DNA of 64,000 nt. Source: Collinsella sp. An307 (GTDB lineage: Bacteria; Actinomycetota; Coriobacteriia; Coriobacteriales; Coriobacteriaceae). The stretch spans positions 1 through 64,000 of the forward strand of contig NZ_NFIP01000007.1 of assembly GCF_002161805.1 (NCBI RefSeq), read 5' to 3'. A program made the position numbers and the translations under genes. Positions 1-64,000 of the stretch are shown piece by piece (positions within the stretch are counted from its first letter, which is position 1; each line of letters opens with the position of its first letter). Below the pieces are notes generated by a model that saw only the letters and a program-made list of their open reading frames with translations, had not been told where the DNA came from and did no database searches.

Positions 1-2
1 TC

Positions 3-191
3 CAGCCCTCCTCGAGCGCCATCAGCGCCAGCTCCACGTCCTCCCTGCTGTGCATGCGGACCTCCCGTCCGGACCGCCGCGCGGTCCAACTTTTTGTCCG
101 CGGTCCCCTCGGAGTCTACGAGTTCGATGAGCCCGAGAACGGCTCGGGTCAGCATCAGATCTATCTGCGCCTGCGCGAGCAGGAGAACTAG
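3..191 (+). CDS. C-terminal end of an unrecognised protein (partial)
   Basis: An open frame enters from the window edge and stops with TAG at 189-191, just 11 bases before the next start. The last residues read GQHQIYLRLREQEN. The close spacing to the following gene suggests a shared operon. The frame has no stop from the edge onward and the codon use looks coding, but no family is recognisable from about 62 residues. The N-terminus lies outside the window. Confidence 0.45.
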   Translation, partial: QPSSSAISASSTSSLLCMRTSRPDRRAVQLFVRGPLGVYEFDEPENGSGQHQIYLRLREQEN

Positions 192-202
192 GGGGTAGCG
201 CG

Positions 203-634
203 ATGCGCGTGGTGGTGAGCGCTTGGCTCCTGGGCGAACGGTGCAAGTACAACGGCGGTTCAAACGAGAACCTCGCCCTCATCGAGTGCCTGCGCGCGGA
301 GGGTCATGAGCTGGTGACCGTCTGCCCTGAGGTCGCCGGCGGGCTTCCCATACCACGCCCGCGGTCGGAGATATTAGAAGGCGCCGTAGTCAACGAGTTT
401 GGTGCGAGCGTGGACGAGGAGTTTCGCGCCGGCGCCGAGCGTGAACTCAAGCGCGCCCTCTCGGGCGGTCCCATCGACGTGGCGATTCTGCAGCCGCGCA
501 GCCCTTCGTGCGGCGTGGGTGAAATCTACGATGGCACCTTCTCTGGTGTCCTCGTACCCGGTGACGGCGTTTTTGCGCGCCTTTTGCGCGAGCGCGGCGT
601 TTCGTGTGTTACGCCGGCGCAATATATGGAATAG
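203..634 (+). CDS. DUF523 family protein (TudS-like 2-thiouracil desulfurase family)
   Basis: A 143-residue protein of the DUF523 family, whose characterised member TudS uses a [4Fe-4S] cluster to desulfurise thiouracil. The family landmarks are visible: the N-terminal SAxLLGxxxxYNGG block (residues 6-19), VCPEVAGGLPIPR with Cys41, and SPSCG with Cys103. The Cys normally found in the SACLLG block is Trp8 here (codon TGG), and the nearest alternative is Cys14. Cluster binding may therefore be altered, so enzyme activity is an inference from the family only. The length is normal for a single-domain member. The T-box transcript for ileS begins just after the stop. Confidence 0.8.
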   Translation: MRVVVSAWLLGERCKYNGGSNENLALIECLRAEGHELVTVCPEVAGGLPIPRPRSEILEGAVVNEFGASVDEEFRAGAERELKRALSGGPIDVAILQPRSPSCGVGEIYDGTFSGVLVPGDGVFARLLRERGVSCVTPAQYME

Positions 635-646
635 CGCCCGTGCGCA

Positions 647-655
647 TGCTACAAT
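647..655 (+). promoter_or_regulatory. Extended -10 promoter of the ileS T-box transcript
   Basis: TGCTACAAT is an extended -10 (TGn plus TACAAT at 650-655). It predicts a start near 662, just ahead of the T-box leader. No good -35 is seen at 17 bases, as is usual for extended -10 promoters. Confidence 0.55.
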
Positions 656-667
656 ACCGCCCACAGG

Positions 668-1001
668 CTGTGATGGGGAGGAGTAGCCGGTCCCCGCGCA
701 GATGAGAGAGCGGACCCGGGGGTAGCGAAGCCCCTGGCTGAGAGGTTCGCCTGCGCGCCCGCGTGAAAATCACCCCGGAGCCGCGACCCGAACGGAGCTG
801 GTGGGACGGCTGCACGTTTTGACCCCGTCCCCAACCATGCATCCCAGTAGGCGTCGCCGGGACGACCGTCGTCATGTGGTCGGCCGAGTACGGGTGCAAA
901 TGTGCACCTAAGCTGGGTGGTATAGCGAAGAGCTTCACGCGGGTAAGACCCGTTTTCGAGCGCTTCGTCCCAGCTTGTAGGGACGGGCGCTTTTTTGCGC
1001 C
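668..1001 (+). promoter_or_regulatory. T-box riboswitch leader (isoleucine type) upstream of ileS
   Basis: The leader between the promoter and ileS carries a T-box core, GGGTGGTATAGCG at 915-927, close to the consensus GGGTGGTACCGCG, followed by a terminator at 966-996. In such leaders uncharged tRNA pairs with the specifier and the T-box and prevents termination. A likely specifier is ATC (Ile) at 769-771 in the context GAAAATCACC, with a purine after it. An AGAGAG stretch near 704 and the GATGGGGAGGAGTAG start resemble Stem I. The T-box, terminator and ileS gene are seen directly; the exact Stem I fold and specifier are inference. Confidence 0.85.
966..996 (+). terminator. T-box-controlled terminator of ileS leader
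   Basis: The inverted repeat CGTCCC (966-971) and GGGACG (980-985) is followed by GGCGC and six T (991-996). This is the terminator arm expected 3' of the T-box core; the T-box sequence would compete for its 5' side. Confidence 0.75.
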
Positions 1002-1078
1002 TGAGGGAGGCCACAGCAGGCCGCCCGAACGACCGGGGCGCAGACGCCAGGTGCCTCGGCGGATACAAAGGAGGGCAC

Positions 1079-3907
<2,829 letters not shown>

Positions 3908-4540
3908 GTGACCTCGGCCGCGAACCATCAAAATGAGACGCCAAGGGAGGGCGCACGGAGCTTTGCGCCCTCCCGCGCGTGGCGCGTGGCAGTGGCGCTT
4001 GGCCTTGCCGTTGCGTTTCTCGCCATCGATCAGCTGACCAAGGTCGTGGCGCGCCGCGCGTTCATGACCGGTGCGCTTCCCGTGACCGTTATCCCCGGCG
4101 TCCTCGAATTTGACTTTGTCGCCAATACCGGGGTTTCGTTCGGTCTGGCCTCGGGCTTTGGCTACGCGTTCGTCGCCCTTGCGGTGGTCGTGGTGTGCGC
4201 GGTCGCCGTCTATCTTTGGCGCGCACCGGCGCTCTCCCGCCTCGAGGTGATTGGACTCGGCATGCTCGCGGGCGGCGCCATCGGTAACGCCTACGACCGT
4301 GCCGTCTTTGGGTTTGTGACCGATTTCATCGCCACCGTCTTCATCAACTTCCCGGTATTCAACGTCGCCGACATCGGCATCACCGTTGGTGTGGCATTGG
4401 CGCTCATCGGCTTCATGTTCCTCTCTCCGGCGTCAAAAGCGGGCGAGAGGGCCTCGCAGGACGGCAAAGCGGACGCTGGCGTCGCCAGCGCTGGTATGTG
4501 CGAGGACCATGGCGATGCGGACGAGAAGGGCGGCGCGTGA
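3908..4540 (+). CDS. lspA: Signal peptidase II (prolipoprotein peptidase)
   Basis: Inner-membrane aspartic protease that removes signal peptides from lipoproteins. The 210 residues contain four hydrophobic segments and the two catalytic aspartates in GNAYDR (Asp130) and FNVADIGI (Asp155). GTG at 3908 directly abuts the ileS stop. About 20 residues at the N-terminus and a hydrophilic tail after residue 175 make it longer than the usual 150-170. Its stop overlaps the next start (TGATG), so the two are translationally coupled. Confidence 0.95.
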   Translation: MTSAANHQNETPREGARSFAPSRAWRVAVALGLAVAFLAIDQLTKVVARRAFMTGALPVTVIPGVLEFDFVANTGVSFGLASGFGYAFVALAVVVVCAVAVYLWRAPALSRLEVIGLGMLAGGAIGNAYDRAVFGFVTDFIATVFINFPVFNVADIGITVGVALALIGFMFLSPASKAGERASQDGKADAGVASAGMCEDHGDADEKGGA

Positions 4541-5562
4541 TGGCGGGGGACGTCCATATTCTGGTTGACGATGCCGCGCGCGGCACGCGGCTCGACGCTT
4601 ATCTGGGTTCTCAGGAATCCTGCCCCTCGCGCTCGGCGTGCGCGCATCTTATTGAGGCCGGTGCCGTCGCTGTCAACGGCGAGACCTGCCTTTCCAAGAA
4701 GTACGCCGTCATGCCAGGAGACCGCATTTCGGTCGAGCTCCCCGATGAGCCCGAGCCCGGTGTCGTCATCGCGCAGAACATCCCACTCGATATCCGCTAT
4801 GAGGACGAGTATCTCATCGTGCTTTCCAAGCAGCGCGGCCTTGTGTGCCACCCGGCGCACGGGCACGCCGACGGGACGCTTGCCAATGCGCTCGTCTACC
4901 ACTGCGGCATCGATCACCTCGGTACCCTTCAAGGCGAGGACCGTCCCGGCATCGTGCATCGTCTTGACCGCGATACCTCGGGCCTCATGCTCGCCGCAAA
5001 GGACGACGACACGCAGCGCGCCCTTCAGGATCTTATCCGCCTGCGCATGCTCGATCGGCGCTACATCACGCTCGTGCATGGCTATGTGGCCATGGACGAG
5101 GGGCGCATCGACACCGGAATCGCCCGTTCGACGCGCGACCGCCAGAAGATGGCGGTGTCTGACGACCCCTTCGCGCGCCAGGCTATCACCACGTTCAGGG
5201 TTCTCGAGCGTTTCGATGCGGGTCGTTTCGATGACGGCTACACGCTGCTCGAATGCCATCTCTACACGGGACGTACCCACCAGATTCGCGTCCATATGCG
5301 CCATATCAACCACCCTTGCGTGGGCGACCCCCTTTACGGGAGGGGAGGGCGCAACGTCGAGCGTGCCGATCGCGGCCTTACGCGCCAGTTTCTCCACTCC
5401 TGGCGGGTCGCTTTCACGCACCCCGTAACCGGCGAGACTATCGAGTGCCGCGACGAGTTGCCCTGGGACCTTGCCGAGGTTCTCGACGAGCTCGCGCCGC
5501 TCTCGCTTGGGCGTACCGAGGCGGGGGAGGAGATCGTGCCCCAGCTCGGTCTTTTGGCGTAG
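4540..5562 (+). CDS. RluA-family pseudouridine synthase with S4 domain (RluD-like)
   Basis: Converts specific uridines of rRNA to pseudouridine. The 340 residues begin with an S4 RNA-binding domain (about 14-70) and continue with the RluA catalytic domain, including HRLDRDTSG, where Asp143 is the predicted nucleophile, and a GRTHQIRVH motif later. ATG 4540 overlaps the lspA stop by one base; an upstream in-frame ATG at 4498 would lie inside lspA and is less likely. The order ileS-lspA-rluD is common in bacteria. Whether it acts on 23S positions like RluD cannot be told from sequence alone. Confidence 0.92.
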   Translation: MAGDVHILVDDAARGTRLDAYLGSQESCPSRSACAHLIEAGAVAVNGETCLSKKYAVMPGDRISVELPDEPEPGVVIAQNIPLDIRYEDEYLIVLSKQRGLVCHPAHGHADGTLANALVYHCGIDHLGTLQGEDRPGIVHRLDRDTSGLMLAAKDDDTQRALQDLIRLRMLDRRYITLVHGYVAMDEGRIDTGIARSTRDRQKMAVSDDPFARQAITTFRVLERFDAGRFDDGYTLLECHLYTGRTHQIRVHMRHINHPCVGDPLYGRGGRNVERADRGLTRQFLHSWRVAFTHPVTGETIECRDELPWDLAEVLDELAPLSLGRTEAGEEIVPQLGLLA

Positions 5563-5688
5563 GGGCGGCTTCGGTATCTGGAAACCGTGCGGAAATGCCC
5601 TGGCCGCAGCGCACGGCGCCGCCGGGACTGTGTGCGGTCGGTTACACTTCAGCACAACCTTGGTCGTTAACAGGAGGCCGACGCGTCG

Positions 5689-6978
5689 ATGCCGTTATCT
5701 GAATTCACGCCCATTACGCTGTTCAACTATGTCGTCATGACGCTTCTGGGCGTGCTTACGCTCTATCAGTTTGTGTTCTATGTCGTTGGTCTTGTGCGGG
5801 GCGAGGTCAGCTATCCCAAGGCCAAGAAGCTCCACACCTACGCTTTTTTCATCGCGGCGCACAATGAGGAGCCCGTTATCGCCAACCTCGTGCGTTCCAT
5901 CCGCGACCAGGACTATCCGGCCGAGCTGATCGACATCTTTGTTGTGGCGGACGCCTGCACCGACAACACCGCTCAGGCTGCGCGCGAGGCGGGCGCGATC
6001 GTGTACGAGCGCAACGACCTTGCGCGCAAGGGCAAGAGCTGGGTCATGGACTTTGGTTTTCGCCGCATCCTCGAGGAGTACCCCGGCAAGCACGACGGCT
6101 TCTTTGTATTCGATGCCGACAACCTTATCTCGCGCGATTACGTGAGCATCATGAACGATGCGTTCGACCAGGGCCACCAGGCGGTCACGAGCTACCGCAA
6201 CTCCAAGAACTTCGGAAGCTCGTGGATCAGCGCCGCCTACGCCACTTGGTTCATCCGCGAGGCGCGATTTCTCAACAACGCTCGCATGCTTTGCGGAACC
6301 TCCTGCGCGGTGTCGGGCTCGGGTTACCTCATCTCTGCTGACATCGTGCGCGGCATGCAGGGTTGGCGCTTCCATACGCTTACCGAGGACATCCAGTTCT
6401 CTACCTTTTGCGCTATGCACGGGATTCGCATCGCATACGCCCCGGCGGAGTTCTTTGACGAGCAACCGCTCACCTTCAAGGCGTCCTGGAAGCAGCGTAT
6501 GCGCTGGACAAAGGGCTTCTACCAGGTGTTTTTCACCTATGGGCTGGGCCTGGTGAAGTCTTTTGCCTTCTTCAGAAGATTCGCCGCCTACGATCTTTTC
6601 GTAACGGTCGGCCCCTGCACCATCTGCTCGATGCTCTCCATGGTTGCCAACGCGGTGTTTCTCGTCGTGGGCACGCTCAGCCACGGTTTTCTCGCCACGG
6701 CGTCTGAGCTTGATTCCTGCGTCGTCTCGCTCATAACCATGATCGTCTCAAGCTATCTCATGTTCTTTGCCATGGGGCTCGTGACCGTCGTCGTCGAGCA
6801 CCGCCACTTCCATTGTCCCAAGCGCTGGAGGTTCTTTACCAACCTCTTCACCTTCCCGCTCTTCATGCTGACGTATATCCCCATCAACGTTGCGGCGCTC
6901 TTCCTCAAGGTCGACTGGGTGCCTACGCCGCACAACGTCGCCATGACGCTCGATGACGTGGTGAAGGAAGAAGCGTAA
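5689..6978 (+). CDS. Membrane glycosyltransferase family 2 (processive type)
   Basis: 429 residues with one N-terminal membrane segment (about 12-36), a cytosolic GT2 domain and several C-terminal membrane segments from about 300. The D,D,D,QxxRW signature is present: DAD (142-144), TED (232-234) and QRMRW (269-273), as in cellulose, hyaluronan and poly-GlcNAc synthases. It probably adds sugars from a nucleotide or lipid donor while passing the product through the membrane; substrate unknown. AGGAGG at about 5670 precedes the ATG. It stands alone, 126 bases after the rluA-family gene. Confidence 0.88.
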   Translation: MPLSEFTPITLFNYVVMTLLGVLTLYQFVFYVVGLVRGEVSYPKAKKLHTYAFFIAAHNEEPVIANLVRSIRDQDYPAELIDIFVVADACTDNTAQAAREAGAIVYERNDLARKGKSWVMDFGFRRILEEYPGKHDGFFVFDADNLISRDYVSIMNDAFDQGHQAVTSYRNSKNFGSSWISAAYATWFIREARFLNNARMLCGTSCAVSGSGYLISADIVRGMQGWRFHTLTEDIQFSTFCAMHGIRIAYAPAEFFDEQPLTFKASWKQRMRWTKGFYQVFFTYGLGLVKSFAFFRRFAAYDLFVTVGPCTICSMLSMVANAVFLVVGTLSHGFLATASELDSCVVSLITMIVSSYLMFFAMGLVTVVVEHRHFHCPKRWRFFTNLFTFPLFMLTYIPINVAALFLKVDWVPTPHNVAMTLDDVVKEEA

Positions 6979-7091
6979 GGACTATATCGGTCGGATTGTT
7001 GAATACTTGAATAATCTGAGCGCTTCCCGCGCGCATTGACGCGATTAGCCGATGGAGCATCGTTTATCGGTGGGGTATCAGAATTGTTATC

Positions 7092-7121
7092 GAAATAAAA
7101 AACCCGCCGAAAGGGCGGGTT
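7092..7121 (-). terminator. Rho-independent terminator of tRNA-Asn
   Basis: The hairpin AACCCGCC-GAAA-GGGCGGGTT has an A-run on its left side, which is a T-run in the reverse-strand transcript. It lies directly 3' of the reverse-strand tRNA. Confidence 0.8.
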
Positions 7122-7129
7122 GGAAGTTC

Positions 7130-7204
7130 TGGCTCCCCGGGTAGGACTCGAACCTACAACAGCGCGGTTAACAGCCGCGTGCTCTACCATTGAGCTACCG
7201 AGGA
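7130..7204 (-). tRNA. tRNA-Asn (anticodon GTT), CCA encoded
   Basis: Read on the reverse strand, the 75-base gene folds with acceptor TCCTCGG pairing CCGGGGA (with T-G wobble), anticodon loop CTGTTAA giving GTT (complement at 7170-7172), T-arm GGTTCGAGTCC, and a genomic CCA end. It lies in the gap between two glycan genes and is transcribed toward the larger GT2. No second tRNA is seen nearby. Confidence 0.95.
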
Positions 7205-7288
7205 ATGTAGGTGCTCTCAAGCAACAGTGACTAGTATACAGAACTCGTGGCGTATGGCAAGCGCTATTTTGAGAAAAAATCGGTGTGC

Positions 7289-7294
7289 TAGAAT
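7289..7294 (+). promoter_or_regulatory. Predicted -10 of the ABC exporter operon
   Basis: TAGAAT at 7289-7294 predicts a start near 7301, downstream of the first possible ATG of the frame. It therefore supports the GTG start at 7335, which has AGAGGAG before it. The -35 (ATTTTG region) is weak. Confidence 0.45.
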
Positions 7295-7334
7295 GCAGAG
7301 CGAACTTACGATTCCGATACCAGAGGAGCCGTTC

Positions 7335-8153
7335 GTGGCAATCACAAAAGATGGCGCCTTCGCCTCGCATGCGCGGAACGATTTCGAGAAGGATATCTTC
7401 GTTCTCAAGCAGCTGGTGACCAAGGACTTCAAGATCAAATATCGTCGCAGCTTCCTCGGCGTGGCGTGGAGCGTGCTCAACCCGCTGCTCATGATGGTCG
7501 TGATGAGCGTTGTTTTCTCGACCCTGCTCGGCTCCAACATTGAGCACTTCCCGCTCTACCTTATCTTGGGCAACATCACCTACTCGCTCATGAGCGATTC
7601 CACCAGCAAGGCTGTTACTTCTATTCTGGAGGCTGCGCCTCTGCTCAAGAAGGTCAAGATCGACCGCTTTGTCTTCCCGGTGCAGAAGATTCTCTTCGCA
7701 CTCGTTAACTTTGCCTTCTCCCTCATTGCGGTCGCGATCGTTATGCTGTGGTTCCGCGTGGTGCCCACGTGGCACCTTATTTGGCTTCCGGTTTGCCTTG
7801 GCCTTCTTATGGTCTTCTGCATCGGTATCGGGCTTGTGCTCTCTGCAGCAACGGTCTTCTTCCGCGACATCATTCATCTTTGGAGCGTCGTTCTTACCGC
7901 TTGGAACTATTTGACCCCCGTGTTCTGGGATTTCCAGATGCTTCTTGATCGCGGTGCTCCTGCATGGACTATCGGTATCGTCAAGATGAATCCCATGTAC
8001 GGATTCGTGACGTTTATGCGCGATATTGTCCTTTGGCAGCAGAACCCCTCGCTCGAGATCCTCCTGCTCTGCACCGTCTGGGCGGTCGTTATGCTGGCCA
8101 TCGGTATATTCGTCTTCCGCAAGACCGAGCACAAGTTCATCCTCTACATCTAA
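7335..8153 (+). CDS. ABC polysaccharide exporter, permease subunit (TagG/Wzm-like)
   Basis: 272 residues with an N-terminal cytosolic segment and about six membrane helices, in the ABC-2 family that exports teichoic acids or O-antigen-type glycans. The amphipathic DFKIKYRRSFLGVAWSVLNP region is typical of the family. The GTG at 7335 is preferred over the longer frame from 7227 because it has a ribosome site at 7322-7328 and a predicted promoter lies between the two starts. It is paired with the ATPase gene 9 bases downstream. Confidence 0.9.
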   Translation: MAITKDGAFASHARNDFEKDIFVLKQLVTKDFKIKYRRSFLGVAWSVLNPLLMMVVMSVVFSTLLGSNIEHFPLYLILGNITYSLMSDSTSKAVTSILEAAPLLKKVKIDRFVFPVQKILFALVNFAFSLIAVAIVMLWFRVVPTWHLIWLPVCLGLLMVFCIGIGLVLSAATVFFRDIIHLWSVVLTAWNYLTPVFWDFQMLLDRGAPAWTIGIVKMNPMYGFVTFMRDIVLWQQNPSLEILLLCTVWAVVMLAIGIFVFRKTEHKFILYI

Positions 8154-8162
8154 GGACGCATC

Positions 8163-8951
8163 ATGGCAGCACCCACAGGAATCTATCGCCAGTTCAACGA
8201 GCCGGCGCAGGCGGATGAGTACGCCATCGAGGTCAACGATGTGACCATGATTTTCAACATGGCGTCCGAGCAGCTAAACAACCTTAAGGAATACTTTATC
8301 AAGCTCATGCGCCACGAGCTCTTCTTCAATGAGTTTCGTGCGCTCAAGAACGTTTCCTTTAAGGTAAAACGTGGCGACGTCGTGGGCCTTGTGGGTACCA
8401 ACGGCTCCGGTAAGTCGACGATGCTCAAAATCATCGCCGGCGTTCTTGAGCCGAGCGAGGGAACTTGTATCGTGCGCGGCAACATCGCGCCGCTCATCGA
8501 GCTTGGTGCTGGCTTTGATATGGAGCTCACCGCGCGTGAGAACATCTACCTCAATGGCTCGCTTTTGGGATATACCAAGCAGTTTATCGACGAGAAATTC
8601 GATGAGATCGTTGAATTCGCCGAGCTGCGCGACTTCGTCGACATGCCCCTCAAGAACTATTCAAGCGGCATGGTTGCACGCATTGCTTTCGCTATTGCCA
8701 CGGTTACTGAGCCAGACATCCTCATCGTTGACGAGACGCTGTCGGTAGGCGACGTCTTCTTCCAGAACAAGTGCGAGGAACGCATAAAGCACTTTATCGA
8801 GTCGGGTGACGTTACGGTTCTGTTCGTGAGCCACTCGCTCGAACAGGTCGAGCGTATCTGCAAGCGCGCTGTCTGGATTGAGAAGGGCGACCTGCGCATG
8901 GACGGTCCTGTGGAAGAGGTCTGCCAGGCGTATCGTAACCAATTTGCCTAA
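8163..8951 (+). CDS. ABC polysaccharide exporter, ATP-binding subunit (TagH/Wzt-like)
   Basis: 262-residue ATPase energising export of a surface glycan with the preceding permease. It has Walker A GTNGSGKST (78-86), the YSSGM variant signature (166-170) typical of teichoic acid and O-antigen exporters, and Walker B ILIVDE. An N-terminal stretch of about 60 residues precedes the nucleotide-binding core. It lacks the extra C-terminal carbohydrate-binding domain of long Wzt proteins. The substrate is probably made with help from the adjacent GT2 at 8961. Confidence 0.92.
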   Translation: MAAPTGIYRQFNEPAQADEYAIEVNDVTMIFNMASEQLNNLKEYFIKLMRHELFFNEFRALKNVSFKVKRGDVVGLVGTNGSGKSTMLKIIAGVLEPSEGTCIVRGNIAPLIELGAGFDMELTARENIYLNGSLLGYTKQFIDEKFDEIVEFAELRDFVDMPLKNYSSGMVARIAFAIATVTEPDILIVDETLSVGDVFFQNKCEERIKHFIESGDVTVLFVSHSLEQVERICKRAVWIEKGDLRMDGPVEEVCQAYRNQFA

Positions 8952-8960
8952 GGGTGTCCT

Positions 8961-10037
8961 GTGGACGTTTCGGTCATCATCCCCATCTACAACGTCGAAG
9001 AGTATCTCGACCAATGCCTGACGAGCGTCGAGCAGAACGACGTCGTCTCGATGGAGATTATCTGCGTCAACGACGGCTCTACTGACGGTTCTCTTGCCAT
9101 CATGCGCGAGCACGAGGCGCGTGATTCCCGCGTTCGCGTGATTGATAAGGAGAACCAGGGCTACGGTGCTTCGGTCAACCGCGGCATAGCTGAGTCCACG
9201 GGTGAGTATGTCGCCATCGTGGAGCCCGACGATTTCGTGAAGCCCCACATGTACGATTGGCTCATCGCCTTCGCGCGGTCGTTCGATGAGAAGGCCGACG
9301 TCGTCAAGTCGGCGTACTGGCGTATCCAGGATCCCGATACGCCCAATGAGCTCTTCTGTAGAAACACCTTTTACAAGCGCATCCGACCCAAAAAGCAACC
9401 CTTCACCCTTAAGGATGCCCCTGAATTAATCCAGTACCATCCGAGTATTTGGACTGCCCTGTATCTGAGAAGCTTCCTCGATGAATTTGGGATTCGTCTC
9501 GTCGAATGTCCGGGCGCCGGTTGGGTCGACAATCCCTTTATGATTGACACGCTTGCCCGGGCGCGTCGTATCGTCTATACCGACGACTGCTTCTATTGCT
9601 ATCGCGACCGCCGTCCCGGAGCGTCGACCTTCGGCGACAAGTCTGAGATTGCCCTCATTCGCTGGAATGATATGCGCGATATCCTCGATGATCTCGGTGA
9701 GCATGATAAGGGTGTCGAAGCTGCGCTCGATCGGATGGGTATGCGCCATTGCGGATTGGCAATCGGTCGTGGGCATCTGGAAGACCAGCATATGCGCGTC
9801 CTCATCATCTCCACTATGCGAAGGATGGATCCCGACATTATCGCCGGTATGGATTGCCTCTCGGCATCGGCTAAGAAGCGCTACTTCAAACTGACCGGTT
9901 ACGACGAACGCCCTTTCAGCTCTGGCGCTTACTATCTGTATCTGATCCGGGAGTTCCTCTATACCTTGCACACGATGGGGTTCCGTTACGCGCTGTCTCG
10001 TATCGGTGTCCTCAAAGGACGCAAGGGTTCCGCCTAG
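8961..10037 (+). CDS. Glycosyltransferase family 2 (GT-A, non-processive)
   Basis: 358 residues starting VSVIIPIYNVEEYL, the classic GT2 opening, with a donor-binding DGSTDGS segment and a PDD metal-site motif (VEPDDF). Unlike the 5689 gene it has no membrane segments and no QxxRW, so it is a cytosolic single-addition enzyme. GTG at 8961 lies 9 bases after the ATPase stop, so it is the third gene of the exporter operon and probably builds part of the exported glycan. Its sugar is unknown. Confidence 0.88.
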   Translation: MDVSVIIPIYNVEEYLDQCLTSVEQNDVVSMEIICVNDGSTDGSLAIMREHEARDSRVRVIDKENQGYGASVNRGIAESTGEYVAIVEPDDFVKPHMYDWLIAFARSFDEKADVVKSAYWRIQDPDTPNELFCRNTFYKRIRPKKQPFTLKDAPELIQYHPSIWTALYLRSFLDEFGIRLVECPGAGWVDNPFMIDTLARARRIVYTDDCFYCYRDRRPGASTFGDKSEIALIRWNDMRDILDDLGEHDKGVEAALDRMGMRHCGLAIGRGHLEDQHMRVLIISTMRRMDPDIIAGMDCLSASAKKRYFKLTGYDERPFSSGAYYLYLIREFLYTLHTMGFRYALSRIGVLKGRKGSA

Positions 10038-10164
10038 ACACTGTCTCCCGATTGTCATTCGCGCCGACTCCTGGGCTGTTTCGCCGTTGCACTTCATCCC
10101 GTCGACGCCCGGTGGTAATCCGGCGCACCGCCCGATTGCCCGCCCCGGCGCCTGCCGCCCCGTG

Positions 10165-11831
<1,667 letters not shown>

Positions 11832-11848
<17 letters not shown>

Positions 11849-13121
11849 GGGTGCCCATGTCGTCGACCCCGCTGCGGGTCTGGACGGCGTTCTTGACGTT
11901 CTCATCGACGGCGAGCGCATTGCCGAGGTGGGGGAGGGACTGGCCGCAGAGGGTGCCGACGTCCTCGACCTCTCTGGCAAGTACCTCGTGCCCGGCCTCG
12001 TCGACATGCACGTGCATCTGCGCGACCCCGGCTTCGAGCACAAGGCAACGATCGAGACGGAGACCCGCGCCGCCGCCAAGGGCGGCATGACCGCGGTGTG
12101 CTCCATGCCCAATACCAATCCGGTGACCGATAACGGCACCGTTGTCGAGTACGTGCGCGCCTGCGCCGAGCGCGCCGGCCATTGCCGCGTGCTGCCTTCT
12201 GGCGCCATGACGCGCGGTCTTAAGGGCGAGATCATCTCTGAGATGGGCGACATGGTGGCCCACGGCGCCGTCGCCTTTACCGACGACGGCCGCGGCGTGC
12301 AGGGGGCGGGCATGCTCCGTCGCTGCATGGATTACGGCAAGATGTTCGGCAAGGTCTTTATGAGCCACTGCCAGGACGAGGACCTCGTGGGCGACGGCCA
12401 GATCAACGAGGGCCCGGTTTCCACCAAGCTCGGTCTCGCTGGTTGGCCAGCGGAGGGCGAGGAGCTCCAGATTCTGCGCGACATCCAGATCGCCCGCCTG
12501 ACCGGGGCCAAGCTCCATATCCAGCACATCTCCACCGCCCGCGGCCTCGAGGCGGTCCGTGCTGCAAAGGCCGAGGGCCTGCCCGTCACCTGCGAGGCGA
12601 CGCCTCACCACATGTTCTTGAACGACGAGTGCATCGACGGCACCTACGACACGCGCCTCAAGGTGAATCCGCCCCTGCGCACCGCCGAGGACGCGGCGGC
12701 AATCCGTGCGGGCGTGGCCGACGGCACCGTCGACGCCATCGTCACCGATCACGCTCCGCATGCGGACTGGGAGAAGGCGCGCGAGTTCGAGTACGCACCC
12801 TTTGGTATGACGGGCATCGAGTGCTCGCTCGCGCTTGTCATCACCAACCTCGTCAAGACCGGCGTTATCGATTACGGGCGCATGGTCGAGCTCATGAGCA
12901 TCGGCCCGCGCCGGATTCTCGGCGTCGACCCGGTGAGCATCCAGGCCGGCTCCGTTGCGGACATTACCGTTTTCGATCCCACTATCACCTGGACCGTCGG
13001 CGCCGATGGTTACGAGTCCAAGGCTCGCAACTGCGGATTCGATGGCACCGAGGTCACCGGTCGCGCCACCGACGTCTTTGTCGGCGGCAAGCAGACGCTC
13101 CGCGACGGCGTCGTCCTGTAG
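11832..13121 (+). CDS. pyrC: Dihydroorotase
   Basis: Cyclises carbamoyl aspartate to dihydroorotate. 429 residues, class I dihydroorotase of the amidohydrolase superfamily, with metal ligands in DMHVHLRDPG (His60, His62) and later conserved His and Asp motifs (TDHAPH). ATG 11832 is chosen because GGGAGGTG precedes it at 11818-11824; the frame is open further upstream but that is inside pyrB. It ends 66 bases before pyrK, the widest gap in the operon. Confidence 0.95.
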
Positions 13122-13187
13122 TCCTGTAGCGCGCTTGCCTAGGGCAAAACGCTCGCCCTGGGCAAGCGCATCCAAGAGAGGAGAGCC

Positions 13188-13985
13188 ATGCCTACACCTT
13201 CTCCGGCTCGCGTGCATGAGTGCACGGTCGTGAAAAACGAGCCGATCGCGCAGGACATCTTTGCCCTGCGCATTGCTTCTCCCGAGCTCGCGCGCATGCT
13301 CGAGCCCGGCCAATTCGTGGACATCGCCGTTCCGGGTAACGCCATGAGTCTTTTGCGCATCCCGCTGTCCTTTGCGGAGGCGGATGCTGAGGCCGGAACG
13401 ATCGATATCTGGTATGCCGTCGTGGGGGAGGGCACCGAGCGCCTTTCCCGCATGGAGCCCGGCGCCACCACCACGGTGCTCGGCCCCGGCGGCCACGGCT
13501 GGACCATCCCCGAGGGCTGCCGCCGCGCCCTGCTCGTCGCAGGCGGCATCGGTGTGCCCCCCATCCTCTGCCTTGCGCGCGAGCTCGCGCGTCGCAACAT
13601 CCCCTATACGGTCTGCGTCGGCGCCGCTTCGGCTGATCGCCTTGTGGGCGAGGCCGGGTTCGAGGCCGCCGGGTCGCCGGCCATCTCCATCGCGACCGAT
13701 GACGGCTCTGCCGGATACCACGGTTTTTGCACCGCCGCTGCCGAGCAGGTGCTCGAAACCGAGGGCGACGACTTCGATTACGTTGCCACCTGCGGTCCCG
13801 AGCCCATGATGGCAAAGGTCGCCGCCGCAGCAGAGCGCGCCGGAGTTGCGTGCGAGGCGTCCCTCGAGCGCATGATGAGCTGCGGTTTCGGTGCCTGCGC
13901 CACCTGCGCGGTCGAGACCAAAAGCGGTATGAAGGGCGCCTGCATGTGCGGCCCTGTCTTTGATGCAAAGGAGGTCGTCTGGTGA
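13188..13985 (+). CDS. pyrK: Dihydroorotate dehydrogenase electron transfer subunit
   Basis: 265-residue FAD and [2Fe-2S] subunit that passes electrons from PyrD to NAD. It has a ferredoxin-reductase-like FAD/NAD fold and a C-terminal cysteine cluster CGFGACATC...CMCGP for the iron-sulfur centre. AGAGGAGAG precedes ATG 13188. It overlaps pyrD by 4 bases, and the pairing identifies the downstream dehydrogenase as the NAD-linked class 1B type. Confidence 0.95.
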   Translation: MPTPSPARVHECTVVKNEPIAQDIFALRIASPELARMLEPGQFVDIAVPGNAMSLLRIPLSFAEADAEAGTIDIWYAVVGEGTERLSRMEPGATTTVLGPGGHGWTIPEGCRRALLVAGGIGVPPILCLARELARRNIPYTVCVGAASADRLVGEAGFEAAGSPAISIATDDGSAGYHGFCTAAAEQVLETEGDDFDYVATCGPEPMMAKVAAAAERAGVACEASLERMMSCGFGACATCAVETKSGMKGACMCGPVFDAKEVVW

Positions 13986-14905
13986 GCAGCGTGTCCATGG
14001 CCGTCGATTTCGCCGGCATACAGCTTAAGAACCCCATCAACACCGCTTCCGGCACCTTTGGGTTCGGTTGGCAGTTCCAGAACTTCTTCGACGTCTCCCG
14101 CCTCGGCGCCATCACCACCAAGGGATGCGCCGCCGAGCCGTGGCCGGGCAACCCCAAGCCCCGCATGACCGAGGTCCGCGGCGGCATGATGAACTCCGTC
14201 GGCCTCCAGAACCCCGGCGTGCGCGGTATGGTTGCCGAGTCCGGCGAGTTCCTCGCCGACCTCGCCTCCAAGGGCACGGCGGTGATCTGCCAGGTGGCGG
14301 GTCACTCCACGGCCGAGTACGTCGCCGCTCTCGAGCTCTTTGAGGATCTCTGCCCCTGGGCTGCGGCGTTCGAGCTTAACGTGAGCTGCCCCAACATCGA
14401 CCAGGGCGGCGCCGCTGCCGGCTCCACCCCCGAGGGCGCGGCCGAGGTCATGCGCGCTTGCCGTCCCATCACCAAGCGCCCGCTCCTCGTCAAGATGGCA
14501 CCCGTGCGCCTGCCCGAGATCGCCCGTGCGCTCGAGGCGGAGGGTGCCGACGGTCTTACGGTTATCAACTCCATCCCGGGCATGGCCATCGATGTCCACA
14601 CGCGCCGCTCCAAGGTCTCCAAGCCCACGGGCGGCCTTTCCGGTCCGCTCCTTCATCCCATTGCCGTCCGCATGGTCTGGGAGGTTGCCCAGGCCGTCGA
14701 CATCCCAATCTGCGGCGTCGGCGGCGTCACCTCTGGCGAGGATGCGGCCGAGTTCATTCTTGCCGGTGCGAGCGCCGTATCCGTTGGCATGGCGAGCTTC
14801 CCCGAGCCCGATGCGGCCGTTCGCATCTTGGGCGAGCTCGAGGCCTGGGCGGAGTCTCAGGGCGTACGTGACATCAACGAGTTGATTGGAGCCTTCGAAT
14901 GCTAG
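13982..14905 (+). CDS. pyrD: Dihydroorotate dehydrogenase, catalytic subunit (class 1B)
   Basis: 307-residue FMN enzyme oxidising dihydroorotate to orotate. It shows NPINTASGTFGFG near the N-terminus, the NVSCPN FMN/active-site region, and GVGGV near the phosphate site. Class 1B enzymes use a catalytic Cys and need PyrK, which is encoded immediately upstream. It starts at GTG 13982 inside the pyrK end and overlaps pyrF by 7 bases. Confidence 0.96.
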   Translation: MSSVSMAVDFAGIQLKNPINTASGTFGFGWQFQNFFDVSRLGAITTKGCAAEPWPGNPKPRMTEVRGGMMNSVGLQNPGVRGMVAESGEFLADLASKGTAVICQVAGHSTAEYVAALELFEDLCPWAAAFELNVSCPNIDQGGAAAGSTPEGAAEVMRACRPITKRPLLVKMAPVRLPEIARALEAEGADGLTVINSIPGMAIDVHTRRSKVSKPTGGLSGPLLHPIAVRMVWEVAQAVDIPICGVGGVTSGEDAAEFILAGASAVSVGMASFPEPDAAVRILGELEAWAESQGVRDINELIGAFEC

Positions 14906-15624
14906 AAGCAGATGCCCGCGAGCGTATCATGGTCGCGCTCGACTGCGACCGTGAGCGCGCCTTGGAGCTCGGCGACCTTCTCTCGGGCCGCGCGCGCTGG
15001 GTCAAGATCGGCATGACGCTCTTCTATGCCGAGGGCCCTGCTATCGTGCGTGCGTTCAAGGAGCGCGGTTTCAAGGTCTTTCTCGATCTCAAGTTCCACG
15101 ACATTCCGCACCAGGTAAGGGGCGCCGCTCGCTCCGCCGCCTTCACCGGCGCGGACCTGCTCACGGTTCACGGCCTCGGTGCCGGCGACATGCTCGCCGC
15201 TGCCTGCGAGGGTGCCCGTGAGGCGGCTGAGGCTACCGGCGCAGAGCGTGCCCGGGTCATTGCCATTACGGTACTCACGAGCATGAATGCCGAGGCGCTC
15301 GCCTCCATCGGCGTTACGGACGATATCGCTTCTGAGGCGCAGCGTTTGGCTACGCTTGCGCGCGAGCGCGGTGTGGACGGTGTGGTCTGTTCGCCTCAGG
15401 AGGCGCACGCCATGCGTGAACTTCTGGGTGAGGACGCGCTTGTGGTGACGCCGGGCGTTCGCCCCGCAGGAGCTGCGTTCGGAGACCAGAGCCGCGTTGC
15501 CACGCCCGCGTCCGCCATCGCCCAAGGAGCGTCCCATCTGGTCATCGGCAGGCCCATTACCGGCGCAAATGATCCCGCGGAGGCGTTTGAGGCCATCGTC
15601 ACGGAGCTTGTTCAGATGGCGTGA
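14899..15624 (+). CDS. pyrF: Orotidine 5'-phosphate decarboxylase
   Basis: Last step to UMP. 241 residues, TIM-barrel decarboxylase with the LDLKFHDIPHQV signature, where the Lys and Asp residues are catalytic, and a VTPGVRP phosphate loop. It ends the operon. The orotate phosphoribosyltransferase gene (pyrE), which makes its substrate, and carAB are not in this window. Confidence 0.96.
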   Translation: MLEADARERIMVALDCDRERALELGDLLSGRARWVKIGMTLFYAEGPAIVRAFKERGFKVFLDLKFHDIPHQVRGAARSAAFTGADLLTVHGLGAGDMLAAACEGAREAAEATGAERARVIAITVLTSMNAEALASIGVTDDIASEAQRLATLARERGVDGVVCSPQEAHAMRELLGEDALVVTPGVRPAGAAFGDQSRVATPASAIAQGASHLVIGRPITGANDPAEAFEAIVTELVQMA

Positions 15625-15728
15625 TTCGGAGTTACGGGCACCTTTGCCGCCCCCCCGGTACCAGCGCTTCTTACGCGCAGGTTCTATGGAGCAAGGGTGC
15701 CTAGCGGGCTAATTTCAGGCCTCTACGC

Positions 15729-15757
15729 TTGAACTTTGACCGCCGTTCGTCTAAGGT
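15729..15757 (+). promoter_or_regulatory. Predicted promoter of mihF-gmk-rpoZ-thiI
   Basis: TTGAAC (15729-15734), a 17-base spacer and TAAGGT (15752-15757). It predicts a start near 15764 and an 80-base leader before mihF. This region is less GC-rich than its flanks. Confidence 0.4.
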
Positions 15758-15843
15758 ATGTATCCGGTCGTTGGTTGACGTGCGAAAACGTTACGTTCAA
15801 CCTGCTAAACGGTTTATTGTTCCACGATATTTTGGAGGTTCAC

Positions 15844-16152
15844 ATGGCGCTCCCTCAGCTCACCGATGAGCAGCGCAAGGCCGCTCTCGAGAAGGCAGCA
15901 GCCGCCCGTCACGCTCGTGCCGAGCTTCGTGAAAAGATCAAGAAGGGCGAGGTTTCCCTCGACTCCGTCCTCAACTCCGAGGATCCCATCGCTTCTCGCA
16001 TGAAGGTCTCGACCCTCATTGAGTCGCTCCCCGGCTACGGCAAGGCCAAGGCTGCCAAGATCATGGACGAGCTGGGCATCTCCGCCACGCGTCGCGTCCA
16101 GGGCCTCGGCGTCCGTCAGCGCGAGCAGCTGCTCGAGGCTCTCACCAAGTAA
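15844..16152 (+). CDS. mihF: Integration host factor, actinobacterial type (mIHF)
   Basis: 102-residue nucleoid protein of the mycobacterial IHF family, not related to proteobacterial IHF. It has the family's basic helical N-terminus and a helix-two-turn-helix around LPGYGKAKAAKIMDELGI, then RRVQGLG. TTTGGAGG at about 15831 and the conserved N-terminus select ATG 15844 over the longer frame from 15736, which would include the promoter. The mihF-gmk-rpoZ order is characteristic of actinobacteria and helps place the organism. Confidence 0.95.
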   Translation: MALPQLTDEQRKAALEKAAAARHARAELREKIKKGEVSLDSVLNSEDPIASRMKVSTLIESLPGYGKAKAAKIMDELGISATRRVQGLGVRQREQLLEALTK

Positions 16153-16722
16153 GTGAGCCGTTTGACGTCTAAACTGTTCGTCATCTCGGGACCGTCAGGT
16201 GCGGGCAAGGGAACGCTTGTGGCACGTGTGCGTGCCGAGCTCCCGAGCTTGGGCCTGACGGTTTCGGCTACCACGCGTTCTCCGCGCGAGGGAGAGGTTG
16301 ACGGGGTCAACTACTACTTCCTCAGCAAGGAGGAGTTCGAGCGCCGCGCCAACGCCGGCGAGTTTGTCGAGTGGGCGCACGTCCACGGCAACTGCTACGG
16401 CACGCTGGTGAGCGAGGTGCGCGGCAAGCTCGATTCTGGCTCGTCGCTTATTTTGGAGATTGACGTGCAGGGAGCCCTCCAGGTTAAGGAGCGGTTCCCC
16501 GATGCCGTCCTCATCTTCATCAAGCCCCCGTCGCTAGCGGTCTTGCGCGAGCGCCTCGTCGGCCGTGGAACCGAGTCGCCCGAGATGGTCGAGCTGCGCC
16601 TTTCCAACGCGGAGAGCGAGCTTGCCTTGGCAGATCGCTACGACGAGGTTCTCGTCAACGACGATCTTGACCAAGCGGTTGCAGAGCTCTCCCGTATCAT
16701 TCGTTCGTATGAGAGGAACTGA
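16153..16722 (+). CDS. gmk: Guanylate kinase
   Basis: Phosphorylates GMP to GDP. 189 residues with P-loop SGPSGAGKGT at the N-terminus and the GMP-binding region including TTRSPREGEVDGVNYYF. GTG at 16153 directly follows the mihF stop. It is placed before rpoZ as in many Gram-positive bacteria. Confidence 0.96.
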   Translation: MSRLTSKLFVISGPSGAGKGTLVARVRAELPSLGLTVSATTRSPREGEVDGVNYYFLSKEEFERRANAGEFVEWAHVHGNCYGTLVSEVRGKLDSGSSLILEIDVQGALQVKERFPDAVLIFIKPPSLAVLRERLVGRGTESPEMVELRLSNAESELALADRYDEVLVNDDLDQAVAELSRIIRSYERN

Positions 16723-16728
16723 GGTCCC

Positions 16729-17010
16729 GTGTCTGTTGTCAACCCGCCTATCGATGAGCTGCTCGAGAAGACCGACAACAATCGCTTCCTTCTCGCCGCG
16801 CTCGCTTCCAAGCGTGCCAGCGACATCAACAGCATGCTCCGCGGCCAGCACAACCGCGTCCTCGCGGTGACCGACATCGACGACATCACCGTGGCGCTGT
16901 CCGGCGAGGACACGATCTCGATGGCTATGGAGGAGATCGTCGACGGCGATATCTCCTACAATGAGGACCGCTACGAGGCCGCCCTCGGCCACAAGGTGGC
17001 TGACGCGTAA
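16729..17010 (+). CDS. rpoZ: DNA-directed RNA polymerase omega subunit
   Basis: 93-residue polymerase assembly subunit. It shows the conserved N-terminal region with NRFLLAALASKRA, matching the yxLvxxaxkRAr motif of omega, and an acidic C-terminal half. It starts at GTG 16729, with GAGAGGAAC and GAGG upstream. Its position directly after gmk strengthens the call. Confidence 0.9.
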   Translation: MSVVNPPIDELLEKTDNNRFLLAALASKRASDINSMLRGQHNRVLAVTDIDDITVALSGEDTISMAMEEIVDGDISYNEDRYEAALGHKVADA

Positions 17011-17014
17011 ACCC

Positions 17015-18244
17015 ATGGCCAGTCGAGTCTGCTTGGTCCACTACCATGAGGTGGGCCTCAAGGGTAAGAACCGTGCCCACTTCGAGCGTATCCTCATGGA
17101 TTCCATCAAGGCGGCCTGTGCCGCCTTTTCCATCTCCTGCGTCACGCGCATCTCCGGTCATATCCTGGTGACCTTCTCGCGCGCGGAGGACGTGTCCTCC
17201 GCTTTTGAGGTCATCCGCAAGGTTCCCGGTGTGGCGCGCGTGTCCCTTGCGTATCACACCAACCGCGAGCCCGATGAGTACGGGCGCGCCGCCATTCGCG
17301 CCCTGAGTGAGGCGGGGGGTTTTGAGACCTTCAAGGTGAGCGCCAAGAGGTCGAACACCGATTACCCGCTTACCTCGATGGATCTTAACCGCCAGGTGGG
17401 CGAGGTTCTTTGCGAGGCCTTTCCCGACAAGAAAGTCAAGATGCGCGACCCCGATGTCACGGTGAACGTGCTCGTCGTGCAGGGCAGCGTCTACGTCTAC
17501 GCTCGTTCCGAGCGCGGCGTGGGCGGTCTGCCCGTGGGCAGTGCCGGCAAGGTGGTCACCCTGCTCTCGTCGGGCATCGATTCGCCCGTCGCCACGTGGA
17601 TGCTCGCTCGCCGCGGCGCGGTCTGCGTACCCGTGCACTTCTCCGGCCGTCCCCAGACGGCGGATACGAGCGAGTATCTCTGCCAAGACATCATCGCGGC
17701 CCTTGCGCCCGCTATCCAGATCGGCAGGCTCTACGTCGTGCCCTTCGGCGACTGCCAGCGCGAGATCTCGCTTGCCTGCCCGAGCGATCTGCGCGTCATC
17801 ATGTACCGTCGCGTCATGTACGCCGTTGCCGAGCGCATCGCCAAGATCGAGGGGGCAAAGGCGATCGTCACCGGCGAGAGCTTGGGTCAGGTCGCTTCGC
17901 AGACGCTCGAGAACATCATGGCGGTCAACGAGGTGGTCGATATTCCGGTGTTCCGTCCGCTTATCGGCTCCGATAAGCAGGAGATTATCGCCCGCGCTGA
18001 GGCAATCGGCACCTATGAGATTTCCTGCGAGACGGCTCCCGACTGCTGCACGCTGTTCATGCCCTGCAAGCCCGAGACGCACGCCAAGCTCGATGCCGTC
18101 CACGCTGCGTGGGACCTGTTTGACCATGAGGCCATGATCGAGCATCTGGTTGACGCCGTCGAGTACATCGACTTTGAAAGCGGGTCCTACAAGCCGCCGC
18201 GCATGCTGCGCGAGCGCCACGCCGAGCTCGCACCCAGGGGATAG
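17015..18244 (+). CDS. thiI: tRNA 4-thiouridine synthase / thiamine sulfurtransferase ThiI
   Basis: 409 residues: ferredoxin-like and THUMP RNA-binding domains (about 1-170), then an adenylating PP-loop domain with the SSGIDSPVATWM signature. It has no C-terminal rhodanese domain, like the B. subtilis protein, so a separate cysteine desulfurase must give it sulfur. It makes s4U at tRNA position 8. ATG 17015 is 5 bases after the rpoZ stop and begins the conserved region; the frame upstream to 16961 overlaps rpoZ. Confidence 0.93.
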   Translation: MASRVCLVHYHEVGLKGKNRAHFERILMDSIKAACAAFSISCVTRISGHILVTFSRAEDVSSAFEVIRKVPGVARVSLAYHTNREPDEYGRAAIRALSEAGGFETFKVSAKRSNTDYPLTSMDLNRQVGEVLCEAFPDKKVKMRDPDVTVNVLVVQGSVYVYARSERGVGGLPVGSAGKVVTLLSSGIDSPVATWMLARRGAVCVPVHFSGRPQTADTSEYLCQDIIAALAPAIQIGRLYVVPFGDCQREISLACPSDLRVIMYRRVMYAVAERIAKIEGAKAIVTGESLGQVASQTLENIMAVNEVVDIPVFRPLIGSDKQEIIARAEAIGTYEISCETAPDCCTLFMPCKPETHAKLDAVHAAWDLFDHEAMIEHLVDAVEYIDFESGSYKPPRMLRERHAELAPRG

Positions 18245-18451
18245 GCACCTAGCGGGTAGGCCTTCGCGATTCCTCCACAAATTGCGCCCCTGAGAACAAG
18301 TCGAAGCCGCTTTGTCAAATGCCGAGGTAGCATCGGCCAAAAGAAAGCGCTGGTCAGAAGCGTGTCAGACATTCGTTAGACCGTGCGCGAAAACCTGATT
18401 TTGTCGCCCCTTCGGCCGTGTCCCCCATGAGAGGATGCGGTCGAGGGGGCG

Positions 18452-19207
18452 ATGCGTATGGCACAGGCGGCGCGGCGCTCGCGGTTGCGCGAGCTCATGT
18501 TCACGATGGTTGGGGGAGGAGCGGGCACAGGCGGGCTCGGGGCTATCACGGTTGCGGCAGCGGTTCTCTGCGTGCTTGCGGCGGCTGCCCTCGGCATGGG
18601 GTTCGGCACAGCTCGTGGGGTTCTGATCGAGCGGAGCTCGGGGGACGGCGTTTCTGCCGCAGTGTCGATGGAAGACGTTGATTCTGAGTCGGACGACACT
18701 CGTCAGCAGGGCGATGATGACGATGCCGCGACGGACGCTGCGCATGATGAGGCCGATGAGGATGCAGCGACCGTTACGGTGGACGTGAGCGGGGCGGTTG
18801 CGACGCCGAGCGTGGTGACGCTTGCAGAGGGGTCGCGCGTGGCGGACGCCATCGATGCCGCCGGTGGTGCCCTTCCCGAGGCGGACCTTGCCCAGCTGAA
18901 CCGTGCGGCGCGCCTGACCGATGGGGAGAAGGTCCACGTCCCCATCACGGGCGAGCAGGCGGCCGGGGCGGCTGGGACCGCCGCGGACTCTGTGGAAACA
19001 GGAGCCGTAACCCAGCAACTCATCAACATCAACACCGCCACCGAGGCGGAGCTCGACGTCTTGCCCGGTGTTGGGCCCTCGACCGCCGAGGCAATCGTTG
19101 CGGACCGCGAGGAGAACGGGCCCTTCTCGACTATCGAGGACCTGATGCGCGTGAGTGGTATCGGAGAGAAGAAGTTCGAGAAGCTTGCGGGGCAGATATG
19201 CGTGTGA
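18452..19207 (+). CDS. comEA: Competence DNA-binding protein ComEA
   Basis: 251 residues: a membrane segment at about 30-50, an acidic low-complexity stretch, an SLBB domain (about 108-165) and two helix-hairpin-helix motifs at the C-terminus (NINTATEAELDVLPGVGPS... VSGIGEKKFEKL). It binds incoming double-stranded DNA outside the membrane during natural transformation and overlaps comEC by 10 bases, the standard pairing. The 207-base gap upstream holds no clear gene. An in-frame ATG at 18458 is an alternative start. Confidence 0.93.
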   Translation: MRMAQAARRSRLRELMFTMVGGGAGTGGLGAITVAAAVLCVLAAAALGMGFGTARGVLIERSSGDGVSAAVSMEDVDSESDDTRQQGDDDDAATDAAHDEADEDAATVTVDVSGAVATPSVVTLAEGSRVADAIDAAGGALPEADLAQLNRAARLTDGEKVHVPITGEQAAGAAGTAADSVETGAVTQQLININTATEAELDVLPGVGPSTAEAIVADREENGPFSTIEDLMRVSGIGEKKFEKLAGQICV

Positions 19208-21564
19208 GGGCACCGGGCGAAGAGATCGCGCTGCCACCGCGGCAGATGCTACCGCCCTCCGCCTGGGGTGCGGCGGGTGCGCTCGCGGCATCGGCGCTTC
19301 TGATGCAGGCCGGATGGTGCGGATTCTCCGGGGCGGGGGAGCGCGTCGACCCCGGCCTTATCATGGCGGGGGCGCTCGGCCTCGCGATTGCTGGGCTTGC
19401 GGCGCGAGCTGTTTGCAAACGGGGTCTCTTCAGGTCCTGTCTTGTGTGGTGCCTTGTCGGCGTCACCATCGGCTGCGCATCGTCCGCGGCGGGCATTGCG
19501 CGACGGGATGCCGAGTATAGGGAGGTGCGGTCCCTGCCGATAAGTGCACGCATCATCTGCGTGCGCGGCGATCCATCGGTGGGCGCCTACGGCGCCCTCT
19601 CAGATGCCGACGTGCTGACGGATACGGGGGAGCGGATCGCATCGGTCGCCTTCAGCTCTGAGGAGCCCTATGCAGCTGCCACGAAGCTTACTCTGGTCGG
19701 CCGCGTGAGCCCGCTTTCGGATGATGAGTGGGGCCGAGGCAGGTACATGTCGGGGCTTATCGCCGAGGTGGATGAGGTAAAGCGCATGAGCTCCCGTTCG
19801 GAGACGCCCGGTCCCATCGAGGGTGTCCGACAGGCTGTCCTCGACGCGATGGAGCCGCAAGGGGACGAGGCGCGGGCGCTTGTTGCGGGAATCGTGTGCG
19901 GCAGAACGACGGAGCTCGCGGACACCGCGGCGGAGGAGGCGTTCTCCGTAACGGGCACGACGCACCTCGTCGCGGTCTCGGGCAGTCATCTCGCGCTCAT
20001 CTCCGCGCTCGTGGGAGGTGCGTTCATCGCGCTCGGCGTGCGCCCGGTCTTCCGTCTCGGGGCAATGGCTGTCCTTATGGGCGCCTACGTCGTCTTCACC
20101 GGCTGCGCCCCCTCGGCGGTGCGCTCGTTTGTGATGGTCGTCGCCGACATGGTCGCACGTGCTCTCGGGCGCCGCCCGCACGGGCCGTCTGGGCTCGCGC
20201 TCGCCGTGATGGCCCTCGTAGCTGCAGATGCCGGCGTCGTCTACGACCTTGGGTTCCAGCTCTCTGCTGGGAGCGTCCTGTTCATCCAGCTGTTCTTCCG
20301 CTACCTGGAGGCGGCGCTCGAGCGTATCGGCCTTCCCCGGGTGGTGTGCGAGCCCCTCGCGCTCACGCTGTCGGCTCAATGGGCGACGATTCCCATCACC
20401 GCGCCCGTCTTTGGTGAGGTATCGCTTGTTTCGCCCCTCGCTAACCTCCTGCTAGGCCCGGTCATGAGTGCGCTGCTCGTCTGCGGCGTCATCAGCGCGC
20501 CTCTGGCAGCGGTCCTTCCTTTTGCCGACCTCGTACTTGCTCCCGCCACGCTTCTTGCGCGCGCCTCGATCTTCATCGCAGAGCTCTGCTCCTGCCTGCC
20601 CGGCGCCACCGCCGCTCTCGACCCTGAGGGCACGGGCGGCACGCTTGCCCTATGGGCCTATGGTGCCGCGGCGGTGGTCTACCTTCTCTGGCGCTTGCCG
20701 ACCGGAGCGTTCCTGAGGACGGCGGCTCTGGTTCTAGCCGCGGTGGCGCTGGTGCGCGCGGCGGGTGCCTTCTTTTTCGCACCGGCTTCCATCGTCGTCA
20801 TGGACGTGGGGCAGGCCGACGCCATCCTCATCCGCGAGGGCCCGCAGGCGGTGTTGGTCGATGCCGGCGTCGACGATGCAGTGGTGGGGGCCCTTGCGCG
20901 GCAAGGGGTGATGAGACTTGACGCGGTGGTGGTGACGCACTGGGACTCCGACCACTGGGGCGGTCTTCCCGCGGTGCTCTCCCGGTTCTCTGTGGGATGC
21001 CTCATCGTTGCGGAAGGGGCAGACGACGCGGTGCCCGATGAGGTCGTAGCCGACGGCGACCTTCCCATCAAAACCGTTCAGCAGGGCGACGCGTTTTCCG
21101 TTGGCCGTTTCATCTGCACGGCGGTGTGGCCGCTCGCCTCTGTAGAGGGAACCGAGAACGAGGACTCCCTTTGCCTCGCTGTGCGCTACGGAGAGGCTTC
21201 GGCGTCGCTTACGGCCCTTTTGACCGGCGACGCCGAGTGTGCGGAGGTCTCTCAGATCGTCGACGACGTGGGCGATATCGATGTGATCAAGCTCGGTCAT
21301 CACGGATCGGCCGCCTCGGTAGACGACGCCCTTCTGGATGAGTTGGACCCCGAGGTCGCAGTGGCTTCGGCGGGCGAGGGGAACCGCTACGGGCATCCGA
21401 GTGAGGAGGCCATCGAGATCGTGCGCCGGGCGGACTGCGCGTTTCTGTGCACGTATGACGCAGGAGATGTGTGCATTCAGCCGACCACGGCGGGGTATGA
21501 GGTCAAGACGCAGCGCCAGCCTATGCGTTATCCCGTTTATGCGCAGACGGCGCTGGGGGAGTAG
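19198..21564 (+). CDS. comEC: Competence DNA uptake channel ComEC/Rec2
   Basis: 788-residue membrane channel importing single-stranded DNA. It has N-terminal membrane segments and an OB-like DUF4131 region, the multi-helix Competence domain in the middle, and a C-terminal metallo-beta-lactamase domain with THWDSDHWGG and LGHHGS metal motifs that may degrade one strand. All three domains are intact. The gene could therefore be functional; pilus and ComF genes are not in this window. Confidence 0.95.
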   Translation: MRVRAPGEEIALPPRQMLPPSAWGAAGALAASALLMQAGWCGFSGAGERVDPGLIMAGALGLAIAGLAARAVCKRGLFRSCLVWCLVGVTIGCASSAAGIARRDAEYREVRSLPISARIICVRGDPSVGAYGALSDADVLTDTGERIASVAFSSEEPYAAATKLTLVGRVSPLSDDEWGRGRYMSGLIAEVDEVKRMSSRSETPGPIEGVRQAVLDAMEPQGDEARALVAGIVCGRTTELADTAAEEAFSVTGTTHLVAVSGSHLALISALVGGAFIALGVRPVFRLGAMAVLMGAYVVFTGCAPSAVRSFVMVVADMVARALGRRPHGPSGLALAVMALVAADAGVVYDLGFQLSAGSVLFIQLFFRYLEAALERIGLPRVVCEPLALTLSAQWATIPITAPVFGEVSLVSPLANLLLGPVMSALLVCGVISAPLAAVLPFADLVLAPATLLARASIFIAELCSCLPGATAALDPEGTGGTLALWAYGAAAVVYLLWRLPTGAFLRTAALVLAAVALVRAAGAFFFAPASIVVMDVGQADAILIREGPQAVLVDAGVDDAVVGALARQGVMRLDAVVVTHWDSDHWGGLPAVLSRFSVGCLIVAEGADDAVPDEVVADGDLPIKTVQQGDAFSVGRFICTAVWPLASVEGTENEDSLCLAVRYGEASASLTALLTGDAECAEVSQIVDDVGDIDVIKLGHHGSAASVDDALLDELDPEVAVASAGEGNRYGHPSEEAIEIVRRADCAFLCTYDAGDVCIQPTTAGYEVKTQRQPMRYPVYAQTALGE

Positions 21565-21567
21565 AAT
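21562..21567 (+). promoter_or_regulatory. Predicted -10 of holA
   Basis: TAGAAT overlaps the comEC stop codon. It would give a start near 21574 and a short leader ending in GAGAGGAG before the GTG of holA. No clear -35 is visible. Confidence 0.35.
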
Positions 21568-21611
21568 GGGCTGCACGCAAGCGTATCGACTACCGACCGA
21601 GAGGAGCCCTC

Positions 21612-22574
21612 GTGGCCGAACAAGCCCTGCTGCCTGCCTACCTCGCCGTCGGCACCGACGAGGTCAAGCGCGACACCGCCGTCTCCCGTCTGAAGGACCG
21701 CCTCGCCCGCACGGGCATGGCAGACTTCAACCTCGACGAGCGCGACATGACGCGCGAGCAGGACCTCGATGCCATCCTCTCGTCGCTCAATACCTACCCC
21801 ATGGGTGCGGACTTTCGCCTGGTCATCCTCGAGGGGTGCGACCGTCTCGCGGAGAGCGTGCGCGAGGCGCTCGTGACCTACCTCGCCAACCCCGCAGAGA
21901 CCACCTGCCTTCTTATGACCGCGGGCTCCCTTGCCAAGAGCACCCGCCTGTACAAAGCGGTGGCAAAGCTCGGCAAGCAGGCTATCATCGACTGCGGTGC
22001 CAAGAAGGGGAGAGACCTCCCCGTCCTGGTGCAGGGCATGGCGCGCCATCACGGCAAGACGATGGGTCTCGATGCGGCGGAGGAGCTCATCGCACGCGCC
22101 GGCGACAACACGCGCATGCTCGACAATGAGCTCAAGAAGCTTTCGGAGATGGTCGAGGCGCTCGAGATTTGCCGTGCGGACGTGGAGCGCTATGTTGTGC
22201 GCACCGCCGAGGTGAAGCCCTGGGACTTTCTGAACGCGGTCTCTGCGCGCGATGCGGCTCGTGCGCTTGAGCTCTACCGCTTGCAACCGCCCAAGACCGA
22301 GATGCGCCTCTACGCGCTTCTGTGCACCCGTTTGCGCGAGCTTATCTGCGCCAAGGCGCTCGACGAGCGCGGGCAGGGGCGCGAGCTCGCCGCGACGCTC
22401 GGCCTCCAGGCGTGGCAGGTGCGCAACCACCTCACGTGGGCGAGGAAGTTCTCCCGCGCTGAGCTCGAGGATGCGCTGAGAAGCGCCGTCGAGGTGGAGT
22501 CTGCCCTCAAGGGCTCGCGCGACTCCGAGGTGGCGTTCACCCAATGGGTCGTGAAGCTTGCGGGGAGACGGTGA
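21612..22574 (+). CDS. holA: DNA polymerase III delta subunit
   Basis: 320-residue clamp-loader subunit that opens the sliding clamp. The three-domain delta layout is recognisable, with the N-terminal LPAYLAVGTDEVKRD region and a C-terminal helical collar domain. GTG 21612 has a ribosome site GAGAGGAG. The comEA-comEC-holA-rpsT order is widely conserved in Gram-positive bacteria and supports the assignment despite low sequence conservation in the family. Confidence 0.92.
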   Translation: MAEQALLPAYLAVGTDEVKRDTAVSRLKDRLARTGMADFNLDERDMTREQDLDAILSSLNTYPMGADFRLVILEGCDRLAESVREALVTYLANPAETTCLLMTAGSLAKSTRLYKAVAKLGKQAIIDCGAKKGRDLPVLVQGMARHHGKTMGLDAAEELIARAGDNTRMLDNELKKLSEMVEALEICRADVERYVVRTAEVKPWDFLNAVSARDAARALELYRLQPPKTEMRLYALLCTRLRELICAKALDERGQGRELAATLGLQAWQVRNHLTWARKFSRAELEDALRSAVEVESALKGSRDSEVAFTQWVVKLAGRR

Positions 22575-22621
22575 GAGGCCCGTTTTTCACAGCATCAACA
22601 CTTCCGCAGGTAGCGCACTTG

Positions 22622-22630
22622 TGCTAGACT
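22622..22630 (+). promoter_or_regulatory. Extended -10 promoter of rpsT
   Basis: TGCTAGACT is an extended -10, giving a start near 22637 and a leader of about 70 bases before the GTG of rpsT. The same TGn form is used before ileS and nrdR in this window. Confidence 0.45.
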
Positions 22631-22708
22631 TACCGCTTGTGTGACCTCACCGTGTCTCAGAGGCCCGGATAACGAACAGATCTTGAAGATCGAAAGGAAC
22701 CAAAGAAA

Positions 22709-22972
22709 GTGGCAAACATCAAGTCCCAGAAGAAGCGTATCCGCACCGCTGAGAAGGCGCGCGTCCGCAACCGCGCCGTCCGCTCTGAGCTCAAGACGCT
22801 CGTCAAGAACGTACAGGCTGCTGTCGAGGAGGGCAACGCCGAGGCTGCTCGCACTGCTGCCGCTCGCGCCTACAAGCGTCTCGACCAGGCTGCGTCCAAG
22901 GGCATCATCCACAAGAACCAGGCCTCCAACCGCAAGTCCGGCGTTCAGAGCCTCGTGAACTCCATCAAGTAG
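22709..22972 (+). CDS. rpsT: 30S ribosomal protein S20
   Basis: 87-residue basic, helical protein that binds 16S rRNA. It starts ANIKSQKKRIRTAEK, the hallmark of S20, and ends with the KGIIHKNQASNRKSG region. GTG start with GAAAGG upstream; non-ATG starts are also known for S20 in other bacteria. It is followed by a strong terminator. Confidence 0.97.
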   Translation: MANIKSQKKRIRTAEKARVRNRAVRSELKTLVKNVQAAVEEGNAEAARTAAARAYKRLDQAASKGIIHKNQASNRKSGVQSLVNSIK

Positions 22973-22996
22973 TTCTACGTTACAGCGTATGCTCGA

Positions 22997-23022
22997 GGGC
23001 CCGTTTTGAGACGGGCCCTTTT
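22997..23022 (+). terminator. Rho-independent terminator after rpsT
   Basis: GGGCCCGT (22997-23004), loop TTTGAG, ACGGGCCC (23011-23018), then TTTT. It separates rpsT from lepA. Confidence 0.9.
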
Positions 23023-23026
23023 CGTA

Positions 23027-23032
23027 TAGAAT
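23027..23032 (+). promoter_or_regulatory. Predicted -10 of lepA, possibly a leaderless transcript
   Basis: TAGAAT at 23027-23032 lies 7 bases before ATG 23040, with TTTTGA at 23004-23009 spaced 17 bases. A start at 23039-23040 would leave almost no 5' leader. No ribosome site precedes either lepA ATG. Confidence 0.4.
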
Positions 23033-23039
23033 GGCTGGT

Positions 23040-24847
<1,808 letters not shown>

Positions 24848-24848
<1 letters not shown>

Positions 24849-25843
24849 TGGCTGTTAAAGACGGGGCGCAGGTTGTGCGCGACCTGCTTGCCGAGCAGCC
24901 CTTCTTGCTTGCACCCATGGCGGGCGTCACCGATGCGGCGTACCGCATCATGTGCCGCCGCCGCGGCGCGCGCCTTGCGTACTCGGAGATGGTGAGCGTT
25001 GCCGGCCTCGCGTATGCGAGCAACAAGACCTGGCGCCTTGTGCTGCCGGAGGACGAGGAGCCCCAGATCTGCGTGCAGCTCTTTGGCAGCAAGCCCGAGC
25101 AGTTTGCCTCGGCGGTCGAAGCCGTCCAGGAGCGGGTGGGGGACAAGCTCACGCTCATCGACATCAACATGGCCTGCCCGGCGCGCAAGGTCATTACCAA
25201 GGGCGAGGGGTCGGCGCTTATGGAGACGCCCGAGCTCGCCGAAGAGATCGTGCGCGCCTGCGTGAGCGCCGCGCGCGTGCCCGTCACCGTGAAGATGCGC
25301 ACCGCGTTTCGCTCGGGCGAGCGCACAGCGCCCGAGCTTGCGCGTCGTCTTGAGGCCGCGGGCGTATCCGCCGTCGCCGTGCACGGGCGCACCGCAAAGC
25401 AGCTCTACACCGGTAGCGCCGACTGGTCGGTCATCGACGAGGTCGCGCGCGCCGTCGACGTTCCCGTCATTGGTTCGGGCGATGTGTTTGACGCCGATGC
25501 CGCGGCGCGCATGCTCTGCGAGACGGCTGCGTCGGGCGTGTTTATCGCCCGCGGCACCTACGGCAACCCGTGGATCTTTACCGATGCGCTCGCCTGCGCC
25601 CGCGAGGGGTTGCCCGCGTCGCAGCACGATGCGCTCGAGCGGCTTGACGCGCTCCGGGAGCACCTCGGCCTAGTACATCGCTACCTGCCCTTTATGGCGC
25701 GTGCGCGCACGTTTGCGACCTGGTACCTCAAGGGCATGCCGCACGCGGCCGCCTGGCGTGGGCGTGTGGTCCAGTGCACCACCTACGACGAGTTCATGGA
25801 GCTGGTGGACGAGATTCAGGCAGACATCACCAGCGAGGCGTAG
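24848..25843 (+). CDS. dusB: tRNA-dihydrouridine synthase (DusB-like)
   Basis: 331-residue FMN enzyme reducing uridine in tRNA D-loops. It shows LAPMAGVTDAAYR at the N-terminus, NMACPARKV carrying the catalytic Cys, and KMR plus VHGRTAKQLY, all Dus hallmarks. The position (Dus between lepA and hemW) is unusual but the genes overlap or nearly touch, so co-transcription is likely. Assignment to DusB rather than another Dus subfamily is inference. Confidence 0.9.
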
Positions 25844-25846
25844 CTG

Positions 25847-27067
25847 ATGCCCATCCGCGCGCTCTATCTGCATATTCCCTTCTGCCACGCCAAATGCGCC
25901 TACTGCGATTTCGACTCCTCTGGTCTGAGGGGACAGGCGCTTTGCGAGGCGGCCTCCGCCTACCTCCCGCAGCTGGTCGAGCGCCTGGACGCCTTTGGCG
26001 CCCGCGGTGCGCTCGAGAGCGTCGAGACCGTCTACGTGGGTGGCGGCACGCCTACGGTTTTGGGCGAGGGGCTGGTGCGTCTCGTCGAGCGGGTGAGGCG
26101 CTGGTGCGCACCCGTGGAGTTCACCTGCGAGGCGAATCCCGAGTCGTTTGACGAGGGTCTCGCCAGCGCGCTCGCGCAGGCCGGCGCGACCCGCGTCTCG
26201 CTTGGCGTACAGAGCATGGTGGACGAGGAACTCGCCCGGATCGGACGCCTGCACAACCGCGACGGCGCCCTGCGCGCCATCGCGGCGGCACAGGCGGCGG
26301 AGCTCACGGTCTCGGTAGACTGCATGTGCGGTCTCCCCGGGCAGACCGCCGCCTCTTGGGAGCGTACGTTCGAGGGCGTTCTCGGCGCACATCCGGACCA
26401 TGTGTCGGTCTACCCGCTTACCCTGGAGGAGGGCACCCCGCTCGCGCGCCAAGCGGAGCGCGACCCGGAGGTCGTGCCCGATGAGGACTTTCAGGCGGCG
26501 TGCATGGAGCGGGCGCGCGACGTGCTTTCCACAGCCGGTTTCGAGCGCTACGAGGTTGCAAGCTACGCCCGTGCCGGACGCGTGTGCCGGCACAACATCG
26601 CCTACTGGACCGGGGCGAGCTACCTCGGTCTCGGACGCTCCGCGGCAGGTATGCTCGCAGGTGAGGAGTTTCGCGCGCTTGCCGGCCTTTTCCCGTCGGT
26701 TGTGCTCGAGGGCGCGGACGCCCTTGCCGACGGCGCGCGCGTGCGCATGGTGCAGCGCGACGACGCCGCTACCACCTTTGAGGGGGAGGTGCTCACCCCG
26801 CGCGAGGCGCTCGCAGAGGACCTCATGCTCGGCATGCGCATGACCGCCGGCGTCTCCGAGGCGCTTATCGCCTGCGCGCGCGACCTTATAGGCGCCGGAC
26901 GCGTCGACGCCGCCGTTCGCGAGGCGCTCGACCGTGGCCTCGCGCGTTGGACAGAAGAGCCCCTGCCCGGTGCGGATGCGCGCGGGCGCCGGCTCGTTCC
27001 CACCAATGAGGGGTGGCTTCTTGGCAACGAGCTCTACGGTCTTTTCTGGGACCTTGCGGTCGCGTGA
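25847..27067 (+). CDS. hemW: Radical SAM heme chaperone HemW
   Basis: 406 residues with the N-terminal radical SAM motif FCHAKCAYC (Cys13, Cys17, Cys20) and the following VGGGTPT. The CxxxCxxC form followed directly by a phenylalanine-containing CDF is typical of HemW, which binds and delivers heme, rather than the coproporphyrinogen oxidase HemN. ATG 25847 is 3 bases after the dus stop. Confidence 0.92.
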   Translation: MPIRALYLHIPFCHAKCAYCDFDSSGLRGQALCEAASAYLPQLVERLDAFGARGALESVETVYVGGGTPTVLGEGLVRLVERVRRWCAPVEFTCEANPESFDEGLASALAQAGATRVSLGVQSMVDEELARIGRLHNRDGALRAIAAAQAAELTVSVDCMCGLPGQTAASWERTFEGVLGAHPDHVSVYPLTLEEGTPLARQAERDPEVVPDEDFQAACMERARDVLSTAGFERYEVASYARAGRVCRHNIAYWTGASYLGLGRSAAGMLAGEEFRALAGLFPSVVLEGADALADGARVRMVQRDDAATTFEGEVLTPREALAEDLMLGMRMTAGVSEALIACARDLIGAGRVDAAVREALDRGLARWTEEPLPGADARGRRLVPTNEGWLLGNELYGLFWDLAVA

Positions 27068-27094
27068 TTGACGCTGGCGGCACTTCGGTACAAT
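27068..27094 (+). promoter_or_regulatory. Predicted promoter of the membrane dnaJ-like gene
   Basis: TTGACG (27068-27073) and TACAAT (27089-27094) with a 15-base spacer, which is short. It starts right after the hemW stop. No CIRCE or HAIR heat-shock repeat is seen. Confidence 0.4.
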
Positions 27095-27135
27095 AACATC
27101 CGTCTGAGGTGTGTTTCGAAAGGGTTTTTGCCTCT

Positions 27136-28254
27136 ATGGCGACGATGAACGAGAAGGATTACTACGCGATCCTCGGTGTCTCCAAAGATGCCGATAAACG
27201 CGAGATTCAAAAGGCCTTTCAGCAGAAGGCGCGCAAGCTCCACCCCGATGTGAACAAGGCGCCCGATGCGGAGGAGCGCTTCAAAGAGGTCTCCGAGGCG
27301 TACGCCGTGCTCTCCGACGAGCAGAAGCGCGCCCGCTATGACGCCATGCGCTCCGGCAACCCCTTTGCCGGCTCCGCGCCCGCAAGCGGCTCGTACGGCG
27401 GCTACGGCGGAGGCTATGGTGCCTCGCCCTTCGATGGCGGTTTTCCGTTCGGCGCGGGCTTTGGCGGCTGGGCTCAGGGGCGCTCCCAGCGCCGCTCCTC
27501 GTCCGCCTACAACCCCGAGAACGGCGCCGACGTGGTCGTCGATGTCGAGCTCACGGCGGAAGACGTCAAATGTGGCGTGCGCAAGGGCGTGAAGTATCGC
27601 CGCTACGAGTCCTGCGGGCACTGCCACGGGTCGGGTTCGGTCTCGACGGAGCATGCGCATACCTGCCCGAGCTGCGGCGGCACCGGCACCATCGGCGTCG
27701 ACATGGCCTTCCTCTTCGGCGGTGGGATGTTCCAGATGGTGTGCCCCGAGTGCGGTGGTTCGGGCAAAGTCGTGGCAGACCCCTGTCCCGAGTGCGGCGG
27801 TTCGGGCCGCACCCAGGTCATGAGCGAGGCCGTCATCGAGTTTCCGCCTGGTACGCACGACGGCGATCGCGTGCGCGTCGCCGGCATGGGACATGCCGGT
27901 ACCAACGGGGCGGCCGGCGGCGACCTCATCGGTCGCGCGCGCGTTGCTGCCGAGCGCCTGGACGGAAGCGCGCGCCAGGGCTTCTACGTCATGGGCTTCG
28001 CCACGCCCTTCCTCGCGCTCTTCGCGTTTTTGCAGTCGCTTTCCATCTTAGCCGTCATCTGCATCGCGGTCTTTGGCTTTGGCGTGTTCCAAGTGCTTTC
28101 CGACGACGTCCTGCACCGCACGCCCCTGTGGTGGCGCCGCGGCGGGGCGCGCTTTGTGAGCGGGTTTGCAAACGCGCTCTTCTACGCGGTCATCATGTTC
28201 TGGTTTGTGAGCTGCTCGAGCGGTCTGTATTACCGCCCGTTTTTCTACATGTAG
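27136..28254 (+). CDS. DnaJ-like protein with C-terminal membrane segments
   Basis: 372 residues. A J domain with HPD (about 5-70), a Gly/Phe-rich linker (about 75-115) and four CxxCxGxG-type zinc repeats ([24 protein letters not shown] twice) are intact. After only about 40 residues of the first substrate-binding domain the protein changes to about 90 hydrophobic residues with two or three predicted membrane helices and a WWRRGG loop. The usual second C-terminal domain and dimerisation region are absent. It would recruit DnaK to the membrane. The reading frame is clean, so this is not a frameshift. ATG 27136 has GAAAGG upstream. Confidence 0.85.
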
Positions 28255-28426
28255 CCGGGTAACCGGGGGGCGGCGCTCGTTCAGGGCAACGCGCAGGTGC
28301 GTGCGCGCCTTTGATTTAAGGTTGCCGCCATCGGGTACAACGGGTAACGTCGGTGTGACCGTCTGATTTTGCTGGAGTAACTAGGGGCGCCTCGCTTGGG
28401 CGCCATCGTGGGGGAAGGTTTTGTCC

Positions 28427-29575
28427 GTGGCGGAGAAAAGGGACTATTACGAGGTACTGGGTGTCGATCGCGATGCCGACCAGCGCACGATCAAGCGCGC
28501 GTTTCTTAAAAAAGCGCGTACGGTGCACCCGGATGTCTCGGACGACCCCGATGCCGAGGAGAAGTTCAAGGAGCTGAACGAGGCGTACTCGGTTCTCTCC
28601 GACGAGCAGAAGCGCGCCAACTACGACCGCTACGGCACGGCAGATGGCCCCATGGGTTCGGGCTATGTCGACCTTAACGATATCTTCGGTGGCATGGGGA
28701 TGGACGACATCTTCTCTTCCTTCTTCGGTGGCGGGGCCGGCGGCGGCAGGAGGCGCGCGCAGCGTCGCCAGGGCCGCGACATGGCCATCTCGGTCACCAT
28801 CACCCTGGAGGAGGCTGCCCTCGGCTGCACCAAGACCATCTCCTTCGACCGCCTCGCCCCGTGCGAGGACTGCCACGGCACCGGTCTTTCCGAGGGCGCT
28901 AAGGAGACGGAGTGCCCGCGCTGCCACGGCACCGGCTTTGTCACCACGGTGCAGCGCTCCATCTTTGGCCAGATGCAGTCATCTTCCCCCTGCCCGGACT
29001 GCGGCGGCGAGGGCGTCATCATCGACCACCCCTGTGAGATGTGCGACGGCCAGGGGCGCACACCCAGCCATGAGAAGATCGACGTCCAGATTCCCGCGGG
29101 CATCTCCTCGGGCAGGCAGCTGCGCGTGCGCGGTTACGGCGAGGCGGGCTTCCGCGGTGCCGAGGCGGGTGACCTCATCGTCACGGTGGGCATCGAGGAT
29201 CACAACCGTTTCCGCCGTGTGGGCGACGACCTCGCGTGCGAGATCGAGGTCTCCATGGTTCAGGCAGCGCTCGGCTGCAGCGTCGAGGTCGCCGGCATCA
29301 TGCCTGATGAAACACTTGTCTTCGAGGTCCCGGCGGGCACCCAGTTTGGCGACACCGTGACCCTCGAGGGGTACGGCATGCCCCGTATCGGCGGGGGAGG
29401 ATCGCGCGGCCGCGCCGTCGCGCAGGTGCGCGTCACGGTCCCCGCAAAGCTCGACGACGAGTCCCGTCGCATTCTGGAGAGCTACGCCGAGCACAACCGC
29501 GAGGCGTATGCGCCGGCGCCGCGCAAAAGCGTGGGCGACCGCATTCGCGATGCCATAGACGACATTCTGGATTAG
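28427..29575 (+). CDS. dnaJ: Chaperone protein DnaJ (type I)
   Basis: 382 residues with the full class I layout: J domain with HPD, Gly/Phe linker, four zinc motifs (CEDCHGTG, CPRCHGTG, CPDCGGEG, CEMCDGQG) and both C-terminal substrate-binding domains. It stimulates DnaK ATPase. GTG 28427 is favoured because GGAAGG lies 8 bases before it; TTG 28421 would be too close. It lies 172 bases after the membrane paralogue. A weak promoter TTGCCG-17-TAACGT (28322-28350) may be present. Confidence 0.95.
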   Translation: MAEKRDYYEVLGVDRDADQRTIKRAFLKKARTVHPDVSDDPDAEEKFKELNEAYSVLSDEQKRANYDRYGTADGPMGSGYVDLNDIFGGMGMDDIFSSFFGGGAGGGRRRAQRRQGRDMAISVTITLEEAALGCTKTISFDRLAPCEDCHGTGLSEGAKETECPRCHGTGFVTTVQRSIFGQMQSSSPCPDCGGEGVIIDHPCEMCDGQGRTPSHEKIDVQIPAGISSGRQLRVRGYGEAGFRGAEAGDLIVTVGIEDHNRFRRVGDDLACEIEVSMVQAALGCSVEVAGIMPDETLVFEVPAGTQFGDTVTLEGYGMPRIGGGGSRGRAVAQVRVTVPAKLDDESRRILESYAEHNREAYAPAPRKSVGDRIRDAIDDILD

Positions 29576-29578
29576 GCG

Positions 29579-30907
29579 ATGACAGGTAGCACAGGCGTTT
29601 CCGTAATCAATCTCGGCTGCCGGGTGAACCGCGTCGAGTCAGACCGCATCTCGCGCGAGTTCGCCCAAGCGGGTTTCTCGCTCGTTCCCGCTGAGGAGGC
29701 GGCGCTCATCGTTATCAACACCTGCGCCGTCACCGGCGAGGCGGAGGCAAAGACCCGCAAGGCCGTGCGACATGCGCTCGGTCAGCCGGGCGAGCCTATC
29801 GTCATCGCCACCGGCTGCGCCGCCAACCTTCATCCCGACATGCTTGAGGAACTCTCCGACCGCGTCTGCGTCGAGCCGTCGAAGATAAGCGTCGTCGACC
29901 GCGCTTGCGAGCTTCTCTCCCTCGACCGTAGGGACGCCGAGGCGGACGAGGTGGCCGAGGGCGGCGTCGACGCCCGCTCGCTTGCCGAGATGCTCGGCCG
30001 CTCGCGTTGGGGCATCAAGGTGCAGGACGGCTGCAATAACCGCTGCACCTACTGCATCGTCTGGAAGGCGCGCGGGCCCGAGCGCTCCGTCCCCGTCGAG
30101 GCGGTGCTTGACCAGGTGCGCCTCGCTGCCGAGGCGGGCATCCCCGAGGTCGTGCTCACCGGCGTCAACCTCGGCGCCTACGACGGCGTGGGACCAAGCG
30201 ACGAGCATGTGGAGATCGACGAGCTCCTTCGCGCCATTTTGGAGGAGACCTCCGTCGCCCAGGTGCGCCTGTCCTCGCTCGAGCCCATGGATGTGAGCGA
30301 CCGCCTGATCGATTACATGGCCGCGCACAAGGACCGTATCGCGCCGTTTCTCCATCTGCCGCTCCAGTCGGGCTCAACCGAGACGCTCTCGCGCATGGGG
30401 AGGCCCTATACGGCGGAGGAGTTCCTGGCGCTTGTCGAGCGCATCCGTGCGCACCTTCCTGAGGTCGCACTCTCCTGCGATGTGATCGTGGGCTTCCCCG
30501 GTGAGACGGACGAGGAGTTCGAGCAGTCGCTTTCCTTCTGCCGCAAGGTCGGCTTCTCGCGCATGCACGTGTTCCGCTACAGCGCACGCCCCGGCACCAT
30601 CGCGGCAGATATGCCCGACCAGGTTCCGCCGGAGGTGAAGGAGGAACGGAGCGTCCGCATGCGTGCGCTCGCGCAGGACCTCGCGCGCTATGATGCCCGC
30701 TCGCGCATCGACACGGTGGAAAACGCGGTGCTGGAGGCGGGGCGCCCGGCGACCCTCGCCTCGTTCCACCGGATTCACGTTATGGATGCGCCTGAGACCA
30801 CGCCTGCGCTCGTTCGTGTTGCTATCATGGGGATGGACGAATCCGGTGCCCTTTACGGCCGCGTGGCGCGGTCGGAGGATGCAGCGAGTGAGGAGTGCGA
30901 TGGATAG
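29579..30907 (+). CDS. mtaB: tRNA t6A37 methylthiotransferase MtaB
   Basis: 442-residue radical SAM methylthiotransferase. It has an N-terminal UPF0004 domain (VINLGCRVNRVESD), the cluster motif CNNRCTYC, and a C-terminal TRAM-like region. The LGCRVN and WKARGPERSVP forms fit MtaB, which makes ms2t6A in tRNA. It sits 3 bases after dnaJ, as in Firmicutes where mtaB follows the dnaK operon. The window also encodes RimO and MiaB, so all three MTTase types occur. Confidence 0.93.
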   Translation: MTGSTGVSVINLGCRVNRVESDRISREFAQAGFSLVPAEEAALIVINTCAVTGEAEAKTRKAVRHALGQPGEPIVIATGCAANLHPDMLEELSDRVCVEPSKISVVDRACELLSLDRRDAEADEVAEGGVDARSLAEMLGRSRWGIKVQDGCNNRCTYCIVWKARGPERSVPVEAVLDQVRLAAEAGIPEVVLTGVNLGAYDGVGPSDEHVEIDELLRAILEETSVAQVRLSSLEPMDVSDRLIDYMAAHKDRIAPFLHLPLQSGSTETLSRMGRPYTAEEFLALVERIRAHLPEVALSCDVIVGFPGETDEEFEQSLSFCRKVGFSRMHVFRYSARPGTIAADMPDQVPPEVKEERSVRMRALAQDLARYDARSRIDTVENAVLEAGRPATLASFHRIHVMDAPETTPALVRVAIMGMDESGALYGRVARSEDAASEECDG

Positions 30908-31856
30908 CGCAACCGTGCGGCTTTCAATTCCCGATACCGTCGATGCCCGGGTGCTCTCGGGCGCGGGCGATGCCGTTTTGCGCGCCATCGAGGAGCGAAC
31001 ACCAGCGAGCATCCTGTTTCGCGGCGATTCGGTCACGCTCGCCGGCACGCCCGGTGAGGTCGAGCTTCTGACCCGGCTCTTTGGCAAGCTCATGCAGGAG
31101 GCCGCCTCCGGGCGTGCGCTCACTTCCGACGAGGCGGTGCGCTTGCTCGACGCCCTGCGCGAGAGCGGTGCGGGTGCGGCGGATTTCCGCGATGACATCC
31201 TGCTCACGTACCGCGGGCGCGCGCTCAGGCCCAAGACGCTCGGCCAGAAGCGCTACATCGACGCCATTCGCTCCAACACCGTCACCTTCTGTTTGGGGCC
31301 CGCAGGCACGGGCAAGACCTATCTTGCCATGGCGATGGCGGTGGGCGCCCTCAAGCGGCGCGAGGTGAGCCGCATCGTCCTTACGCGTCCCGTGGTGGAG
31401 GCGGGGGAGAGCCTGGGCTACCTGCCGGGAACCCTTCAGGAGAAGATCGACCCGTATGTGCGCCCGCTCTTCGATGCACTCTTTGATATGACTGACATGG
31501 AGCGCGCCTCGGAGCTCGTGGAGCGCGGCGTCATCGAGATCGCGCCGCTTGCCTACATGCGCGGCCGCACGCTAAACGACGCGTTCGTCCTGCTCGACGA
31601 GGCGCAGAACACCACGCCCGAGCAGATGAAGATGTTCCTTACCCGTCTGGGCTTCAATTCCAAGTTCATCATCACCGGCGACATGACGCAGCGCGACCTC
31701 GTCGGGCGCCGTGGGGGCCTCACCGATATCGAGGATATTCTGCGCGGTGTGGACGATATCGCCTTCATTCACCTCGACCGCACCGACGTGGTGAGGCACT
31801 CGCTCGTCGGGCGCATCGTCGAGGCGTACGACGCCTTTGAAACCGCAAAGAAGTGA
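30900..31856 (+). CDS. phoH: PhoH-like ATPase
   Basis: 318 residues, with an N-terminal RNA-binding-like region and a PhoH NTPase domain with Walker A GPAGTGKTY and VLLDEAQN. PhoH-like proteins are linked to RNA metabolism together with YbeY. ATG 30900 overlaps the mtaB stop by 8 bases. The frame is open further upstream to 30663 but that part is mtaB in another frame. Confidence 0.93.
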   Translation: MDSATVRLSIPDTVDARVLSGAGDAVLRAIEERTPASILFRGDSVTLAGTPGEVELLTRLFGKLMQEAASGRALTSDEAVRLLDALRESGAGAADFRDDILLTYRGRALRPKTLGQKRYIDAIRSNTVTFCLGPAGTGKTYLAMAMAVGALKRREVSRIVLTRPVVEAGESLGYLPGTLQEKIDPYVRPLFDALFDMTDMERASELVERGVIEIAPLAYMRGRTLNDAFVLLDEAQNTTPEQMKMFLTRLGFNSKFIITGDMTQRDLVGRRGGLTDIEDILRGVDDIAFIHLDRTDVVRHSLVGRIVEAYDAFETAKK

Positions 31857-31869
31857 AAGGACCGGTTCC

Positions 31870-32379
31870 GTGAGCGTTCTCATCACCAACGACGACTCCC
31901 TTGCGGTCCCGCTTGTCGACAACGAGATCGAGGCCATCTGCGCCCACGTGCTCGCCGCCGAGGGCGTGGCGGATACGGCCGAGGTCTCGTTCAGCTGGAT
32001 CGGTGACGATGAGATGCGCGCCCTCAACGCCGAGTGGCGCGGCATCGACGCGCCAACTGATGTGCTCTCGTTTCCCATCGACGATCCCTTTGCGGAGGAA
32101 GAGCTCCCGGGCATGCCGCTTGAACTCGGTGACATCCTCATCGACCCGTTTCAGATTGCTCGCCAGGCGCCGGAGTTTGACAACGATGACGCCACCGAGT
32201 GCCGCCTCATGCTCGTGCACGGCCTCCTGCACCTTCTGGGATACGACCACCTCGAGGACGACGAGGCGCGCGAGATGGAGGCCCGCGAGGAGGAGCTGCT
32301 GCGCGAGCTCGCCCGCATGCGCGGGGACGACCCGGATACGGTGCGCATCGGCCCCACGACGCGCCACACGCAAGACTGA
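31870..32379 (+). CDS. ybeY: Endoribonuclease YbeY
   Basis: 169-residue metal-dependent RNase needed for 16S rRNA 3' end maturation and ribosome quality control. The zinc motif is HGLLHLLGYDH, matching H3xH5xH. GTG 31870 is preceded by GAAAGGAC; the frame to 31837 runs into phoH. A charged tail of about 30 residues follows the motif. Confidence 0.95.
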   Translation: MSVLITNDDSLAVPLVDNEIEAICAHVLAAEGVADTAEVSFSWIGDDEMRALNAEWRGIDAPTDVLSFPIDDPFAEEELPGMPLELGDILIDPFQIARQAPEFDNDDATECRLMLVHGLLHLLGYDHLEDDEAREMEAREEELLRELARMRGDDPDTVRIGPTTRHTQD

Positions 32380-32397
32380 CGATACAGGAGGTATGAG

Positions 32398-32775
32398 ATG
32401 ATTCCCGGTTCCAACAGGGAGCACCCCACGTTCCTGCGGTCCTTCCGCTATGCGCTCGAGGGCTTCCGGACCGCCGTCACCACCGGGCGCAACATCAACG
32501 TGCAGATCTGCGTGGGCGTGGCTGCGCTCATCGCAGGTTCCGTACTCAAGCTCGATGCGCTCTCGTGGATTCTCATCATCCTCTGCATCGGGCTCGTGCT
32601 CTTTGCCGAGCTCGTCAACACCTCCATCGAGGCCATCGTAGACTTGGCCACGCAGGAGCTGCATCCGCTTGCCAAACGCGCCAAGGACATCGCCGCCGCA
32701 AGCGTGTTCACCCTATCGGTGACGTCCGCCATCGTCGGCATCATCGTGTTCGTCCGCGCGTTCACCCTGCTGTAG
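32398..32775 (+). CDS. dgkA: Diacylglycerol / undecaprenol kinase family protein
   Basis: 125-residue membrane protein with three helices and the family's conserved segment ELVNTSIEAIVDLAT, which carries catalytic Glu and Asn residues. Gram-positive members phosphorylate undecaprenol and so recycle the wall-precursor carrier. It sits in the common order ybeY-dgkA-era with AGGAGG just before the ATG. Confidence 0.93.
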   Translation: MIPGSNREHPTFLRSFRYALEGFRTAVTTGRNINVQICVGVAALIAGSVLKLDALSWILIILCIGLVLFAELVNTSIEAIVDLATQELHPLAKRAKDIAAASVFTLSVTSAIVGIIVFVRAFTLL

Positions 32776-32807
32776 CGGGTGCTGCGGTATCTAGCTAGGA
32801 GTTTGCC

Positions 32808-33848
32808 TTGAGCGAGTATTCTGAAGACGTCTTTGAGGACGAGGTCGACTTCGACCCCTTTGCCAACATGACCGATGACGAGATCGACGCCCTCGCAGAG
32901 GACGAGGGCGCCTCGGGCGGGATGTTCGGCATGGTAGCCGGTGACGTCCCCGAAGGGTTCCGTTCTGGTTTTGTGGCCCTCGTTGGCAGGCCCAACGCCG
33001 GCAAGTCGACGCTGCTCAACGCCTGCCTGGGGGAGAAGGTCGCCATCACCTCGCCCGTTGCGCAGACGACGCGCCGTCGCATGAGGGGCGTCGTCAACCG
33101 CGAAGGGTGCCAGATCGTCTTCGTCGACACGCCCGGCCTCCACAAGCCGCAGGACTCGCTTGGCGGCGAGCTCAACCGCAGTGCGCTCGCAGAGCTTGCC
33201 GATGTTGATGTCGTCGCCTTTTTGATCGATGCCACCAAGCCCATCGGTACGGGTGACGCGTGGGTCGCCGAACGCGTCAAGAAGTGCTCGGCAACCAAGA
33301 TCCTCGTGCTTACCAAGATTGACCTCGCCACGCCCGACCAGGTCACCGCGCAGCTCGCCGCCGCGCATGAGCTGATGGACTTTGACGACGAGCTCGTGGT
33401 CTCCTCTGTTGAGGGCTTCAATGTCGATACGTTCTGCTCTCTGGTGGAGAGCCACCTGCCCGAGGGGCCGCGCTGGTTCCCCGCGGGTATGAAGACCGAC
33501 GAGTCCGACGAGATGCTCGTTGCCGAGTTCATCCGCGAGAAAGTCCTTCTCCTCACGCGCGAGGAGGTGCCCCATGCGGTGGGCGTCACCTGTGACGAGA
33601 TGGAGTTCAAGAAGGGCGGCTCGGTGCTCGCCCTTCGGGCGACGATTCTTGTGGAGCGCGAGGGCCAGAAGGGGATCATCATTGGCAAGCGCGGTGCCAT
33701 GATCAAAAAGATCGGCTCCGAGGCGCGCCGCGACCTGGAGCGGATCTTCGACTGCCGCGTCTTTTTGGACCTCGAGGTGCGCGTGCGCCCCAACTGGCGA
33801 AGCGATGTCCGCGAAATTCGCCGGCTCGGCTACGCTGCCGACGAGTAG
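32808..33848 (+). CDS. era: GTPase Era
   Basis: 346 residues. GTPase motifs GRPNAGKST (starting near residue 60), DTPG and TKID are followed by a KH domain that binds the 3' end of 16S rRNA. An acidic extension of about 45-50 residues precedes the G domain, longer than in most Era proteins. TTG 32808 has AGGAG six bases upstream, so the extension is probably translated. Confidence 0.95.
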   Translation: MSEYSEDVFEDEVDFDPFANMTDDEIDALAEDEGASGGMFGMVAGDVPEGFRSGFVALVGRPNAGKSTLLNACLGEKVAITSPVAQTTRRRMRGVVNREGCQIVFVDTPGLHKPQDSLGGELNRSALAELADVDVVAFLIDATKPIGTGDAWVAERVKKCSATKILVLTKIDLATPDQVTAQLAAAHELMDFDDELVVSSVEGFNVDTFCSLVESHLPEGPRWFPAGMKTDESDEMLVAEFIREKVLLLTREEVPHAVGVTCDEMEFKKGGSVLALRATILVEREGQKGIIIGKRGAMIKKIGSEARRDLERIFDCRVFLDLEVRVRPNWRSDVREIRRLGYAADE

Positions 33849-33878
33849 CGCACCCGCGGCCTTTGTTTGAGCGGCATC

Positions 33879-34637
33879 ATGGCGCAGGGGAGGACATATC
33901 GGTGCCGGGCAATCGTGCTCGATAAGACCAAGCTCGGCGAGAGCGATCTAATTCTCACGCTTCTTGCCGACGACGGCCGGCAGCTCCGTGCTGTGGCCAA
34001 GGGGGCGCGCAAACCCGGCAGCCGCCTGGCCGCCCGATGCGATCTCTGCTGCGAGGTCGACCTCCTCATCGCCCGCGGGCGCAACCTCGATGTCGTCTCT
34101 CAGGCGGAGCTTCTCGCCGCCCCGTTGGGGGCGATGCCAAGCTATGAGCTCCTTACCTCGGCGAGCGCTATCGTCGAAATCGCACGGCTCTGCTCCTTTG
34201 AAGACGCGCCCGACCCCTTTGTGTTTGCCATTACCGAGCGCGCGCTCAGCCTCTTGGGTGACGCCTTGCGGCAGCTCGATGGGGCGCACCGCGATCTGAT
34301 CGTTGCGGCGTACGCGATGAAGACCTTGGCGCACCTGGGGTACCGGCCCGATTTTGGCTCGTGCGTGCTCTGCGGGGACGAGGCCGTGAGCTACTTCTCC
34401 GCCGCGGCGGGAGGGCTTCTGTGCGCCTCCTGCGCCTCAAGCGTTGCCGGCGCCGAGGAACTTGACGCCGCGACCGTCGCGTGGCTGCGCGCCCTTATGG
34501 CCCTCAGATTCGACGAGCTCGCCGATGCCCCTATCGATGCCCAGACCGCTGCGCTTCTGCTCGCGCTCACACATGCATGGGCGGCCGTCCACCTCGATGC
34601 GCGTCTGCGGGCGTTGGAGTTCTTGCTGGGATGTTAA
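33879..34637 (+). CDS. recO: DNA repair protein RecO
   Basis: 252-residue recombination mediator loading RecA with RecR. It has an N-terminal OB fold beginning RCRAIVLDKTKLGESDLI, a helical domain, and a zinc site (CVLCG ... CASC). ATG 33879 fits the family N-terminus; TTG 33867 in the same frame is an alternative and neither has a good ribosome site. It follows era by 30 bases. Confidence 0.93.
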   Translation: MAQGRTYRCRAIVLDKTKLGESDLILTLLADDGRQLRAVAKGARKPGSRLAARCDLCCEVDLLIARGRNLDVVSQAELLAAPLGAMPSYELLTSASAIVEIARLCSFEDAPDPFVFAITERALSLLGDALRQLDGAHRDLIVAAYAMKTLAHLGYRPDFGSCVLCGDEAVSYFSAAAGGLLCASCASSVAGAEELDAATVAWLRALMALRFDELADAPIDAQTAALLLALTHAWAAVHLDARLRALEFLLGC

Positions 34638-34732
34638 GCTCGGTAGTTCCTGTGGGTCTCGATTATCTGCGGTCAAAACCTTGCCTGCGCGCGTTACTAT
34701 GTAAAGTTACTTGTGCATCACTTATACGTTTT

Positions 34733-34748
34733 CGCAGGAATACCTGCG
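34733..34748 (+). promoter_or_regulatory. Hairpin in the 5' leader of RNase J
   Basis: CGCAGG-AATA-CCTGCG is a perfect 6-bp stem with a tetraloop, 40 bases before the start, in an AT-rich 150-base gap. No T-run follows, so it is not a terminator; it could protect the mRNA end or mediate control. Confidence 0.4.
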
Positions 34749-34787
34749 TGTTCATACTTTGCGACTTGAAAGGAAACATACTTAGTC

Positions 34788-36455
34788 ATGGCAAAACAGA
34801 ATCCGCCCCTTCGTATCATCCCGCTCGGCGGCCTCGATGGCATCGGCAAGAACATGACTGTGGTCGAGTGCGGGCCCGATATGGTGCTCGTCGACGCCGG
34901 CCTTATGTTCCCCGATGACTCCCAACCCGGCATTGACCTCGTGCTGCCGGACTATACCTACGTGCTTGAGAACGAGCAGAAGCTCCGCGGTATCGTGGTC
35001 ACGCACGGCCACGAGGACCATACGGGCGCCCTGCCGTATCTTCTGCAGGACCTCAACAACAAGGCGCCCATCTTCTCGAGCAAGCTCACCCTGGGCTTTA
35101 TCGAGGGAAAGCTCTCCGAGTTCCGCATCAAGGCGCCTAAGTTCCGTGAGGTCAAGGACGGCTCGCACATCTCACTCGGTCAGATCTCGCTCGACTTCTT
35201 CTCTATGACGCACTCCATCCCCGGAGCGCTCGGCGTCTATATCAAGACCCCACAGGGCACCGTCATGCACACGGGCGACTTCAAGCTCGACCAGACGCCT
35301 ATCGACGGTGTGCGCCCCAACTATGCTGCCATCAGCCGCTTTGCCAAGCAGGGTATCGACCTTCTGCTCTCTGACTCGACCAACGCCACGGTCCCCGGTT
35401 TCACCAAGTCCGAGGCCGAGGTGGGCCCCTCGCTCTACGCCGCCATCAAGAACGCGCCCGGCCGTGTCTTTGTGGCGAGCTTCTCGAGCCATATCCACCG
35501 CCTGCAGCAGATCTGCGACGCTGCTAAGCGCTGCGGCCGCAAGGTCGTTGTCACGGGCCGCTCCATGCTCACCAATACCCGCGTGGCGCGTGAGCTCGGT
35601 TACCTCAACATCGACGAGCAGGACCTCATCGACGCGTACGAGATCAACAACCTCCCCGAGGACAAGCTCGTCGTCATGTGCACCGGCTCCCAGGGCGAGC
35701 CGCTCTCGGCCCTCTCCCGTATGGCCAACGGCGAGCACAAGACGCTCTCCATCCACGACGGCGACACGGTCATCATCTCCGCCACGCCAGTCCCCGGTAA
35801 CGAGAAGGCCGTTCAGCAGGTGATCAACAGCCTTGCCAAGATTGGCTGCGACGTCTACGACAAGAGCCGCACGCTCGTCCACGTCTCTGGCCATGGCAGC
35901 CAGGAGGAGCTCAAGCTCATGCTCGCCATGGCGCGCCCGAGCTACTTCATGCCGGTCCACGGCGAGGCGGTGCATCTGCGTGCGCACGCCGCCCTCGGCC
36001 GCAAGATGGGCATCCCCGCGGACCACATCTTCATCCTTGACAACGGAGACACGCTCGAGATGCGCGGTGGGCAGGTCAAGCTTGGCACGCCCGTTGAGTC
36101 CGGCGTGGTCTACGTCGATGGTTTGCGCATCGGTGACACCGACCCCATTGTTCTGCGCGACCGCCAGAAGCTCGCCAACGACGGTATGGTGACGGCCGTT
36201 GCCATCGTGTCGCTCAAGCGCAAGAAGATCGACGCGGTCGAGTTCTCCAGCCGCGGCGTGTCGTTTACCATCGACGACGAGTTTGCGCACGACGCCCAGG
36301 AGGCCATCATCAAGGTCATCGAGAAGGGCAAGTTCAACTTCACCGCGAGCGGCACCGATGCGCTGCGCAAGGCCGTGCGCGATTCCGTCTCCAACTTCAT
36401 CTGGAACCGCACCAAGACCCGCCCGATGATCATCCCCGTGGTCATGGAGGTCTAG
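34788..36455 (+). CDS. rnj: Ribonuclease J
   Basis: 555-residue 5'-3' exo- and endoribonuclease of the metallo-beta-lactamase/beta-CASP superfamily, central to mRNA decay. The zinc site is HGHEDH (73-78). The beta-CASP region and a C-terminal domain follow, matching the normal length. GAAAGG precedes the ATG. It lies one base before ftsK and appears to have its own promoter region upstream. Confidence 0.96.
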   Translation: MAKQNPPLRIIPLGGLDGIGKNMTVVECGPDMVLVDAGLMFPDDSQPGIDLVLPDYTYVLENEQKLRGIVVTHGHEDHTGALPYLLQDLNNKAPIFSSKLTLGFIEGKLSEFRIKAPKFREVKDGSHISLGQISLDFFSMTHSIPGALGVYIKTPQGTVMHTGDFKLDQTPIDGVRPNYAAISRFAKQGIDLLLSDSTNATVPGFTKSEAEVGPSLYAAIKNAPGRVFVASFSSHIHRLQQICDAAKRCGRKVVVTGRSMLTNTRVARELGYLNIDEQDLIDAYEINNLPEDKLVVMCTGSQGEPLSALSRMANGEHKTLSIHDGDTVIISATPVPGNEKAVQQVINSLAKIGCDVYDKSRTLVHVSGHGSQEELKLMLAMARPSYFMPVHGEAVHLRAHAALGRKMGIPADHIFILDNGDTLEMRGGQVKLGTPVESGVVYVDGLRIGDTDPIVLRDRQKLANDGMVTAVAIVSLKRKKIDAVEFSSRGVSFTIDDEFAHDAQEAIIKVIEKGKFNFTASGTDALRKAVRDSVSNFIWNRTKTRPMIIPVVMEV

Positions 36456-36456
36456 C

Positions 36457-39177
36457 GTGGCCGATCGCAAGGGACAGAAGAAGACATCCCGCAAGGGCAC
36501 GGCGGTGTCAAAGCAGGCACCGGCGCGTCACCTGCGCGCCAACGATAGGCCTGCCGAGCCTGCTGAGCCCCTGTGGGACCGCTCCGCTGGGCGCGATATC
36601 GCCGGCGTGCTCATCGCGGTGGTCGCGGTGGCATCGCTCATCGCGGTCGTGACGCCCGCCTCCGCTCCGCTCACGAGCATCCTCGCCGGGTTCTACCATC
36701 TGGGGTTCGGCCTTGGCGGGTACCTTCTGCCGTTCGTCATCCTGGGCATCGCCGCGCTTGTGTTTCTGCGGAGCGAAGTGCGGATTCCCGGCCGTATTGT
36801 GGTGGGCTCCACCATCGTGTTTGTCTCTGTGCTCGGGCTGCTTGTGCTCGCCATGACGCCGGACGACCTCGTGTGGGGCGTCACGGTGGGCGAGGAGGTG
36901 CTCGCGCGCAGCGGCGGTTACGTTGGGTACAGCATCGCTTCTGTGCTTACAGCTGCGTTTGGCAAGGCCATCGCCGCGGTGATTCTCGTGGGGATCGGTA
37001 TCGCCGGCGCCACGCTCGTGGGATTCTCGGTGAGCGCTCTTGTTGAGGCCGTTCACGGCAAGGCCGCACGCATCGCCGAGCGTCGCCGCGTGGCGGTGAA
37101 CGACACCCCGTGGGGTGACGAGGCGCCCGAGAAGCCGTCTTTGGGCAAGCGCATTCGCTCCAAGGCGCCCTCGCGCGGCGGTCTTGCGGAGTCCGATTTC
37201 TCGCTCGATACGCAGAAGACCACACTTATCGAGGATATCGACGACGAGGACGAGGATCCCTTTGTCGATATCTCCGATCAGCTTGCCGCCGAGCGTGCCG
37301 AGACCACGCTGATTCCTATCGAAGATACCTATGCGGACGAGGGCTCCGCCAAGACGACGCTCATCGACCGTAGCCAGGCTCCTTCGTCTCGTAAGGCACG
37401 CACTGCCGAGGTTGCCGAGCTGCCGCAAAAGGCGTCCCCGTCCCCCGTGGCCGAGTCGAAAGCGAGCGCTACCACGTCCCCTGCGGCGCCCACCACGCTA
37501 ATCCCGCCTGCGCCCGAGGCAACGCCGATTCCCGATTTCCTGCTGCACCCCCGCGGCGCATCGGATGCCGGGGAGGGGAGTGCCGCTGCCGAGGCGCCCC
37601 AAAAGGCCACCGCACAGGCACCCGTAACGGCGCCTGCCGCTGTGTCTCCCGCGTCAGCCAGCGCCGATAGCGCGCCTGCTGCGGAGGGGGAGCGCCAGCT
37701 GCCGCCCACCTCGCTTCTGCGCCACAACCCGCAGTCTGCCAAGGCGGCGTCTTCTGACCAGGAGCTCGCGCAGACCGCCGAGTCCCTGCAGTCGACGCTC
37801 GCCGAGTTTGGCCTGCATTCGCGCGTTGTCGGCTGGATCTCTGGCCCCACCGTCACCACCTTTAAGGTCCAGCCCGGCGAGGGCGAGCGCGTCAGCCGTA
37901 TCTCGAGCCTCGAGGACGACATCGCCCTTACGCTTGCGGCTCAGTCGGTGCGCATCTTCGCGCCCATCCCGGGCACCTCGCTTGTGGGTATCGAGATCCC
38001 CAACCGCAAGCGCCAGAACGTGAACCTGGGCGACGTGCTTCCCTATGCCAAGGGCGGTCCGCTCGAGCTTGCCATCGGTCGCGACGCCGAGGGTCTGCCC
38101 ATCGTGGCTGACCTCGCCAAGATGCCGCACCTGCTCATCGCTGGTACCACGGGCTCCGGTAAGTCGGTCATGATCAACTCCATCGTGGTGACGCTGCTCA
38201 TGCGCACGCTGCCGGAGGATGTCCGCCTCATCATGGTCGACCCCAAGCGCGTCGAGCTCTCCGGCTACAACGGCCTTCCGCACCTCTACATTCCGGTCGT
38301 GACCGAGCCCAAGCAGGCGGCGAGCGCGCTTCAGTGGGGCGTGTCCGAGATGGAGCGCCGCCTGAAGGTGTTCGAGCGCATCGGCGTCCGCAACATCGCC
38401 ACCTTCAACGCCAAGCAGGCAGCAGGTGAGTTCGAGCACTACGACAACCCGCCCGCCAAGATGCCCTACCTCGTCATCATCATCGACGAGCTCTCCGACC
38501 TCATGATGGTCGCCGGAAAGGATGTCGAGGCATCGATCGTGCGCATCGCCCAGCTCGGCCGTGCCGCGGGTATCCACCTCATCGTGGCGACGCAGCGCCC
38601 GAGCTCAAACGTCGTGACCGGCCTCATCAAGGCCAACATCACCAACCGCATCGCCTTCAACGTAGCGACCGGCATCGACAGCCGCGTCATCATCGACCAG
38701 ATGGGTGCCGAGAAGCTCACTGGCTACGGCGACATGCTCTTCTCCAAGGTCGACTGGGGCAAGCCCAAGCGCATCCAGGGCTGCTTCGTCTCCGATGACG
38801 AGATCAACCAGGTCACCGAGTTCGTCAAGAGCCAGGGCGAGGCCGAGTACCACGAGGAGATTCTTTCCGCCGTGTCGCCCGCGACCGTCGTGGGCGGGGG
38901 CTCGCACGAGCTGACCGAGGACGACCCCCTTATCTGGGAGGCTGCCCGCATCGTGGTGGAGTCCCAGCTCGGCTCAACTTCCGGTTTGCAGCGCCGCCTC
39001 AAGGTAGGCTACGCGCGCGCAGGTCGTATCATGGATATGCTTGAGGAAAAAGGGGTCGTCGGTCCGCCCGACGGCTCTAAACCGCGCGAGGTCCTGCTCG
39101 ACGAGGAGGGCCTGTCCGAGCTCGAGGCGCTCGAGGCCCGTATGGCCTCAGAAGACGCCGAGATGGGAGGGTTCTGA
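36457..39177 (+). CDS. ftsK: DNA translocase FtsK
   Basis: 906 residues: four membrane helices (about 45-195), an acidic and Ala/Pro-rich linker (about 225-420), the RecA-like motor with Walker A GTTGSGKS near residue 563, and a C-terminal winged-helix gamma domain for DNA orientation sequences. It pumps DNA and assists dimer resolution at division. GTG 36457 follows the RNase J stop by one base, and its stop overlaps the next ATG. Confidence 0.96.
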   Translation: MADRKGQKKTSRKGTAVSKQAPARHLRANDRPAEPAEPLWDRSAGRDIAGVLIAVVAVASLIAVVTPASAPLTSILAGFYHLGFGLGGYLLPFVILGIAALVFLRSEVRIPGRIVVGSTIVFVSVLGLLVLAMTPDDLVWGVTVGEEVLARSGGYVGYSIASVLTAAFGKAIAAVILVGIGIAGATLVGFSVSALVEAVHGKAARIAERRRVAVNDTPWGDEAPEKPSLGKRIRSKAPSRGGLAESDFSLDTQKTTLIEDIDDEDEDPFVDISDQLAAERAETTLIPIEDTYADEGSAKTTLIDRSQAPSSRKARTAEVAELPQKASPSPVAESKASATTSPAAPTTLIPPAPEATPIPDFLLHPRGASDAGEGSAAAEAPQKATAQAPVTAPAAVSPASASADSAPAAEGERQLPPTSLLRHNPQSAKAASSDQELAQTAESLQSTLAEFGLHSRVVGWISGPTVTTFKVQPGEGERVSRISSLEDDIALTLAAQSVRIFAPIPGTSLVGIEIPNRKRQNVNLGDVLPYAKGGPLELAIGRDAEGLPIVADLAKMPHLLIAGTTGSGKSVMINSIVVTLLMRTLPEDVRLIMVDPKRVELSGYNGLPHLYIPVVTEPKQAASALQWGVSEMERRLKVFERIGVRNIATFNAKQAAGEFEHYDNPPAKMPYLVIIIDELSDLMMVAGKDVEASIVRIAQLGRAAGIHLIVATQRPSSNVVTGLIKANITNRIAFNVATGIDSRVIIDQMGAEKLTGYGDMLFSKVDWGKPKRIQGCFVSDDEINQVTEFVKSQGEAEYHEEILSAVSPATVVGGGSHELTEDDPLIWEAARIVVESQLGSTSGLQRRLKVGYARAGRIMDMLEEKGVVGPPDGSKPREVLLDEEGLSELEALEARMASEDAEMGGF

Positions 39178-40505
39178 TGGCGCGATTCGGCGATATGCTC
39201 TACCAGCGCAGGCGCGAGATGGGGCTGACGATTCTCCAGGTCGCCAACACCATCAAGATCCGCCCGCAGATCATCGAGTTCTTTGAGAACGGCGACTTCT
39301 CGTCCATGCCGCCGCGTGGGTACGCGCAGGGTATGATCTCGAGCTATGCCCGCTACCTCGGTCTGAACCCGCGTGAGGTGGTCGAGGCGTACTTTGACGA
39401 CCTGCGCGCCTACGAGCAGGCGACCGACAACCACGGCGGCCGGTTCCAAGACGCTGCAGGACTCGTGAGCACGCGTTCCGCAAGCGCGACGGGCCGTTTT
39501 ATGATGGTCGACTCTGCGCCGCGCTCCCGCTATGCACAGCGTCCGCCCCAAGCGGGCTACGTGTCCGAGCATGAATCCGGTCATGAGCCGGAGAGGGCGC
39601 GAAACCCCTATGCCAGGCGGTCTCCGTCTTCTCAGGTGACGCAGCGCATCCCCGTCTTCGACGGCCAGAATGACGTTGCGGCGCCCCGTGCGCCCCGTTC
39701 CTCCGCAGGTTACGAGCGCCGCTCGGGCGTTCGCGGCTCCGCTGCGGCTCGGAACAGGGGATATGCCTCTCAGGGCGCCTACGATGGGCGCCGCATGTCC
39801 GGTCCCTCGTCTGAGCGCAGGGCTTCCGGTCGCGGCGTGCCCCCGCGACGCGGTCGCGCATCGTCGGGCCGTCCGAGCCCGAGCGGGCCGTCTTTTGACA
39901 ACCGCCTTCTTCTGGGTCTCATCGCCGCGATTCTTGTAGCCATCGCCCTCATGGCGGTGCTTCTGGTGCGTGGCTGCGCTCCTGCAGAGACTGATGACAA
40001 GGCCGGGTCCTCTGCTGTTACCGCAGAGACGGTCGCCCAGACGCCCGAAGAGAATGAAGATACCGATAGCACCGACGCGAACGATACCGATGAGGACGGC
40101 GACGCCTCTGATGATGCCGACCCTGCAACGGATCCGGAGGCGCAGACGCCCGAGGAGCCCCAGCAGCTTGTCGTCAAGATCTCGGTCGCCGAGGGCGACA
40201 GCTCTTGGCTCGAGGTCCGTGTGGACGGGTCCATCGTCCTCGGCGACGAGGTGGTCGGTCCCTTCGAGCAGGAGTTCATTCCCCAGAGCAACATCCGCAT
40301 CACCGCCAACACACCCGGTAGCGTCAAGGTGGCGGAAAACGGCAAGGAGGTCCGTTGGGATACGAGCACCTCCGGTGTCGCCCGCATCAACCTCACCGCT
40401 CCCGAGACTCCCGCCGCCCCCGCAACCACCGAGGGCGAGACCGGTGACGCTACGCAGGAGAACACCGACGCCACAGGCGACGATAGCGCCGCCGCTACCC
40501 AGTAA
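39177..40505 (+). CDS. RodZ-like helix-turn-helix membrane protein
   Basis: 442 residues: a cytoplasmic HTH_25 domain (about 1-75), a long Arg/Ser/Gly-rich disordered stretch (about 90-235), one membrane helix (about 244-268), an acidic Thr/Asp-rich segment and a DUF4115 extracellular domain (about 320-410). RodZ links the cytoskeleton to wall synthesis and shape. The equivalent place in B. subtilis (ymfM before pgsA) is also RodZ-like. The basic linker is unusually long. Confidence 0.85.
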   Translation: MARFGDMLYQRRREMGLTILQVANTIKIRPQIIEFFENGDFSSMPPRGYAQGMISSYARYLGLNPREVVEAYFDDLRAYEQATDNHGGRFQDAAGLVSTRSASATGRFMMVDSAPRSRYAQRPPQAGYVSEHESGHEPERARNPYARRSPSSQVTQRIPVFDGQNDVAAPRAPRSSAGYERRSGVRGSAAARNRGYASQGAYDGRRMSGPSSERRASGRGVPPRRGRASSGRPSPSGPSFDNRLLLGLIAAILVAIALMAVLLVRGCAPAETDDKAGSSAVTAETVAQTPEENEDTDSTDANDTDEDGDASDDADPATDPEAQTPEEPQQLVVKISVAEGDSSWLEVRVDGSIVLGDEVVGPFEQEFIPQSNIRITANTPGSVKVAENGKEVRWDTSTSGVARINLTAPETPAAPATTEGETGDATQENTDATGDDSAAATQ

Positions 40506-40528
40506 TTCACGCCCAGGAAAGGACAATC

Positions 40529-41026
40529 ATGGCTAAGGATTCCAGTTTTGACGTTGTCTCCCAGGTAGACATGCAGGAGGTCGACAACGCCTTCCAGCAG
40601 ACCTCTCGTGAGATCACGCAGCGCTATGACCTCAAGGACTCCGGCGCGTCCATCGAGCTCGCCAAGGCTGAGGGAACGTTCACGGTGCAGGCTCCCGCGG
40701 ACTTTGTGTCCCGTCAGGTCATCGATATCCTCAACACCAAGCTCATCAAGCGTGGAGTCGACATCTCCGCCGTGCGTTGGGACGCTCCCCAGGCGGCGTC
40801 CGGCGGTACCGTGCGCGTCATCGGCCACATTGTCGAGGGCATCGACCAGCCGACTGCCAAGAAGATCAACAAGGACATCAAGGACCAGAAGCTCAAGGTC
40901 AAGGTCACTATCGAGTCCGATAAGCTTCGCGTGAGCTCTGCATCTAAGGACGCGCTCCAGGCGGTTATCCAGTTTTTGCGCGAGCAGGACTACGGCCAGC
41001 CGCTCCAGTTCACGAACTACCGCTAA
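40529..41026 (+). CDS. yajQ: YajQ family nucleotide-binding protein
   Basis: 165 residues starting SSFDVVSQVDMQEVDNA, the conserved YajQ opening, with two ferredoxin-like halves. Some YajQ proteins bind cyclic-di-GMP; whether this one does is unknown, and no diguanylate cyclase is present in the window. AGGAAAGGAC lies just before the ATG. Confidence 0.93.
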   Translation: MAKDSSFDVVSQVDMQEVDNAFQQTSREITQRYDLKDSGASIELAKAEGTFTVQAPADFVSRQVIDILNTKLIKRGVDISAVRWDAPQAASGGTVRVIGHIVEGIDQPTAKKINKDIKDQKLKVKVTIESDKLRVSSASKDALQAVIQFLREQDYGQPLQFTNYR

Positions 41027-41056
41027 GAGACGATTGTGTCGAAAGGTGACGCCCCA

Positions 41057-42412
41057 ATGGAGAGCTCGCTTGGAAACCTGCTGTTCGTAACGCTCGGCTG
41101 CGCCAAGAACGAGGTGGATACCGACCGCATGCGCTCGCTGCTCGCGGCGGGCGGTTATAGGGAAGTCGATTCGGTCGAGGATGCCGATGCCGTCCTCATC
41201 AACACCTGCTCGTTTCTCGCGTCTGCGACGTCTGAGAGTATCGAGTGCACGCTCGATGTCGCTGACGAGGTAGCCGGCGGCGTCCGCGGCGCCCGCATCA
41301 TCATGTGCGGCTGCTTGCCTTCGCGCTACGGCGATGAGCTTGCCGGCGAGCTCCCCGAGGTCGCCGCCTTTGTGCGCACCGATGAGGAGGACGCGATCGT
41401 ATCGGTCGTCGACGGCGTGCTGGGCGTTTCGCGCCCCGAGCCCGCCTTCATCCCCGGTGTCAAGCGCACCGTCGAGGGCGCCGTCGCGTATCTGAAGATC
41501 TCCGACGGTTGCAACCGGTTCTGCAGCTTCTGTGCCATTCCCTACATCCGCGGTCGCTACCGTTCCCGTTCCGCCGAGGCTATCGTTGCGGAGGCACGCG
41601 AGCTTCTTGCGGGCGGCGTGCGCGAGCTTGTGCTCATCGGCCAGGATACCGGTATCTGGGGTAAGGACCTTCCCAAGGATACAGAGGGGCCCTCAACGCT
41701 TGCCCAGCTTTTGCGCGCGGTGGCGGCCGAGGCACGTCCGTATGGAGCGTGGGTGCGCGTTCTCTACCTGCAGCCCGAGGGCATGACCGACGAGCTTATC
41801 GCCACGATTCGCGACGTCGACGAGGTGCTGCCCTATATCGATATCCCCGTACAGCATTGCAACCCCCGCATCCTTCGTGCGATGAACCGCACGGGCTCGG
41901 CGGAGGAGTTTGAGGAGCTGTTCAGCCGCCTGCGCGAGGAAATCCCCGGTATGGTCATTCGCTCGACCGCACTCGTGGGCTTCCCCTCCGAGACCGATGA
42001 GGAGTTCGAGGAGCTCCTCGGCTTCATGGACCGCGTGGGCTTTGACTACACGAGCGTGTTTGCCTACTCGCAGGAGGAGGGGACCGCTGCCGCACGCCTC
42101 GACGACCAGATCAACGAGGAGACCAAGGTCGAACGCGCCCAGGCGGCGACCGACCTTGCCGAGGCGCTTGGCTTCGCGGCAACCGCTGCCCATGTGGGCG
42201 AGCGTGCCCGCGTCATAGTTGACGGCGTGGAGGAGACCGAGGACGGCATCGAGCTCATCGGCCACGCTTGGTTCCAGGCTCCCGATTCCGACGGTGCGGT
42301 GCATCTGGACGCCACTGAGGCCGCCGTTGGTGATATCGTAGAGGTCGAGTTTACCGACAGCTTCTGCTATGAGCTCGTCGGGCATGTGGTCGATGAGGAG
42401 ACGGCTAAATGA
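41057..42412 (+). CDS. rimO: Ribosomal protein S12 methylthiotransferase RimO
   Basis: About 451 residues. The UPF0004 domain begins LFVTLGCAKNEVDTD, the radical SAM motif is CNRFCSFCAIP, and a TRAM domain ends the protein. The TLGCAKN form is typical of RimO, which modifies Asp of S12. GTG 41036 begins the open frame, but ATG 41057 has GAAAGG at 41040-41045 and is preferred. It overlaps pgsA by 4 bases. Confidence 0.94.
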   Translation: MESSLGNLLFVTLGCAKNEVDTDRMRSLLAAGGYREVDSVEDADAVLINTCSFLASATSESIECTLDVADEVAGGVRGARIIMCGCLPSRYGDELAGELPEVAAFVRTDEEDAIVSVVDGVLGVSRPEPAFIPGVKRTVEGAVAYLKISDGCNRFCSFCAIPYIRGRYRSRSAEAIVAEARELLAGGVRELVLIGQDTGIWGKDLPKDTEGPSTLAQLLRAVAAEARPYGAWVRVLYLQPEGMTDELIATIRDVDEVLPYIDIPVQHCNPRILRAMNRTGSAEEFEELFSRLREEIPGMVIRSTALVGFPSETDEEFEELLGFMDRVGFDYTSVFAYSQEEGTAAARLDDQINEETKVERAQAATDLAEALGFAATAAHVGERARVIVDGVEETEDGIELIGHAWFQAPDSDGAVHLDATEAAVGDIVEVEFTDSFCYELVGHVVDEETAK

Positions 42413-43023
42413 GCAACGCACCGCAGCATGAGCTAACGAGTATCTGGACACCGGCGAACATCGTCACCTGCGTCCGTATCGTCTTCATCCCGGTCTTCAT
42501 GCTGTTCGCAACCGACGCGTTCTCTTTTCTGGGACTCACGGGCGGCGTCCAGGCGGTCATTGCGTTTTGCCTGTACATGCTCTTGAGCTGCACGGACAAG
42601 GTCGACGGCGAGCTGGCGCGTAAGCGCGGCGAGGTCACGGACTTCGGTAAGTTCCTCGACCCCATCGCCGACAAGCTTCTTGTGTTCTCTGCGCTTCTGC
42701 TGTTCCTCGTTTGGGACATGGTGAGCGTGTGGGTGGTGTTCATCATCCTGTTCCGCGAGTTTCTGGTAAGCGCGCTTCGCATGGTCGCGAGTGCGGCGGG
42801 CGAGGTCATCGCGGCGGACAAGCTCGGCAAGGCCAAGACCGCGGTCACCATGGTCGCCATCTGCGCCCTTCTGCTAGCGCGCGCTATCTTTGCCTTTACG
42901 GGCGATATGTTCGATATGGTGTGGATCATCGGGCAGGCCCTCATGATCGCTGCGGTCGTGCTCACCGTCGTCTCCGGCGGCCAGTACTTCTGGAACGCCC
43001 GCAAGATCGTCTTCCGCGTATAG
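42409..43023 (+). CDS. pgsA: CDP-diacylglycerol-glycerol-3-phosphate 3-phosphatidyltransferase
   Basis: 204-residue membrane enzyme making phosphatidylglycerol phosphate. The CDP-alcohol transferase signature is seen as DKVDGELARKRGEVTDFGK followed by FLDPIADK, with the required aspartates. Several hydrophobic helices surround it. It starts in the rimO stop (ATGA). Confidence 0.93.
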   Translation: MSNAPQHELTSIWTPANIVTCVRIVFIPVFMLFATDAFSFLGLTGGVQAVIAFCLYMLLSCTDKVDGELARKRGEVTDFGKFLDPIADKLLVFSALLLFLVWDMVSVWVVFIILFREFLVSALRMVASAAGEVIAADKLGKAKTAVTMVAICALLLARAIFAFTGDMFDMVWIIGQALMIAAVVLTVVSGGQYFWNARKIVFRV

Positions 43024-43031
43024 GCGTGGCC

Positions 43032-43532
43032 ATGGGGGAGTTTGAGGACCGCGCGCGCGAGGCCGCGCATAAGCTGGTTGTTACTGCTACTGCATGCGGC
43101 GCCACCGTCGCCACTGCCGAGTCCTGCACGGCGGGTCTGGTGGCGTCCACGATCGCTTCTGTCCCGGGCGCTTCCGATGTCCTTCGCGGTGGCGCGGTCA
43201 CCTATGTCGACGAAATAAAGAACCGTCTCCTTGGCGTGTCGAGCGAAACCCTCGAGCGCTATACGGCGGTCTCGAGCCCCTGCGCACGCGAGATGGCGGA
43301 GGGTGCTCGCGCGCTTTTCCAGGTGAGCGCTGCGGTGAGCGTTACCGGCTACGCGGGCCCTGGCGGTGGCACGGCGGAAGACCCCGTGGGAACTGTGTAC
43401 TTCGGCATCTCTACCGCGAGCGGCGCCGAGACGTATCGCAAGGTGTTCGCCGGATCGCGCGACGAGGTGCGCTGGCAGGCTGCCGCCTTCGCGCTCGAAC
43501 TGCTTTGCGGCGCCTGTGATGGTTTGATGTGA
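43032..43532 (+). CDS. cinA: CinA-domain nicotinamide-nucleotide amidohydrolase
   Basis: 166 residues comprising only the C-terminal PncC/CinA domain, with TAESCTAGLVASTIASVPG and the SVTGYAGPGGG segment. It deamidates NMN. The N-terminal molybdopterin-binding domain of full CinA is absent, which is common in single-domain homologues. ATG 43032 is 8 bases after the pgsA stop; GTG 43026 is possible. It lies just before recA as in transformable Gram-positives. Confidence 0.93.
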   Translation: MGEFEDRAREAAHKLVVTATACGATVATAESCTAGLVASTIASVPGASDVLRGGAVTYVDEIKNRLLGVSSETLERYTAVSSPCAREMAEGARALFQVSAAVSVTGYAGPGGGTAEDPVGTVYFGISTASGAETYRKVFAGSRDEVRWQAAAFALELLCGACDGLM

Positions 43533-43730
43533 ATCAATAAGCCCTGATGCCCGCGCGCTGGCCCTACGCGCTCAAATCCCGCTTTTCCTCGCAACCTCTC
43601 TACCTGCGGAAACGGGCATGTTTTGCCCCGCAGTCAGAAAGCTTTTAGATATCGTTCAAGCGTCTGTGAGGTTTCGGTTGGACGGAGCGCGTATTCTGTT
43701 TGACCTCGCCGGTAAACTGAATCTGTTCGC

Positions 43731-43759
43731 TTGACGACGAACAACCGTTCGTTTACTAT
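43731..43759 (+). promoter_or_regulatory. recA promoter with LexA box
   Basis: TTGACG (43731-43736), a 17-base spacer and TACTAT (43754-43759). The palindrome CGAACAACCGTTCG (43738-43751) fills the spacer and matches the Gram-positive SOS box GAAC-N4-GTTC perfectly. LexA bound here would block polymerase. Confidence 0.85.
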
Positions 43760-43788
43760 CGGTAGCAGGTTCATCGAGGAGGTTTCCC

Positions 43789-44877
<1,089 letters not shown>

Positions 44878-44881
44878 CTAG

Positions 44882-45547
44882 ATGGTCGCGTCTATCCGCG
44901 CGGTCTCGTACCGGTTTCCCACCAAGGCGGACCGCGCATCGGCGCAGTATCGCCGTTCGAAACCGCGCGCCGAGGTCGTGTTCGAACCTGAGGCAGGGGA
45001 GGACCTTTCCTTCTCCGTCCCGCCTCGGGTGGCGCGTGCATTTGCCAAGGCCGACATCGTCTTTCCCGCCTCCTACGAGTTCTTGCGTGACGAGCTGATG
45101 CATGTCGACGAGCGAGAGTGCTTCACCGCGCTTGTCGAGGCTCTGTCGCGCAGGGACTACGGCGTTGCCGAGATATCGGAGAAACTGCGCCTTATGGGTT
45201 TTAGGTCCCGTTCCATTGAGGTGGTCGTCGAGCGTGCCCGCGAGGCGCGCTATCTCGATGACACACGCTATCTCAGGCAGTTCATCGAGGAGCGCAAGCG
45301 CCGCGGCTGGGGCAGGCGAAAAATCGAGCTCGAGCTCAAGCGGCGCGGCGAGGACCCCTACACGCTGGAAGACTATCCGGGTGCCTATTACAGTCAGGAC
45401 GAGGACCTCGAACGCGCCCGGGAGCTTCTCGCTCGCAAGACGGTTCCCGAGGCCCGTGCATTCGAAAAACTCACCCGATTTCTCATGGCAAAGGGCTTCT
45501 CGTACAGCGTAGCTTCGAGTGCGGTTAAGGAACGTCTTAGCGACTGA
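44882..45547 (+). CDS. recX: RecA regulator RecX
   Basis: 221 residues with helical repeats of the RecX family, including LSRRDYGVAEISEKL and RGWGRRKIELELKRRG. It controls RecA filaments. A basic and variable N-terminal region of about 65 residues precedes the conserved part. The spacing of 4 bases from recA implies SOS co-expression. Confidence 0.9.
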   Translation: MVASIRAVSYRFPTKADRASAQYRRSKPRAEVVFEPEAGEDLSFSVPPRVARAFAKADIVFPASYEFLRDELMHVDERECFTALVEALSRRDYGVAEISEKLRLMGFRSRSIEVVVERAREARYLDDTRYLRQFIEERKRRGWGRRKIELELKRRGEDPYTLEDYPGAYYSQDEDLERARELLARKTVPEARAFEKLTRFLMAKGFSYSVASSAVKERLSD

Positions 45548-45601
45548 CCCAGATAGAGCCCGCATCGTGGGCAAACCTTGGTCTTGACGGTCCGTTTACA
45601 A

Positions 45602-45630
45602 TTGACAGTTCGAGCGGCTCCACGTAGACT
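45602..45630 (+). promoter_or_regulatory. Promoter of rny
   Basis: TTGACA (45602-45607), 17-base spacer, TAGACT (45625-45630): the best consensus promoter in the window. The predicted start is near 45637, leaving a leader of about 143 bases. Confidence 0.65.
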
Positions 45631-45636
45631 GAAAAG

Positions 45637-45779
45637 GTCATTTGCCTTGTGATATACGCTCATCCTCGATGAGATTAACGATATGGCTTATTTTCATAGC
45701 GGGTGGTTATACCACGCAAATGTCCGGCTCGCCTCTCGCGGGCTGTTTTAATCTGACATGAAATGTTTAAGGAGTAGGC
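45637..45779 (+). promoter_or_regulatory. Structured 5' leader of rny
   Basis: Three hairpins follow one another: CTCATC-CTC-GATGAG (45659-45673), GTGGT-TAT-ACCAC (45703-45715) and CGGCTCGC-CTCTC-GCGGGCTG (45725-45745, with one mismatch and one G-T pair). The last is followed by TTTTA and resembles an intrinsic terminator placed 34 bases before the start codon, which suggests attenuation or autoregulation. Confidence 0.45.
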
Positions 45780-47330
45780 ATGGAGATCATTATCGGTATC
45801 GTCTGCCTGGCACTTGGTGCCGGTGGTACCGCCGTCGCCATGCGCAGCGCCAAGCAGGGAAGCCTCCGCGAGGCCGATTCGAAGCTCGAGTCGGCGCGCA
45901 CCCAGGCAGACCAGATGATCGGTGACGCGCAGCGACAGGCCGAGACCATGAAGAAGGAAGCGCTTCTTGAGGCCAAGGAGGAGATCCTCCAGAGCAAGCA
46001 GGCCGCCGAGGCGGAGGAGAAGCAGCGCAAGAAGGAACTTCGCACGCTCGAGAACCGCATCATGCAGCGCGAGGAGTCTCTCGATCGCCGCAACGACGCC
46101 CTCGACAAGCGCGAGCACCAGCTCTCTAGCCAGGCCGGTCAGGTCGAGAAGCGCAGCCGTGAGCTCGACGAGCTCGTCCAGAAGCAGACCGCTGAACTCG
46201 AGCGCATCTCTGAGCTCACGCGTGAGGATGCTCACCAGGAGCTTCTCGAGAAGGTGCGCGGCGAGGTCACGCACGAGGCCGCTGCCATCATCCGCGAGTC
46301 CGAGCAGAAGGTAAAGGCCGAGTGCCACAAGACCGCTCAGGAGATCATCTCACTGGCTATCCAGCGTTGCGCCGCGGACCACACCGCCGAGGTGACCGTC
46401 ACCTCGGTGCACATTCCCTCCGATGACCTGAAGGGTCGCATCATCGGTCGCGAGGGCCGCAACATCCGCACCTTCGAGCAGGTCTCCGGCGTGAACCTCG
46501 TCATCGATGACACGCCCGAGACGGTCGTGCTCTCCAGCTTCGACCCGGTCCGTCGTGAGACCGCCCGCGTGGCGCTCGAGAACCTTATCGCCGACGGCCG
46601 CATCCATCCGGCGCGAATCGAGGAGATGTACCAGAAGGCGTCCGCTCTCGTGCAGCAGCGCGTGCGCGAGGCCGGCGAGCAGGCGGCCTTCGACACCGGC
46701 ATCCACGATTTGCACCCCGAGCTCGTCAAGACGCTCGGCGCTCTGCGCTACCGCACGTCGTTTGGCCAGAACGTGCTCACGCACTCCATCGAGGTTGCTG
46801 AGCTCTGCGGCATCATGGCTTCCGAGCTCGGCGTCGACGCTAATATCGCCCGCCGCGCTGGTCTTCTCCATGACCTTGGCAAGGCCATCGACCACGAGGT
46901 TGAGGGTCCGCACGCCGTCATCGGCGCCGACCTTGCGCGCCGCTACGGCGAGAAGCCCGTTATCGTTCACGCCATTGAGGCCCACCATGGCGACGTCGAC
47001 CCCGACTCCGTCGTCGCGGTCCTCGTCATGGCTGCCGACGCCATCTCCGCTTCGCGTCCCGGTGCTCGCCGTGAGTCCGCCGAGAACTACATCAAGCGCC
47101 TCGAGAAGCTTGAGGAGATTGCCAACGCGCATGAGGGCGTCGAGCGCACCTATGCGATGCAGGCCGGCCGCGAGGTCCACGTGATGGTTCAGCCCGACAA
47201 GGTCTCCGATGCCGAGTCCACGGTCCTTGCCCACGACATCGCCCATCAGATCGAAGAGGAGATGGAGTATCCCGGCCAGGTCCGCGTCGTCGTCATTCGC
47301 GAGAGCCGCGCGGTTGACATCGCTAAGTAG
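45780..47330 (+). CDS. rny: Ribonuclease Y
   Basis: 516-residue membrane-bound endoribonuclease starting mRNA decay. One N-terminal membrane helix (about 2-20), a long charged coiled coil (about 25-190), a KH domain (around [15 protein letters not shown]) and an HD domain with HDLGK near residue 364. AAGGAG precedes the ATG. It follows recX as in Gram-positives where it neighbours recA. Confidence 0.97.
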
Positions 47331-47338
47331 GGGTATTG

Positions 47339-48421
47339 ATGGCTGACTCGCAGGAACTCATCTCGTTTATCGCCCAGATGACCGGAGAGGCCAATCTGCG
47401 CGTCGAGGAGAACCTGGGTGAGGGCTTCGTCCGCCTGCGCGTGTCCGAGGCTGAGCGTCGCCAGGCAAAGCACGATATCCAGCATGTCGAGGACATCGTT
47501 ATCGAGCTTCTGCGTAACGCCCGCGATGCCGGCGCGCGCAATATCTTCCTTGCGGTAGGCAAGACCGATTCGCACCGCACCCTGATCGTCATCGACGACG
47601 GGTGCGGTGTTCCCGTAGATATGCAGGAGCACATCTTCGAGGCGCGCGTCACCTCCAAGCTCGAGACCATGCATATGGACCGATGGGGTGTTCACGGTCG
47701 CGGTATGGCCCTGTTCTCCATCCGCGAGAACTGCGAATCCGCCCGCGTTGTCGCATCGGGCGAGGGCCTCGGCTCCGTCTTTTCCGTCGTCGCCGATACC
47801 GATGTGCTGCCCGAGCGCGCCGATCAGTCCACCTGGCCCGAGACGGCCAAGGACGAAGAGGGGCGCGTGGTCGTCACCAAGGGTCCGCACAACATCATCC
47901 GCTGCGCTGCCGAGTTTGCGCTCGAGGAGCTCCATGGATGCGAGGTGTACGTCGGATCGGTGACAGAGATTGCGGCCACGCTCTACGACCGGGCGCGCAA
48001 GGGGCTCGATGCGTCGCAGCTTCTGTTTATCGATTCCGAGGGAGAGCTGCCCGTCGTCGACCGGCTCGGCTACGCCTCCGACGCAGCCGAGTTCATGCGC
48101 ATAGCAGCCACGCTTGGCCTGGAGCTGTCTGAGCGAACCGCCCATCGTGTTCTCGCCGGCACCATTCGTCCGCTTCGCAGCGTCGCCTCGCGCCTTCTGA
48201 GGGAGAAGACCTCGCGCCCGCATGACCTTCCGGTGGATCTGTCGCGCGACCGGCGTGGGCTCAGGCTCTCGCGCGAGGACGTGCAGGCGTTCTCCCGTCA
48301 GCTCGAGCGCGATTTCTCGTATCTGTCGGAGCGTTATTTCTTAACGCTCGCGCATGAGCCAACCGTTCGCGTGACCCGCGACCGCATTACGGTCACCTTC
48401 GACATCAGCAAGGAGGAGTGA
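47339..48421 (+). CDS. GHKL (MutL/Hsp90-fold) ATPase of unknown function
   Basis: About 360 residues. The ATP-binding Bergerat fold is clear: N-box ELLRNARDAGA (about 57-67), G1 DDGCGV (about 86-91) and G2 GVHGRGMAL, with TSKLETM before it resembling the MutL lid region. There is no kinase phospho-acceptor domain, so it is not a histidine kinase; the C-terminal half matches nothing I recognise. It starts 8 bases after rny (ATG 47339; TTG 47336 is in frame) and precedes spoVS, the place held by ymdB in B. subtilis. A role alongside RNase Y is inference. Confidence 0.8.
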   Translation: MADSQELISFIAQMTGEANLRVEENLGEGFVRLRVSEAERRQAKHDIQHVEDIVIELLRNARDAGARNIFLAVGKTDSHRTLIVIDDGCGVPVDMQEHIFEARVTSKLETMHMDRWGVHGRGMALFSIRENCESARVVASGEGLGSVFSVVADTDVLPERADQSTWPETAKDEEGRVVVTKGPHNIIRCAAEFALEELHGCEVYVGSVTEIAATLYDRARKGLDASQLLFIDSEGELPVVDRLGYASDAAEFMRIAATLGLELSERTAHRVLAGTIRPLRSVASRLLREKTSRPHDLPVDLSRDRRGLRLSREDVQAFSRQLERDFSYLSERYFLTLAHEPTVRVTRDRITVTFDISKEE

Positions 48422-48503
48422 ACCTTCTTGCCCGAGATGCGGGCTTGGGTTACTCTCAATAAACTGCAACACCATTCGTACTATATCCGCAGGAGCAAGG
48501 TAG

Positions 48504-48821
48504 ATGGATTACCTGAAAGTATCGAGCAAGTCTTCGCCCGCCTCGGTTGCGGGCGCCATCGCCGGCATGGTTAAGGACGGCGTTCCGGTTAACCTCCAGT
48601 GCGTCGGCGCCGGCGCGGTCAACCAGGCGATCAAGGCCATGGCAATCGCCCGCGGCTTTCTGATTCCCACCGGGTTCGACATCTCCTGCGCCCCCGTGTT
48701 CTCCGACATCCTCATCAACGGTGAGTCGCGCACCGCGATCCGCCTATCTGTCTACGTGCACCAGATCTCTCTTCAGGGGTCCGATATCATCGAGACCCAA
48801 GACTCGCAAACGGTGGCGTGA
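48504..48821 (+). CDS. spoVS: Stage V sporulation protein S (SpoVS)
   Basis: 105-residue Alba-fold-like protein with KVSSKSSPASVAGAIAGMV and KAMAIARGFL, strongly conserved in the family. In B. subtilis it affects sporulation, but it is also found in bacteria not known to sporulate, such as this lineage, so it must have another role. CAGGAGCAAGG precedes the ATG, and TACTAT (48479-48484) may be its own -10. Confidence 0.95.
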   Translation: MDYLKVSSKSSPASVAGAIAGMVKDGVPVNLQCVGAGAVNQAIKAMAIARGFLIPTGFDISCAPVFSDILINGESRTAIRLSVYVHQISLQGSDIIETQDSQTVA

Positions 48822-48822
48822 T

Positions 48823-50196
48823 ATGGCCGATATGTCCCTTTCCTACCCGTCTCTCGTCCAGAAGACGTACTTCATCCGCACCTTCGGCTGCCAGATGAAC
48901 CTGCATGACGCCGAGCGCGTGAGCGGCCTTCTCGACTCCTGCGGATGCCTTGAGGCGTCGTCGCCGGAGGAGGCCGATATCGTCATCTTCATGACGTGCT
49001 GCGTGCGCGAGGCGGCAGATCAGCGCCTGTACGGCCAGTGCTCGTCCATGAAGAGCCTGCCGGACGCACCTTCGGGAAGGCGCGTCATCGCTATCGGCGG
49101 CTGCATCGCCCAGCGTGATGGCGAGCGCCTGCTCGATACGCTCGATAACGTAGATGTGGTCTTTGGCACGTCCGCCATCACCCATCTTGCTGAGCTTCTC
49201 AACGCCACGTTTGCCGAGGGCGGCAGGCACGTGCTTACCAGCGAGAACCCAGACGATGTGGCCACCTCGCTTCCCTGGCACCGTGCGACGGGGTACCACG
49301 CTTGGGTGCCCATCATGACGGGCTGCAACAACTTTTGCAGCTACTGCATCGTGCCGTACGTCCGCGGGCGCGAGCGGAGCCGTCTTTTTGAGGAGATTGT
49401 CGACGAGGTCGAGGGTCTTTCCCGCACCGGTGTGCGCGAGGTCACCCTCTTGGGTCAGAACGTCAACTCCTACGGTCGCGACCGGTACGGGAACCCGCGC
49501 TTCGCGGAGCTTCTCCGCGCGGTGGGGGAGACGGGCATTGAGCGCATCCGGTTCACCTCCTCGCATCCCAAGGACCTCCTGCCCGAGACCATCGACGCGC
49601 TTGCCGAGGTGCCCCAGGTCATGCCGCACCTCCATCTGGCGGTCCAGTCGGGCTCCACGCGCATCTTGAAGCTCATGAATCGCCGGTACACGCGCGAGTA
49701 TTATCTCGACCTCGTTAAGCGTGTGCGCGAGCGCATCCCCCATATCGCCCTCACGACTGACATCATCGTCGGCTTCCCTGGTGAGACGGAGGAGGACTTC
49801 GCCCAGACGCTGAGCCTCGCCGAGGAGGCGCGCTTCTCGCAGGCGTTTACGTTCATTTACTCGCGTCGTGCCGGCACGCCCGCGGCGGAGATTCCCGATG
49901 ACACGCCTCGCGAGGTCATTCAGGAGCGCTTCGACCGTCTGGTCAAGGTCATCGAGGGCACGGCGTACGAGTACAACCAGCATGAGCTGGGGACCCGTGT
50001 GCCGGTCCTTGTTGAGGGCGTGTCCAAGAAGGACTCTCATCGCCTCCAGGGCAAGAGCCCGATGAACCAGACCGTTCATGCGCCGGTGCCCGAGGGGCTC
50101 GACTCCGCGTCGCTGATCGGTAAGATCGTCGACGTCGATATCGACGTGGCGCGCACCTGGTATCTTTCCGGCACCGTTGTCGGCGATCCGCGATGA
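48823..50196 (+). CDS. miaB: tRNA-2-methylthio-N6-dimethylallyladenosine synthase MiaB
   Basis: 457-residue radical SAM enzyme adding a methylthio group to i6A37 of tRNA. It has TFGCQMNLHDAERV at the N-terminus, the cluster motif CNNFCSYC followed by VPYVRGRERSR, and a TRAM domain. ATG 48823 is 1 base after the spoVS stop; the longer frame starts inside spoVS. The substrate maker miaA follows with a 4-base overlap. Confidence 0.96.
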   Translation: MADMSLSYPSLVQKTYFIRTFGCQMNLHDAERVSGLLDSCGCLEASSPEEADIVIFMTCCVREAADQRLYGQCSSMKSLPDAPSGRRVIAIGGCIAQRDGERLLDTLDNVDVVFGTSAITHLAELLNATFAEGGRHVLTSENPDDVATSLPWHRATGYHAWVPIMTGCNNFCSYCIVPYVRGRERSRLFEEIVDEVEGLSRTGVREVTLLGQNVNSYGRDRYGNPRFAELLRAVGETGIERIRFTSSHPKDLLPETIDALAEVPQVMPHLHLAVQSGSTRILKLMNRRYTREYYLDLVKRVRERIPHIALTTDIIVGFPGETEEDFAQTLSLAEEARFSQAFTFIYSRRAGTPAAEIPDDTPREVIQERFDRLVKVIEGTAYEYNQHELGTRVPVLVEGVSKKDSHRLQGKSPMNQTVHAPVPEGLDSASLIGKIVDVDIDVARTWYLSGTVVGDPR

Positions 50197-51110
50197 TTGA
50201 CGTCGTCGCCGTTGTGGGTCCCACAGCCGTCGGTAAGAGCGCGGTGGCAGACGGTCTTGCTGCGGCGATAGGCACCTCGGTCATCTCTGCCGATTCGATG
50301 CAGGTGTACCGCGGTATGGACATCGGCACGGCTAAGATGAGCCCTGGTGAGTGCCACGCGCCGCTTTTGATGGTAGACGTGGCCGACCCCGGCACAGCCT
50401 ATTCCGCTGCGTTGTTCCAGCGTGATGCGCGCGCGGCCATCGACAAGATCAATGCCTCCGGTCATCCTGCTGTTCTGTGTGGCGGTACGGGCCTCTACGT
50501 GCGCGCCGTGATCGATGAGTTTGACTTTCCCTCCGGCGAGCTTGAGAGCATCTCTCGCTCTCGGTACGAGGAGCTTCTTGAGCGCATTGGCGCCGACGCG
50601 CTTCATGCCCTGCTTTCCGAGCGCGACCCCGCGAGCGCCGAGGCCATCCATCCCCACAACACGCGCCGTGTGGTCCGTGCACTCGAGATGAGCGACGAGG
50701 GCGTGTCCTATGCGGAGCAGCGTGCGGGTTTTTCCGAGAACCGCGCGCACTACTGCTCCTCCCAGTACGGTCTCACTTGCGACCGTGCTGTGCTCTACGA
50801 GCGTATCAATAAGCGTGTCGACCTCATGATGGAGATGGGCCTGATCGATGAGGTCAAGGGGCTGGTGGAGCAAGGTCTGTCTTTTGCCCTCACCTCGCGG
50901 CAGGCCATCGGTTACAAAGAGATCATCGATTACCTTGAGGGGACGTTGTCCTTATCTGAGGCAGTTGACCTTATCAAGATGCGTTCTCGTCGTTATGCCA
51001 AGCGTCAGCTCAGCTGGTTCAAGCGTGACAGCCGAATCTTTTGGATCGATATGGACGAGACCGGGGTCGATGGCGCTATTGAGCTCATTCGGGAGAGGGA
51101 GGGTCTGTAA
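50193..51110 (+). CDS. miaA: tRNA dimethylallyltransferase
   Basis: 305 residues; adds the dimethylallyl group to A37, the step before MiaB. The P-loop GPTAVGKS is at the N-terminus, with SADSMQVYRGMDIGTAK and the RQAIGYKEI region. Its ATG overlaps the miaB stop. Confidence 0.96.
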   Translation: MIDVVAVVGPTAVGKSAVADGLAAAIGTSVISADSMQVYRGMDIGTAKMSPGECHAPLLMVDVADPGTAYSAALFQRDARAAIDKINASGHPAVLCGGTGLYVRAVIDEFDFPSGELESISRSRYEELLERIGADALHALLSERDPASAEAIHPHNTRRVVRALEMSDEGVSYAEQRAGFSENRAHYCSSQYGLTCDRAVLYERINKRVDLMMEMGLIDEVKGLVEQGLSFALTSRQAIGYKEIIDYLEGTLSLSEAVDLIKMRSRRYAKRQLSWFKRDSRIFWIDMDETGVDGAIELIREREGL

Positions 51111-51111
51111 T

Positions 51112-52407
51112 ATGGCACGCTTTCCTCTTGTTTCCACTGCGCCGGTGCCTGAACGAGCGGTGCTCGTGGGTGTCGAGGGCAGACCTGGCGGATGGCCTGT
51201 CGAGAGGTCGCTTGACGAGCTCGAGCGATTGGCCGACACAGCAGGGGCCGAGACGATTGCGCGCATATCGCAGCGCCTTGATCGCCCGAATCCTCGAACG
51301 TATATCGGATCCGGAAAAGTTGAAGAGCTTTGCGGCCTTGTCCGTCGCATCGATGCGGACGTGGTGATCTTCGACGACGACCTCACGCCCTCGCAGCAGA
51401 CAAACCTCGAGCGCACCGTCGGCGAACCGGTTAAGATCATCGACCGCACCGCGCTCATTCTCGACATCTTCGGCCTTCATGCGACAACGCGCGAAGGACG
51501 CCTTCAGGTACAACTTGCCCAGCTGCAGTATCTGCTGCCACGTCTGCGCGGCATGTGGAGCCATCTTGCGAAGGAGCAGACCAGAGGTGGTATCGGCAGC
51601 CGTTTCGGTCAGGGCGAAAGTCAGCTTGAGGTCGACCGCCGTCTGATTCGCAACCGTATCGCATCGCTTCGCCGTGAGCTTAAGGAGCTCGAGCGCAGGC
51701 GTGACGTGCAGGCTAAGAGCCGTGTCTCCTCAAATTCGTTTCGCGTAGCGCTTGCCGGCTATACCAACGCCGGGAAATCCTCGCTGCTTAACAAGCTCAC
51801 CGGTTCTGCGGTTCTTGCGCAGGACAAGCTCTTTGCCACGCTTGACCCCACAACGAGGGCCTATCGGCTTCCCGGTGGACGAGAGCTCACCATCACCGAC
51901 ACTGTCGGGTTTATCCAGAAGCTCCCGCATGGACTTGTGGAGGCCTTTAAATCTACGCTCGCCGAGGCACGTGACGCCGACCTTATCTTGAAGGTGGTGG
52001 ATGCCTCCGACGATGACTTCGAGCGCCATCTGGAGGCGGTGGACCGGGTTCTCGAGGAGATCGGTGCGGGCGATACGCCGGCGGTCGTCGTGTTCAATAA
52101 ATGCGATTTGCTGGGCGATGAGGACAGGCGGGCGCTCTCACTTCGCTTCCCGGAAGCGGTGCTCTGTTCCGCCTATACCGGCGAAGGTTTGGACGCGCTC
52201 GTCGATCGGCTCTCTGTCGAAGCTGCGCGGCTCGATGCCATCGTCGATGTGGTCCTGCCATATCGAGAGGGCGCCCTGCTCAAGGCGATTCACGAACAGG
52301 GGCAGGTACTCGTTGAAGAGTTCGATGAAAACGGCGTCCATGTGGTTGCCAAGGTTGGCCCACGTCTTGGTGGCATCCTCAAGCCCTTTGGATCTAAAGC
52401 AAATTAA
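51112..52407 (+). CDS. hflX: Ribosome-associated GTPase HflX
   Basis: 431 residues. An N-terminal HflX domain (LDELERLADTAGAE..., RPNPRTYIGSGKVEEL) and a coiled linker precede a GTPase domain with GYTNAGKSSLLN and DTVGFIQKLP, and a short C-terminal domain follows. It splits stalled ribosomes under stress. ATG 51112 lies one base after the miaA stop; the longer frame is inside miaA. It converges with the reverse-strand gene at 52431. Confidence 0.95.
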   Translation: MARFPLVSTAPVPERAVLVGVEGRPGGWPVERSLDELERLADTAGAETIARISQRLDRPNPRTYIGSGKVEELCGLVRRIDADVVIFDDDLTPSQQTNLERTVGEPVKIIDRTALILDIFGLHATTREGRLQVQLAQLQYLLPRLRGMWSHLAKEQTRGGIGSRFGQGESQLEVDRRLIRNRIASLRRELKELERRRDVQAKSRVSSNSFRVALAGYTNAGKSSLLNKLTGSAVLAQDKLFATLDPTTRAYRLPGGRELTITDTVGFIQKLPHGLVEAFKSTLAEARDADLILKVVDASDDDFERHLEAVDRVLEEIGAGDTPAVVVFNKCDLLGDEDRRALSLRFPEAVLCSAYTGEGLDALVDRLSVEAARLDAIVDVVLPYREGALLKAIHEQGQVLVEEFDENGVHVVAKVGPRLGGILKPFGSKAN

Positions 52408-52430
52408 TTTCGGGTTCCGTGGCGTAATCG

Positions 52431-53147
52431 TTACAGCAATTCAATAAACGCCAACAGCAGAGGTTGGTGCAACAGATAGATGACGAGGCTGGCGTGACCG
52501 ACAGCGGTAAGGGGCAGGCACCAGTCGCGCTTTGTCCATGCCGGATAGTCCCCTCTGGTGATGCCATCGACTATCACCGATGCGAAGAAGCCAGCGAGAT
52601 ACATGAAGAGGTAGGGGAGAAGGGGATAGAAATCCCCCGAGACAAAGGCGGGCCCGGGAAAGCCCAGCCAAGCGAGCCCCGCAATTTCGTAGCGACCAAG
52701 CGGGATGGTGTAGGTAAGAGCGAAGAGCAGCAGTGAGCCGATAAATCCCACTGGCGCGGGCACATTCCGGAGCACCGGTATGGTTAGCGCGACCAGCAAC
52801 GTACATGCCGCCATGCAGAACAAGATTCCAAAGCTCACAGGCGTGTCTATGCTCACCAGGGTGGTGGCGATAAAGACAAGCGCTGCAGCGGCGGCGTATA
52901 TGCCTCCACGTTTGAGGTTGTTGCGTGAGAACGATGCCATCCAACCTGCGATAAACAGAAAGGTCCAGCTGATGGAGCATCGCCAGAAAGCCTGAAAGGG
53001 CGTCCCCGTGAACCATGACAGGGGAACGCCCTCGATATAGGCAAGGTCATAGCAGGCATGAAAGGCCACCATCGAGATGATGGTGAACCCGCGAAGCGTA
53101 TCGAACAGAGTGATGCGCTCTCGGGCGGCTCGGAGCTTCTCCGGCAT
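52431..53147 (-). CDS. DUF1624 / heparan-alpha-glucosaminide N-acetyltransferase-like membrane protein
   Basis: 238 residues with about seven membrane helices. The N-terminal LFDTLRGFTIISMVAFHACYD resembles the conserved start of the DUF1624/HGSNAT catalytic domain, and the end (VGHASLVIYLLHQPLL) is typical of membrane acyltransferases. It may acylate a cell-surface glycan; the substrate is unknown. Its start lies 2 bases after the lexA stop, so it probably shares the lexA transcript and may respond to DNA damage. Confidence 0.8.
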   Translation of the reverse strand: MPEKLRAARERITLFDTLRGFTIISMVAFHACYDLAYIEGVPLSWFTGTPFQAFWRCSISWTFLFIAGWMASFSRNNLKRGGIYAAAAALVFIATTLVSIDTPVSFGILFCMAACTLLVALTIPVLRNVPAPVGFIGSLLLFALTYTIPLGRYEIAGLAWLGFPGPAFVSGDFYPLLPYLFMYLAGFFASVIVDGITRGDYPAWTKRDWCLPLTAVGHASLVIYLLHQPLLLAFIELL

Positions 53148-53149
53148 GT

Positions 53150-53788
53150 TTAGAAGCGCCTCATCAGGGCGACAACCTTACCGAGGATAGTTGGATTCTC
53201 GGCGTAGATGGGCTCCATCGTGTCGTTTTCCGGCTGCAGTCGGACGCGACCGCGCTCCTTGTAGAAGGTCTTTACCGTGGCCTCGCCATCGATCATCGCA
53301 ACGACGATCTCTCCGTTCATCGCGCTCTTCTGCTCGCGGACCACCAGATAGTCGCCGTTGAAGATGCCGGCGTTGATCATAGAGTCACCGTGAACCTCAA
53401 GGATGAAAGAGCATGAATCGGTCGTGATCTCCGTGGGGAGGGTGAAGGTATCCTCAACGTTCTGCTCGGCGAGGATGGGCATGCCCGCAGCAACGCGCCC
53501 GACGAGCGGAAGCTCGACGGTGTTTCTGTTGGGAGACTCTTTTACCTCGGCGAGCTTCACGGACGAACCGTCCTCATTGAAGAGCTCGAGCGCACGCGGC
53601 TTCGTTGCATCGCGCTTGATAAGCCCATGGGCCTCAAGGGCAGAGAGATGCGCGTGCACAGTCGAGGGCGAAGAGAGCCCCACCGCCGCCGCCATCTCGC
53701 GAACGCTGGGCGGATAGCCCTTCTCCTGCTGGTAGGTGCGAATGAAGTCGTAAATCTGCTGCTGACGCTTCGTAATCTTCCTTGCCAT
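53150..53788 (-). CDS. lexA: SOS repressor LexA
   Basis: 212 residues: a winged-helix DNA-binding domain (about 1-65) and an autoproteolytic domain with the cleavage site Ala101-Gly102, Ser136 (HGDSM) and Lys173 (TVKTF). RecA filaments trigger its self-cleavage. The ATG at 53788 is preceded by GAGAGGAC; the frame upstream crosses the operators. Three LexA-box-like sites lie upstream, so it represses itself and the divergent gene. Confidence 0.97.
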   Translation of the reverse strand: MARKITKRQQQIYDFIRTYQQEKGYPPSVREMAAAVGLSSPSTVHAHLSALEAHGLIKRDATKPRALELFNEDGSSVKLAEVKESPNRNTVELPLVGRVAAGMPILAEQNVEDTFTLPTEITTDSCSFILEVHGDSMINAGIFNGDYLVVREQKSAMNGEIVVAMIDGEATVKTFYKERGRVRLQPENDTMEPIYAENPTILGKVVALMRRF

Positions 53789-53810
53789 AGGGACCGTCCT
53801 CTCAAAAATA

Positions 53811-53824
53811 CAAACTGCTGTTCG
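53811..53824 (-). promoter_or_regulatory. LexA-box-like site proximal to lexA
   Basis: Read on the reverse strand it is CGAACAGCAGTTTG, one change from GAAC-N4-GTTC. It lies 23 bases before the lexA start. Confidence 0.6.
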
Positions 53825-53832
53825 AATTTCTC

Positions 53833-53860
53833 TTGACAGGAACAGCTGTTCGCCGATAAT
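53833..53860 (+). promoter_or_regulatory. Promoter of the YneA-like gene with LexA box in the spacer
   Basis: TTGACA (53833-53838), 16-base spacer and GATAAT (53855-53860). The LexA box GGAACAGCTGTTCG (53839-53852) occupies almost the entire spacer. Confidence 0.8.
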
Positions 53861-53866
53861 AATACA

Positions 53867-53880
53867 CGAACACTCGTTCT
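53867..53880 (+). promoter_or_regulatory. Second perfect LexA box
   Basis: CGAACACTCGTTCT contains GAAC-N4-GTTC. It lies at the predicted start of the YneA-like transcript, 28 bases after the first perfect box. Confidence 0.75.
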
Positions 53881-53948
53881 TGCGCCAGTCTTTTGTCCGC
53901 ACGATTCGATTTAACCATGTTGTCGAATCTACGGAGAAGGGAACAGAG

Positions 53949-54401
53949 ATGATGAACTCCAACATGATGGTCTACGGTAACCTCGCGCTCGCCTCTGAGG
54001 CGCCCGCTCGCCGTACGGATGTTAAGACTCGCTTTGTTGTTGTCGAGGGCTCGCTGGGGTACGCTCGCCCTGAGCGCCAGGTGGCACATCGTCCGGAGAC
54101 CCGCACGTCGCGCCTCGCGCGCGCCTGCGCTGCCGCTGGTGTTGCCGTCATGTTCCTGATCGTCTTTGTTGCCGGTGTGTCTGCCTTCTCCAACAGGGCA
54201 GACCTTGTCTCGCAAGCCGCATCTGAGGTCGCTTGGACAGAGATGTCTGTCCGTGAAGGCGATTCTCTCTGGACGCTTGCCGAGTCTCATCCTATCGAGG
54301 GTCTCAGCACGCAGGAGACGGCAGACATTATCGAGTCGCACAACTCCTTTGATTCGGTGGTGCTCATCGCCGGGGACACGGTCCTCGTTCCCACTCAGTA
54401 A
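53949..54401 (+). CDS. SOS-induced LysM membrane protein (YneA-like division suppressor)
   Basis: 150 residues: a basic cytoplasmic part, one membrane helix (about 57-80), then a LysM domain at the C-terminus (about 96-149, with REGDSLWTLAE and AGDTVLVP). It is divergent from lexA and controlled by LexA boxes, exactly like B. subtilis YneA, which delays division after DNA damage. The function is inferred from layout and domains; sequence identity to YneA is not evident. GGAGAAGGGA precedes ATG 53949. Confidence 0.85.
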   Translation: MMNSNMMVYGNLALASEAPARRTDVKTRFVVVEGSLGYARPERQVAHRPETRTSRLARACAAAGVAVMFLIVFVAGVSAFSNRADLVSQAASEVAWTEMSVREGDSLWTLAESHPIEGLSTQETADIIESHNSFDSVVLIAGDTVLVPTQ

Positions 54402-54556
54402 TTGTCGGCGCAGGTGAGAGGGCCGCTTCATCTTCTGCTTCGCCGTTTACCACCATACTTACCCTATTCCACATGCACTCAAGATGGATTCACGCGGTCA
54501 CCGTCCCCATCACCCCTCCCCCCTTGCGAATCATGGCGCGGGAGCGCCCCCCGATA

Positions 54557-55426
54557 TTAGAATCCCTGTTCCGCGATGAGCCAACGGGCCAGATCGAGCA
54601 CCCTGATGCCGTCAATCGTGTAGTCGTCGTGTCGTGTCCTCGCGATAAGAATCTTGGGGTAGGCATCTCGTATCGCACGCAGAGGAGCGAGCTCGCGCTC
54701 GAGCGTCTCGGGTGCGTCTACGTTATCGCTCACCTGAATGTAGACCTGCTCCGACCCTCGCTTGACGACGAAGTCGACCTCCTTCTGGTAGAGCTTTCCC
54801 ACGTAGGTCTCGTATCCGCGGCGAATAAGCTCCAAGAACACCGAGTTCTCGTACATGCGGCCCCAATCCATGTTGCGCGTGCCGAGCACCGCGTAGCGCA
54901 TACCCGTGTCGCACACGTAGTGCTTCGCCTGCGTGCTCAGGTACTTCTTGCCCTTGATGTCATAACGCTTGGCCTCGTAGAAGACGAAGGCGTCCCTCAG
55001 GTGCGAGATGTAGCGCCCAACCGTGACGTGGTTGGTCGACACTTTGTTTGCTTCGAGGGTGTTGGCGATGCTGTTCGGCGAGTTAAGGTTTCCGGTGTTG
55101 TCCATCATGTACTCGGCGAGCCGCTCGAGCACCAGCGTGTCGGGCAGACGGAACTTCTGTACGAGATCTCGCGTGAGGATAGTCCTGTAGACGTCCCTGA
55201 TGTAGCCGTATGACTCTGCCATGTCACGATACTCATAGGATCCAGCGAGGCCCCCGCGCTCGATATAGCGGTCCAGCTCTTCGTCGATGGCCCCCTGTTC
55301 GCCGAAGTATGCGCGGAACTCACCGAAACTGAACGGCAGAACATGAATCTCGCGGTGCCTGCCGGTGAAGAGTGTGGCAAGGTCGGAACTCAGAAGGAAC
55401 GCATTCGACCCGGTAAGACGGATGAA
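54557..55426 (-). pseudogene. DUF4143 ATPase, 5'-truncated remnant A
   Basis: The reverse-strand frame runs from TGSNAFLLSSDLATLFTGR through LPFSFGEF to a full C-terminal DUF4143 region (VDFVVKRGSEQVYIQV), about 290 residues. The N-terminal ATPase part with Walker A is missing: homology stops near 55426, and the frame continues upstream only as the antisense of an ACT-domain gene. No ribosome site fits. The family are AAA-like ATPases of unknown role, often found in variable numbers in gut bacteria. Confidence 0.75.
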
Positions 55427-55744
55427 GAGTACTCCCTGGTATGCGCCACCGGCGATGTCCCGCCGAACGTTGTTGAGCGAGACGACAGGTGGAGGGGCTT
55501 CCGCATCCAAGGGATGCTGGACTTCCCTCTCATCGGGATACTGGCCGGCATCGCGGAGACACTGGCGGGGAACGGCATCTCGATCTTTGCCATCTCGACC
55601 TACAACACCGACTACGTTCTGGTGAAGAAGGAGCGCTACCAGAGGGCGCTGGACATTCTCGAGCGCGCGGGATACGAAATCGTCGAGCGACGGCACCGCC
55701 TTCTCCTGGGCAGCGTCTTTGTGGTGCGCCTGCCCCTCACGTAG
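55415..55744 (+). pseudogene. ACT-domain (ACT_7/CASTOR-like) protein, 5'-truncated
   Basis: The frame KTDEEYSLVCA... with the LDFPLIGILAGIAETLA and ISIFAISTYNTDYVLV blocks is the C-terminal ACT domain of the ACT_7 family, which senses amino acids. The N-terminal domain is absent. The frame upstream to 55343 is antisense to DUF4143 remnant A, so translation would start in foreign sequence. The end is normal (TAG). Confidence 0.7.
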
Positions 55745-55784
55745 GAGGACACGGGGGTGTCTCTATATCGTGATGCCCTTTTTG

Positions 55785-56066
55785 ATACGGGGCCACGCGA
55801 GCGAGCGGCATGCCTCCGCGCACCGTGTACTCGGCCCAGCCCTGGTAGCGGTCGCCGCCGGAGCCCTGCATGAACTCGGAAAAGGACAACGGCCGTATTC
55901 GAACCTCGTCCCCGCGGCCTCGGAACTCCGTCATGACGTCATGCGAGGGGAGCTTCGAGTTACCCCCGTCACGCACACGTCGACGTTTCTCATGCGCAGA
56001 AGCCCGTTGAGTCTGTTGAGGTATTGGTCATGCCCGATTTCCACGCGTACCTCATCTTGGTTTCCA
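55785..56066 (-). pseudogene. DUF4143 ATPase, middle-part remnant B (frameshifted)
   Basis: Reverse-strand frames show EIGHDQYLNRLNGLLRMRN then VDVCVTG, and after a one-base loss continue GNSKLPSHDVMTEFRGRGD, LSFSEFMQG and YTVRGGMPLA. The expected TGSNSK codons read ACGGGG-GTAAC, one base short, giving the frameshift. Homology ends near 55785. It differs from remnant A, so it is another gene copy. Confidence 0.65.
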
Positions 56067-56072
56067 AGTCGG

Positions 56073-56118
56073 TTCTATTGAGCAGTTTTGCCGTATGCGG
56101 CATTTCTTCTCAATAGAA
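56073..56118. repeat. Imperfect inverted repeat
   Basis: Arms of 21 bases (17 of 21 paired): outer TTCTATTGAG and CTCAATAGAA are perfect, and an inner GCCG-TATG-CGGC hairpin closes it. It abuts remnant B. It could be an old terminator, a MITE end or a recombination scar. No transposase is nearby. Confidence 0.5.
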
Positions 56119-56261
56119 GTGTCTTGTGCCACAGAGACGCCCGGCTCAAAATGTTGCCACGCTAAACACGTCCCGCTCAAATCACTGCATGCCCCATCTC
56201 CGGCCCTACGACCATTGCCGCCTCCCCGTAAACAGTCACGCAGACCATCACATTGCTCGGC

Positions 56262-56505
56262 CTATCCCCACAACCCCATGTTCGGCATCGCGTACAGCGG
56301 GACGTTCCTCATCCAACCCTGCTCACGGTATCCCGAGAGGCTGAAGCGGACGGACCTTATTTTCGGATGAGCGCCCTTGAACGCCCGGAGGCTCTTGGCG
56401 CGCAGGTTCTCCTTCGCCTTCACCTCGATGGCATAGACGCTGTTCGCGTTCTGCACCAGGAAGTCAATTTCACCCGAGGAGTTCTCGGCCGACCAGTAGT
56501 GACGT
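56262..56505 (-). pseudogene. DUF4143 ATPase, C-terminal remnant C
   Basis: Reverse-strand frame YWSAENSSGEIDFLV then QNANSVYAIEVKAKENLRAK and SLRAFKGAHPKIRS is the DUF4143 nuclease-like C-terminal end of a third gene. It stops at 56262. Upstream it is cut near 56505 where prophage terminase sequence begins. The 56119-56261 stretch between remnants shows no coding sequence I can support. Confidence 0.65.
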
Positions 56506-57772
56506 CTCCGACTTCGTCATCCCGCGCTTCCACCCGGTGCTGGGCGACGTGATGGCCCACGGCCACACGCACTACTGGCTGCCGGGCGGGTGCGGCTCGA
56601 CCAAGAGCTCGTTCATCTCGATAGCAATTGTGCTTCTCATCATCGCGAACCCGAAGGCGAACGCGGTTGTGGTGCGGCGCTTCTCCAACACATTGCGCGA
56701 CTCGGTGTACCAGCAGATACAGTAGGCCATAGAGGTGCTGGGGCTGGAGGGCGTGTTCAGATGCAGGGTTTCTTCCATGGAGATCACCTACACCCCTACC
56801 GGGCAGCGCATCGTGTTCCGCGGGGCGGACGATCCGCTCAAGCTCAAGGGCGTGAAGTTCACCAAGGGCTATTGCAGCGTGGTGTGGTTTGAGGAGCTGG
56901 ACCAGTTCGAGGGTGTGGAGGCTGCTCGCTCCATCCTCAACTCGTTGCGCCGCGCCGGCGACCGCTTCTGGATCTTCTACAGTTATAACCCGCCTAAGAC
57001 GATGTGGTCCTGGGTGAACGTGGAGCGCCTGGAACGTGTGAGGCGTGACGACACCCTTGTGCGCGGTAGCTCTTATCTCGATGTGATCGAGACGCATCCC
57101 GACTGGCTGGGCGCACCCTTTGTCGAGGAGGCCGAGTACCTGCGCGACACGAACGAGCAGGCCTGGCGTTGGGAGTATTTGGGCGAGATCACCGGGACCG
57201 GTGGCGCCATCTTCGACAACGTGCACGAGGCGAAGCTTTCCGACTCTCGCATCCGCACCTTCCAACGTATTCGTAATGGTGTGGACTGGGGCTGGTTCCC
57301 GGATCCGTGGCGGTTCGTGCGCTGTGCCTGGGAGCCTGACGCGCGGCGCCTTCTCATCTTCGAAGAGCATTCCGCGAACAAGATGATGCCGGCGGAGACG
57401 GGCAAGATCGTGGTGGATTCTCTCACCTTCCCAGACGAGCAGGGCGCGGAGGCGTACTTCCACGACCAGATCGTCTATTGCGACGACACGCCTGATAGCA
57501 AGGTTCAGATGAACGTGTGGAGGCGCGAGCTCTGCATCCGCGTGCATGCAGCGCGCAAGGCCAGGATGAGGCGCTTGTCTTACGAGTGGCTGGCAGGGCT
57601 GCGCGAGATCGTGATTGACCCGGAGCGATGCCCCTTGACCTTCTCCGAATTCACCTTGAAGGAGTTCGAGATGGACAAGGAGGGCAACTGGATTGACGAG
57701 ATCCCAGATGGCAACGATCACAGCATCGACGCTGTTCGCTATGCCATGATAGACGACGTATTGCGAGGTTAG
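56501..57772 (+). pseudogene. Phage terminase large subunit with in-frame amber codon
   Basis: PBSX-type terminase. The frame reads FHPVLGDV, a P-loop GGCGSTKSSF and RRFSNTLRDSVYQQIQ, then TAG at 56723-56725, then continues in the same frame with AIEVLGLEGVF, WFEELDQFEG and NPPKTMWSWVN and the nuclease half to 57772. Homologues are expected to have Trp at the stop (TGG to TAG is one change). The first residues are missing at the junction with remnant C. ATG 56777 could give a nuclease-half product only. The P-loop has Cys where Arg is usual. Confidence 0.8.
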
Positions 57773-57775
57773 GAC

Positions 57776-58000
57776 ATGGCTCTTATCGGCGCCCTTCTCA
57801 TCATCTTCGTCATTGTCGGCATCTTTACGCTGTTTGAATTCTTGCGGCTGCTGGCGTGTGCTTTGGTTACCTTGGCTCTTCTCGCCCTTATCGGCGCCCG
57901 AGCCTTCGTGACTAGAGCAGGCGGAAGTGGTCGCCCCAGGCGGTTACGAGCATGTCCCTCACGGCCTTCTCGACCGCCTCTTTGTGCCTCGGCTGGATGA
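57776..58000 (+). CDS. Small hydrophobic ORF after terminase, probably disrupted
   Basis: The frame starts ATG 57776, 3 bases after the terminase stop, and encodes about 45 residues with one or two membrane helices (IGALLIIFVIVGIFTLF). From about 57912 it runs antisense to the reverse-strand gene and becomes Arg/Pro-rich, so only the first part is likely original. No family recognised. Confidence 0.3.
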   Translation: MALIGALLIIFVIVGIFTLFEFLRLLACALVTLALLALIGARAFVTRAGGSGRPRRLRACPSRPSRPPLCASAG

Positions 58001-58634
58001 GGAACATGTAGTAGCGTTGCGAGACCTTCTCGAACTTCAATGACAGGCCTGATGCTCCGGTGAGGTCTTCTCTTCTCAAGAGCTTCTCGAGCTGATCCGT
58101 GTAGAAGGGATCCTTCCGCCTGGCCTTATGCTGGTAATAGACGACCGTGGAGCCTTGGGCGTAATAGGCAGCGAGCTCTTCGGGCAGAACGTACTTGTTC
58201 TCCTTCGGCCTACCCTTGGCGGAAGGCACGACCAAACCGTTGTCTGGATCCACGCAGACGATGTCATTGCTGGCCATTTTACTGAGCGACTTTTCGAACC
58301 ACTCGGCACGGTCATCGATCCTCTTCGCCTTCTTCTTCCCTCTGAAATCAAGGCAGTCGGAGAAGAACGAGGCGCGCAGGATGTCGTCGTCCTCCATGTA
58401 GCTCACTTCTCGGTTTTCTCCATCGACGATCGCCTTGAGACCAAGCCAAAGGCCAGGATCACATGCGCGGTACTTCTCCTGCTTGAGGTAGTCCACGTGG
58501 CGGCCGTCGGTGTTGTGCGTCTCGTCCGGCGTGAGGTACCAGTTGAGCCCGATCGAGAGCCCTGCGGCCTGCAACGCCCTGAGCAGCCCTAGCTTGCTGA
58601 AATCGCCAATGTCGCCTGTGTATCTGTTCTGCAT
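57912..58634 (-). CDS. Prophage cargo protein of unknown function (GDIGD/DPDNG family)
   Basis: 240 residues, intact, on the opposite strand to all phage genes around it, with its own promoter. It opens MQNRYTGDIGDFSKLGLLRAL, has NWYLTPDETHNTDGRH (31-46), VCVDPDNG (127-133) and VVYYQH (164-169), and is hydrophilic without membrane helices. The Asp-rich loops after predicted strands suggest a metal- or nucleotide-dependent enzyme, but I cannot name a family. ATG 58634 begins the conserved-looking part; the frame upstream to 58751 contains the promoter. Location and orientation fit a phage moron, for example a defence or lysogenic-conversion gene. Confidence 0.75.
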   Translation of the reverse strand: MQNRYTGDIGDFSKLGLLRALQAAGLSIGLNWYLTPDETHNTDGRHVDYLKQEKYRACDPGLWLGLKAIVDGENREVSYMEDDDILRASFFSDCLDFRGKKKAKRIDDRAEWFEKSLSKMASNDIVCVDPDNGLVVPSAKGRPKENKYVLPEELAAYYAQGSTVVYYQHKARRKDPFYTDQLEKLLRREDLTGASGLSLKFEKVSQRYYMFLIQPRHKEAVEKAVRDMLVTAWGDHFRLL

Positions 58635-58665
58635 GGTCTTCTTCCTCAGCACTTCTTGTCTCGGT

Positions 58666-58671
58666 ATTATA
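58666..58671 (-). promoter_or_regulatory. Promoter of the prophage cargo gene
   Basis: Reverse-strand TATAAT, a perfect -10, with ATGTCA 17 bases upstream (58689-58694). It predicts a start near 58659, 25 bases before the ATG. Confidence 0.65.
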
Positions 58672-58743
58672 AGGAACAGGGCTTGTTGTGACATGCGCGG
58701 ACACTTCACCATGCCTATTCGCACGGTTGGAGGAGGTTTCCGC

Positions 58744-59205
58744 ATGAGCACTAATGGCCTGGATGAGTATTGGGTGCCGGAGCACGTGAAGGATTACTTG
58801 CGCAAGCTTGGGTTTGTCCTTCCCCTGGATGACATGGAGCCCTGGATACGTATCTGGGATGACTGGATGTCGGCCAGGGGCGAGTTTTACGACTATAGGG
58901 ACAAGGACGGCATGGGGCGCGTGTACGCGGTGCATCGTCGGTCCATTCACCCTGCCATGCGCGTTTGCAAGGAGTGGGGCTCTCTTCTCCTCAACGAGGA
59001 AGTGAAGGTCGACTGCGAGGACCAGAGGGCGACCGACTGGATCAACTCGTTCTTCTCCTCCACCAACTTCATGAACTCGGCGCAGGCAACCGTGGTGCGT
59101 GCCTTCGGCTTGGGCACGGGCGCCTGGGCGTTGTGGATCGACCTGGGCAAGAGGAAGGTTCGCATCCGCCACTATGACGCTCGCATGGTGATCCCGCTCT
59201 CATGA
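58744..59205 (+). pseudogene. Phage portal protein, N-terminal fragment
   Basis: The fragment reads STNGLDEYWVPEHVKDYLRK, RSIHPAMRVCKEWGSLLLNE, FGLGTGAWALWIDL and HYDARMVIPLS and then stops. This matches the N-terminal third of A118/SPP1-type portal proteins, which are normally 400-500 residues. GGAGGAGGT precedes ATG 58744. The sequence breaks at about 59200, where endolysin sequence begins, so the rest was lost by deletion. Confidence 0.75.
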
Positions 59206-59639
59206 AATCTGGTGCGCCCTCCGGCGACGTGTCAGAGCTTGCGGCGAGGGTCATCGCAGGCGATTTCGGCAATGGCGATGCTCGCAGGGCCGCTCTGGGA
59301 AGCCGGTACGACGAGGTCCAGGCGGAGGACAACCGGATCCTCTCAGGCGGCACCTCCGGTGGCTCCTGCGACGTGGACGCGCTCGCGCGCCGCGTCATCG
59401 CTGGCGAGTTCGGGAACGGCGACGAGCGCAAGCGACGCCTGGGGTCCAAGTACTCGGCCGTGCAGAATCGAGTGAACGAGATCCTGGGCGCAACCGGGGC
59501 GAGCTCGACCTCCATGGACGTCGACGCCATGGCCCGCGCGGCGATCCGCGGCGACTACGGCAACGGCGACGAGAGGAAGCGGCGCCTGGGCTCGTACTAC
59601 TCCATCGTGCAGCGGCGCGTGAACGAGATGCTGTCATGA
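59202..59639 (+). pseudogene. Endolysin C-terminal fragment with three CW_7 repeats
   Basis: 145 residues made of three Cpl-7/CW_7 wall-binding repeats, each like VDALARRVIAGEFGNGDERK...LGSKYSAVQNRVNEIL (about 10-47, 57-94, 107-144). No catalytic domain is present; it lies before the portal-lysin junction and has been deleted. The frame has an ATG at 59202 overlapping the portal stop, so a binding-only peptide might still be made. Confidence 0.75.
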
Positions 59640-59968
59640 GGTCGAGGCTGCGGTGGCTCGGCGAGCAGGTCGGGTGGTTCCTCGGTATCTTGGGATGCCT
59701 GCTCCTGATGCTGATCCTGCTACCGCTCATTCCGATCCTCGAGCTCTACGACGATGTGCGTAGGGCATACGAGGACAAGCAACGCGGAAGGCCGCTTGTC
59801 AGCTTGGCAAGCGGCCTTCCGCATCGATGGCTTATAGCAAAGCCAGCCGACACCGGCACAGCTCAAGCACGCTACGTGCAACTTGGTCATCCTCAGGCGC
59901 ACCTTGGTTCAGCGCCGCCCGAGCCGGCACGGATGGCAGGTAGAATGCGACTCGTCGAAAGGAACACC
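59636..59968 (+). other. Small membrane ORF without its own stop, reading into the LytTR gene
   Basis: The frame starts ATG 59636 at the CW_7 stop and encodes one membrane helix (about 12-36) and a charged tail, then crosses the hairpin at 59784-59822 and continues in the same frame into the LytTR gene. The natural end is probably lost. It may be the last lysis-region gene of the prophage. The fused 257-residue reading is possible but unlikely across the hairpin. Confidence 0.4.
59784..59822. terminator. Strong hairpin at the prophage/LytTR border
   Basis: A perfect 15-bp inverted repeat: GCGGAAGGCCGCTTG and CAAGCGGCCTTCCGC with a 9-base loop. No good T-run follows, so it is terminator-like rather than certain. 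Confidence 0.5.
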
Positions 59969-60409
59969 ATGAAGATAACGATCGACGAACGACCGGAATC
60001 GAGCGGCATCGAGGTCGCAATCGTCTGCAGGAAGACGGACCAGCAGGTACTCGACATCGTCGCCAGGCTGCGCATGTTCGACCGCAAGGTCACGGGAAGT
60101 GCGGACGGAGGCACCCACGTGGTGAACGCCGAGGACATCCTCTACGTGGAGTCGGTGGACAAGCGCACGTTCTTCTACACCGAAGGCGCCGTGTTCGAGA
60201 CCGCGCTGCGGCTCTACGAGATGGAGGAGCGCCTGGAGGGATGCGACTTCCTGCGGGTGGCCAAGGGCTGCGTGGTGAACTTCCGCAGGATCGCCTCGCT
60301 GCGCCCGGAGATGAACGGGCGGCTCGTGGCGACCATGGACAACGGCGAGCAGGTCGTCATATCGCGGCAGTACGCGCCGGACGTGCGCCGCAAGCTCGGG
60401 ATGCTGTAA
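59969..60409 (+). CDS. LytTR-domain transcriptional regulator
   Basis: 146 residues with a C-terminal LytTR DNA-binding domain: HVVNAEDILYVESVDKRTFFY and FLRVAKGCVVNFRRI are characteristic. There is no receiver domain, so it is a stand-alone regulator of the LytTR regulatory system type, in which a partner membrane protein holds it inactive. GAAAGGA and a TAGAAT -10 (59941-59946) precede ATG 59969. The DUF3021 gene follows by 22 bases. Confidence 0.9.
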   Translation: MKITIDERPESSGIEVAIVCRKTDQQVLDIVARLRMFDRKVTGSADGGTHVVNAEDILYVESVDKRTFFYTEGAVFETALRLYEMEERLEGCDFLRVAKGCVVNFRRIASLRPEMNGRLVATMDNGEQVVISRQYAPDVRRKLGML

Positions 60410-60431
60410 CGAGACGGGAAAGGAGCCCAAA

Positions 60432-60905
60432 ATGACACGCAAGGACATCATCGACACCGAGGTCCGCACGCCCGCGGAAAACGCCAGGGCCTTCCTGGCA
60501 ACGCTCTGCGTCTCCTTCACGATCATGATGGTCGTGTGCATGGCCCTTGGAACCATATTCGCTGGCGAAGAATCGAAACAGGGTATCATGTACTGCTGGT
60601 CCCTGCTCGGAGCCTGCGTCTGCACGGCGGCGCTGCAGTTCGTCTTCTTCACGCCTACGGTCATCAAGCGCATGGCGTATCCGCTGCGCCTGTTCCTGTT
60701 CGGCATCTGCCTCTACGCCGTGCTGGCTGTGCTCGCCGTGGTGATGCGGTGGTTCCCAGCAGATATGGCCGGAGCTTGGGTTTCGTTCACCATCAGCTAC
60801 CTTGTCGCGCTCGCGGTGGCGACCGCCGCCTACGCGGCCAAGCACAGGCGCGAGGAACGCACTCTCAACGAGAAGCTCAATGAGTATCGGAGGAACAACA
60901 GCTAG
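60432..60905 (+). CDS. DUF3021 family membrane protein, LytTR partner
   Basis: 157 residues with four predicted membrane helices (from about 22, 55, 78 and 108) and a basic C-terminal tail. DUF3021 genes regularly follow LytTR genes, and the membrane partner in such pairs is thought to inhibit the regulator. AAAGGAG precedes the ATG. Its signal and targets are unknown. Confidence 0.85.
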   Translation: MTRKDIIDTEVRTPAENARAFLATLCVSFTIMMVVCMALGTIFAGEESKQGIMYCWSLLGACVCTAALQFVFFTPTVIKRMAYPLRLFLFGICLYAVLAVLAVVMRWFPADMAGAWVSFTISYLVALAVATAAYAAKHRREERTLNEKLNEYRRNNS

Positions 60906-60928
60906 GGCGAATCTAATCTGATGCCCAA

Positions 60929-60970
60929 AGAAGAATGGCCGCCTATCGATGTGATAGACGGCCTTCTTCC
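60929..60970. terminator. Bidirectional terminator
   Basis: GGCCG-C-CTATC-GATGT-GATAG-A-CGGCC, flanked by AAGAAGAA on the left and TTCTTCC on the right. It lies between the DUF3021 gene and the end of the reverse-strand gene and would serve both. Confidence 0.7.
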
Positions 60971-60988
60971 TTGCTATGTGGGCTCGGA

Positions 60989-61300
60989 CTAGCTGAGCGG
61001 CTCGAGCTCGCGGTAGAGCGGGTCTCCGTCGCCCACGAGCACGTCCCACCACCACTGGGGGCTCTCGACTCCTGATGCGCAGAGCATGTCCAGGAGCTTG
61101 GCCCGCGCATCCGGGGGAAGCTGCTCGAAGTCCTTGCGCATGGCGTCGAGCACTGCCTTGCTCGTTGCCATCATGTCGTTGCAGATCTCCTTCTTCTCCT
61201 CGAGCGTGTAGCTCTCGGGCGAGTAGCAACAGAGGTCCGCTCGGAAGTACGCCATGTCCTCGGCCTGGGTGAGTTCGTTCATCCTCGCTTCGTTCATCAT
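60989..61300 (-). CDS. Small acidic protein of unknown function
   Basis: 103 residues, helical and acidic, with two cysteines (DLCCYSPESYTLEEKK) and a Trp-rich PQWWWDVLVGDGD near the end. ATG 61300 (or the next ATG, 61297) has GGGAG upstream; the frame continues to 61504 but that part holds repeats. No family recognised. It converges on the LytTR/DUF3021 pair. Confidence 0.55.
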   Translation of the reverse strand: MMNEARMNELTQAEDMAYFRADLCCYSPESYTLEEKKEICNDMMATSKAVLDAMRKDFEQLPPDARAKLLDMLCASGVESPQWWWDVLVGDGDPLYRELEPLS

Positions 61301-61350
61301 GGTTTTAATCTCCCTTCGGTGCCCCGCGTCGTGAATGGTGGCGCTGGGGT

Positions 61351-61371
61351 GGTACGAATTCCGGTACGAAT
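61351..61371. repeat. Tandem 9-bp direct repeat upstream of the unknown gene
   Basis: GGTACGAAT-TCC-GGTACGAAT: two identical 9-mers with a 12-base period, 50-70 bases before the reverse-strand start at 61300. The layout fits a regulator binding site. Confidence 0.4.
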
Positions 61372-61402
61372 AATCCCGAAAGGAGTGCTTTCTTTCAGAG
61401 CG

Positions 61403-61435
61403 AAGTGGTGTGCCGATTTCTCGAACACACCACTT
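61403..61435. repeat. Perfect inverted repeat
   Basis: AAGTGGTGTG and CACACCACTT, 10 bp each, separated by 13 bases. No T-run follows. It lies in the gene-free stretch 61301-61659, which otherwise holds only repeats and the nrdR promoter. Confidence 0.5.
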
Positions 61436-61529
61436 CTGACCTGCGATTTGTTGTGTTTCGGGTTGGAGTGTGGAATAGTGCTTTGTGCGAAATTTTATTC
61501 CCACTCAGTCATAGCAAGCGGTTGTGCAT

Positions 61530-61557
61530 CGGACGGGGAGGGTCTGATCCCCGTCCG
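61530..61557. terminator. Hairpin upstream of nrdR
   Basis: CGGACGGGGA-GGGTCTGA-TCCCCGTCCG, a perfect 10-bp stem, followed only by TTCCTT. It is terminator-like and insulates nrdR from the accessory region. Confidence 0.45.
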
Positions 61558-61620
61558 TTCCTTGGAGTCGGTTTCAATCTCACAACATATGCGAAAAAAA
61601 CTGGCCAGAACCACAACTCG

Positions 61621-61629
61621 TGGTATGCT
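61621..61629 (+). promoter_or_regulatory. Extended -10 promoter of nrdR
   Basis: TGGTATGCT is an extended -10, giving a start near 61636 and a short leader with GAGGAG before the ATG. Confidence 0.45.
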
Positions 61630-61659
61630 TATCAGGTTTTCACCGAGCGAGGAGACCTG

Positions 61660-62103
61660 ATGCGCTGTCCAAAATGTGGAGCAGACGATACACGAGTTAT
61701 CGATTCCCGTATGCAGGAGACCTCCAACGCCATCAAGCGCAGGCGCGAGTGCCGCTCTTGCGGGTACCGTTTCGCAACGTTCGAGCGGTGCGAGGACCCC
61801 ATTGAGGTCATAAAGAGCGATGGTACCACGCAGCCCTTCGATAGGAATAAGCTGCTGGTCGGTCTCATGCGCGCCACGTCTAAGCGCGATATCGATCTTG
61901 CCACGCTGAACAACCTGATCGACGGGATCGAACAGGAGCTTCGCACCAAGCCCTTTAAATCCATCACCTCTCATGACATCGGTGATATGGTTCTGAAGCG
62001 GCTCGAGGCGCTCGATAAGGTGGCCTACATTCGCTTCGCCTCGGTGTACCGCGACTTCAAGGATATCGATGAGTTCGTCGACGAGCTCGCTAAGCTGAGG
62101 TGA
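61660..62103 (+). CDS. nrdR: Transcriptional repressor NrdR
   Basis: 147 residues: a zinc ribbon (CPKCG ... CRSCG) and an ATP-cone domain (residues about 46-136). It senses ATP/dATP and represses ribonucleotide reductase genes. ATG 61660 with GAGGAG upstream gives the invariant MRCPKCG start. dut follows by 4 bases, so nucleotide-pool genes are grouped. Confidence 0.96.
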   Translation: MRCPKCGADDTRVIDSRMQETSNAIKRRRECRSCGYRFATFERCEDPIEVIKSDGTTQPFDRNKLLVGLMRATSKRDIDLATLNNLIDGIEQELRTKPFKSITSHDIGDMVLKRLEALDKVAYIRFASVYRDFKDIDEFVDELAKLR

Positions 62104-62107
62104 TTTC

Positions 62108-62551
62108 GTGCCTACGATCGATGTTGCAATCAAGCGCTTGGACCCGAGCGTCGAGGTGCCTACGTATGCCTATACGGGGGATGCCGGTCTCGATCTTCGT
62201 GCCAACGAATCGTGCGTGATTGAACCGCTGGGTCGTCGGCTGGTTCCTACCGGGCTTGCCATCGCTATTCCCGACGGGTATGCCGGCTTCGTGCAGCCGC
62301 GTAGCGGCATGGCTCTCAAGAGGGGCCTGTCCATTGCTAACACGCCCGGCCTCATCGACGCCCATTATCGCGGCGAGCTTAAGATCATCGTCGTAAACCT
62401 TGATTCCGAGAATCCGATAGAGATCGAGCGCGGCGAGCGCATCGCCCAGCTCGTGATCCAGGAGGTCCCCGTCGTCAACCTCGTAGAGGTCGACGAACTC
62501 GACGAGACCGATCGCGGTACGGGGGGATTTGGCTCCAGCGGTGCCCAGTAG
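62108..62551 (+). CDS. dut: dUTP diphosphatase
   Basis: 147-residue trimeric dUTPase hydrolysing dUTP to dUMP. The five conserved motifs are visible, including DAGLDLRA, PRSGMA, NTPGLIDAHYRGELK, RGERIAQLV and the C-terminal RGTGGFGSSG arm. GTG 62108 start. Confidence 0.96.
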   Translation: MPTIDVAIKRLDPSVEVPTYAYTGDAGLDLRANESCVIEPLGRRLVPTGLAIAIPDGYAGFVQPRSGMALKRGLSIANTPGLIDAHYRGELKIIVVNLDSENPIEIERGERIAQLVIQEVPVVNLVEVDELDETDRGTGGFGSSGAQ

Positions 62552-62600
62552 GGCATCCGAGCATATAAGGGAAGAACACATCGAAGGAAAAGGGGAGTAG

Positions 62601-63914
62601 ATGGATACGTTCTTCAAGCTATCCGAGCGCGGCTCGAACTCTGCTACGGAGGTGCGCGCCGGTCTTACCACGTTTCTGGCCATGGCGTACATCATCGTGG
62701 TGAACCCGAGCATTCTTTCCGCGGCGGGCATTCCCACGACCGCGGCCGTTACGGCCACCTGCATCGGTGCTGCCATCATGACCATCGCCATGGGCGTGTT
62801 CTCCAACCGTCCGCTGGCCTGCGCCTCGGGCATGGGCATCAACTCGATTGTTGCCTATACCCTTTGCGGCTCGATGGGCTACGGCTGGCAGACCGCCATG
62901 GCCGTCATCATGATCGAGGGCATCGCGATTCTCGTGCTCGTTCTCTGCGGCCTGCGTGAGGCCATCATGGACGCCATTCCGGTTTCGCTCCGTCATGGCA
63001 TCTCCATCGGTCTTGGCCTGTTCATCGCTATGATCGGCCTCAAGGACGCCGGCATCATCGTTGCGAACGAGTCCACCATGGTCGCCCTTGGTGACGTGCA
63101 GTCCGGCGCCTTCATCGTCGGTGTCGCCTCCATCGTCCTTTCGGTCGTGCTGTACTCGATGAACGTAAAGGGTGCGCTTCTCTGGGGCATCATCGTCGCT
63201 GCTATCATCGGTATCCCGCTGGGCGTCACGCCGATTCCGACCGCTGTTGTCGCTCCGCTTGACTTCAGCACCTTCGGTGCCCCCATGCAGGCGAGCGCTT
63301 CCGGCGCCATGGGGCTTATCGAGGCTATCACCACGCCCACGCTTCTGCTCTTCGCCTTCTCGCTCATGATGAGCGACTTCTTCGACACCATGGGCACTGC
63401 CATGGCCGTTGCTAAGCAGGGCGAGTTCCTGACTGACGACGGCAAGGTTGAGGACATCCGTCCGATCCTTATCGTCGACTCCGTTGCTGCTGCAGCGGGT
63501 GGCTTCTTCGGCGCTTCGTCCATCACCACCTTCGTCGAGTCCTCCTCGGGTGCCGCTGACGGCGGTCGCTCGGGCCTCACCTCGATCGTCACGGGCGTCT
63601 TTTTCCTGCTCGCTGCGTTCCTTTCGCCGGTCATCAGCTGCATTCCCTCCGCTGCCACCTGCGGCGCGCTGGTCTTCGTCGGCTTCCTGATGATGAGCGA
63701 CGTCGTCGACATCGACTGGTCCGACATCCTCGAGGGCTTCCCGACGTTCATGATCATCGCGGGTATCCCGTTCACCTACTCGATCTCCAACGGTATCGGT
63801 CTCGGCTTCATCACCTACGTCATCGTTGCCATCGTTACCGGTAAGGTGAAGCAGATCCGTCCGCTCATGTGGGTCGCCGCTGCGGCGTTCCTGCTCTACT
63901 TCCTGCTTCTCTAA
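62601..63914 (+). CDS. NCS2 family purine permease (AzgA/PbuG-like)
   Basis: 437 residues with about 12-14 membrane helices. It shows the AzgA-type opening RAGLTTFLAMAYIIVVNP and SDFFDTMGT in the substrate region. It probably imports adenine, guanine or hypoxanthine by proton symport. No purine riboswitch is seen in the 49 bases before it; AAAAGGGGA is its ribosome site. Confidence 0.93.
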   Translation: MDTFFKLSERGSNSATEVRAGLTTFLAMAYIIVVNPSILSAAGIPTTAAVTATCIGAAIMTIAMGVFSNRPLACASGMGINSIVAYTLCGSMGYGWQTAMAVIMIEGIAILVLVLCGLREAIMDAIPVSLRHGISIGLGLFIAMIGLKDAGIIVANESTMVALGDVQSGAFIVGVASIVLSVVLYSMNVKGALLWGIIVAAIIGIPLGVTPIPTAVVAPLDFSTFGAPMQASASGAMGLIEAITTPTLLLFAFSLMMSDFFDTMGTAMAVAKQGEFLTDDGKVEDIRPILIVDSVAAAAGGFFGASSITTFVESSSGAADGGRSGLTSIVTGVFFLLAAFLSPVISCIPSAATCGALVFVGFLMMSDVVDIDWSDILEGFPTFMIIAGIPFTYSISNGIGLGFITYVIVAIVTGKVKQIRPLMWVAAAAFLLYFLLL

Positions 63915-63943
63915 TACGTTCTGCGTCCTCTGAGCAACCAGGA

Positions 63944-63990
63944 AACGAATAACGGACCGATCGCCATGTGCGGTCGGCCCGTTTCGTTAT
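63944..63990 (+). terminator. Terminator after the purine permease
   Basis: AACGG-A-CCGA-T-CGC and GCG-G-TCGG-C-CCGTT around loop CATGT, extended by AACGAA/TTCGTT and followed by ATTT. The stem has mismatches but is long. Confidence 0.75.
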
Positions 63991-64000
63991 TTGGGTACAT

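Follow-up and report, generated by a model that had tools for sequence, protein, structure and literature searches.

A predicted RlmJ-fold cargo gene of Coriobacteriia prophages and its slot between the terminase and portal genes

Why is one gene intact in a prophage whose neighbouring genes are broken, and what might it encode? This question is raised by a 240-codon cargo gene, here called X, which lies on the minus strand (57912..58634) of a 64,000-nucleotide stretch of the Collinsella sp. An307 genome (the window). The initial annotation described X as a complete gene between a broken terminase and a truncated portal, and the reading frame was indeed found to be open, from the ATG at 58634 to the TAG at 57912-57914. 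The GDIGDF, DETHNTDGRH and DPDNG motifs named in that annotation are all present in the translation.

Relatives of X were detected in 374 species-representative genomes, and against relatives at a dS of about 0.53-1.0 its dN/dS is 0.15-0.28. X is, therefore, a real gene and not a chance open reading frame. Its distribution is patchy, with X in 2 of 100 genomes of relatives and in 13 of 396 in the phylum. The family occurs mostly in bacterial contigs rather than phage records; 13 viral contigs carry it, and a tblastn search of 50,697 phage records returned no match. X is neither a core housekeeping family nor broken in most of its relatives, two outcomes that the initial annotation had set against its own reading. 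Searches of the protein against Pfam, NCBIfam, PHROGs, PADLOC and PDB sequences gave nothing significant, and the described defence proteins of PADLOC were not matched. Similarly, 77 members of the family compared with Pfam yielded no informative family, RlmJ included. In three Clostridiales contigs (L057, L064 and L069), X-type open reading frames of 349 aa are joined in frame to an ACT-domain protein. The ACT domain was set aside as a functional clue, as it looks like an in-frame joining to the neighbour gene.

The genes on either side of X have each lost a part. On the left, the large terminase subunit (TerL) is a pseudogene (56498..57772, plus strand; Terminase_3 in the intact relative) that has lost its first codons and carries one in-frame stop, TGG to TAG, at 56723. 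A frameshift was also considered for this gene and rejected, since there are no gaps in the alignment to L001, the closest relative, an IMG/VR prophage. Directly 3' of TerL lies a small, hydrophobic, membrane-protein-like reading frame (57776..58000, plus strand) without a Pfam match. It has 41-44 codons in relatives and is kept in X-bearing and some other loci; the window copy has lost its stop and continues antisense into X. On the right, the portal (58744..59204, plus strand; SPP1_portal in the intact relative) ends after codon 153 of 480, and the cut portal is fused to the end of a lysin-type gene with CW_7 repeats (59202..59639, plus strand; Pfam). Thus, the terminase is broken and the portal truncated, as had been annotated. 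The further claim that everything around X has decayed goes too far, since beyond the two truncations the coding flanks hold a single nonsense mutation.

The terminase remnant is preceded on its left by pieces of a DUF4143/AAA_14 ATPase gene (54557-56501), and the 5' end of TerL is apparently joined to ATPase-like sequence at about 56500; the piece at 56265-56456 has no Pfam match. The host genome also contains a second TerL of the same type (contig C3, 79% identical), which is followed by a 285-bp gap with no evident cargo.

The lack of any lesion in X was earlier taken as a sign that selection retains it, a conclusion that finds no support once the decay and the gene are compared in age. Over about 577 codons, the flanks of X have acquired one nonsense codon; at this rate, the chance of zero lesions in 240 codons is about 0.66, or about two in three. 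Against L001, the broken TerL and portal still have dN/dS values of 0.096 and 0.073, respectively, which, with only one stop, indicates that the flanking decay is recent. X differs from its counterpart in L001 at 7 positions in 720 bp (99.0% identical), whereas the TerL and portal flanks differ by about 12.6% (87.4% identical). X was, therefore, exchanged as a cassette after the prophages diverged. The host has retained X after the prophage shrank to TerL-X-portal fragments, and this is too recent for selective retention to be claimed. The purifying selection on X over the longer term stems from the time spent in other prophages and genomes. It is quite possible, if somewhat short of probable, that the window copy, and this copy only, is a neutral leftover whose decay is yet to come. 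Both the recent breakage of the flanks and the recent exchange, after which an absence of lesions is expected by chance, fit such a reading. It is silent on the family, which shows purifying selection and a conserved slot, and it is compatible with the explanation preferred below. In a dead prophage, the intactness of a gene thus speaks for selection only when both ages have been weighed, and the case of X corrects a common inference from such genes.

In related Coriobacteriia prophages with full-length TerL and portal genes, X is found at the same site and in the same orientation. When viral contigs were searched for TerL, 80 loci were obtained, 68 of them with a locatable portal. The gap between the two genes is below 80 bp in 13 of the 68, all with a TerL at most 66% identical, and larger (median 570 bp) in the remaining 55, eight of which hold X. 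The gaps without X hold HEAT repeats, a CAT-type acetyltransferase, Methyltransf_25, YjbR, cupin, an alpha/beta hydrolase, GIY-YIG, an Ltp lipoprotein, DUF2513, an FMN reductase or a 107-aa protein without a family match. As far as sequence comparison goes, these loci show that the gap is an exchangeable, mostly single-gene, opposite-strand cargo slot of a family of Coriobacteriia temperate phages, with TerL as its left border and the portal as its right border. Several of the other cargo types look metabolic, and the slot is, therefore, not specific to defence. X lies between conserved phage genes and is absent or replaced in related phages, as befits a moron. The proposal that X is phage cargo of this kind is upheld by the exchangeable slot, the promoter-like element and the patchy occurrence.

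The promoter-like element of the slot lies upstream of X on the minus strand (58666..58694), at a set distance from the portal start. In the window (58694-58666), it consists of TATAAT and a -35-like ATGTCA at a spacing of 17 bp, with 10 of 12 matches; this pattern was observed once against 0.3 expected in shuffles. The perfect TATAAT and the -35-like element reported earlier were, thus, both located, the latter being weak. The relatives carry GTCACAA-N9-TGCCTTARAAT on the minus strand, with TGCCGTARAAT in two of them. This element stands exactly 52 nt from the portal start and upstream of eight cargo types. Its columns hold 1.75 bits, as compared with 0.82 for the other non-coding columns (13 representatives, Mann-Whitney p ~1e-7). 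When 2.9 million viral contigs were scanned for the exact pattern, it was found in 16 contigs, once in each, and 14 of the 16 occurrences were in the TerL-portal slot. The simplest reading is that the element belongs to the slot and not to any single cargo, and that a promoter stays in place while the coding sequences behind it are swapped. The element is a putative promoter; alternatively, it may be a protein-binding operator. A simple scan of 57650-58800 found no terminator-like hairpin around X. In L004, L008 and L015/L020, a 604-aa gene of the GmrSD type (type IV restriction-like) lies between X and the portal, and the promoter-like element is absent from its usual place.

The initial annotation could assign no family to X and proposed sensitive profile and structure-prediction searches. 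The profile searches remained empty, so that its statement holds at the level of sequence; at the level of fold it does not, as the predicted structure is RlmJ-like. RlmJ is the 23S rRNA m6A2030 methyltransferase (PDB 4blv, 4blw and 6qe5), and PDB 2oo3 is the DUF519 protein LPL1258. An AlphaFold2 model of X built with 77 sequences (pLDDT 96.9) had RlmJ and LPL1258 as its best PDB matches, with Z 11.0, 205 aligned residues and an rmsd of 3.9, as against Z 8.2 for the next family. A second model (pLDDT 91.8) was made of L088, a homologue that shares 37% identity with the protein in the window; it gave Z 11.4 for RlmJ/DUF519 and 8.7 for the next family, and all ten of its matches with E<=0.001 are RlmJ or DUF519. 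Both models match over about 200 residues, from the N- to the C-terminus. These models give good support to the prediction of X as an enzyme that adopts the RlmJ variant of the Rossmann methyltransferase fold.

It has been reported that K18 and D164 of RlmJ are required for activity and that H42 of its motif I packs against the adenine of the cofactor (PMC3814359). The aligned starts of X and RlmJ agree on a +4 register (X 1 to RlmJ 5, X 5 to RlmJ 9), which places the near-invariant Y5, G7, D8, D11 and K14 of X on H9, G11, N12, D15 and K18 of RlmJ motif X, the catalytic lysine among them. Furthermore, D129-P130 of X corresponds by motif to D164-P165 of RlmJ motif IV, with the second half reading DPDN in X and DPPY in RlmJ. 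The conserved catalytic centre is well supported for X, and by register and motif its Lys and Asp probably correspond to the catalytic residues of RlmJ. The SAM-binding motif I is a different matter. D40-H42-G44 is invariant in the RlmJ alignment and absent from that of X, where a WY...DG stretch is seen instead of DTHAGAG; since motif I is not RlmJ-like, the use of SAM by X is doubtful. At the level of sequence profiles, no similarity was detectable: the profile-profile comparison (hhalign) of X with RlmJ was not significant, with only 9 RlmJ sequences in the profile, and the RlmJ family profile (PF04378) gave no Pfam match to X. A structure search of BFVD likewise gave no match at E<=0.001. 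Moreover, RlmJ is a housekeeping enzyme, whereas X is accessory and mobile. X may act like, or descend from, an RlmJ-type enzyme, and it is not filed here in the RlmJ family.

As GC-rich DNA gives spurious antisense reading frames, the neighbours of X were not taken from bare lists of these; the claims are based on Pfam, PADLOC or tblastn matches. By raw count, six loci outside the slot have a macrodomain gene at a distance of 6-283 bp from X. McrC occurs in the vicinity of X in seven such loci (16 bp to 6.3 kb) and also, at 37 bp, in L101. Genes for vWA, ADP-ribosylglycohydrolase and DUF1643 proteins are also among the neighbours; most X loci are without a recognised defence neighbour. Co-directional clusters of McrC, X and macrodomain genes were observed in L102 (1-5339), L075 (3469-9455) and L100 (3454-9454), with an AAA gene upstream and a vWA or ADP-ribosylglycohydrolase gene downstream; their arrangement makes them candidates for a multi-gene conflict system. 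Beyond the portal, prophages with X in the slot carry a second cargo zone with HKD-Snf2, two AbiD and type I restriction genes (L003 3349-6597, L007 6546-7544, L009 483-1412 and L010 1660-7572). A role of X in phage conflict is indirectly supported by the recurrence of McrBC, macrodomain, GmrSD, AbiD and type I restriction genes in its neighbourhood.

What, then, might X do? We lean towards the view that it is a mobile moron in an exchangeable TerL-portal slot, encoding an RlmJ-fold enzyme that acts on nucleic acid and has a role in defence. As X lies on the opposite strand behind the promoter-like element of the slot, its expression from the prophage could be uncoupled from that of the late genes. 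Its product would most probably bind adenine, as a base or nucleotide within nucleic acid, and modify what it has bound, so as to protect the lysogen from other phages. The substrate, the use of SAM and the defensive role are all deduced rather than observed; among the possible roles, defence appears most likely, and host benefit is its main rival. In the latter case, X would be a metabolic or host-benefit passenger of the same fold; through modification of rRNA, tRNA or a nucleotide, it would alter translation, stress or drug tolerance in the lysogen. The CAT-type acetyltransferase, YjbR, cupin, hydrolase and FMN reductase of the same slot speak for this, as does the nearest fold relative being a 23S rRNA methyltransferase. 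Nevertheless, copies of X outside the slot are repeatedly found next to McrBC and macrodomain genes, and X is rare and patchy and not core; a host-beneficial role in place of defence is considered rather unlikely.

X could also serve the phage itself. It might, for instance, be a counter-defence enzyme that protects nucleic acid by modification from type IV or other restriction; the association with McrBC would then be the trace of an arms race. That X is carried by prophages, has its own promoter-like element and is linked to modification-dependent restriction genes (McrBC, GmrSD) would agree with this. The numbers do not, with the 374 genomic relatives set against 13 viral contigs and no match among the phage records, and at chromosomal loci X stands beside McrBC and not against it; a phage-serving role is, thus, judged improbable. 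A bolder proposal is that X founds a new enzyme family, in which the RlmJ fold has lost canonical SAM binding and works in a McrBC/macrodomain conflict pathway, and which is mobilized through a plug-in slot with a fixed promoter. X might, for instance, modify or repair adenine or an ADP-ribose-type adduct on nucleic acid. This is a speculative suggestion, and a rather unlikely one. The preferred reading remains that of the mobile moron with a nucleic-acid-acting, defensive product; as relatives elsewhere are often neighbours of anti-phage genes, X is a promising candidate for a novel defence enzyme.

Parallels to this arrangement are known. In P2 and P4 phages and satellites, cargo hotspots between phage core genes have been described (Rousset et al. 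2022, PMC9122126). These, like the X slot, are small, fast-changing loci between two conserved phage genes that hold accessory genes, some of them defensive. The X slot belongs, however, to a different phage family and host class and lies between TerL and the portal; it mostly carries one opposite-strand gene with one retained promoter-like element, and many of its cargo types are not known defence genes. Phage morons resemble X in being extra genes with a promoter-like element of their own, patchily present between late genes. They differ in that the element of the slot seems to stay while the coding sequence is swapped, and in the lack of a detected terminator-like hairpin. As for the type IV restriction systems of the McrBC type and their macrodomain partners, X repeatedly lies close to McrC and macrodomain genes in distant bacteria, whereas in the window it stands alone. 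To our knowledge, none of the described McrBC systems includes X.

No earlier description of the motif, of RlmJ in connection with defence, or of macrodomain genes with McrBC was found in the open-licence literature. Within that literature, the X family, with its predicted RlmJ-like fold and changed motif I, is new, as are the slot in Coriobacteriia phages and the retained promoter-like element. The family, with several hundred species-level members and unnamed in the libraries used, gains a predicted fold and testable catalytic residues, and the Coriobacteriia slot is a ready place to seek new defence and host-benefit genes. Two of its other occupants may be mentioned. On a phage contig (L108 3187-3921, minus strand), the slot gene is of the chloramphenicol-acetyltransferase family (CAT, E 1e-45). 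In L154 (12020-12724, minus strand), the gap contains a lipoprotein of the Ltp family by Pfam, a family that includes phage superinfection exclusion proteins.
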